From NCBI GenBank assembly GCA_003615045.1, contig ML014286.1, positions 1-38,318 of the forward strand: a DNA stretch of 38,318 bases. The letters are read 5' to 3'. The stretch comes from Caulochytrium protostelioides. Its lineage: Eukaryota > Chytridiomycota > Caulochytriomycetes > Caulochytriales > Caulochytriaceae. Position numbers and translations under genes: made by a program. Positions within the stretch are counted from its first letter, which is position 1. Every line of letters begins with the position of its first letter. Shown piece after piece: positions 1 to 38,318 of the stretch. The notes beneath the pieces are model-generated. The model was not told the DNA's origin. It ran no database searches and saw only the letters and a list, made by a program, of their open reading frames with translations.

Positions 1-317
1 TTGGGCTGCAGCTTGGCTTGCCCGGAGATGCGGCACAGCTCCGCGGGTCTGACCGGCATGGCTAGGCAGCGTCGGATGTCCAACGGCATTGTGGCCTTGG
101 GATCGCGGTTTACAAACTTGCCGCCGGTGGCATCACACCACAGCAAACCTCAAACCTCGATATCCAGGTGCCCCTGTTGATCAGGTTTAAGGACCACCTG
201 CGTCTGAGCATACACCCCGGTGTTGCGGACTCGGTTGACTGCCGTCAGCGTGGTCGCTAGCGTGGTCCCTTGGCTTATCGCGGTCTTCTTGCGGCCCGCT
301 TCGGCCCGCTGAGGCGG
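1..317 (-). pseudogene. Decayed C-terminus of a Fanzor/TnpB-like transposon nuclease
   Basis: One minus-strand frame reads GLLWCDATGGKFVNRD, then IRRCLAMPVRPAELCR, down to the left edge. It resembles the end of TnpB/Fanzor-type (OrfB, RuvC-fold) proteins: a WC zinc-ribbon remnant followed by the RuvC-III 'RDxNAAxNI' block, whose Asp codon is at 102-104. The block is degenerate (RDPKATMPLDI). Upstream in the same frame, VNRVRNTGVYAQT aligns residue by residue with VDEFRTTQVHAET in the remnant at the right edge. An in-frame TGA at 150-152 interrupts the frame just before GLLWC, and another stop lies at 327-329, so this copy is dead. Nothing resembling the N-terminal half is visible further upstream. 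Known: such proteins are transposon-encoded, RNA-guided nucleases or their relatives. Inferred: family assignment rests on motifs read by eye only. Confidence 0.55.
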
Positions 318-822
318 TCTTGTTTGTCATTGTATGGCATGCGGCCCTCGTCTCGCCGATTCCACCGCTGGCTACTTTCTCGGCGCCCGTTCCTTCAACC
401 AGCGGCCTCCCCGGCGCGCCCATACGATCGGGAGGGAGAGACCGCCGATCGCGCCAAAGAGCCGCGTTCGGGTCAGCCGGCCAATTCGTGGGTATTGGTT
501 CATCACGCGTCCGTCTCCTGGCAATGCCATGCAAGCGACCCACCGCCGATCCAAGCCGATTGGCTCGATTCGACCGGCCCTACCGGCTGATCTTCGGGAC
601 AAGCGACGAGCCGGGAGCAAGCGGCCACCGGGGCCGTTGTGGCGGTTTGTTGTTGTGGCAGGTCGTTCGGACGCGTGGTTTCTGTTTAGCAACTGGTGGG
701 GGATTTGTGTCACGCAAGGCCCGCCGCCGCCAGCCCCTTGCGAGCCGCTGGCCCCCCATCGTCCCGACCCAGTGGCGAGTGAGTCGTCCATCAAGCGGCG
801 CGTGTGGCCGGTCTCTGCAGCA

Positions 823-866
823 AGGCCGATGCCAGGCCGATGCCAGGCCGATGCCAGGCCGATGCC
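823..866. repeat. Four perfect tandem copies of an 11-bp unit
   Basis: The unit AGGCCGATGCC is repeated four times head to tail with no mismatch. The 11-bp period is not a multiple of three, so the repeat runs through all frames, which argues against coding. It lies in the gene-free stretch before the HAL4-like gene. Confidence 0.9.
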
Positions 867-954
867 GGACCTCCTCGTCATCAGGTCTTGCCCCCGCGTC
901 ATCATCATAACAAAACCACGCTATCACGGCGCTTGCGGCGGGCTGCCGATCGCC

Positions 955-981
955 CAGCCGCAGCCGCAGCCGCAGCCGCAG
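955..981. repeat. CAGCCG hexamer repeat
   Basis: Four and a half perfect copies of CAGCCG. This is a simple microsatellite-type repeat in non-coding DNA. Confidence 0.9.
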
Positions 982-1694
982 GGTTTCGCGGCTCGCGACC
1001 CGCCTCACGGCCACGGCCCTCCCAGCGGGCGCGGTCTTGTCGAAACGAAGGGGAGATGCGACAAGATGCGGGTGATTCACCGAGACCCATCTGGTTGAAG
1101 CAGACCCAGCGAGAGCCGGGTGTTCGGGCTCTGGTGTCATGGGCGGTGGCCAAGGCGGCGGTGGGTCGGGTCCGTCGCATCGTCCGTCGCATCGTCAGTC
1201 CCATGGTCCGAAACGCCGCCGCCGAGTGGCCGTATGGTTCATGGCTGCACGTCGTGGATATCGGTTTGGGCCCTTGGCATGACGGTTCAGGGGCCGGATG
1301 GTTTCACATTGGCCTAGCGGGACGGGAAGATCGAGATGGAGTCGTCTCGGCCGGGATACCGATGGGTGATACCTGGAACGCGGCCCAACGGACCACAGGC
1401 GTCGAATGCGCAGGCCACCCGACGCCTCACTCGATTGATCGACATGAATCAACGCACCGACGTGGACCGACGGTGCGCACGCATTAAACTTCCTGGCTCG
1501 ACAGCTCACCGACGGCGAGGCTCCTCCGTTTTCAGTCGCCGGCTGACCTACCACACCGATCGACTAACGCGATCGTCGTCTCCCACTCCGGCCCCGCGAT
1601 CGCCGCATCGGTGCTCGTGGACGCGTGACCTGCACTTGTCGTATACCTGATTTTCCCGTGGTCGCATCGGACGGCTCGACCGGAGGTGAGCAGC

Positions 1695-4600
1695 ATGCCG
1701 ACCCCCGCCCCGAGCGGGCTGACGCCCCTCACGACGGACTTCGGCGCCTCCCCGCCGGCCGGCGCGCGGCTGCCGAGCCCGTCGATCCTCGTCAAGCCGA
1801 GCAAGCTCGGCGCCGCCGGCGCCGATGGGCCCGCGCCGCACCTCTCCGAGTCGCGCGTCCACATCGACATCCCCCAGCCGGCTTCGAATTCCCGAACCGC
1901 GGCGTCGACGGCGCCCGCGACGGCGCCCGCGACGGCCTCACTAGCGCCTACGTCGGCGCCGCTTCCGGTCTGGCACCGCGGCAGCTGCGGCGCCATGACG
2001 CCGCCGTCCGCGACATCACCCCCGACCATGACGATCACGCTCAAGCCGGCGGCGGCGGCGCGGTCGACGGCGCCTGTGGCGACGCTCGTCGCGGACGACA
2101 GCTTGAGCGTGCCGCGGCGCGGCCGCGCCCCATCGAGCGTGTCGAACGGCACAACGGCGTGGCCGCGGGAGGCTCGTCTGTGCGACGGCCGAGCCGCCGT
2201 CTCGGACACGGAGGGCGCGTCGTCGGAGTTCGACCGCGACAACGCCTCGTCCTCGGCCCTGTCGGCGACGTCGTCCTCGTCCAGCAGCCGCGACGACGAG
2301 GACGACGAGGACGCGTTCGCCGATGAGCGAACCGAGGCGGACGAGGACCCGTTCGATGTCGTTCCGCCGGGCTTCCCCACGACGTCCGTGCCACAATGCA
2401 CGGCGGTCGCGGTCGCGGCGACGATCCGCAAGCTGAGCATGACGCCCGGCGGCATCCCGAGCGGGACAAGTCTCGCGGGTCCCGCGGCGCGCATGATCGG
2501 GCGTGACCGCCGCAACCCCGTCGGGACGCTCGCGGCGCCCGCGCTGCATGCCTCGTTTGCCGAGCCAGGCCCCCCGCGCCGGGGCAGCAGCGCCCACCAC
2601 GGCACTGGCGCCGGCGCCGGTGCCACCGACGCTTCGCCGCGCTCGCCGCCTTCGCCCGGCGATGCGACCATCTGCAGCGCCGGCGCGATGGCCGCGCCGG
2701 TCCGCTATGTAATCGCCGGCGGCGGCCGGCAGCGCGCCAAGTCCAATCTGATGCACCGCTTGCTCCATCCGCGAGAGAGCCTCGCCGGGCATGGACCCAT
2801 GGTCATTGTGCCACGGCCCGCGCAGGAGACGGCGCCGCCGCCGCCGCGGGTGTCCGTCACGTCGTCGGCGGCCACGACGGCCGCGGCGGCCGGGCCTGCA
2901 GAACGTGCGACAATCGAGGGCGAGTCTGCCGACGCAGCGTCGGCCGCGCCCCTCCCCTTGCCCCAGGAGCTGGCCGGCCTGCTGGCACACGATCCGTCGC
3001 GCGGGATGAAGCGCGTGGACAACGGCAACACGATCACGCTCATCCATTATCCGGGCTCGCGGGTCAGCGACCACGCGGTCGCCGGCAAAGAGGGACCGAG
3101 CCACCCCCACAGCAGCGGCAATGGGAGTGGGAGCGGTGGCGGCAGCGGCGTCAAGAAGCGCGAGACGTTGTGGCATCGTCTGCTGCATCGCGCCGACGAC
3201 GAGGAGGAGGACGGCAGCGGCTCGGTGAGTGACTACGAGCCGGCCTCGACGGGATCTAGCAGCCCCCTGCACCGCTCGATTAGCATTTCTTTCGGCTACA
3301 AGCAGAGTTTCTCGAGCGTCAAGAGCGCCCCCAAGCTGGGGCCGCAGCCGCTCGCGGCCGCGCCGTCCGCGACGAGCACGAGCAGCACGGGCCAACCGGA
3401 CGCCGCCGCGGGCGGCTCCACACCGCTGCACGCGCCGTCGTCGCCCACGGACGAGCGGCCCGACGGCATTGCCGAGCACAGCGAGACGCCGGCGCGCGCG
3501 CCGACCCGGGCGGGCCGCCCGACGCTGTCGCGCGGGGCGCCGTCCGACGGCGACGGCGAGACGGCGTCGCCGCGCAAGGGCATCTCGCGCAGTGGGTCGG
3601 AGATCGGCCTTGCCGAGAAGTACGGCCGGCTGAGCGAAACGCTGGGCCGTGGCGCGCACGCCGTCGTCCGGCTCGCGCACAAGAGTGCGTGCCTGAGCGA
3701 CGCCGAGGGCTCGGCGGGCATGGGGATGGCGCCGACGTCGGTGTCGGCGTCGGGCAGTCAGGGCTTCCCGGCCGAGAGCGGCGACGCCGTGGCCAGCGCG
3801 ACACCGGGCAGCCGGTCCGGCACGCCGGGCTCGAACACGTACCCCGCGCCGGCGGCGCACGGCGGCACGCCGGGCCCTGCTGGCGAGCTGCTCTTCGCCG
3901 TCAAAGAGTTCCGCAAGCGCCGCAAGCAGGAGTCGTCCAAGGAGTACGTCAAGAAGGTCATTGCCGAGTTCTGCGTGAGCTCAAGTCTGCGTCACCTGAA
4001 CGTCGTCGAGACGCTCGACTTGATCCAGGACGGCCGCAAGCGGTGGTGCCAGGTCATGGAGTACATGCCCGGCGGCGACGTCTACACGCGGCTAAGTGCC
4101 GATCCGCCGCTCGAGCTGTACGAGGTCACCTGTTGGTTCAAGCAGCTGATGGCCGGCTTGACGTATATCCACGGCATGGGCGTCGCGCATCGCGACCTGA
4201 AGGCTGAGAACCTCCTGCTGTCGCGCCACCATCGCATTCTCAAAATCACCGATTTCGGCGTCTCGGAAGTCATCCAGAACCCCTTCGAGCGCACATCTCA
4301 CAAGGTTCACGGCCGATGCGGCTCGCAACCGTACATGGCGCCCGAGATCTGGCAGTCGGTGCACCGCAGCGACGTGTATGACGCGACCAAGGTCGACATC
4401 TGGGCCGCCGCCGTCGTCTTTTACACGCTGCGCTTCCGCAGCGTGCCGTGGCGCGCTGCGCTGCCCGACGACGAGTGGTACCAAAAGTACCTCCACTTCC
4501 GCCAGGGCGGTCCCCACCAAGCCATCATGAGCCTCGAGGGAACGCTGCGCCACATGCTGCTGTCGATGGTCGAGGTCGACCCGGCCAAGCGGCCGACAGC

Positions 4601-4874
4601 CGCCGAGATCTTGGCGCTGCCCTGCCTGGCCGAGCACTCCTGCGGAGATATCCTGCTGCAGGTCGCGTGCAGGATCCGGGCACCCGGCGACGCCTCCAGG
4701 CCGGGGTCGCCCACAGCGACGCGACCGTCGTCGCCGACCGCAGTGGCGTCGACCGATGTGCCGAAAGCCGACCTACCGCACGGTACGATTGCTGCCGCGC
4801 GTCCGGCGTGCCCTGACTGGCACCACATTGACGAGCGCACGATTCAATGGACCCACCAGCACTCGATCGTCTGA
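1695..4874 (+). CDS. HAL4/SAT4/NPR1-type serine/threonine protein kinase
   Basis: A protein of 1059 residues. The first 640 are Ser/Pro/Ala-rich and probably disordered; the kinase domain spans about 645-980. All catalytic elements are present: Gly-rich loop GRGAHAV (G651, G653), VKEF lysine K737, helix-C Glu E758, HRD Asp D834, DFG Asp D853 and APE Glu E884. The stretches AEFCVSSSLRHLNVVETLDL and QVMEYMPGGDVYTRL are typical of the fungal HAL4/SAT4/HAL5 group, which controls plasma-membrane transporters and ion homeostasis (family knowledge; the substrate here is unknown). About 65 low-complexity residues (roughly 665-728) separate the Gly loop from K737. The open frame also allows a GTG nine bases earlier; I chose the first ATG, at 1695. 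No intron is seen. It lies 343 bp upstream of DCC1 in the same orientation, but as a separate eukaryotic gene. Confidence 0.9.
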   Translation: MPTPAPSGLTPLTTDFGASPPAGARLPSPSILVKPSKLGAAGADGPAPHLSESRVHIDIPQPASNSRTAASTAPATAPATASLAPTSAPLPVWHRGSCGAMTPPSATSPPTMTITLKPAAAARSTAPVATLVADDSLSVPRRGRAPSSVSNGTTAWPREARLCDGRAAVSDTEGASSEFDRDNASSSALSATSSSSSSRDDEDDEDAFADERTEADEDPFDVVPPGFPTTSVPQCTAVAVAATIRKLSMTPGGIPSGTSLAGPAARMIGRDRRNPVGTLAAPALHASFAEPGPPRRGSSAHHGTGAGAGATDASPRSPPSPGDATICSAGAMAAPVRYVIAGGGRQRAKSNLMHRLLHPRESLAGHGPMVIVPRPAQETAPPPPRVSVTSSAATTAAAAGPAERATIEGESADAASAAPLPLPQELAGLLAHDPSRGMKRVDNGNTITLIHYPGSRVSDHAVAGKEGPSHPHSSGNGSGSGGGSGVKKRETLWHRLLHRADDEEEDGSGSVSDYEPASTGSSSPLHRSISISFGYKQSFSSVKSAPKLGPQPLAAAPSATSTSSTGQPDAAAGGSTPLHAPSSPTDERPDGIAEHSETPARAPTRAGRPTLSRGAPSDGDGETASPRKGISRSGSEIGLAEKYGRLSETLGRGAHAVVRLAHKSACLSDAEGSAGMGMAPTSVSASGSQGFPAESGDAVASATPGSRSGTPGSNTYPAPAAHGGTPGPAGELLFAVKEFRKRRKQESSKEYVKKVIAEFCVSSSLRHLNVVETLDLIQDGRKRWCQVMEYMPGGDVYTRLSADPPLELYEVTCWFKQLMAGLTYIHGMGVAHRDLKAENLLLSRHHRILKITDFGVSEVIQNPFERTSHKVHGRCGSQPYMAPEIWQSVHRSDVYDATKVDIWAAAVVFYTLRFRSVPWRAALPDDEWYQKYLHFRQGGPHQAIMSLEGTLRHMLLSMVEVDPAKRPTAAEILALPCLAEHSCGDILLQVACRIRAPGDASRPGSPTATRPSSPTAVASTDVPKADLPHGTIAAARPACPDWHHIDERTIQWTHQHSIV

Positions 4875-5217
4875 AGGCGTCAAGTCGAGGGATTTTTCTT
4901 TTTCTGATGAAAGGGGTGTGACGAGCAGGGGTCCTCCGCCGCTGCCACGCCTCATTGAAACAGCGCCCCACTTTTTTTTTTCTGGATGGTCATCTCCAAG
5001 CTGCTTGAGCGATGCTGGGGACTCCGCTCTCTGGCGGTCTACGGGTCTTTCTGTCTGCTCTGCCGCTCCCGTGCGTATGAGAGTATAAGGATGCGTATGC
5101 ACATGAGGCTTAGGAGAGCGATAGCAACACAGAAGATCGGTGATCATACCATCACCCCCGTCTGCCTCTCGCCATATCGTCCGGCTCGCTCGCAGGTCGA
5201 CGCGATCTTCTGCCGCG
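4875..5217 (+). other. Intergenic: kinase 3' region and DCC1 promoter
   Basis: 343 bp between two genes of the same orientation. It contains T-rich patches (around 4905 and a run of ten T at 4973-4982), probably part of the 3' end-formation region of the kinase transcript. No further gene is seen. Confidence 0.5.
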
Positions 5218-6657
5218 ATGGCACTGTTCCCGTCAGACTGGCGGCTCACGGCGCCGCTCGCGTCCGAGCGGTACCACCTCGTCGAGCTGCCCGACGCGCT
5301 GCTGCAGGAGATCGAAGCCCGGCCGGCCGAGTTGCCACCGAACCGGGGCCGCGCGCCCGCCACGTGGGCCTTCCGATCGCCCCGGCGCCAGGCGGACATA
5401 GGCACCAGCGCCGCCGCCGCGCCGGCGGGCTCCGACCCGATCTTCCTGTGCACCTCGACCCATACCTACCAAGTGAAGGCCGCCGACTCGAGCAACTCGA
5501 CGCTGGTCGCCCAGCATGAGTCCGAAGCCCGCCCGCCCTCCGCACCGGCCGGGGCGCTGCCGCTGCCGCCGCCGCCGCCACCGTCGCGGTATACGGTGCA
5601 CGCAATCCTGCACGGGCACTGGGAGTGCTTGCCCATCACGCCGCGGCCCGACGCGCTGATTGGATTCCTGGACGCGGTCCCACCGTACAACGGGCCCTTT
5701 GCCGAGTCGCAGCTCCCGGCATTCCGGCCGTGGACCACCTCACGGCTAGTGCGGGCGCTCGCGCTGTCGCCGTGCGAAACGCAGGCACTGCTGCGCGAGG
5801 TGCATGCGATCTGCATCGGCGGTCCGGCCGCCGGGCACAGCGCGACGAGCGGCACGCGGGCGGGATGGCGCCGCGTCGCGCCGCAGTACGGTTTGCATGT
5901 CTTGCAGGTGCTCTGCCTCACCGCGAGCGCCGAGGGCTGGCCGCTCGATGCCCTGCCGGTCGGGCCGCTCACCACCGCGCTCGCGATGGAGGACGTGCCG
6001 TCGGCCATGACGGCCTGGGTTCTCCAGAGTCTGGGCGAGGCCGTTCCCCTCGACACGACGGGCGATGTCGGCATGGACGGCGAGGACACGGCCGACATGC
6101 CGAGTGCGGGGCTCGCAGCCCCCTACTGGGCTCTCAAGACCGCGGCGATCGCCCGCTATGTCGGCGTCTGCCTCCTGATGGATCCCGAGCTCTTCCCGGC
6201 CCAGCTCAGCGGCGATGTTCATGACGAGTCGGGGATGCCGCTGGACGCCTTCATGGCCTTGTGGGCGAGCAAGATGCCGGCCGAGTTATCCGCCGAAGCG
6301 CTGCTGGACCGCGCGTTGCTGGTCGGCAAGCATATCGTGGCCGCCACGGACCCGCTCGACGACGGCCTCGCGATTCCCGGGATGCCGGCGATGCCCCACA
6401 TCAAGCGGATCCTGCCGCTCGATGTCGATACGCTGCCCGCCGAGCCGGCGAAGCGGTTCGCGCGTCTGTTCGCCGTGCGCGACGTCTGGACGCTGGATGA
6501 GATGGCCCCGTTCCTGCAGCCGATCGTGCCCCTCAAACTCGCCCAGAACCTCGCCGGGTTCGCCGTCAAGTATGCCCGGCTCCAGAAGGAGCGCGTGCCC
6601 GCCACCGCGCCTGAGACGGGTGTCCGCGAACGCATCATGCTGTACCCGCTCTCCTAG
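5218..6657 (+). CDS. DCC1: Sister chromatid cohesion protein Dcc1 (RFC-Ctf18 subunit)
   Basis: A protein of 479 residues. Dcc1, with Ctf8 and Ctf18-RFC, forms an alternative clamp loader that places or removes PCNA at forks and supports sister-chromatid cohesion in the nucleus. Family signatures are ERYHLVELPDALLQEIEA near the N-terminus, LCTSTHTYQVKAADSSNSTLV-like residues at about 80-100 (family pattern: Leu-Cys-Thr, then a Tyr, then SNS), and a C-terminal winged-helix-type block with RFARLFAVRDVWTLDEMAPF. It is longer than human DSCC1 (393 aa) because of Pro/Ala-rich insertions around residues 100-125. The frame is open upstream from a GTG at 5140; the ATG at 5218 in CCGCGATGG context fits the family start. 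The 3' end faces the NUM1-like gene at 146 bp. Confidence 0.88.
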   Translation: MALFPSDWRLTAPLASERYHLVELPDALLQEIEARPAELPPNRGRAPATWAFRSPRRQADIGTSAAAAPAGSDPIFLCTSTHTYQVKAADSSNSTLVAQHESEARPPSAPAGALPLPPPPPPSRYTVHAILHGHWECLPITPRPDALIGFLDAVPPYNGPFAESQLPAFRPWTTSRLVRALALSPCETQALLREVHAICIGGPAAGHSATSGTRAGWRRVAPQYGLHVLQVLCLTASAEGWPLDALPVGPLTTALAMEDVPSAMTAWVLQSLGEAVPLDTTGDVGMDGEDTADMPSAGLAAPYWALKTAAIARYVGVCLLMDPELFPAQLSGDVHDESGMPLDAFMALWASKMPAELSAEALLDRALLVGKHIVAATDPLDDGLAIPGMPAMPHIKRILPLDVDTLPAEPAKRFARLFAVRDVWTLDEMAPFLQPIVPLKLAQNLAGFAVKYARLQKERVPATAPETGVRERIMLYPLS

Positions 6658-6803
6658 TCGCGTGCCACGTGTCAACGCGTTACGTGTACGTAACTTAGAA
6701 AAAAAATTGAAAAATTCGAAACGACCATGACCACCCAAAGAAGGTGAAAAGCCCCCTGTCTTTCACCAGATGCGGGATCAGGGCTCACGGATCACATGAC
6801 GCG
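6658..6803. terminator. Shared 3' region of convergent DCC1 and NUM1-like genes
   Basis: 146 bp between two convergent stop codons, with an AT-rich core around 6694-6720 (TTAGAAAAAAAATTGAAAAA) that stands out in GC-rich surroundings. It probably carries cleavage and polyadenylation signals for one or both transcripts (inferred from position and composition only). Confidence 0.4.
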
Positions 6804-9800
6804 TCAGGGACCCACGCCGAAGGCGCCCGGGAAGCTCGCGAGGGTGCGAGCGATCTCCTGCTGCCGCCGCATCTGCACCGCTAGCGGCAGCCGCGGGCCG
6901 TCGGACCCGGCGAGCGCGATGCCGCCGTCACCCACCGAGGCCTGTCGCGGCCGCGGCGCCCGCGCCGCTGAGGAACGGCCCGGCGACCCGGACCCCAACC
7001 GCGCAGGCGGTGATGCGACTGACTTGGCGAAGCGCGCGGGCGTCACGGGCGTCGAGAAGGTCACCGCGGGCATGCCGCGGCGGCCGGCGGGGATGGCATC
7101 GAGGCTCGGCGAGGCGAGGCGGCCCGGCGAGGCGCCCGAGCCCGGACCGCGGGGGCCGCGCGCGGCCGAGGCGTCGGGCGCCGGGATGGGCGCAGGCGCC
7201 GCCAGGGCCGGGTCCGCGCGCGGCATGGGCGTCGCGCTCTTGCCGAGGAAGGACATCGACCGGCGGAAGGGCATCGTTGTGGCCAATCGGGACCGCGCGG
7301 CGGTCGGCGCCATGGACGGCGACGCCGGCGCGGCGGTGGCCGCGGTCACCGGCGCGTGCAGCGGCGTCTCAGCGGCCGGCGCCAGGTCCGTCAGGTCCAT
7401 CGCGTCGTCGGTAGGCGACGCGACGAGTGGCGCTTGCGTGCGCAGCGCCATGTCTTCGGGCAGGGACGGCAGTGTGCGCTCGGCGGAGGCGGTCGGTGCG
7501 AGGACCGTCGACAACGGCGGCTGCGGCACCATGGCCGGAGTGATGGGTGCCTGCGTCGGGGCGGCGGCGCTCTGCCCACGCTGCAGCGAGGCGGTCAGGA
7601 TGCCGACGCTGGCCGAAAGATGACGTGTGAGCGAGCGCTGGCGGCCCATGCGACGTCCCGTCGGGCCGAGCGTCGCCGTCGTCGTCGGTGCCGTCGCGCC
7701 GCCGTTCGCCAGCGAGGGGGTGGGGGAGCCCGACGCCACCGAGGCCGCGAGCAGGGCGGACCGCGTCGGCGGCTGGAGATGGCTGAGCAGATCGCTGCCC
7801 GAGCCGAAGACTGAGCCGCCGGAAGACACGGTGTCGCCGTTGCCGCCAGCGACGGCGAGCGGCGGCGTGCCTGACGCCGCCAAGCTGTGGCCGCTGTTGG
7901 AGCGCGACGGCGAGAGGAAGTGGTGCGTCATGGCGCGGCCGTGCTTGCCGCGCGGCGCCGACGCCGCCGACGCGGCGTCGACCGGCGGGTCGCTCGTGGG
8001 CGGCGTGTTGGTGCTGCGCGCGAAGCGGAAGACGGAGGCGACGAGCGTCGCGGCAACCGAGGGCCGCCGGGTCATACTGCGGGCGAGCGGCGGCGGCGCG
8101 TTGGTGTTGGGGTTCGCGGGCGCATGGCCCGCGACGACGGTGGCGTGGCGGGTCGTGCTGGCGCGGGCGGGCGGCGGAAGCCCCGTGTTTGCGGAGGCCG
8201 TCGAGGCCGCCAGGGGCGCGCCTGAGGCGACGAGCTGCACTTTGGGCCCGCTGGGCGAGGCGACCGTCTTGCTGCTGACGTGCGCGTTCTCGGTCGTGGA
8301 GCGCGAGAGCGACGGATGGAGACGGGCGGAGCGTGGGCCCGGAGATCGGGAGGCCACGCCGTGAGTGCCGTCGCGATCGTCGCCGGCGGGCAGTGGCGCG
8401 GTCGGCGCGACCGTGGCCGTCGCGCTGGCCGCTGAGGCACCCGCGGCACCAGTGGTGTGGGTGGCCGTGGAGGCCGACAGGGGCGCCGTGGTCGTGGACG
8501 CGCGCTCATGGATAGCGGTGCCAATGGACACGCGGCGGGCGCCCATGGCCATGGCGAACTGCTCGGTGAGCGGCGCCTGCGAGTGAGTGCTTTCCAGCAG
8601 CAGGGTGATGCCCGCGATCCAGCGGCGGTGGTCACCCCAGTTGGTCGCGACGAGTTCGAGCTTGCGGCCCGGCGTCATAAAGACGAGCGCATGCTCGCGC
8701 GAGGGCGGGTAGTTGCGCGTCGAGCTGGCGTGGACCGCTTCGTTCCACTGGAGGCTCTCGATAAACGCGTAGCGCGTGGCTTGGTTGCGCTTGCCCTGCG
8801 ACGGCGGCTTCGCGGCCCAGTGCAGGGTGCGCGCGTAGGGGTTGATCCAGAAGTAGCGCAGCCGCACGTGGCGGCCATTGCGACTATACTTTTGGAACCA
8901 AGATCCGATCATGGCATGCGTCAAGGACTCGACGGGATGCTCGGCCGCGGCCATCGAGCCCGACTGGTTCATGCTGGCCGAGTGGGTCGGGCTCGCACGG
9001 CCGGAGCCCATCAAATCGTCGTCGCTCAGTGGCGCATCCCGCAGCACCGACTGTGCGCGCGAGAAAGACGCGCCATCGCTGAGCGACGCTTCGGGCTCCC
9101 GCGGCAGCGTAGGCCGGCGGGCCATCCCGTTCGGCGCGTCTGACCGCGGCGGCACGACGCGGTCCTCATAGTCGACGGGCGTCCGGCCCGACAGCGGCCA
9201 CGGCAACGGGCCCGTAGACTTGACGGGTGACCGCGAACGCGGGGTGCTGTGGGCGCTCCGCGTCGGCACATCCACCAGCACGGCGGCGTCCGCCACGTCG
9301 GGCTCAGAGGATTTCGCCAGCAGGACCGGGCCGCTCGGCGATGTCGGCAGCGTGGCAGCGCTGTCGGCATGCGGCGTCTCGACCGCGGCTGCGCTTGTGA
9401 GAAGGGCATCCAAGGCGGCGGCGTCGCCGCCCATGACAGGCGCCATCACCTCCGCGGTCGAGCCGCTCGATGGCACGTGACGGCCGTCGGCGTGAGCGTT
9501 GGCGTCCGCCGCCGCCGAGGCAAACAGGTCGTCGAGACGGCGCGGGACGCCCATGAGTTCCGGGTACGTACAGGTCGAGGACGCGAGACTGTCGGCGCGG
9601 GAGAAGCGGCGGCTGCTGGGTTCGAGTAGGGCCAAGCCGTCGGCCTCGAGGAGGCGCGCCCCGGGCGCCACGGCGTCCACGTGGGCGTCGGCGTGCGAAG
9701 GGACCGGCGCTGCGCCGCCGTCGAGGACAGCCGCGGCGGACGGGCGCGACGGCCGCGCGCCGATGCCGTCGTCGCGATCGTCGACGTCGCCATCGTCGTC

Positions 9801-11420
9801 GTCGTCGTTCAGCTCATCGAGGTCGAGGTCGAGCGAGCTCGTATCGCTGACCGGGAGGGGCAGCATAAAGGCGAAGCGCGACGGCGACGGCTGAATGCTC
9901 ATGTGGTGCGTGGACGGTGCCGGCGCCGGACTCGTGCCCATGTCGGCGAGCCCGTGCATCTCCCACGGATCGGCCTGGGCCCCCGCGTCGCGGACCACGG
10001 CCGCGATGGTCTGCGTCTCCATGTGGAAGACCGGCTGCCGCTGGGCGGCCTGTTGGGCAGCCGCGAGGGCGGCGAGGAGCCGCTCGCACTCTTCGGTCTG
10101 GTGCTGCAGGCGCGACTGCAGCAGACGGCGCTCCTGCTCCATGCAGTGCGCGCTGCTCTGCAGCGTCGCGATGCGCATCTGCAGCTCGTGGATCGACTCG
10201 GTCGCGAGCCCTGTCGCACTAGACCGCGAGCTGTTCTTCGAGAGCGACGCGGTGAGGCCGTGGGCCGCCTGGGCTTCCTCGAGGCGCTGCAGCTCCTCCA
10301 GCGTCTTGGCCAGCGTGGCGTTCGTTTGCTGGAGATCGGCACGGACCGTCTCGAGTTCGGCCAGCAGGTGCTGGCGCTCCTGCAGCCACGCGTCTTCCTG
10401 GCGCGCATACGTGTGTGCCTCTTCGTTAGCGCGATGCAGCAGCTTGTCGTGTTCCCTTTGCAGCTCGAGCTGCTCGCGCCTCGCGTCCTCGAGCTGCTTC
10501 TCGAGCAGCTTGGCGCTGGCTTCCAAGGACTGCATGCGCGTCATGATCTTTTGGCGGTCGGTGCGCAGCACGCGCACCGTTTCCTCGCTGGCCTCCAGGT
10601 GGCGGTTGGCGTCGGCCTGCGCCGCGTCCTGCCGCCGCTGCCACTGCGCCTGCTCTTTGGTCAAGGACCGGATCTTGCGCGTCATGTCCTTGCGGTCGCG
10701 GTCCCAGGCATCGCGCTCGGCCGTCAGCTCCGCCACGTGCAGTTTGAGCTTCTGCGCTTCCTGGATCAAGCACTGGTCCAAGCTGGACGCGAGGCCTTCA
10801 TCCAGCTGACTGATGCGCTGCTGCGGCTGATAGGGCAGCGACGGCGACGGCGGCTGCGGGGTGGCTGGGTGGCGCGCGCTAGCGACGGCCGTCAACGGCG
10901 TCGACGGCGCGGCAGCGCCATGGGTACTCGATGCGCCAAGCGACGCGGCCAGGCCCGCGGTCGCCGGACGATTCCGTGGCGCCGGGATGCGACTGATGCG
11001 GAGCGACCGGTCCAGCCGGGTCGGGCTCGCCCCGGAGAGCGCTGCGGGCGCGTCGCCGGCCGCGGCTTCGTTGGAGGCGAGAAAGGCCTCGAAGGAGTGC
11101 GGGTCGTGCGCGGGCATCGACGGCCGGGCGGCGTCGGCCTCGGCGGCGTGGGCGGCCTGCGCAGCGGCGGCGGCGGCGGCGTCGGCCTCCGCTTGCTCGA
11201 GCTCGTCGACGCGGGCTTTTAGCGCTTCGACCTGCGAAAGCAGCATCTGGCCGAGCGACGCGGCCGTGTTGCAGTCGCTCTCTTTGGCGGCGAGCTGCGC
11301 CTGCAGCGCGGCGATCAGCGCCTCCTGCTGCTGCAGCTGCTGCAGCGCGTCCGCCGCGGCGGGCGGGGCGACGGCCGTCGGGCCATCGCGGGCCACGCTG
11401 TCGGAGACGGCCGCCGACAT
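6804..11420 (-). CDS. NUM1/ApsA/Mcp5-like cortical anchor: coiled coils plus PH domain
   Basis: A protein of 1538 residues. Residues about 24-80 form an N-terminal coiled coil containing AASLG (53-57). Long coiled coils follow at about 205-390 and 408-460, with an acidic run near 530. The PH domain lies at about 835-945, starting MIGSWFQKYSRNGRHVRLRY and continuing FWINPYARTLHW. This is the meiotic-cell-cortex PH type found in Num1, ApsA and Mcp5. Those proteins bind PI(4,5)P2 at the plasma membrane, anchor dynein for nuclear positioning and, in yeast, tether mitochondria. The remaining 590 residues are Ala/Pro/Ser/Thr-rich with no recognisable domain. Num1 homologues normally have the PH domain near the C-terminus, so the tail is odd. 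The frame extends upstream to a GTG; I use the ATG at 11420. It is divergent from the PIH1 gene. Confidence 0.82.
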   Translation of the reverse strand: MSAAVSDSVARDGPTAVAPPAAADALQQLQQQEALIAALQAQLAAKESDCNTAASLGQMLLSQVEALKARVDELEQAEADAAAAAAAQAAHAAEADAARPSMPAHDPHSFEAFLASNEAAAGDAPAALSGASPTRLDRSLRISRIPAPRNRPATAGLAASLGASSTHGAAAPSTPLTAVASARHPATPQPPSPSLPYQPQQRISQLDEGLASSLDQCLIQEAQKLKLHVAELTAERDAWDRDRKDMTRKIRSLTKEQAQWQRRQDAAQADANRHLEASEETVRVLRTDRQKIMTRMQSLEASAKLLEKQLEDARREQLELQREHDKLLHRANEEAHTYARQEDAWLQERQHLLAELETVRADLQQTNATLAKTLEELQRLEEAQAAHGLTASLSKNSSRSSATGLATESIHELQMRIATLQSSAHCMEQERRLLQSRLQHQTEECERLLAALAAAQQAAQRQPVFHMETQTIAAVVRDAGAQADPWEMHGLADMGTSPAPAPSTHHMSIQPSPSRFAFMLPLPVSDTSSLDLDLDELNDDDDDGDVDDRDDGIGARPSRPSAAAVLDGGAAPVPSHADAHVDAVAPGARLLEADGLALLEPSSRRFSRADSLASSTCTYPELMGVPRRLDDLFASAAADANAHADGRHVPSSGSTAEVMAPVMGGDAAALDALLTSAAAVETPHADSAATLPTSPSGPVLLAKSSEPDVADAAVLVDVPTRSAHSTPRSRSPVKSTGPLPWPLSGRTPVDYEDRVVPPRSDAPNGMARRPTLPREPEASLSDGASFSRAQSVLRDAPLSDDDLMGSGRASPTHSASMNQSGSMAAAEHPVESLTHAMIGSWFQKYSRNGRHVRLRYFWINPYARTLHWAAKPPSQGKRNQATRYAFIESLQWNEAVHASSTRNYPPSREHALVFMTPGRKLELVATNWGDHRRWIAGITLLLESTHSQAPLTEQFAMAMGARRVSIGTAIHERASTTTAPLSASTATHTTGAAGASAASATATVAPTAPLPAGDDRDGTHGVASRSPGPRSARLHPSLSRSTTENAHVSSKTVASPSGPKVQLVASGAPLAASTASANTGLPPPARASTTRHATVVAGHAPANPNTNAPPPLARSMTRRPSVAATLVASVFRFARSTNTPPTSDPPVDAASAASAPRGKHGRAMTHHFLSPSRSNSGHSLAASGTPPLAVAGGNGDTVSSGGSVFGSGSDLLSHLQPPTRSALLAASVASGSPTPSLANGGATAPTTTATLGPTGRRMGRQRSLTRHLSASVGILTASLQRGQSAAAPTQAPITPAMVPQPPLSTVLAPTASAERTLPSLPEDMALRTQAPLVASPTDDAMDLTDLAPAAETPLHAPVTAATAAPASPSMAPTAARSRLATTMPFRRSMSFLGKSATPMPRADPALAAPAPIPAPDASAARGPRGPGSGASPGRLASPSLDAIPAGRRGMPAVTFSTPVTPARFAKSVASPPARLGSGSPGRSSAARAPRPRQASVGDGGIALAGSDGPRLPLAVQMRRQQEIARTLASFPGAFGVGP

Positions 11421-11728
11421 GGCCAATCTCCGGGGAAAGGCCGTCCACGCAGCGCGGCGGAGGCGCACGAGACGCGTCGCAGCGAGAGTCGCAATGCGTG
11501 CGAGACGCAGTAAGTCTAGCCGACCAGGATACCGGCACGCGGCGCTCGGGTGCTCACCCTCGGCGCAGGCAACAGCCGAGGTCGGTGCTCAGAGGCTCGC
11601 GACGTGGCGAGAGAACCCAAGGTCGGACCGCCAATGGGCGGTGATAGCGGTGGTGGTGGCGACGGCGGCGGCAGCCACGTGTCCGTCGCCCCAGACGGCG
11701 TCTACGAGCCGACGTGATCTGAAGGGCC

Positions 11729-11772
11729 GCGAGGCGAGGCGAGGCGCGGCGAGGCGAGGCGAGGCGAGGCGG
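11729..11772. repeat. GAGGC pentamer array
   Basis: Roughly nine copies of CGAGG/GAGGC, with one GCGGC variant. It sits about 300 bp upstream of the NUM1-like start, on a strongly purine-biased plus strand. Confidence 0.85.
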
Positions 11773-12041
11773 CGGCGGGGGCCGATGCAGGCTGAAAGGT
11801 GAAAGCCGGTGACACACGTGGAAGGGGCCTGCGCGGCAGCACGAGCGCTACGCGGACGTCGCGCCGCTTGGCAGACGCTGACTGCAGGCGTCGGTTCGCA
11901 GGCGTCGCAACAGCGTTTCACTCGTCATTTGAAGGCTCGTGCCACGTCGTCTCGGCGACGGCCTCGGCCTCGGCCACGGCCACGGCCTTGGACGGCGGTC
12001 TCCGCCCTCGGGTTCGTGGGAGGTCGGTGAGGCCTGCGGCG

Positions 12042-12042
<1 letters not shown>

Positions 12043-12071
<29 letters not shown>
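12043..12071. repeat. CCG trinucleotide array
   Basis: About nine and a half perfect CCG units in non-coding DNA between two divergent genes. Confidence 0.9.
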
Positions 12072-12076
<5 letters not shown>

Positions 12077-12555
12077 TGGGCAAGACCGACGACGGGCGGA
12101 CGGCCGGGCGGCGCTCGCGGAGCCGGACGGCGCTGATGCCGCTCGTGCCGCTCACGGCTTGGCGGCGCGCCGCCATCATCAACAGTCTTCAAGCATGGCC
12201 GCCCGCGCCACGGTCCCTCGCGGCTCTCGGCCTGGCCGCCGAAAAGAAAGAACAAGCGTCGCGCGTGGCGAGGCGATCCGCCGCCACGTCTCTCCCCCCT
12301 TTCGCCGGAAAAGCGGCAGCACCGACGGGCGAGGTGTTCATCACACGACGGCGACGACGAGGGGTGGGCAAAGGATCATGGGAACCCTCGCAGCATGCCG
12401 GCACGCCGTTGGATCGCTGAGAGTGATCACTGCGAGCTCTTCAGAGGTGTCGGGTGTTCCGTCGTTCAGCGCGAAGGATCAAGTCTGCGCCATTCCAACC
12501 ATCGTCTTGGAAGCCATCGCCGGCCCCGTCGTGGGGAATCCGCACTCGCACCGCC

Positions 12556-13741
12556 ATGGAGCCGACCCAAGCGCAAGCGCTGTGGTCGCAGCTCGACCGC
12601 CTGGCCCAGAGCGATTCGAAGGCCTACGAGACCTTGATCCGGCAGGTCCGCCAGCATGCGCATACGGAGCGCCAGCGGTCCGTCGACTGGATCGCGGCGG
12701 TCGTCTACACCGTCGCCGAGACGCCGCGCCCCGTGAACTCCGCGCCGTTGCCACCATCGAAAACCACCCCGACGCCGCCGCCGGCGCGCCCGACGCGGTG
12801 CATTCTGCAGGTCGGCGCGCATGCGAGTGTGCCGCCGCCCGCCGACGCGGCCGACGTGCCCATGGTGCTGCTGGACCGCATGCCGCCCACGGCGCCGGCG
12901 CGCGCCTGCGCGATGCTCAACGACGGCCGCGCCGCGTGGCTCATCGATGCGCTCGTGCCGGTCGCCGTCGCCCGCCGCGCCCAGCAGTCCTCCGGCTACC
13001 TCGCGGACCTGCTGGCGCTCGTGGCGCGCAGCGCGCGCGCCGAGTTCGCGATCGCGATCGACCCGGACGCCGAGGCCGCCGTGCGGCTGGCCCAAGACGA
13101 CTATGTGCCGCTGCCGGACGCCATGAATCCCGCGATGCATGCCGCGGCCGCCGCCGCCGAAGTCAGCTACAAGGCGGCGCCGGAGCCCGAGGCGGAGACC
13201 CGACCGCTGACGATGCCGCTGACGGTGCCCTCGTCGGCGTCCGCGACGGCATCGGCCTCGGGGCCCGAACGGCCCCTCATCCAGGTCATGGACCCAGCGT
13301 CATGCGGCCCGAAGCCGGCGCCGTCTGCCGCGGGGACGTCCGATGCGTCGTCCCCGATGGCACTGACCCACGAAAGCACGGCATCCGCCGTCCTCTTCAC
13401 CTTGACGGTGCCTCGCGGCGTAAGTTTGCTGATTGGATTGATTGGGGTGGTCGATTCCCGGACTGAGAATGTCCAAGCAGACCCGTGCCCTGCACTCGAA
13501 GGCTCACCTCGCCTTGTTCGCGATCTCCTGCTTTCTTGGTGGATAGACGGCGCTGCCGCAGCTCGACATCGGCGTCGCCGACCGGTCGCTGGTCGTGGTC
13601 TTCACGGACACGGCGACGGGACGGCGGACCACGATCCAGCGGCCGATCCCCGCCCGCGTCATCGACACCCAGCACTACACGGCCGCCTTCTCCAAGAAGC
13701 ACGCGCGCTGCCGCATCTCTTTCCCCATCGCGTCCCGTTAA
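12556..13741 (+). CDS. PIH1-domain HSP90 co-chaperone, two exons
   Basis: Exon 1 is 12556-13419 and exon 2 is 13547-13741, giving 352 residues. The start MEPTQAQALWSQLDRLAQSD is the usual PIH1D1/PIH1D2 opening helix. Residues about 130-200 fit the PIH1 fold, including IDALVPVAVARRAQ and a following LADLLALVARSARAEF. Exon 2 supplies a C-terminal CS-like beta sandwich (LPQLDIGVADRSLVVVF, then AAFSKKHARCRISFPI). Without splicing, the frame reads into intron and loses this C-terminus. PIH1 proteins bridge clients to HSP90 and RUVBL1/2 (R2TP-type complexes) for snoRNP, PIKK or axonemal dynein assembly. I cannot tell whether this is the PIH1D1 or PIH1D2 type. The ATG has a GCCATGG context. Confidence 0.75.
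13420..13546 (+). other. Intron of the PIH1-domain gene
   Basis: 127 bp, phase 0, with a canonical GTAAGT donor and an acceptor GGATAG preceded by a pyrimidine-rich stretch. Splicing joins VPRG to TALPQLDIG and restores the CS-like domain. The internal AG in CCGCAG shortly downstream is a less likely alternative acceptor. Confidence 0.75.
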
Positions 13742-14376
13742 AGGATCCTCTCACGCGCGGCGTCTCCGTTTACATAGAATACTCTGTGTCTAGAGATACG
13801 CCTATCTTGCTGGGCTTGTTATGACCCGCGGGTCCGTCGGGGATCGACAAGGTTGGTGTCCGTTGGAGGCGCCCCCCGGGTTCGACGGCGCATGGCAGAC
13901 CCGCTCCCGGGTGGCGGAGTTGGGGGGGGCCCTTCCCCGGGTCGGCGAAGGCAGCCATGGGCCGGTGGCGGGGGCGGTCAGACCGCGATGCCGATGGACC
14001 GCCGCGAGCCTCCGCCACGAGCTCACGGCGCGACGAGAGACGGTCCATGCGTAGTGTGACACGACTTCATGGAAGACGGATCGCTCGACGCTCTGCGAGA
14101 CCCGATGCATGAACCGCCGAGAGCTGCTCCTTCGTGAAGAACGTCATTTGTTGCCCTTTGCTTTTTTGGCCATTCGTGGGCAGACTCCGCTGCGTCGAAA
14201 GACAAACTCCGCTCATCGGTGCCGCTTGAGTACCAATTCCCCCCCAACGCTCTCGGCGTGCTGCTGACCTCCTGCGACTCCCTTTCGGCCGATCCTGATA
14301 CCCCGTCCTGATACCGGTTCTCAATCGGTCCCCGCCCTTCCCCGCCTCTCCTTCCTTCGGGGTTCAGGTCGCCACA
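13742..14376. other. Intergenic region before BUD23
   Basis: 635 bp between two plus-strand genes. The middle has a G/C-rich section with homopolymer G runs (13922-13928). A 52-codon ATG frame begins at 14109, but it matches nothing known and has poor codon bias, so I do not call it. The last 100 bp are pyrimidine-rich and lead into the BUD23 start. Confidence 0.55.
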
Positions 14377-15261
14377 ATGGCCACCCGTCCCGAGCACTCG
14401 GCGCCGCCCGAGATCTTCTACGGCGAGACGGAGGCGGTCAAGTATACCGCGAGCACGCGCGTGACCTCCATCCAGGCCGAGATGACCGAGCGCGCCCTCG
14501 AGATTATGAACCTGCCTGGCCCGAGCTTCCTGCTGGACATCGGCTGCGGCTCCGGCCTGAGTGGCGAAATTCTCGACGAGAACGAGCACATCTGGGTCGG
14601 CCTCGACATCAGTTCGGCGATGCTGGACGTCGCGCTCGAGCGCGAGAGCGAGGGCGATCTCTTCCTGCAGGACATCGGCCAGGGCATGGCCTTCCGCCCG
14701 GGCTCGTTCGACGGCGCCGTCTCGATCTCCGTGATCCAGTGGCTCTGCAATGCCGACGCCACGACCCACGAGCCCCGCGCGCGCCTGAAGCGCTTCTTCA
14801 CGACGCTGTACATGGCGCTGCGCCGCGGCGCCCGCGCCGTCTTCCAGTTCTACCCGGAGGGCCCACACCAGATCGACCTGATCACGACCGCCGCGCACCG
14901 CGCCGGCTTCACGGGCGGCGTCGTCGTCGACTACCCGAACTCCTCCAAGGCGCGCAAGTACTACCTGTGCCTGTTCGCGGGCTCCGAGAATGTGCCGCTG
15001 CCGGCGGCGCGCACCGACCCGCTCGCGGACGGCATGGACGTCGACGGCGCGCCGGCCGCGGTCGGTGCCGGCCAGGTCCGCCACGTCGAGCGCGGCCGCC
15101 AGCGCGTGCTCAAGGGCAAGGGCCGCGCCAAAGGCCTGACGACCGCCAAAACCCGTCGCGAGCGCATTCTCCACAAGAAGGCCCTCAGCCGGTTGCGCGG
15201 CAAGGAGGGCATTCCGCTGGACAGCAAGCGGACCGGCAAGAAGCGCAAAGATCGCTTCTAA
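14377..15261 (+). CDS. BUD23: 18S rRNA (guanine-N7) methyltransferase Bud23
   Basis: 294 residues, close to the yeast protein (275). It methylates N7 of a conserved guanine in 18S rRNA (G1575 in yeast) with the Trm112 partner and takes part in late 40S maturation. Seen: N-terminal PPEIFYGETEAVKYT typical of the family; SAM motif I LLDIGCGSGLSGE (about 52-64); acidic D77 in VGLDIS; VSISVIQWLCNAD (about 116-127), the family's substrate-side motif; and a basic C-terminal WBS-methyltransferase extension (about 205-294) ending TGKKRKDRF, a likely nuclear or nucleolar signal. The start ATG sits in GCCACAATGG, a strong initiation context. Single exon. It is convergent with uS13m, with 271 bp between the stops. 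Confidence 0.95.
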   Translation: MATRPEHSAPPEIFYGETEAVKYTASTRVTSIQAEMTERALEIMNLPGPSFLLDIGCGSGLSGEILDENEHIWVGLDISSAMLDVALERESEGDLFLQDIGQGMAFRPGSFDGAVSISVIQWLCNADATTHEPRARLKRFFTTLYMALRRGARAVFQFYPEGPHQIDLITTAAHRAGFTGGVVVDYPNSSKARKYYLCLFAGSENVPLPAARTDPLADGMDVDGAPAAVGAGQVRHVERGRQRVLKGKGRAKGLTTAKTRRERILHKKALSRLRGKEGIPLDSKRTGKKRKDRF

Positions 15262-15532
15262 TCGTCGCGACGTGCTGGTTCCCCCTCTCGCTGATCCCTT
15301 GGTCTTTATTTTTGTCTCCCCTTTATTTAATGGCATGCCTCTCTGTTCCCCTACGACACGCATGATACCAGGCGACCAGGCTACCCGACCCGAGCGACCC
15401 TGTCGCTCTACCGCGAGCAAAAGGAATGGGGATGACTATAGATACAAAAGCGTGCGAGTGCATGCCGACGTGAAAACGAACAACGAATAGGGCAGCTCAC
15501 GCGTCGGCGCGGCGCTGCTTGTCAGCAGACGT

Positions 15533-16003
15533 TCAGAGCAGATGGCGGAAGAGCGGCATCAGGCGCTGGAACGTCTGGGCGGCCGCGGCGGCCATGGGCT
15601 GGGACACGCCCGCGACGCCCTGCAGGGGCAGACTGGTGGCCGTCGAGAACTTGCGCAGGCCGCGGCCGTTGAGGCGCTTGGCGGTCTGACCGTTCGTCTG
15701 CGTGCGGCCGGTCAGCGGCAGGTGCGCCGCGTGGCGTGCGCCGCGGTAGGTGCCGATGCGCACGAGCCGCTCCACGTTGCCCTTGACCTCGCGGCGGAGC
15801 TCGGCCTCGATGGTCATCTTGGACAGCAGGCCCGCGACCTTGGTAAGCTTGTTCTCGGAGAGGTCGCCCAGGCGGCAGTGCTTGTGGATGTACAGCGCGT
15901 TGCAGATGCGCTCGGCGTTCGCGGGGCCCACGCCGAAGACGCTCTGCAGGGCGATGTGTGCCGGCTTCTTGTCCGGCAGGCTCACGCCCAGCAAATAAAC
16001 CAT
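15533..16003 (-). CDS. SWS2: Mitochondrial small-subunit ribosomal protein uS13m
   Basis: 156 residues. This is the S13 family, located at the head of the mitochondrial small subunit. Seen: helix-two-turn-helix start YLLGVSLPDKKPAHIALQSV; FGVGPANAERICNALYI; LSENKLTKVAGLLSKMTIE; then the rRNA-binding basic part IGTYRGARHAAHLPLTGRTQ with TNGQTAKRLNG. The spacing and the N-terminus match fungal Sws2 rather than cytosolic uS13. The ATG at 16003 (in GCCGCCATGG on the coding strand) matches the family start; the frame extends upstream only to a TTG. No separate presequence is visible; the N-terminal half may act as an internal signal, as in other uS13m. A C-terminal extension of about 40 residues is not conserved. 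Confidence 0.92.
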   Translation of the reverse strand: MVYLLGVSLPDKKPAHIALQSVFGVGPANAERICNALYIHKHCRLGDLSENKLTKVAGLLSKMTIEAELRREVKGNVERLVRIGTYRGARHAAHLPLTGRTQTNGQTAKRLNGRGLRKFSTATSLPLQGVAGVSQPMAAAAAQTFQRLMPLFRHLL

Positions 16004-16637
16004 GGCGGCGGCGGCAGTATGAATCGAGGGCGAGTCTCTCAACGGGGTGGAGGGGGTGGGTGGCAGCCCGACGGGGGATCGTCGCTACTGCGTCTCGCTC
16101 GCTCACACGCAGCGTTCCGACGAGCGGGAGCGGAGATTGATTCCCAAGAAGGAGCGCCGAGGCGACGGGTGGCCGGACCAGAGCTGATGGACGTCAAGCG
16201 CGCCAAGCAGCTGTCAAGCGAGCCAAGAAGCTTTGGCGCGAGCCAAGAAGCTTTCAAGCACCGGCCGGGTGGCGGCGCCACCGGCGGAGCATCCTTGTCG
16301 GGGCTCGCCTCCACAGCCGTCGCGGTGTCATCATGAGACGCACGCGGCCCTTCGTGGGCGAGCGCCGCATCGGGTGGCGGCCGGGACCCCGCAGCCTCGC
16401 TGTTTCCCGGGTCGCTGCCCGCCCGGTGGCGCATGGCGCAGCAGCCGGCCGGGCGGGTCGGGGCGTTGCTGGCGATCCCATAGAGCGCGTCCCCTCCTCC
16501 CTCAGCGATCCAAAACAAAAAACAGCGTTGCGGATGCGATGCACTGTGAAGTGATTAGAAGTACGTAAATCATCCGATGGATCGCGGCATCGGATGAGGA
16601 AAGCCGCATCGTCCGATAGCGCTACAGGCGCTCATGA
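16004..16637. other. Intergenic region between uS13m and CLU1
   Basis: 634 bp between two minus-strand genes. It should hold the uS13m promoter (right next to 16003) and the CLU1 3' end. The 17-bp segment GCGAGCCAAGAAGCTTT occurs twice, at 16218-16234 and 16238-16254. No gene was recognised. Confidence 0.55.
16218..16254. repeat. Two direct copies of a 17-bp segment
   Basis: GCGAGCCAAGAAGCTTT is duplicated with a 20-bp period, about 215-250 bp upstream of uS13m. Perfect copies suggest a recent slippage event or a doubled regulatory site; the sequence alone cannot decide. Confidence 0.7.
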
Positions 16638-19600
16638 TTAGTGGCGGCGACCGCCCTTCTTGGCGGCTTTGGCGGCCTTGGCAGCTTTGGCGGCACGGGC
16701 ACGCTGGCCTGCGCCCGCGGCGGCGGCAGCGGCCGCCGAGGGGCTCGCGCCGGCCGCGCTCGCCCGCGCGGCCGCCGCTGCCGCCGCGCTGGCGCTCTGC
16801 TGGCGCTGGCGGGCGGCCTCGCGGGCGACGTGCTGGTCGTAGACGGCGCGGTGCGTCAAGCTGCCCAGCCAGCGCGCGGCCTCGTGGGTGCGCGCGTGCT
16901 GCGGCCCGACGGCGCGGCGCCATGACGCCACGATCTCGCGCTGGCGCGCCATCGCCTCGAGCGTGCGGCCGCCGATCGCCAGCGACTGCACGAGCTGCTC
17001 GCACGCGGTGCGCACCGCGTCGGTGTCCCGCTGCTCGCGCTCCGTCAAGGCGGGCGCGCTCTCGGCGGCTTCGTTGCCCGCATGGGTCGCCGTCGGCGCC
17101 GCTGTGGCGGGTGACGTCGCCGGAGGCTTGGACGACGACGCCGACGCCGGCACCGCGTCCTCGGAGGGCTGGGTCGGCGACGGCGCGGCGTCCGCCGTCG
17201 TCGTGGCGGCTTCGGCGTTCGCGCCGGTGCCGTCGGCCGGCTTGGCGGCAAAGACAGTGTTGAGGACCGCCGTCGTCGCGGCGACCGGGTCAGCGTCCTC
17301 GGGCTCGAAGGCGGCGGCCGAGGAGAAGCCCTGGGCGTGCGGGCGGGCGGCCTGGGCCAGCGCGAGGGTCTGGCGGAAGTGGCGCAGCGCGGTCGCCTTG
17401 TCGCCGCGGGTCTGGGCCATCGCGCCCAGGTTGGTCGCGACGGCGATGCTGTCCGGGTGCGCAAGCCCCGGCTTCAGCGTCGTGAGGCGCTTCCAGTGCA
17501 CGAGGGTGTGGCGCATCACGGCCTCGGCCTCGGCGGCCTGCTCGGACTGGAACAGGAAGTAGGCCAGGTTGAAGCACTCCTGCAGGGTGTCGGTATGGTC
17601 GACGCCGAGGGTGCGCTCGCACGCCAGCACGGCCCGCAGCTGCCACGCGAGGGCCTCCCGGGCCTCCTGCTCGCCGAACATGACCGTCGCCATGTGGCCC
17701 GCGAGGCGGCCCGTGGCCGGGTGGATCGGGCCGAGAACCTGCTCCGAGATCTGGTAGCCCTCCTGGAGCAGATCGATGCCCATCGCGCGGCGCGCGGCGC
17801 GCCGCGTGTTCTCCGCCTTGAGCGTCGCGACCGCGCGCTCGAACTCCTGCTTGACCTCGGCGGGTGCGTCCGCCGCGGGTTCCGGCGGCACCGGCATGGC
17901 GGCGTTCTGGTACACGGCGCGGCGGCCGTTCTCGACGGCTTCTTCGGCCAGGCGGGAGGTCGGCTCGACCTGCTTGATGACGGGGTAGTGGTGCAGCAGG
18001 TCCTGCGCCGTGAACAAGGGCTCGCCCGCGGCGGGCGTGTACGCGCGGGCGCGCAGTTGCAGACCCAGCTGCAGGCAGAGACGGCGCAGCAGCACGGGGG
18101 TACTGAGGGTCGCCGGCGAGAAGGTCGCTGTGAAGTCGGCCTCGTAGTCAAAGTTGAGCGTGATGTCCGTGCGGACGATGTGCCACAGCGACGCCGGCGT
18201 ATACGCCGAGTAGTCTGACAGGTCGCTCGGCGGCGTGATCTCGGTTTCGGTATCGGTCGCATCGCGGTCCGCCAGCGGCGTGAACACGCAGCTGAGCATG
18301 TGTGCCACGCAGGCCGCGAGACGCGCGAAGGGCACGGCTTGCATGCACCCGCGGATCACGCGCTTCAGCACACGGGCGACCATCTCGAGCTCGCAGAGCG
18401 CGATGGCATACTGCGCGCTGCTCGAGGGGTCCTCCATGTCCAAGCCACGCAGCGTCGTGGCGAGCGGGCCCAGGTAGCGCATGTTGAGGCCCTGGCGGTG
18501 CATCCAGCGCGTGAGCGCGGCGCCGTCGGCCGGCAGGGACGCGCCCGAGAGCTCGGCCATCTCGCGGGCGGCGCGGGGCAGCAGCTCGTCGCCAACGAAC
18601 CGCGACACGGCGCGGACGGCGTCCTGATCCGCGGGGTTCTGCGGCTTCACGTGGGTGAACGCGTCGAGACTCAAGCGGTGGTCGGACGCATCCATCTCCG
18701 ACAGCTCCTGGATGACTTCGGGTGCGAGCTCGTCGATGTCGCTGAGGGTCGCGGCGTCGACCTCGGCAGGCGGCCGACCGGCCTCGGCGCGGCCAGCGCG
18801 GATCTTGGCGAGAACCTGGGCCTGCATCTGGTGGTGGAAGAAGTGCTCGAGCGCCTCCGGGCGCAGCAGGGCCATCGCGTGCGGGTAGCGGGGGTGCGCG
18901 TCGAGCCACGTGATGTCCACGGGCGTCATGCGCGACAGGTCGAGAATGTACTTGCGGCCGTCGGTGCCATTGATGCCCTTCGTGTCGAGCGAGAGATGCA
19001 CGGTGTGCTCGGCGCCCTCGCCGTCGGTCACGACGTGCGGCTGCAGGTTGAGCTTCTTGGCGACCTCGCCGAACTTGTCGGCGAACCAGGCGTCGTCCAG
19101 GATCGTCTGGCCGTTGTCCACCGAGCCCGCGGTGATGTTGGGCTCGTCGGCCTTGGCGCGCAGGATGCCCGGCACGATCGTCTGCGCCACGAGCCGCATG
19201 CCCTTCACGTCGATCAGCGCCGTGCCCGGGAGGAACAGGTCGGGCAAGTCCATCTGAGTGAGGGTCGCGGCGCCCTGGACGTCCTTGCCGGCGATCACGT
19301 GCGCGGCGCGCGCGCCGCCATACGCGCCGGTCTGCTCCGCGTCGGCGCCCTGGGAGTAGAAGATGTTGTTGTGCAGGAACAGCTGCTGCTCGGGCGGGTC
19401 GTCCGGGTTGATGGGCGCCAGCGAGCCCTGGGCGATGGCGGTCGCGCCGGCGACGCTCGCGGCAATAAAGTCGCTGTGCACGCGGTGCAGCGCCTGGTCG
19501 CGGGCGACGCGCTCGTGCGGCGAGGCCCTCGGCAGCTCGCGGGCGGCCTGGATCTCGTCGTTCCAGTCGTGCAAGCCAAACGTCTCACTCGTCTCGCTCG

Positions 19601-20924
19601 TCTGCAAGTAGGCGTCCAGCAGGCGCCCGGCATCCGCCACATGGTCGGGCTCGGCGGTGACCCACGGGTAAGCAAAGTGCTGCGTCAGCACGTACTCGTG
19701 CGGGTGGCGGCGGCTCAGCTGCTGTTGCAGCAGCGCGAACTTGGCCGTGAACCCGTCCGAGAGGCTCTCGAGCAGCGCGATGAGCGTGCGCTGGATCTTG
19801 GGGGCGGACTTGCCGCTGCGCATGCTCGGGTCGAAGGTATGGGCCTTCGAGTTGTTCACAAAGAAGCCGTCCACGCAGCAGGTAATTTCATACGTGCGGT
19901 CCTCGAGCGTCACGAGGCGCAGGTACAGCAGGTCGCCCTGGAGGACGCGGTGCGGCGGCGGCGGGTTCCACGACGAGACGGTCAGCGCGTTGATGCAGCG
20001 GACGGGGGCCGCCGCGCCGGACGGCCGCATGGAGGGCACGGCCTCGGTGAAGTCCAGCGAGCGCAGCAGCTGGCGCGCCTCCTCAGTGGTGATGGGCGCC
20101 GACGCATCGGCGCCGTCCGCGGCTTCGGCGAGGTCCACGACGAAAATCGGCGCTTCTTCCGGCGAAAATGACAGCGACGGTGTCGTCGCCGACGCAAGGG
20201 TCTTGCCCTTCGCGGCCACGCGCTTCGGCGCCGGCTTGCGCGCCGCTGCGGCGCTGGAGGCCGCCGCCGGCTCGGGGCCGCTCGCGCCGGCCTTGTCGGC
20301 CGCGGGCTGCTGGAGCTGGGTGATGAGGTCGCGGATGGCCGGGACCTGGGCGGTGGCGGAGGCCGACGTGTTGACGCCAGGCATGCGGCCGGCCAGCGCG
20401 TCGTGGCTCATGATCTCACGCACATGCGTCAGGTGGATGCGCACATCGCGCGCCGAGTATGCGCGCTCGACGACGTGCACGACGACGTGGTGCTCGCTGT
20501 CGGCCGCCGCCGCGGCGTCGGCCGCCACGTCGCCGGCCTCGCCGGCCTCGAGCGCGGGCGGCGGCAGCATGCCCTCGATCTGGCCCAGCTCCGTCGTGTC
20601 CGTCAGCACGCGCCCATTGAACGTGAGGTGGAAGCACGTGAACGCGTGGCTGTGCGAGTCGTAGACGACCTGGCGGAGGTCCGAGACCAGCAGCCCGGCG
20701 TGGGCGCGCACGTGCAGCGGCGCGAGCTTGCGCGGGAATTCCAGCGTCACCAGAAAGAGCGGCGACGGGCTCGCCTCATTCGTCTCATTGGCGTCGTGAG
20801 TCTCGGCAGCAGCGCCTTCGGCGGCCGCCGTGGTGGTCGATGGGCTGGCCGCCTGCGGAGCGGCAGCGGCGTCGGCTGGCGCCGTGGCGGTCGGCGAGAC
20901 CACCGCGTCAGAAGCAGCCGTCAT
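16638..20924 (-). CDS. CLU1: Clustered-mitochondria protein CLU1/CluA (eIF3-associated TIF31)
   Basis: 1428 residues in one exon. Clu proteins bind mRNAs for mitochondrial proteins, associate with ribosomes or eIF3 and keep mitochondria dispersed; loss makes mitochondria cluster. Domains seen: N-terminal ubiquitin-like CLU_N (about 51-115, VTLEFPRKLAPLHVRAHAGL); the CLU domain (about 440-690, from TFGLHDWNDEIQAARELPR through IFYSQGAD and DVKGMRLVAQTIVPGIL); the central helical region with MHRQGLNMRYLGPL (about 800); and C-terminal TPR repeats (about 1050-1200, including GPIHPATGRLAGHMATVMFG and GVDHTDTLQECFNLAYFLF). The tail is Ala-rich, then Lys/Ala-rich, ending KKGGRRH. The frame extends three codons upstream to a TTG; the ATG at 20924 is preferred. 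Confidence 0.95.
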   Translation of the reverse strand: MTAASDAVVSPTATAPADAAAAPQAASPSTTTAAAEGAAAETHDANETNEASPSPLFLVTLEFPRKLAPLHVRAHAGLLVSDLRQVVYDSHSHAFTCFHLTFNGRVLTDTTELGQIEGMLPPPALEAGEAGDVAADAAAAADSEHHVVVHVVERAYSARDVRIHLTHVREIMSHDALAGRMPGVNTSASATAQVPAIRDLITQLQQPAADKAGASGPEPAAASSAAAARKPAPKRVAAKGKTLASATTPSLSFSPEEAPIFVVDLAEAADGADASAPITTEEARQLLRSLDFTEAVPSMRPSGAAAPVRCINALTVSSWNPPPPHRVLQGDLLYLRLVTLEDRTYEITCCVDGFFVNNSKAHTFDPSMRSGKSAPKIQRTLIALLESLSDGFTAKFALLQQQLSRRHPHEYVLTQHFAYPWVTAEPDHVADAGRLLDAYLQTSETSETFGLHDWNDEIQAARELPRASPHERVARDQALHRVHSDFIAASVAGATAIAQGSLAPINPDDPPEQQLFLHNNIFYSQGADAEQTGAYGGARAAHVIAGKDVQGAATLTQMDLPDLFLPGTALIDVKGMRLVAQTIVPGILRAKADEPNITAGSVDNGQTILDDAWFADKFGEVAKKLNLQPHVVTDGEGAEHTVHLSLDTKGINGTDGRKYILDLSRMTPVDITWLDAHPRYPHAMALLRPEALEHFFHHQMQAQVLAKIRAGRAEAGRPPAEVDAATLSDIDELAPEVIQELSEMDASDHRLSLDAFTHVKPQNPADQDAVRAVSRFVGDELLPRAAREMAELSGASLPADGAALTRWMHRQGLNMRYLGPLATTLRGLDMEDPSSSAQYAIALCELEMVARVLKRVIRGCMQAVPFARLAACVAHMLSCVFTPLADRDATDTETEITPPSDLSDYSAYTPASLWHIVRTDITLNFDYEADFTATFSPATLSTPVLLRRLCLQLGLQLRARAYTPAAGEPLFTAQDLLHHYPVIKQVEPTSRLAEEAVENGRRAVYQNAAMPVPPEPAADAPAEVKQEFERAVATLKAENTRRAARRAMGIDLLQEGYQISEQVLGPIHPATGRLAGHMATVMFGEQEAREALAWQLRAVLACERTLGVDHTDTLQECFNLAYFLFQSEQAAEAEAVMRHTLVHWKRLTTLKPGLAHPDSIAVATNLGAMAQTRGDKATALRHFRQTLALAQAARPHAQGFSSAAAFEPEDADPVAATTAVLNTVFAAKPADGTGANAEAATTTADAAPSPTQPSEDAVPASASSSKPPATSPATAAPTATHAGNEAAESAPALTEREQRDTDAVRTACEQLVQSLAIGGRTLEAMARQREIVASWRRAVGPQHARTHEAARWLGSLTHRAVYDQHVAREAARQRQQSASAAAAAAARASAAGASPSAAAAAAAGAGQRARAAKAAKAAKAAKKGGRRH

Positions 20925-21536
20925 GATGAGCAAAGGGCCCGTCTCGGAACACGGAGGGCACAGTCAGCGGGTGGCACAGAGTTCGCAGCAGCGGGGGTGG
21001 GCCATGCATATCCAAGGGCGACGCCGGCGATGCGGCAGCGGGGCGGTGGGACGAGCAAGCGCTGTTTTCAGAAGATGGCCAAGCCCGCATCCACGTGGCT
21101 TCCACGGCCACGCGACGCGACGCCTGGCATCGTCGTGGTCCTGCGTCCACGGTCCTGTGTCCCCGTCAAACGGCCGATTTTCAGGGCTCACCCACGCGCA
21201 TCCCTGGCTCCGTTAGCGGTGGTCTCAGTCCCCGCTGGCCCGCCACCGGGGGCGCCACCTGGACCCCGTTGCCCATGGCCGAGCCGCGGCGAAGGCGACG
21301 GCGGCGGCCGAAGCGGGAGCGGGAGCGCCCTCCTCCCTGTCCATGTCTTGTCAGAAACAAACCGCAAAGCCTGGCTCGCCGCGTCATACCTTGCCAGCAC
21401 CACCTCCGACAGCCACACGATGCCTTCTGGGAACCCTCGAGCTTCGTGCTCTCTCTTCATTTTTTTTCTTGAAATGTGGCACATAGACCATTCGTTTTTA
21501 CAATATATTAGAAATCACCCGGAGCGCGATCATCGA
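20925..21536. other. Intergenic region between CLU1 and the NIPA-type gene
   Basis: 612 bp between two minus-strand genes. The part next to 21536 is AT-rich (ACAATATATTAG at 21500-21511, preceded by T runs), which fits the 3' end of the transporter transcript. The other end presumably carries the CLU1 promoter. No gene seen. Confidence 0.5.
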
Positions 21537-24050
21537 TCATCCATTGGCGGCAAACGGCCCGCTCGACGGCGATTCGAGAGGCGCGATCGGGTGCGAGATC
21601 GCCTGCGGGACCGCCACGACGCTCGAGAGCGAGGGCCCGCTCCCGTCGGTGGCTGCTGCGGCGTGGCCACTCGTCGTGCGCAGGAAGGCCGGCAGCGCCG
21701 TGGCCGTCGGCGAAAGCGGCGACAGCCGCTGCAGCGCGGGCATCGACGTGGCGGCCAGCGACGCGGGCGCGATCGCGTGTCCGGAAGCCGTGCTCACGCC
21801 GGTCATGGCCGCGCCCGCGCCGCCCGTCGCCGCCTCGCGGGGCGTCCCTCCCTCCCCGCGCGATTGCGAGCGCTGCAGCGACAGCGGCGACGCGTCGTCC
21901 GGATGCACCGTCGCGCCGCGGCCGCGCGGCTCATCGTGGAAGCTCGACAAGAACCGCCGGATGGGGCTGGCCCCCGTCCGCGGCGCGGGGGACGGCGATG
22001 CGGCCAACCGCACGGCGCTCGCCGTCGCCGGCGTCGCGTGGGTGCTGCCGTCCGCGAGGCCGTACGCCGCCGACGCGCGGATACTGTTGCTGCCGCCGTG
22101 GCGCGCGACGTCGAAGGTCGAGAGCGGGAACGAGCGGAGCCAGCTCTGGCGGATCTGGTGGGTGAGTCGCTCGCCGTCGGGCGAGAGTGGCGCCAGATGG
22201 CTCGCGTGGTGGCTCGCGGCGGCGGTGGCGGCGGCGGTGGCGGCGGCGGCGGCGGCGCACGGCACAGTCAGCAGGACGGCGCTCGTCGCGTCGGGGGTAT
22301 ACACGGGTGCGCTGTGGCCATAACCCGGCGTGGCGAAGATCCCGTGGGGGGTCGGCGCGGACGAGACGGGGTCTTGGATCGCCCACTGAACGTGGCCCGC
22401 GACGTGAGCGTGGGCGTGGGCGTGGGCGAGCGGCGCCGACGGGGCATCCAGGAGCACGACGACGGGAACGGGGTCGTGTCCCCCCGCGGCGGTGTGGGCC
22501 GGCGGAGTCTGCGCGAGCAGCATGGCCTCCGTGGCGGCCTCGGGGTCGACTCCCAGCTGGATGAGGGTATTCGCGCGGCTCGCCACGGCGTAGCCTTCAT
22601 GGCCGTCGCGGCCAAGGCCTTGGCTGGGGCCGGGCTGCATCGGCGGCGCGCGGGGCGCGGCCGCGAGTACCGCCTCGGCATCGGCATCGGCATCGAAGGT
22701 GAAGGGGAGGGTGCACTCGGAGGGGCCGGAGCCCGACGGAACCGAGGAAAGCACGGCGGCCGAGCGCGCGCGGTCGCGGCTGCCGTGGATGGCCATGGCG
22801 GTCGACGGCGCCGTCGCCATCGCGCGCACGTCTTTGCCGGAAAGCATGGTCACCGCGTGCGGTCCCGACTGAGCGGCCTGCATCATGGCGGTGAAACGCT
22901 GGGCGTCTTCGAGCTGGCTGGGCGTCGCGTTCCAAGACCGGGTTTGCGGCGTCTTGGCCATGGGGAAGGGATTGCGCGCGCGGTTGGCGGTGGCGAGGAC
23001 GCCCGCCGGCAGCCCGGTGTCCGGGATGAGGGGCGCGTCGAGCAGCGGCTGACGCACCATATCGTCAATGTTGGCGAGCAGCTTGACTTTCTCCTCGTCC
23101 GTAATCTTGCACAACTTGAGTGAGTACTGGAAGAGCAAGGCCACGCCGCCCACGATGCAGAGGAAGCCCATGAGCATCGAGATGGCCGCGGGCGTCGATG
23201 CGAGGCGGAAGCCCTGGAACAGCACGGCCGAGGTGACGATGGTCATGGTGGTAAAGCAGACATAGTAGACGGGCGTCACGATCGCCGTCGAGAAGAGGTT
23301 CAGGGCTTTGTTGAGAAAGTTGATCTGAACCACGACCGTCAGGATGACAAAGAGGATCAAGGGGTAGATGCGCCAGTCCCGGAACTGGTTCGTCGCGGCG
23401 CCCTGGTCCATATGGGAAATCGAGTACACAATGGCGCTGCCGAGCCCTTGGGCGGCGACGACGAGAAAGCTGCCCACGACCGAGCAGATCGCGATATGCA
23501 CGATGGGATGGCGCTTGGCATGGCGGGGCGCCACATAGAAGATGAGTGCCATGAGCCCCAGGAAGCAGATCACGGCATACACGATGAAACCAATGCCGCC
23601 GACAAAGTGGTAGAAGGAAGCGACGGTCGTACTGGCAGACGACGACGGCGCGTTCAGAATGACCGTGACGGCGCCCACGATGCACTGGAAGCACCCGATC
23701 TTGCCGCTGAAGTTGAGGCGCTCCTTGAGGAAGACGGAGGAAAGCACGGCCGAGATGGCGACGCTGACGGCGCCGAGCGGCGTGACGAGGATGGCGGGCA
23801 CAAACGCATACGCGGCGAAGTTGGCGATCTCGCCGACCGTCATGAGCACGAGGCCGAACCACCACATCGGCGAGCGCAGGTATGCGTGGCCCTCGCCGGC
23901 CACCTGGTTGGCGCTGAGAAGGCCGCGCTTCTTGAAGACAAACGAGGCACCAATGAAGATGCCCGAGACGCAGGCCAGCGTGATACCGACGATGGCATGC
24001 CAGCCCGGCGTCGCCTCGCCATCGTCCGAGGCCCCGCCGAACCCCGTCAT
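21537..24050 (-). CDS. NIPA-type magnesium transporter with a long cytosolic tail
   Basis: 837 residues. Residues about 17-312 form a hydrophobic core of roughly nine membrane helices with the NIPA (DUF803, drug/metabolite-transporter fold) signatures GIFIGASFVFKKRGLL, GEIANFAAYAFVPAILVTPL, ISAVLSSVFLKERL and TAIVTPVYYVCFTTMTI. Family members transport magnesium and other divalent cations at the plasma membrane or endosomes. About 525 residues after the last helix are Ser/Ala/Pro-rich and probably cytosolic, with poly-Ala and alternating His-Ala runs coded by GC-rich repeats (around 22217-22258 and 22403-22430). The frame is open upstream to a TTG; the ATG at 24050 places the first helix 16 residues in. 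Single exon. Confidence 0.9.
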   Translation of the reverse strand: MTGFGGASDDGEATPGWHAIVGITLACVSGIFIGASFVFKKRGLLSANQVAGEGHAYLRSPMWWFGLVLMTVGEIANFAAYAFVPAILVTPLGAVSVAISAVLSSVFLKERLNFSGKIGCFQCIVGAVTVILNAPSSSASTTVASFYHFVGGIGFIVYAVICFLGLMALIFYVAPRHAKRHPIVHIAICSVVGSFLVVAAQGLGSAIVYSISHMDQGAATNQFRDWRIYPLILFVILTVVVQINFLNKALNLFSTAIVTPVYYVCFTTMTIVTSAVLFQGFRLASTPAAISMLMGFLCIVGGVALLFQYSLKLCKITDEEKVKLLANIDDMVRQPLLDAPLIPDTGLPAGVLATANRARNPFPMAKTPQTRSWNATPSQLEDAQRFTAMMQAAQSGPHAVTMLSGKDVRAMATAPSTAMAIHGSRDRARSAAVLSSVPSGSGPSECTLPFTFDADADAEAVLAAAPRAPPMQPGPSQGLGRDGHEGYAVASRANTLIQLGVDPEAATEAMLLAQTPPAHTAAGGHDPVPVVVLLDAPSAPLAHAHAHAHVAGHVQWAIQDPVSSAPTPHGIFATPGYGHSAPVYTPDATSAVLLTVPCAAAAAATAAATAAASHHASHLAPLSPDGERLTHQIRQSWLRSFPLSTFDVARHGGSNSIRASAAYGLADGSTHATPATASAVRLAASPSPAPRTGASPIRRFLSSFHDEPRGRGATVHPDDASPLSLQRSQSRGEGGTPREAATGGAGAAMTGVSTASGHAIAPASLAATSMPALQRLSPLSPTATALPAFLRTTSGHAAAATDGSGPSLSSVVAVPQAISHPIAPLESPSSGPFAANG

Positions 24051-24590
24051 GGCGTGGTGCCTCGACGGGGGCGTGCGACAGCTGACGGAAGCGGCGACAA
24101 GAGCAGCAGACCGTCTCTTCGGGCTCTGTGGCGCGATCGGCGTTGCGAAGGCGAGGGGTATCAAGGGCGATCGGGAAGATTACGCTGCCTCAACAGAGCA
24201 GGACAACGATCTTCTCATTCCATCCAATCAGGTACGTCAGCAGGGATCATGGTATCCAGCACTCCAAGCGCAGGGAATGGAATCTTCGGAATTGCCTCGG
24301 CTTTGCCTGCTGAAGTTGCCTGCTGTCTCAGCCCGCGACAGGGGCGACGACGCCAAGACCTTTCAGTGGCGCTGACGCTGACGCTGGTGCTGACGCCGGG
24401 GGTATCCAGAGCAGAGCTGGCGTTCTCCCGCTGACGCAATGTTGCGCCGCGGGGTGGTTGCGGTGGCGCTGGCGCTGGTGGCGGTAACGCAGAAGATCGG
24501 CAATGCGATCGCTGAGTCCCACAGGGCCTTGCGGCCGGCCGTGCGGTACGCCGACCGAGGGACGACACGGGGAATTGGACGCGACCGACA

Positions 24591-24592
<2 letters not shown>

Positions 24593-24651
<59 letters not shown>
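24593..24651. repeat. GGC trinucleotide array, about 19.7 perfect units
   Basis: 59 bp of uninterrupted GGC, the longest simple repeat in the window, about 540 bp upstream of the NIPA-type start. On transcription from the minus strand it would be GCC. It could form G-rich secondary structure and is likely length-variable between isolates (inference from repeat purity). Confidence 0.95.
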
Positions 24652-26981
24652 AGGCCACAGCACAGGGTCCCCGCCAGTCGCGGGGAAGGCGCGCGCACGT
24701 GGGGCCGTCCACCGCCAGCAGGGGGCGCGGTCACGGCAGAAAGGCCACACGACACAGGCGCGGGATCATCCCACTGCCGCCGGAATCGTCTGTTCGGCGT
24801 ATCCTTCGGCGCGGTCCGAACGTCGAGCCGTGGGCGCTTAGTCAAGTCACGCGTCTGTCGCTAGCACGACGAGAGGCACGGGGATGAGCGCGCGCGCCAG
24901 GGATCCGCGAGGGTAGCGGCGCCTGCGGGGTCACGCTCAAGCGAGTGAGCGAGGAGGGAAGGGGACACCCGTGCACGCCCCAGGCGTGGTGGAGGGCAAA
25001 GGTAGGAAAGACGAAGGGGAGACATGCGCAGACGAGCGAAGGACGATCCGGCAGGGGTATCCAGCGCGCCGACTTGTCAGGTACGACGAGCCCCGATTCG
25101 CATGATGCGCCACATCCCCCGAGGGAGAATCAACCAGGCTGCTTGGGCCCAATCGGATGATCAAGCATGCGGTGATCTCATGCGCTATGGCAATGTTCTC
25201 ACGGATGATGTTCCTCCCACCGAGACGATGCAGCGACGCAACGCATGGCCGGGGAGGTGGCATGATGCGTGCCCGCGGCCAACGGGAGGCTCAGCCATGG
25301 CAATGACCCGCGTGCTGGAGAGCCGGCATGGGTGGCCGAGTGCCATGATGCAGGCGTGGCGGAGAGCACGGCGTTGTTGATCGATGTTTCGACAGCAACG
25401 AGGCCGTTGCATGCTGCATGTTGCCTGCGGTGCGTTTGCTCGCCGGCGAAAGCTTGCGGGGGCGCTGCGCCCCGATCCCACGCTCTCGCTCGAGGCTGCT
25501 CGATCTCTCCAGGGCGGGGTCAGGAGCCTCACCATCCAGCGCCCTGATCAGACCCCGACACAGTCGCGCCAGACCACACGAGAGAATTCCGCGTGCGTGG
25601 GGCCCACGGCAGGCGCGGTATCTCTGCCATGCGGTATCACGAGCGTTCCCGCGTCCAGCTTCACCCCGTAGTTGTCTGACCGCGCGAGTCCACGACGCTC
25701 GGCAGCAGCGGCGGCGGCGGCACGAGGGCGACTTCGCCGCCTTGGGCGCCTTCGCCGCCTTCGCCGCCGCAGCGACTTGTGGCACGAGTCCCCATGCGAC
25801 AGCGACGCGTGGTTTCGCACCCGCCAGACGTCGCGTCGTGCCGTCTCCACGGCGGAGTTTCGCGTGAACGTGCTGCGCGATGGCTTGGTCGGTGTGGGAT
25901 GCCACGCCCCGTCACCCCGCAGAGGCGGCCGACCTGCGTCATCTACACGGTCCAGCCGCCCCCACCATCGACGTCGCGGCGGGAGAGCCCCATGCCGTTG
26001 AAGCGGCGAGCGCCGCATCAGCGCACGGCCGAGCTTCAGAGCGGTATGTGCGGCGGAGGCCCATCGAAAGCTTGGGCAGCCGGCGGTGCGAGCGCCCTTC
26101 GTGTCGCAGGGACCGCTGCCTCCAGCGATCCCGATCCCCAAGTGGATCAAGACAACGACGGCCGGACAGGACTGCGATTCGGGAGGCCCCATGGCGTATG
26201 GCCGCAGCGGGGTTTCAATCCACATCGTGCACGTCCGAGGCTCCTGAGCCCCCCTCCTGTTGACTGGGCGCCGTATCAGCCGCCGGAGCGTGCGGCGCCC
26301 ACATGATGCCCCAGTGCCCGATGGGCACCAGTCCCCAATTGAATCGCCGATAAAGATTCGGGTGTATGATACAATGAGAGTGGAGAAGAGGGGACTTGGA
26401 AAAAAGTGAGTCGAGGGCCCCGTCGCGTGCCCAGAGATTCCTGTTTGTTTTCATTTCGGCTGTTATCGGCGGCCTTCCCAAAAAAAAACATCAACAGCTC
26501 GGGGAAAGCGCAGACGATGGCCACGATGAATGGACAGACCTCCTGGGGACGGGGGGAAAGGGATGACGATTCGGAAGGAGGCCCAGCAGGCGGACCTCAT
26601 CCAGATGGACAAGGGAGGCGGAGGTCCGAGCCATCAAGCCCGCCAGGTATGAAACGACGCCCCGAGACTGATCCTCCAAACGCCCGTCAAAGCCAGCCAA
26701 AGACAGCGCGCGAGTTCATTCGCGACCAGAACTGGCCGGCGGGCACAACCCTGGACCGCGGAAGGCTTGGAACGATAGGCACTGGTGGAACGATAGGCTC
26801 AGGGTGGCGAGCGCGGTCCCCGGCCTCGCATGGCAGCCACGCCTTCCCCATGCCCAGGGAAACCTCTGTCTCTCTCGCGAGACGATGAATGCGATTGGCC
26901 GGAGGCTGGATGGTGAAGCGGAAGGCGACGACGCGCCCCATGAAGCTGGGCCCCATAAGCGCCTAGACCGCGTCAGCGCGG

Positions 26982-27030
26982 CGATGCAGATAGCTTCTCA
27001 GCGCGACAATGCAGAAAGCTTTTCAGCGCC
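26982..27030. repeat. Imperfect 23-bp direct repeat
   Basis: Segments 26982-27004 (beginning GATGCAGATAGCTTCTCAGC) and 27008-27030 (beginning AATGCAGAAAGCTTTTCAGC) match except at four or so positions, with a 26-bp period. They lie in the 3' flank of prefoldin subunit 2. Confidence 0.7.
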
Positions 27031-27091
27031 GCAACCCGATGCGCGGCGTCGCATACCGCCAGACCGAATGATCGTGGACGGTCGAATCCAT

Positions 27092-27869
27092 TTAGACTTG
27101 GGAGATCTTGACGCCCGATTCCTTCTGGAAGGCGACCATGGCCTCTTCCTTCTTCTTGTACGTCGCCAAGAGCTGCTGGAGGGTGGTGTTGATGCCCTGC
27201 TGGTTGCCCTTGACGAGGGGCAGCACGTCCTTGACGGTGCGCTCGACCAGGATGCCGCCGACGAGACGGAAGCACTTGCGGTCGCCCGACATACCCGAGA
27301 TCGTATCGATCACGAGCTGGTGCTCGTCGCGGTCCATTTCCAGCTCACCAATCTTAGAAGCGATACCGTTGAGCTCCTGCTTCATGGCTTGGAACTGGGA
27401 GGGGGACGAGATGGGCGCGAGACGGGCATCATCAGCGCATCCGCGAGATCGATCGCACGGCATCGATACCGTGTTCGCGATCACATCACATCAAGCACAA
27501 AGGACAACAACACAGGAGACAGATGAGTGGACGCCGCCTTTCATAGGATTTTCGGAGCGGCGGGGATCTGCGTCAGCGGCCGCCAGGACCGACGATCGGG
27601 AGCCTCGCAGGAATCGGCGACCCATCGGCGCGTAGCACCGAAATGCGACGAGCCCATGGATGATGACGACGACGAGGACGACGACGGCGTGACTGGTGAC
27701 TGTGACGAACGACGCAGATGATGACGCACCCGGTGCTTCGCAACATCTCTCAGGCAGGCTGATGGGCGAGAGACGCGAGGCCCTGTGGTGCCGGGCACGG
27801 GAAGAGAGCCCTTACGGTGGCCAAGAGCTGCTGGTTGCTCGGCTGAGCGGCGGCGGCGGCAGAGGACAT
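27092..27869 (-). CDS. GIM4: Prefoldin subunit 2, two exons
   Basis: Exon 1 is 27816-27869 (18 codons) and exon 2 is 27092-27394 (100 codons plus stop), giving 118 residues; yeast has 111. Prefoldin is the cytosolic hexameric chaperone that hands nascent actin and tubulin to the CCT chaperonin. Subunit 2 is a beta-type subunit, a coiled coil around a beta hairpin. Seen: exon 1 ends SNQQLLAT; exon 2 starts FQAMKQELNGIASKIGELEM; then DEHQLVIDTI, the hairpin signature RKCFRLVGGILVERTV and the C-terminal helix ending SGVKISQV. The exon 2 frame remains open into the intron, but that upstream reading has no family similarity, while exon 1 supplies a start ATG and the expected helix. It is divergent from NDUFAF5. 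Confidence 0.88.
27395..27815 (-). other. Intron of prefoldin subunit 2
   Basis: 421 bp on the minus strand, phase 0, with donor GTAAGG directly after the ACC codon and acceptor CTCCCAG before TTCCAAGCC. It contains a GAC/GAT-rich patch (about 27659-27686). It is more than three times the length of the PIH1-gene intron. Confidence 0.75.
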
Positions 27870-28624
27870 GGTGAGTTGACGAGTTGGTGTGTGGCGAGAG
27901 GACAGAGTACGATGCGCGTGCAGCGATGCGGAGAAGGCGAGACTGAGTGACGGCGAACGCCCGGCCGCGTTATTCCTCTATGGTTCATCAAGCGGTGCAG
28001 GGTGGGTGACCCCACCCGTGAAACCATAGTGCGCGGCAGGAGCGCCTCTATCGTCTCATCATGAATCGCGTGGTTGGTTATACAGGGATCCTTGTCCGGC
28101 GGGTCCGGATGGCCAGTGCCGGACCCCTTGGCGCCACTGCTGGGCGGGGAGCCCGCGAGCGCAAGCATGTGGGCCACGCCCCTTCCTCAGGCGGTCGACC
28201 GAGAGCGACCCATCATGGGGACCCACCGCGATGGCCCTTTCGAGGAGTGTGAAGCAAACCACGTGGACCGCATTTCCGTCCGGCAAGGCTCGCCGTGCCT
28301 CGGCATTGCGGAGTATGGTGGCGTCATCGGTCAGCGATGAAACAACGGCGACAGATCGGCGGTGCCATCTACCGAATCAATTGCGGTCGCCGCAATGATC
28401 ACAGACGTCGTCGTTCAAGAATCTGTTGGGTTCTCTGGGTCCGCGGTGCTGAAAACAGCTCCGCAAAAAGGACTCTATGCGGTGGTGACGTGGATCCTAC
28501 CGTGCACCCCTGACTCGCGTATCGTTTATCGCGTATCATAGCAGTTGGCAGTCTCATCCATCACCCGCGACCCATTCGTGCCACGACTTCTCATCCAAAT
28601 CGCCGCACCGTGTTATCGGGCACG
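27870..28624. other. Divergent intergenic region, prefoldin 2 / NDUFAF5
   Basis: 755 bp between divergent starts, expected to hold both promoters. It contains a nested inverted repeat at 27978-28029. No gene recognised. Confidence 0.55.
27978..28029. repeat. Nested inverted repeat (possible hairpin)
   Basis: Outer arms CTATGGTT (27978-27985) and AACCATAG (28022-28029) enclose a perfect inner stem GGGTGGG (28000-28006) / CCCACCC (28011-28017) with a four-base TGAC loop. The stretch between the left outer and inner arms is longer than on the right, giving an asymmetric bulge. It lies 110-160 bp upstream of the prefoldin ATG. Confidence 0.7.
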
Positions 28625-29728
28625 ATGGTGGGGTTGCCAAGATCGGCCGACCAGCCGGCTCGGATCGCTCGCTGCGCGTCGCGGCTCCTGTACACGTCCT
28701 CGGCTTGCGGCGCGGCCGGCCAGACCCCGTACCACGTGTTCGACCGCCAGGTCAAGCAGCGGCAGCGTGAGCGCGCGGCCCGCCGACCCAACGCCCATGT
28801 CTATGACTACTTGCGCGACGACGTCGCATGGACCATCGCTGATCGCCTGCGCGACATCAAGCGCCACTTTCCGACGATGCTGGACCTCGGCGCCGGCTAC
28901 GGATATACGCTGCGCCACCTGGATGCCAGCATCACCGACCACGTGATCGTGACGGACACATCGCCGAGTCAGCTGGCGCGGCGGCCGCCCAAGGACGGGG
29001 CGACGGCGCTGCCGCCGGACGACCAGCTCGGGTTCCAGGTCACGCGCCGGGTCGTGGACGAGGAGGCCCTCCCGTTTGCGGCCAGCTCGCTCGACGCATG
29101 CATCTCGAGCCTCGCTCTGCACTGGGTCAACGACCTGCCGGGGACGCTGGCGCAGATCCGCCACGTGCTGAAGCCGGACGCACCGCTGGTGGCGGCGCTC
29201 GCGGGCGGTGACACGCTGTACCAGCTGCGGACGTCGCTGCAGCTCGCCGAGACCGACCGGCGCGGCGGGTTCGGACCTCATGTGAGCCCGATGGCGTCGG
29301 CCAGCGATGTCGGGATGCTGCTGCAGCAGGCCGGGTTCGCGCTCACGACGGTCGACGTCGACGAAGTCACGATCGCGTACCCGAGCCTCTTCGAGCTGCT
29401 CGAGGATCTGCGCGGGATGGGCGAAAGCAACGCGCTGTTCCAGCGCAAGGGCACCCTCTGCCGGGACGTGCTCATCGCCGCCGACGCGATCTACCGTGAA
29501 GTCTACGGCAATGAGGACGGTAGCTTGCCCGCGACTTTCCAGTTCATCCACGCGATCGGGTGGAAGCCCGACCCCTCGCAGGTGAAGCCAAAGGCCCGCG
29601 GGTCGGCGACGGCCTCGTTTAAGGACCTCCTCTCCAAACAGCCCCAGGAAATCATGGAAGAAGCTGAAAAGATTCGTAAAGAGCTGGAAGAGCAGGTTGC
29701 TAACGATAAAAAATCCTCCAAGCCCTAG
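28625..29728 (+). CDS. NDUFAF5: Complex I assembly factor NDUFAF5 (mitochondrial)
   Basis: 367 residues in one exon. NDUFAF5 is a matrix protein with a methyltransferase fold that hydroxylates an arginine of the NDUFS7 subunit early in complex I assembly. Seen: an Arg-rich, acid-poor N-terminus (about 1-32) that fits a mitochondrial presequence; VFDRQVKQRQRERAARRP (about 38-55), the family's opening signature; SAM-type motif MLDLGAGYGYTLRHLD (about 85-100); SSLALHWVNDLPGTL; and the C-terminal block ATFQFIHAIGWKP. A charged coiled-coil tail (EAEKIRKELEEQ) follows. The open frame begins at a GTG five codons earlier; the ATG at 28625 is preferred. Its presence implies a proton-pumping complex I, unlike budding yeast. 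The 3' end faces the DUF5522 gene. Confidence 0.93.
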   Translation: MVGLPRSADQPARIARCASRLLYTSSACGAAGQTPYHVFDRQVKQRQRERAARRPNAHVYDYLRDDVAWTIADRLRDIKRHFPTMLDLGAGYGYTLRHLDASITDHVIVTDTSPSQLARRPPKDGATALPPDDQLGFQVTRRVVDEEALPFAASSLDACISSLALHWVNDLPGTLAQIRHVLKPDAPLVAALAGGDTLYQLRTSLQLAETDRRGGFGPHVSPMASASDVGMLLQQAGFALTTVDVDEVTIAYPSLFELLEDLRGMGESNALFQRKGTLCRDVLIAADAIYREVYGNEDGSLPATFQFIHAIGWKPDPSQVKPKARGSATASFKDLLSKQPQEIMEEAEKIRKELEEQVANDKKSSKP

Positions 29729-29912
29729 ATTCGCTGGTCCGACGGCCGAGTCTTTCTGTCACTGCCAATTTTCAAAAAAAAAGGCGCTCAATATATGAGA
29801 TACACAGAAGACATATGTATATATGGGAGACCGGGAGTGATAAAACCTGTCGAGAGGGCTCGAAAAGGAGGCATAGAGCGATAGTTCGTGCCACCACAGG
29901 ATCGGTCATGTT
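29729..29912. terminator. Shared 3' region of convergent NDUFAF5 and DUF5522 genes
   Basis: 184 bp between convergent stops, with AT-rich runs (A run at about 29773-29781; ATATATGAG and ATGTATATATGGG around 29790-29826) unlike the GC-rich surroundings. Likely cleavage and polyadenylation region for both genes (inferred from position and composition). Confidence 0.4.
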
Positions 29913-31904
29913 TCAGCCGTCAGAGAGCAGCGACTCCGGGAGGTCCCAGTCTAGTGTGGGCGCGCGTTGCAGACTGAGGATTGGCGGGCCGTCCGCCAGC
30001 TCGGGTCCCGACGTGATCACCAGCTCACCGGACCGACGCGACTCGATCACCACTGGCAGCAGCGACGTCTCGCCGCTCAAACCTAACGCCAGAAGTCCGC
30101 CCGTGGCCGGTTTAGCCATTCCATACGACGGCTTACCGGCCGGAGGCCCAGCCATGGCCGAAGGGACGAGCCCCGACACGGCCCCCGTCGCCACCGCGTT
30201 GCTGCCGCTGCCAGGGTTCGCGCCGACCGCCACCACGCCGCCCGCCGGCTCGCCACCTTCCGTGCGCTGGCGCCGCATCGCTAACGCGTCGCGTCGCACC
30301 TGGTCGGGCCGTCCGACGTTCACGTGATTGTACGGGCAGTGCCGACACTCGCTGCCGCAGCAGTAACCGCGCGCTCGGGCTTCGAGCGCCGTGTTGACCA
30401 GGAAGCCGGTCTTCGGGTCGAGGTAATGCCGCGCTCCGGCGGCCACCGCGCGCGTATGCAGCGCCGTGCACAGCGCCGTGTACCCGAGGTCCTCGACATC
30501 GCCGATGGATCCGCTTTCGGCTTCGGCGTCGCGGGCGACGGTAGCGGCGCGAAGCCGCGGGAGGCGGCTGAGGAAGTCGTTGCTGTGCGTGGGGCGCATG
30601 GCCGTCGGGTGCGGGCGGCTACCGTCGATGCCCGCATACGACATGTGCTTCGTGTTCTTGGCGCGGCGGCCGGCCTTGCGCGGCGCCGCCCGCGCGCCTG
30701 CGTTTTTGGTGGCCGCGGCGCCGAGGGATGCCGTGGTCCCAAGGGCGTCGGCCGAGACGACTTCTGTAGATGGCTCGTGCAGCAGCGAGACCGAAGGATA
30801 CGAGACCTTTGAGGGGAGCCGCGGGCTCGACTGAACCGAACTCCCACTCGAGCTGGCGGGGCTCACCGAGTCGCGACGGGTCTGGCCGCAGGGCAACGGC
30901 TGGGACACGGTACTGGACCGGCGACTGGACTCCTTGCTGAAGAGCTTGAGCGCCACGCCGCGAACCACCGTGGCCGATGATTTGCCGGCGCGCTTGATGC
31001 GCGACGTCAGGCCTACCGTGATGTTCATGAACCCAGTGACGGGCACGGACTCGCTCTGTGCACTACGTGGTGAGACGGAGAATCCCATTGAGCGTGCCGG
31101 TTCCAGCGATGCGGGCGAGGCGCAGTTCGATGTCCACGCCGAGGACGATGGCACGCGACCATGCCCGCCGTCCGTCGCCGTGTCAGTGGCCTCGGACGCG
31201 TCTGCCGCCGATGGCGCCCCCGTCTGCGCATGGCCATGGTTCTCCGTGTGGTCCGAACGGAAGGAGCACTGGTATGGCAAGGTGCCAGGCGAGCGAGTCG
31301 GGCTCGGCAAATCAGCTTCGGAGAAGTGCTGCAGGAGCCGTGCCGGCGATAGCGGCGGGTTCACGATCGCTGACGCCACTGCGGTCACCGTCGCTGCGGG
31401 TATCGCGGTCGCCGTCGTTGCCGTCGTTGCCGTCGTCGTCGTGATGGCAGCAGTAGCGGCGTCGGCAGACAAGCTCTGGGGTGTGGCGGGACGCCGAGAC
31501 GGCGCAGAGGCCGCTGCGACCACTGTGGTGGCGGCAGAGACGGTGGCGATGGCGGTGGCAGTAGCGGTGGCCGCGACATTGGTGGCCGCGAGAGTGGCGC
31601 CGATTGGGATCGGCTGACTGATCGTCGACGATTTTGATGATTCAGACGGACCATGTGGTGAGGTGGGCGTTGGCAGGCCGGCGATAATGGACGTCGACTC
31701 GTTGACTTTCGAGTCTAGTGAGGTCAGGGTGATCTGGGACCGGGATTCGAGCGGAGTGACCGTCGAGTAGGGCGATCCGTTGAGCGTGGGCTGGGACTGA
31801 GCGCGGTTCATGGTGGTGGTGGCGGCGGGCGGTGGAGGGTGGCCGTTGCGGAGCGCGACGGGCACGGCCGCCGGCCAGCCCCGCACCGACCGGTCTGACG
31901 GCAT
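29913..31904 (-). CDS. DUF5522 (C1orf53-like) domain protein with a long disordered N-terminus
   Basis: 663 residues from an ATG at 31904. The only recognisable domain is at about 479-527: CTALHTRAVAAGARHYLDP, KTGFLVNTALEARARGYC, then CGSECRHCPYN. The cysteines C515, C516, C520 and C523 form the invariant CC-x3-C-x2-CPY signature of DUF5522, a small family of unknown function also seen as human C1orf53; the cysteine pattern suggests metal binding (inference). Residues 1-470 are Ser/Thr/Ala/Pro-rich, including long Thr/Ala runs around 110-180 and a basic patch near 385-400 (RAAPRKAGRRAKNTKHM). The 135 residues after the domain are Gly/Ala/Pro-rich. DUF5522 proteins are usually short, so the extensions are unusual; the domain could be a later exon of a smaller gene, but I see no intron signals that demand it. 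Confidence 0.7.
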   Translation of the reverse strand: MPSDRSVRGWPAAVPVALRNGHPPPPAATTTMNRAQSQPTLNGSPYSTVTPLESRSQITLTSLDSKVNESTSIIAGLPTPTSPHGPSESSKSSTISQPIPIGATLAATNVAATATATAIATVSAATTVVAAASAPSRRPATPQSLSADAATAAITTTTATTATTATAIPAATVTAVASAIVNPPLSPARLLQHFSEADLPSPTRSPGTLPYQCSFRSDHTENHGHAQTGAPSAADASEATDTATDGGHGRVPSSSAWTSNCASPASLEPARSMGFSVSPRSAQSESVPVTGFMNITVGLTSRIKRAGKSSATVVRGVALKLFSKESSRRSSTVSQPLPCGQTRRDSVSPASSSGSSVQSSPRLPSKVSYPSVSLLHEPSTEVVSADALGTTASLGAAATKNAGARAAPRKAGRRAKNTKHMSYAGIDGSRPHPTAMRPTHSNDFLSRLPRLRAATVARDAEAESGSIGDVEDLGYTALCTALHTRAVAAGARHYLDPKTGFLVNTALEARARGYCCGSECRHCPYNHVNVGRPDQVRRDALAMRRQRTEGGEPAGGVVAVGANPGSGSNAVATGAVSGLVPSAMAGPPAGKPSYGMAKPATGGLLALGLSGETSLLPVVIESRRSGELVITSGPELADGPPILSLQRAPTLDWDLPESLLSDG

Positions 31905-32474
31905 GGCGGCGACGTCGCCCCCGATGAGGATACGATGTGGCCCTTACGTGGTACCCACGTGGTGGTGGTGGTGCTGGCTGCGTGATCGCCACGTGCTGAG
32001 CTTCAGGGACGGCCGCGATCCTGCCCTCCCACACGGCACAGCGCCGCGTGCGGCAAAGCCGAAACCCGTCGGCCGCTCAATAGTCGGTTTTTGGATCGGA
32101 TCGACAGGGTTGTAACTCAATCGGAGCTGCCACGACAAGCCACGTAGGACGAAGATCGCACGAAGGCGCCTGCGGCTCCTGTGAGACGGCAACGATGGAC
32201 AGCGCCCCGCCGGCTCAGAAAGGAAAAGACCAGCGGCGGAGGGCAACGACCCGGCCGGTGAGGAAGGCGACGATCTGCTGGGGGCACTCAGGTGTGAACC
32301 GGCGGACGCCGCGACGGAAGAATCAGAAGGACAGGCGACAGGCAGGGCCGGGTCGGTCTTGGACAACGATGGCGATGATGTCGCCAATCTTGTCGCCACG
32401 TGGCAGGTGTGGACCGGCCGACAGGGCCCCTGAAAGCAGGGGAAGAGAGGTCGAGGCAACTAAGTTCAGCGGAG

Positions 32475-32489
32475 ATATTATATATAGGT
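32475..32489. promoter_or_regulatory. TATA-like element
   Basis: TATTATATATAGG reads as TATATAATA on the minus strand. It lies about 570 bp upstream of the DUF5522 ATG, so it could be that gene's core promoter with a long 5' leader, but the near-palindromic sequence gives no direction. Tentative. Confidence 0.25.
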
Positions 32490-33084
32490 GGCGACGGCGC
32501 CGTTCTAATCTATCAGGCATGGTATCTCCCACCAATCAGTGCTGGTAGGTTAGTCCCCGTGACGCCGCGTTGGTGGAGCGTGGAGGTCATTTGGCGAACG
32601 TGGCGTGCGCAAAATCTGCCCATTCTGGTAAGGCGGCGTCAATCTCTGCCGCTGGGGTGCATTTTTCCAGCCGCAGGCGCCATGACGCCGATCCCACCAG
32701 TCTATGCATTAGGGTCGCCCCCCGTGTATTCGGTCCCGGGCGCCTGGTGGTGGGAACGGATGCTCGAGGCGGCATCCATGCACCTTAATTTTGCTATTTG
32801 TTTTCCTCTGGAATCCTGAACGCGTGACAGTGGCAAATCGTGACGGGTGGAGGCGTTCCCTGAGGTCGGAAAGGTATGCACACTCTCGGGCTTTTCTCGG
32901 TTCTCAAACACGTCCTCCCTCGTGGTTGAGGCATCAATCCGTGCCGTCTCGACGTCCTTGCTTGGACCATGTGCGTTGCACCATGTGCAACGGGTCGGCG
33001 CTCTGGGGGCGCTCCAGGAGAGAAAGAGAGAGTGAGTGAGAGTGAGAGCGTCGGCTTGTCCTGCGGGCTCATCCTGCCGGCGTG

Positions 33085-33147
33085 CCATGCCCTGCTTACC
33101 ATGTCCTGCTTGTCATGCCTGGCTTGCTACGTCCGGCTTGTGACGTC
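33085..33147. repeat. Weak minisatellite of 14-15-bp units
   Basis: Four and a half imperfect units resembling CCATGTCCTGCTTGT run head to tail, diverging towards the right (ACGTCCGGCTTGTG). Non-coding. Confidence 0.6.
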
Positions 33148-34653
33148 CCCCCCAAAGCTTCGCCCGCGTCAGGCTCGAAGAACTATTCTGTTGACGTTGG
33201 CACGCCCCCTCAGGGGAGCCAATACATGGCGGAACAGAGGGGCAGCGCCCATGGGAGGCGCTGTCATGGCCGTCCCCGCGGCCGCAGTTGCAGGGAAGAG
33301 CGCAGATCCCCAATGAGAAGGAGGTGTCAATCACACGGGCGTGCGGTGGGGGGTGGGTTGCGGGGGGCAGCAGCCTTCCGACCACATGTTTGGATCTTCA
33401 AGGCCAACAGGAAGCTTCACTCGCGCCATGAAGCCTGTGCCCACGCGTTGCGGTTTTTGGTCGTTGGGTCTCCGCTTTCCTGGGCACGGCCGTCCCCGAG
33501 TTGTCGGTGATGGCGATGACCCAAGCACGGGGCACAAGCCTGGGGGACGCGGCCAAAGCCTTGGCCAAAATGTGGTCGGGTGATGGTCCATCGGCAGACA
33601 TATACACAGGCATCTCCAGTGGCCGTCGGCACGGTGGGGCGCTGAGCGGGAGCGGAGGAGAGGATGTGATCCAATGAAAAAAGAAAGAGCCCTTGGCCAT
33701 CGCCAAGTAAGGCAAAATCGGCCCTTCCTATGACAGCCGATTCGCCGTCCTCATTTCTCCGATGCGCCGGTCGGCGCCAGCCATCCGCCTTTGCGGGCGC
33801 AATCGGGCGATCAGCCGCGGGCCCCTTCCACTGCAGGAAACGCGTGGTCCCCTTTCGCTTTGCTCGCCCCCGCGACCAAGTCGAATTGGCAGGCCGCTTC
33901 GGGAATGCTGCCGCCGCCGCCGCTGTTTCCGCTTGTTCGCTGTTTTCGCTCCAGAGCCACGGCCGTGATCGGCACAAGCGGCTTGTCTCCCGAAGCAGCT
34001 GGGGGTGACGGTCACTCAGACCATCCGGCGGTCGCCACACATCCAACAAAGCGTTTACGTGGGGAATTAACATGGAGAACATCGGAAGTCGAGTGATGAT
34101 CTTGAAGGAGTGCGCCTCGGCGAGAACTTTGGTCATGTGCGATACGCGCAACGCCCGATATACCTCGTTATGTTGTGCGCCTCCCAGCCCTGGCATCGGA
34201 AAATGTGTGCGCCCACGTAGGCCGATCCCTGACGCGCTTACGATAAACGTGACATAGGTTCGTGTTGTCAGAAGACCTCGTGGATGTCTTCGTCACATGT
34301 GTGTGGCACACCCCGCCTTCGATAAAATGCTAGTGCGGGTTGCCTGCTGTCTTTTTCTCGCCATCGTGGCGGGGATTGTGGTCGTACTCATGCCCTTCGT
34401 ATCACCTTCTGCCATATATCGTAGAAAAGGCGAGATACGCCGTATCCTTTGGCCGTCAAGTGCCGGTTTTTTCCGGTCAGCTAGGGTCAGCCTTACAGGT
34501 ATTCAGGGACCATGTGTAGAACACCACAGTAAGCATTGTCTCACCTTGCCTCGCCTGGCTCCCCGGCTGACCAGCGCCTGAAGCATAGAGAGAGATGAAA
34601 AACTTCGCATCGCTTTGGTGTACGTGGTCAAATAATCCCCGTGGACCGCGCAA

Positions 34654-34792
34654 GATGTCGGAATGTCGGAATGTCCGACATCGATGTCCGAATCGATCTC
34701 GAAAAGACGTACAGGCGGATTGGCTCGTCGGCCTCTTGTCGGGATAACCGTTTCGTAGGCCGTGTCGCGTCTCTGACACCCGGGATGTCCGA
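34654..34792. promoter_or_regulatory. Cluster of TGTCGGA/TGTCCGA heptamers with palindromes
   Basis: The heptamer TGTCSGA occurs at 34656, 34664, 34672, 34685 and 34786. The first three are spaced exactly 8 bp apart. Inverted copies create a 9-bp stem (34654-34662 with 34674-34682) and a perfect 12-bp palindrome GACATCGATGTC (34677-34688). It may be a transcription-factor binding array for the kinase gene 800-900 bp downstream, or merely a short tandem repeat; the sequence cannot tell. Confidence 0.35.
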
Positions 34793-35291
34793 ACCAGCAT
34801 CAGCCGGCATCATTCTGCAGTGAAAGATCATCGAAATTCACCCTGTTCTCTCAACTTTTCGTTCCTCCAAGGTTTTCGGGGCACCACAGTCAGGCAAGCG
34901 TTCAAGGAGAATATTTCGGAGGCCGGGGAGAGGCAACCACCACGGTCACAAGGTGATGCTAAAAAAGAAAAAAAGGAGCTGGCATAGACGATTCGACATC
35001 CGTGGCGACGAATCATCAATATCGACCACGTGAGGCGCCAGGACCCGTCATGGGCCTGAACGCGGCAATTTTTATTGATTGATGCACACGCCGGCGAAAG
35101 CGATTACGGCTCGCAATCAGATTCGGCTCGTGGAGTCGACGAATGTTTCAGAACAATCTTGGCTGGCCAATGCTTCTCTATCAATGCTTCTCTCTCGAGA
35201 GGGCGTTCGCAGCCTCGTCCGATGAGGATCGCTACGTAATTTAGCGGGACATACAGACCTTCATGGTATCCTGGGACTGCGTTATCAGGGT

Positions 35292-35319
35292 GAAGAAAGA
35301 AAGAAAAAAGAAAGAAAGG
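35292..35319. repeat. GAAA-rich polypurine tract
   Basis: An almost pure run of GAAA units, about 265 bp upstream of the kinase ATG. Polypurine tracts of this type can be nucleosome-poor promoter elements (general knowledge). Confidence 0.6.
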
Positions 35320-35582
35320 TCTACAACCAGTATCACAGATCATTTGATGGATCATTTGGCGATCTTACCATCGTCCTTTGGTTTTCTTTTTTCGCCATCT
35401 TCCATCACGCAACCATCTTTGTGGTGTTGTTGTCGGACCCTCTCTGCATCGCAATCTGGCCTGCGACCCCTCCAATCTTCTTGCTGGAAGCATCGGACGA
35501 CTGGCATCCTCTCCGTTTGATCCACCCTTTGCTTGCCAAGTGTGGTCCCGTAGCAGTCGAGTATGCCATCGCGCAAGCCAAG

Positions 35583-37868
35583 ATGGACCACCCGACGTTA
35601 CTACGCACGACCGGCACCGCTATGCCCAAACTCAGCCACCACGCCGGCCAGCCGGGCCAGCCGGCTGGGAGCGATCCCGGGACCGGCGGCATCGGCTTGG
35701 GCATCCGCCACGAGAAGCTTGCCCTGATCGCCCATCCGACGCCCAGCGCGAGTATGGCTCTCGGCTCGACGCGATTGCCGGTGTGGCAGGTGACCGTGCC
35801 GACGCCGCTTGATGCGCTCGAGGCCTTGCCCACTTCGCCGTGCTCCCTGCAGGTTCCGATGCTCGAGCCGCAGACGCCGGTGCACGATGCGACGTCGGGC
35901 CCTTCGCACAACACCCAGCCGAGCCAGCGCCGATCTCCGACGGGCAATCCTGCGGACGCCAACTTGCAGCCCTGTTCGTCGGCGACTAGCAGCCTGCCGC
36001 TCACCGAGATGCGGCCCTCGACCCCGGGTCTGCGGAGCACTGACTCAGACTTCCCGCAGCTTTCTCCGCGGGTCTCGATTCGCACAAGCACCGAGGCGAG
36101 CCCCGCGGAGCCGTCGACGCCGTCTCCGCTCTCGATCCCGATTCTGAAGCCCAGCAACCTCGACGGCAAGAGCCCGGTCCTTCTTAAAGGCCAGCGGGAC
36201 CCGTCAACAGTCGTCACGGACTGGGAGCAGGCCAAGTTGATCCAGCTCACGTGCATCTCTGGTGAAAAGAAGTCCCTGTATGATGTCGTGAATCGCCGCC
36301 GCGTTGCGGTCGTCTCGCTCCGTCGCTTCAACTGCCCGACCTGCTTTGCCTACGTGATTCTCTTTTCGCATCTGCGGTCGGTCATCAATGCCGGCAACAC
36401 CGATATCATTTTCCTTAGCCCGACATCATACTTGTCGGATGTATTTCTCTTCATGCGCAATTTTGCCTTCTGGCTGCGCCACGCCGAGAACGTCGCGGGA
36501 AACGTGCAGGGCGAGTACCCGGTCCCCGGCGAGTTCTACTTAGACGCGGACCGCACGGCCTCTAAATTCTTGGGGTTCGACCGGACCATCTTCAAGATGC
36601 GATCGATCAGTCTGCTAGCACGCGGCCTCCTCGACAAGAGTTTCCGGTCGTCCAAGGGCGACCGTGCTGGCTCGGATCCGGCGACGCGGCCAGCGCTCTC
36701 GGTCCCGCGCAGCCAAAAGCAGGCCTGGCACCAGCTGACGGCGTTTGTATTGCGCCGGATGTTGCACTCCCTGGAAGGTAGAGGGATCTATTACGATGCC
36801 CCGGGGATCTGCTTGATCGACAACCGCCGCGTCATCTACCACTTTGTCTCGCAAGACCAGTATGAGCCACTGCCTTCCACGCCCAACAACTTCTTGAGTG
36901 ATATCGGATGCCCGGCGCCAAACGTGTTCCCAAAAACATGGCTGCAGGACTGCATTCACGATTTTCTCAAGATCGTCAATACCCCTGACCGCAACCGCAT
37001 TTATACCCAGAACCTGCCGGTGCTCTCTCGGTTGGGTTCTGGACGCGAATCTATTGTTCATCAGTCCAAGTGGATGGGCCGATATGTCGCTGTCAAGCGC
37101 TACCGTCGTCTAGCGGCCGACAACGTCGATGTCATATCCTTTTCGAACGAGGTGACCTGTCTCATGTCGCTGCATCACAAAAACATTATTGGATTCCTCG
37201 GCTTCAACATCCAGGGCCCGGATCTCTACGTCGTGACCGAGTTTATGGAGCGCGGCAGTCTGTTTGATGTGCTGGCGCAGCCGGAGCTGCTGACGCCGTG
37301 CACAAAGGCCCACATGCTGCAGGACGCGGTCCAGGGCGTCGCATTTCTGCATCAATGCAAGCCGCCCATTGTCCACCACGACCTGAAGTCCCTCAATCTG
37401 CTGGTGAGCCAGAACTATACGGTCAAAATCACCGATTTTGGTGTCACCGTCGCCAATATGTCGCACAAGCGCCGCTCGCGGTTCGAAGAAGACGCATGTC
37501 AGACGGGTCTGCCCCCTGATGCGACGACCGCGCTGTTCGTGACGCCGGGGCCGTCCGGGTGCACGATCCAGTGGATGGCGCCCGAGCTCTGTCTCCAGGA
37601 CGCGATTTGCACGACGGCCTCGGATATCTTTGCGATCGGCGTCATCTTTTGGGAAGTTGCGTCGTGCCGTCGGCCTTGGCTGCGCGTCCCGCACCCGCAG
37701 ATCCTCAACGCCATCCTCCGGGGCGAGCGGCTGCCGCTCAACCCCGCATGGCCGACGCCCTTCCGCGACTTCATCAAGATGCTCTGGCACCAGAACCCCA
37801 AGAAGCGGCCGAGCGCCAAAGCGATCCTCAAACGACTTCAGGTTGTCGCAATTCCTTCGAGCCCATAA
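35583..37868 (+). CDS. Peroxiredoxin-like (AhpC/TSA_2) domain fused to a TKL-type protein kinase
   Basis: 761 residues. Residues 1-215 are Pro/Ser/Thr-rich. Residues about 220-430 resemble the PRXL2/AAED1 thioredoxin fold: VAVVSLRRFNCPTCFAYV carries C251-P-T-C254, followed by GEFYLDADRTASKFLGF and, after an insert, GICLIDNRRVIYHF. A kinase domain follows (about 478-755): Gly loop LGSGRESIV (G485, G487), VAVK K505, VHHDLKSLNLLV with catalytic D600, DFG D618, and APE at 666-668. The wording (MSLHHKNIIGFLGF, FMERGSLFDVL, WMAPELCLQD) is that of tyrosine-kinase-like kinases. HRD is HHD, and the activation segment is about 48 residues long with C639 and C660. A redox-controlled kinase is an inference; no substrate can be named. 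The frame is open upstream to a GTG at 35421; the first ATG, at 35583 in AAGATGG, is used. Confidence 0.85.
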   Translation: MDHPTLLRTTGTAMPKLSHHAGQPGQPAGSDPGTGGIGLGIRHEKLALIAHPTPSASMALGSTRLPVWQVTVPTPLDALEALPTSPCSLQVPMLEPQTPVHDATSGPSHNTQPSQRRSPTGNPADANLQPCSSATSSLPLTEMRPSTPGLRSTDSDFPQLSPRVSIRTSTEASPAEPSTPSPLSIPILKPSNLDGKSPVLLKGQRDPSTVVTDWEQAKLIQLTCISGEKKSLYDVVNRRRVAVVSLRRFNCPTCFAYVILFSHLRSVINAGNTDIIFLSPTSYLSDVFLFMRNFAFWLRHAENVAGNVQGEYPVPGEFYLDADRTASKFLGFDRTIFKMRSISLLARGLLDKSFRSSKGDRAGSDPATRPALSVPRSQKQAWHQLTAFVLRRMLHSLEGRGIYYDAPGICLIDNRRVIYHFVSQDQYEPLPSTPNNFLSDIGCPAPNVFPKTWLQDCIHDFLKIVNTPDRNRIYTQNLPVLSRLGSGRESIVHQSKWMGRYVAVKRYRRLAADNVDVISFSNEVTCLMSLHHKNIIGFLGFNIQGPDLYVVTEFMERGSLFDVLAQPELLTPCTKAHMLQDAVQGVAFLHQCKPPIVHHDLKSLNLLVSQNYTVKITDFGVTVANMSHKRRSRFEEDACQTGLPPDATTALFVTPGPSGCTIQWMAPELCLQDAICTTASDIFAIGVIFWEVASCRRPWLRVPHPQILNAILRGERLPLNPAWPTPFRDFIKMLWHQNPKKRPSAKAILKRLQVVAIPSSP

Positions 37869-37874
37869 GGGCCA

Positions 37875-38318
37875 GCGTCTACGGCTATACGCAAGCAGCG
37901 CGTGTTTGCCAACATGAACCGCGTCGCCAAGAAGGCGGTCACGGCGATGGCGCCCGTCGTCGCTGAAGTGGTGATCGCCTATGGCGCCTCCCAGTTTGCC
38001 CCCGGCGGCGAGGGCGAGGTCGCCCTTCCAACAGTATCGCGCGTACCTGGCGTGTGCCCAGCCGTTTCGCACCGTTCTGGTCGACGAGTTCCGGACGACC
38101 CAGGTGCATGCCGAGACGAACGACCTCCTGACCCAGGTGAAACCCCGGGACTCACGAAAGTGCCGATCTCTTGCGCCTTCCGGGCGAGCGTTGCCCAAAT
38201 GCGCCTGCGGCCGTCAACCCGGTCCGCAGGCGTGGGGCGAGCGCTCGCTCGACGGCGCCGAGGCGGGTCAACCCGCTCCGCCGTGCTCGCGCGGGTGCTT
38301 CCTCCACCGAGCCGACGC
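37875..38318 (+). pseudogene. Truncated, frameshifted Fanzor/TnpB-like transposon nuclease fragment
   Basis: One frame reads FANMNRVAKKAVTAMAP, then VVIAYGASQFAPGGEGEVA and LPT up to about 38033. A frame one base further on continues YRAYLACAQPF and RTVLVDEFRTTQVHAET (DEF codons at 38083-38091), on to the window edge. Read together across one extra base near 38034, this is the middle of a Fanzor/TnpB-like protein: the 'YGxxxF...GxGE...PT' block, then the 'VDEFRT' strand before the zinc ribbon. After LLTQVKPRD the expected VRGLLWC block is not recognisable. The fragment begins within about 10 bases of the upstream kinase stop, so its N-terminal half is missing. It is related to the fragment at 1-317. 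Sequencing error as the cause of the shift cannot be excluded. Confidence 0.55.

What the first reader, a model, noticed from the sequence alone, without database searches (positions are those of the whole stretch)
35583..37868. A peroxiredoxin-like CxxC domain fused to a TKL-type kinase
One uninterrupted frame joins a PRXL2/AAED1-like thioredoxin-fold domain (C251-PT-C254, plus the late strand GICLIDNRRVIYHF) to a complete kinase with K505, D600, D618 and APE. I know these as separate families and do not recall a described protein joining them. The layout suggests a kinase whose activity is set by thiol state, a possible one-protein peroxide or redox sensor and effector. The arrangement is seen in sequence; the function is inferred.
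Basis: partly seen in the sequence, partly recalled or inferred. Interest (0 to 1): 0.8.

Follow-up and report, generated by a model that had tools for sequence, protein, structure and literature searches.

The report
PRXL2-like thiol domain fused to kinase
A fungal-type gene encodes one protein that joins a divergent peroxiredoxin-like 2 domain with an intact CxxC thiol pair to a complete protein kinase, so a redox-controlled kinase is plausible but untested.

Summary
One frame (35583-37868, 761 aa), with coding signal through the junction, joins a CxxC domain (about residues 214-440) to a kinase (481-752, PF07714 E 9e-44). The CxxC domain does not hit PF13911. A profile of 23 vertebrate PRXL2 proteins scores it 22.4 bits, against 4.8 for the best of 2000 shuffles; hhalign gives 94.7% over 89 columns; NCBIfam SelL_rel_redox gives E 2.6e-5, below its cut-off. 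Its model, built on PRXL2 rows and so partly circular, finds human PRXL2B first in the PDB. It is PRXL2-like but divergent, and its C-terminal half is uncertain. Two genome searches ring only here; two others ring nowhere. The kinase is nearest CTR1 and reads HHD instead of HRD. A thiol-controlled kinase is the likeliest reading, but nothing here shows that redox state changes activity. The paper listings I searched showed no such fusion; no fungal genome collection could be scanned. New variant of a known kind.

The parts
35583..37868 (+). whole gene, 761 aa, single uninterrupted frame
   Evidence: codon log-odds
35583..36197 (+). residues 1-205, S/T/P-rich region without family match, probably disordered (by eye)
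   Evidence: 0 Pfam families
36222..36902 (+). PRXL2/AAED1-like thioredoxin-fold domain, about residues 214-440; N-terminal part (214-335) well supported, the rest weak
36333..36344 (+). CxxC motif C251-P-T-C254 in RRFxCxxC, aligned with C44/C47 of human PRXL2B
36528..36587 (+). GEFYLDADRTASKFLGFDRT, residues 316-335, counterpart of PRXL2 (H/G)ExYxD....LG
   Evidence: the stretch 286-345 alone scores E 1.1e-4 on the PRXL2B profile, 0.0012 and 0.0056 on the two others
36804..36845 (+). late strand pair ending IYHF (residues 408-421)
   Evidence: pLDDT under 50; tentative
36903..37010 (+). linker, residues 441-476
   Evidence: coding frame
37011..37838 (+). protein kinase domain, residues 477-752, TKL-like
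   Evidence: PF07714 E 9.2e-44, 150 bits, cut-off 23.1; CTR1 E 7e-39
37095..37097 (+). K505 of AVK
37374..37397 (+). catalytic loop HHDLKSLN (598-605), D600, N605
37431..37442 (+). TDFG (617-620), D618
37497..37562 (+). stretch of the activation segment from C639 to C660

Best explanation
A genuine fusion protein of a fungal-type eukaryote: a divergent PRXL2-like thioredoxin-fold domain with an intact CxxC pair sits directly before an intact TKL-like kinase. Most likely the N-terminal domain is the sensor or reductase half. Oxidation of C251 by a peroxide or peroxide-like substrate, with C254 resolving to a C251-C254 disulfide, changes its surface or its thiol exchange with the kinase, and so sets kinase output. 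Shown: one frame, the PRXL2-like relationship, intact CxxC, intact kinase residues. Inferred: redox activity, coupling and the direction of control.
For: Single frame and coding continuity. PRXL2 profile 22.4 bits against 4.8 for the best of 2000 shuffles, hhalign 94.7%, SelL_rel_redox E 2.6e-5 for the domain alone and 5.7e-4 for the whole protein. The three PDB matches with E under 0.001 are human PRXL2B, wild type and C44S/C47S. CxxC aligned with C44/C47. Kinase E 9.2e-44 with K505, E523, D600, N605, D618, APE. Kinases regulated through T-loop cysteines are described for BRSK1/2 (PMC11964447, passages read).
Against: No activity data. PF13911 does not match, and the curated models that do ring stay below their cut-offs. 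By single-sequence search of the PDB the domain's best hit is ribosomal eS27 (E 0.052); PRXL2B is at 0.67. Residues 286-451 score only 3.1 bits alone on the full profile and most of them are modelled under pLDDT 50. On the PRXL2C-only profile the CxxC-masked domain scores like the reversed one. Cysteine content of the kinase is within the range of the genome's other kinases. Only one copy is known, so no conservation supports C251/C254 being functional.
Confidence: 0.5

Rival explanations
1. The PRXL2-like domain is a non-redox module in this protein (dimerisation, substrate or partner binding), and the CxxC is a leftover.
For: The domain is strongly diverged, lacks a PF13911 match, carries a 20-residue insertion and an uncertain C-terminal half.
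Against: The CxxC, the preceding RRF and the GExYxD motif are kept.
Confidence: 0.27
2. The domain is an enzyme (peroxide, prostamide-like or disulfide reductase) working beside the kinase, for instance reducing kinase substrates, with no control of the kinase.
For: Human PRXL2B, deposited as prostamide/prostaglandin F synthase, has its thiol pair at the same place. The two genome searches that detect the domain at all find no other PRXL2/SelL-like place.
Against: The linker is short, about 35 residues; weak evidence either way.
Confidence: 0.13
3. Two genes merged by annotation or assembly: an intron, a second start or a chimeric contig between the domains.
For: No transcript data; the codon signal dips to about -0.2 per codon at 36801-37100.
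Against: No stop in 880 codons; the gene frame still beats the other five frames in each step.
Confidence: 0.06
4. The CxxC domain is not PRXL2-like but another thioredoxin-fold or zinc-ribbon domain.
For: Redoxin scores 18.1 bits and ribosomal eS27 E 0.052 by its CPxC; VIA Z for PrxQ (9.6) ties with PRXL2B (9.9); on the PRXL2C-only profile the match fades when CPTC is masked.
Against: The mixed PRXL2 profile scores highest (22.4 bits) and, like the PRXL2B profile, keeps about 10 bits with CPTC masked; GEFYLD....LG is matched too.
Confidence: 0.04

Closest known systems
PRXL2B, prostamide/prostaglandin F synthase (9us9, 9usa), and PRXL2C/AAED1
   Same: RxFxCxxC, (H/G)ExYxD....LG motif, thioredoxin-fold core; best Foldseek match in the PDB
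   Different: 20-24% identity, 20-residue insertion before GEFYLD, longer C-terminal half, fused to a kinase
SelL-related redox proteins (NCBIfam NF040769)
   Same: matches residues 219-282 with E 2.6e-5
   Different: 23.9 bits against a cut-off of 120
CTR1 / TAK1 type TKL kinases
   Same: CTR1 is the closest solved kinase domain; TAK1 is among the next; WMAPE
   Different: HHD in place of HRD, GSGRES loop, DFG-to-APE stretch about 23 residues longer than in CTR1 (coordinates), PRXL2-like domain in front
BRSK1/2 and other kinases with T-loop cysteines
   Same: cysteines in the activation segment (C639, C660), as in a described redox switch (PMC11964447, passages)
   Different: other kinase group; the cysteines are not shown to be in the same register; no separate thiol domain described in the passages read

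Membership tests
PRXL2 / AhpC-TSA_2 (PF13911) | match to PF13911 above its cut-off | tested here: not met
   no PF13911 match; own-genome search 0
PRXL2-like (broader) | significant match to a PRXL2 profile | tested here: met
   22.4 bits, best of 2000 shuffles 4.8 (profile of 22 PRXL2C and 1 PRXL2B); hhalign 94.7%
PRXL2-like (broader) | RxFxCxxC with both cysteines | tested here: met
   R247-F249-C251-C254 aligned
PRXL2-like (broader) | (H/G)ExYxD....LG motif | tested here: met
   GEFYLDADRTASKFLG
PRXL2-like (broader) | thioredoxin-fold core | tested here: met
   model residues 11-80 and 111-130 at block pLDDT 73-89, Foldseek E 3e-5 to 9usa; circular in part because the alignment was PRXL2; without alignment the model failed
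PRXL2-like (broader) | C-terminal strands of the fold | tested here: inconclusive
   pLDDT under 50; residues 286-451 alone 3.1 bits
SelL-related redox protein (NF040769) | match above the curated cut-off | tested here: not met
   23.9 bits, cut-off 120
Classical peroxiredoxin (AhpC-TSA PF00578, Redoxin PF08534) | match above the curated cut-off | tested here: not met
   13.4 of 26 and 18.1 of 26.6 bits
Protein kinase, catalytic | kinase model, VAIK Lys, alphaC Glu, catalytic Asp, Asn, DFG Asp, APE | tested here: met
   PF07714 150 bits; K505, E523, D600, N605, D618, A666-E668
RD kinase | Arg before the catalytic Asp | tested here: not met
   HHD at 598-600
TKL group | phylogenetic placement among TKLs | tested here: inconclusive
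   nearest solved kinases CTR1, then tyrosine kinases and TAK1; no tree made
FslK fungal kinases | Pro at the fourth place of the GXR(L/M) motif (PMC3937382 section 7) | tested here: not met
   sequence reads GERL
Redox-regulated kinase | activity changes with thiol state | not testable with these tools
   needs biochemistry

The most novel reading that the evidence does not exclude
A one-polypeptide peroxide (or lipid peroxide) sensor and effector: the only PRXL2-like protein that the searches here detect in this genome has been captured as the input domain of a non-RD TKL-like kinase, and thiol exchange between C251/C254 and activation-segment cysteines (C639, C660) switches the kinase.
Probability: 0.25. 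Interest if true: 0.75.

Novelty: new variant of a known kind. Interest (0 to 1): 0.5.

Why it matters
From general knowledge, PRXL2 proteins are poorly understood, and eukaryotic peroxide signalling usually passes from a peroxiredoxin to a separate kinase. A natural fusion would name a signalling partner for the family and give a single protein on which thiol-to-phosphorylation coupling can be tested directly. If the coupling fails, it is one more kinase with an accessory domain.

Tried and rejected
Rejected: zinc ribbon or eS27 likeness (E 0.052, driven by CPxC); SelL and classical peroxiredoxin membership (below cut-offs); kinase cysteine enrichment as evidence (2.9% against 0.8-3.2% in 19 own-genome kinase stretches; L003 and L039 are the same gene, and some stretches are partial).

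Led nowhere: homologue searches with the domain inside the whole protein (0 of 1790 candidates at E 0.01 or less) and alone (0 of 341 at E 10 or less). These also missed every PRXL2 protein, so they are insensitive and say little about how rare the fusion is. Prokaryote contigs (0 of 124 pattern hits confirmed), viral contigs (0 of 17), plasmids and phages (no match to PRXL2C). PRXL2C against the own genome found nothing, not even this domain. AlphaFold2 without alignment gave pLDDT 36.6, so it neither supports nor refutes. Literature: searches (20 of 45 papers listed; 0 papers), 50, 56, 81 and 82 were judged from listings, and none of the listed titles and abstract starts describes a PRXL2-kinase fusion. 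In PMC2757866 (passages) a kinase domain is mentioned only in general as an extra domain in thioredoxin-fold proteins. In PMC2837644 (one passage) AhpC-TSA and Pkinase only appear in the same table. Searches were side searches; of these I opened PMC6784888 (passages) and PMC3937382 (passages; sections 7 and 9). The organism was not established; a chytrid such as Caulochytrium was my guess from genome size and GC, and the passages of PMC6784888 neither confirmed nor excluded it.

Rows dropped: loci whose match is on the minus strand (L006, L011, L014, L015, L016, L020, L029) were translated in the wrong orientation and not used. Of the 9 PF00578 places, I read three (L025, L026, L028: glutathione peroxidase-like, Sco1-like and PDI-like, by eye); the other six were not read. 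One search found 825 proteins but listed 120; 23 of these made the test profile (length 180-260, thinned at 85% identity; 22 PRXL2C, 1 PRXL2B) and 43 made the structure alignment.

Full report
Observation. The frame starts at ATG 35583 and stops at 37866-37868, 761 aa, within 880 open codons. Codon-usage log-odds, trained on six other ORFs of the window, favour this frame over the other five in each 300-base step between 35301 and 37701. The margin over the best minus-strand frame is small in the N-terminal part (0.10 at 35451), and the signal is weaker, about -0.2 per codon, at 36801-37100. Two merged genes are therefore unlikely, though transcript data are missing.

Kinase. Residues 481-752 match PF07714 with E 9.2e-44 and PF00069 with 1.2e-40. 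The nearest solved domains are CTR1 (E 7e-39), then tyrosine kinases and TAK1. K505, E523, D600, N605, D618 and APE 666-668 are present; the motif before the catalytic Asp is HHD, so it is a non-RD kinase, and the glycine loop reads GSGRES. C660 aligns with the Gly of the GTPEWMAPE segment of CTR1, and C639 lies in the extended activation loop. In 19 other kinase stretches of the genome (18 distinct genes) no cysteine stands at these two places, but the columns of C660 and C639 are gaps in 19 and 17 of the 19 rows, so this is only a lead. TKL placement rests on nearest hits; no tree was made. By the GXR criterion in PMC3937382 (sections 7 and 9 read; passages) it is not an FslK kinase.

CxxC domain. 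PF13911 does not match. Redoxin (18.1 bits, E 0.0024) and AhpC-TSA (13.4 bits) fall below their cut-offs. In a single-sequence search of the PDB the best hit is ribosomal eS27 at E 0.052, and PRXL2B comes at 0.67. NCBIfam NF040769, SelL-related redox protein, gives E 2.6e-5 for residues 219-282, also below its cut-off. A profile built only from 23 vertebrate PRXL2 proteins (22 PRXL2C, 1 PRXL2B), without the query, scores 22.4 bits (E 3.9e-9 for one comparison); the best of 2000 composition-preserving shuffles scores 4.8. On that profile the reversed domain scores -0.9, the kinase -2.0, and the domain with CPTC masked 10.1. A PRXL2B-only profile gives 18.4 bits and 10.0 masked. A PRXL2C-only profile gives 12.9 bits, and there the masked domain (2.1) is no better than the reversed one (2.0), so part of that match rests on the CxxC. 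Among 729 ORFs of at least 120 aa from 41 loci and the window (overlapping loci counted more than once), the gene's own frame scores 19.0 and the next distinct ORF 3.3. hhalign aligns 89 columns, residues 226-334, through CxxC and GEFYLD to LGF, 29% identical, probability 94.7%. The stretch 286-345 holding GEFYLD scores E 1.1e-4 alone on the PRXL2B profile, but only 0.0012 and 0.0056 on the other two. Residues 286-451 together score 3.1 bits on the full profile, so the C-terminal half stays uncertain.

Genome context. NF040769 rings at one place in the 20.9 Mb genome, this domain (17.5 bits, E 0.028). The domain itself finds only itself. PRXL2C and PF13911 find nothing, not even this domain, so those two searches are insensitive. 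Ordinary peroxiredoxin-type places exist: PF00578 9 places, PF08534 5. A standalone PRXL2 gene, divergent or split by introns, could have been missed. Neighbours in the window are ordinary eukaryotic genes: Dcc1, CLU, NIPA, a WBS-type and another methyltransferase, prefoldin. 'Fungal-type' is my inference from these and from the Mcp5-type PH domain.

Mechanism. PRXL2B has a thiol pair at the equivalent place (the 9usa title names a C44S/C47S mutant; that the pair is catalytic is recalled knowledge). The simplest functional reading is that the N-terminal domain senses or reduces a peroxide-like substrate and its thiol state sets kinase output. Every step beyond architecture is inference. Rivals are a non-redox accessory domain and an uncoupled enzyme.

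Novelty. Seven open-full-text searches, judged from their listings, some capped, listed no paper whose title or abstract start describes such a fusion. The protein search drew on a database whose source labels include nr, uniref and eukprot but gave nothing for this domain; it is insensitive at this divergence. No fungal genome collection could be scanned, so rarity is unknown. I rate it a new variant of a known kind: two known domain families in a combination I could not find described.

Noticed in passing
window 1686-4874 (+): A second protein kinase in the same window (PF00069 E 1.2e-44), with a long low-complexity N-terminus; by eye like fungal HAL/NPR-type kinases.
   Followed up: partly
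window 29913-31904 (-): A 663-aa frame with only a small DUF5522 domain (PF17653, E 2.4e-18, residues 483-529) after a long low-complexity stretch.
   Followed up: partly
window 37869-38318: Downstream of the gene to the contig end, two overlapping frames look by eye like pieces of one broken gene, perhaps transposase-like; no Pfam match at E 0.01.
   Followed up: partly
window 6804-11468 (-): Mcp5-type cortical PH domain (PF12814) inside a 1554-aa frame.
   Followed up: no
window 24593-24650: A perfect GGC trinucleotide run of 19.3 copies.
   Followed up: no
G000:C14:139627-139851: A glutathione-peroxidase-like stretch (by eye) lies at the end of a 597-codon open frame with a long low-complexity N-terminal part.
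   Followed up: partly
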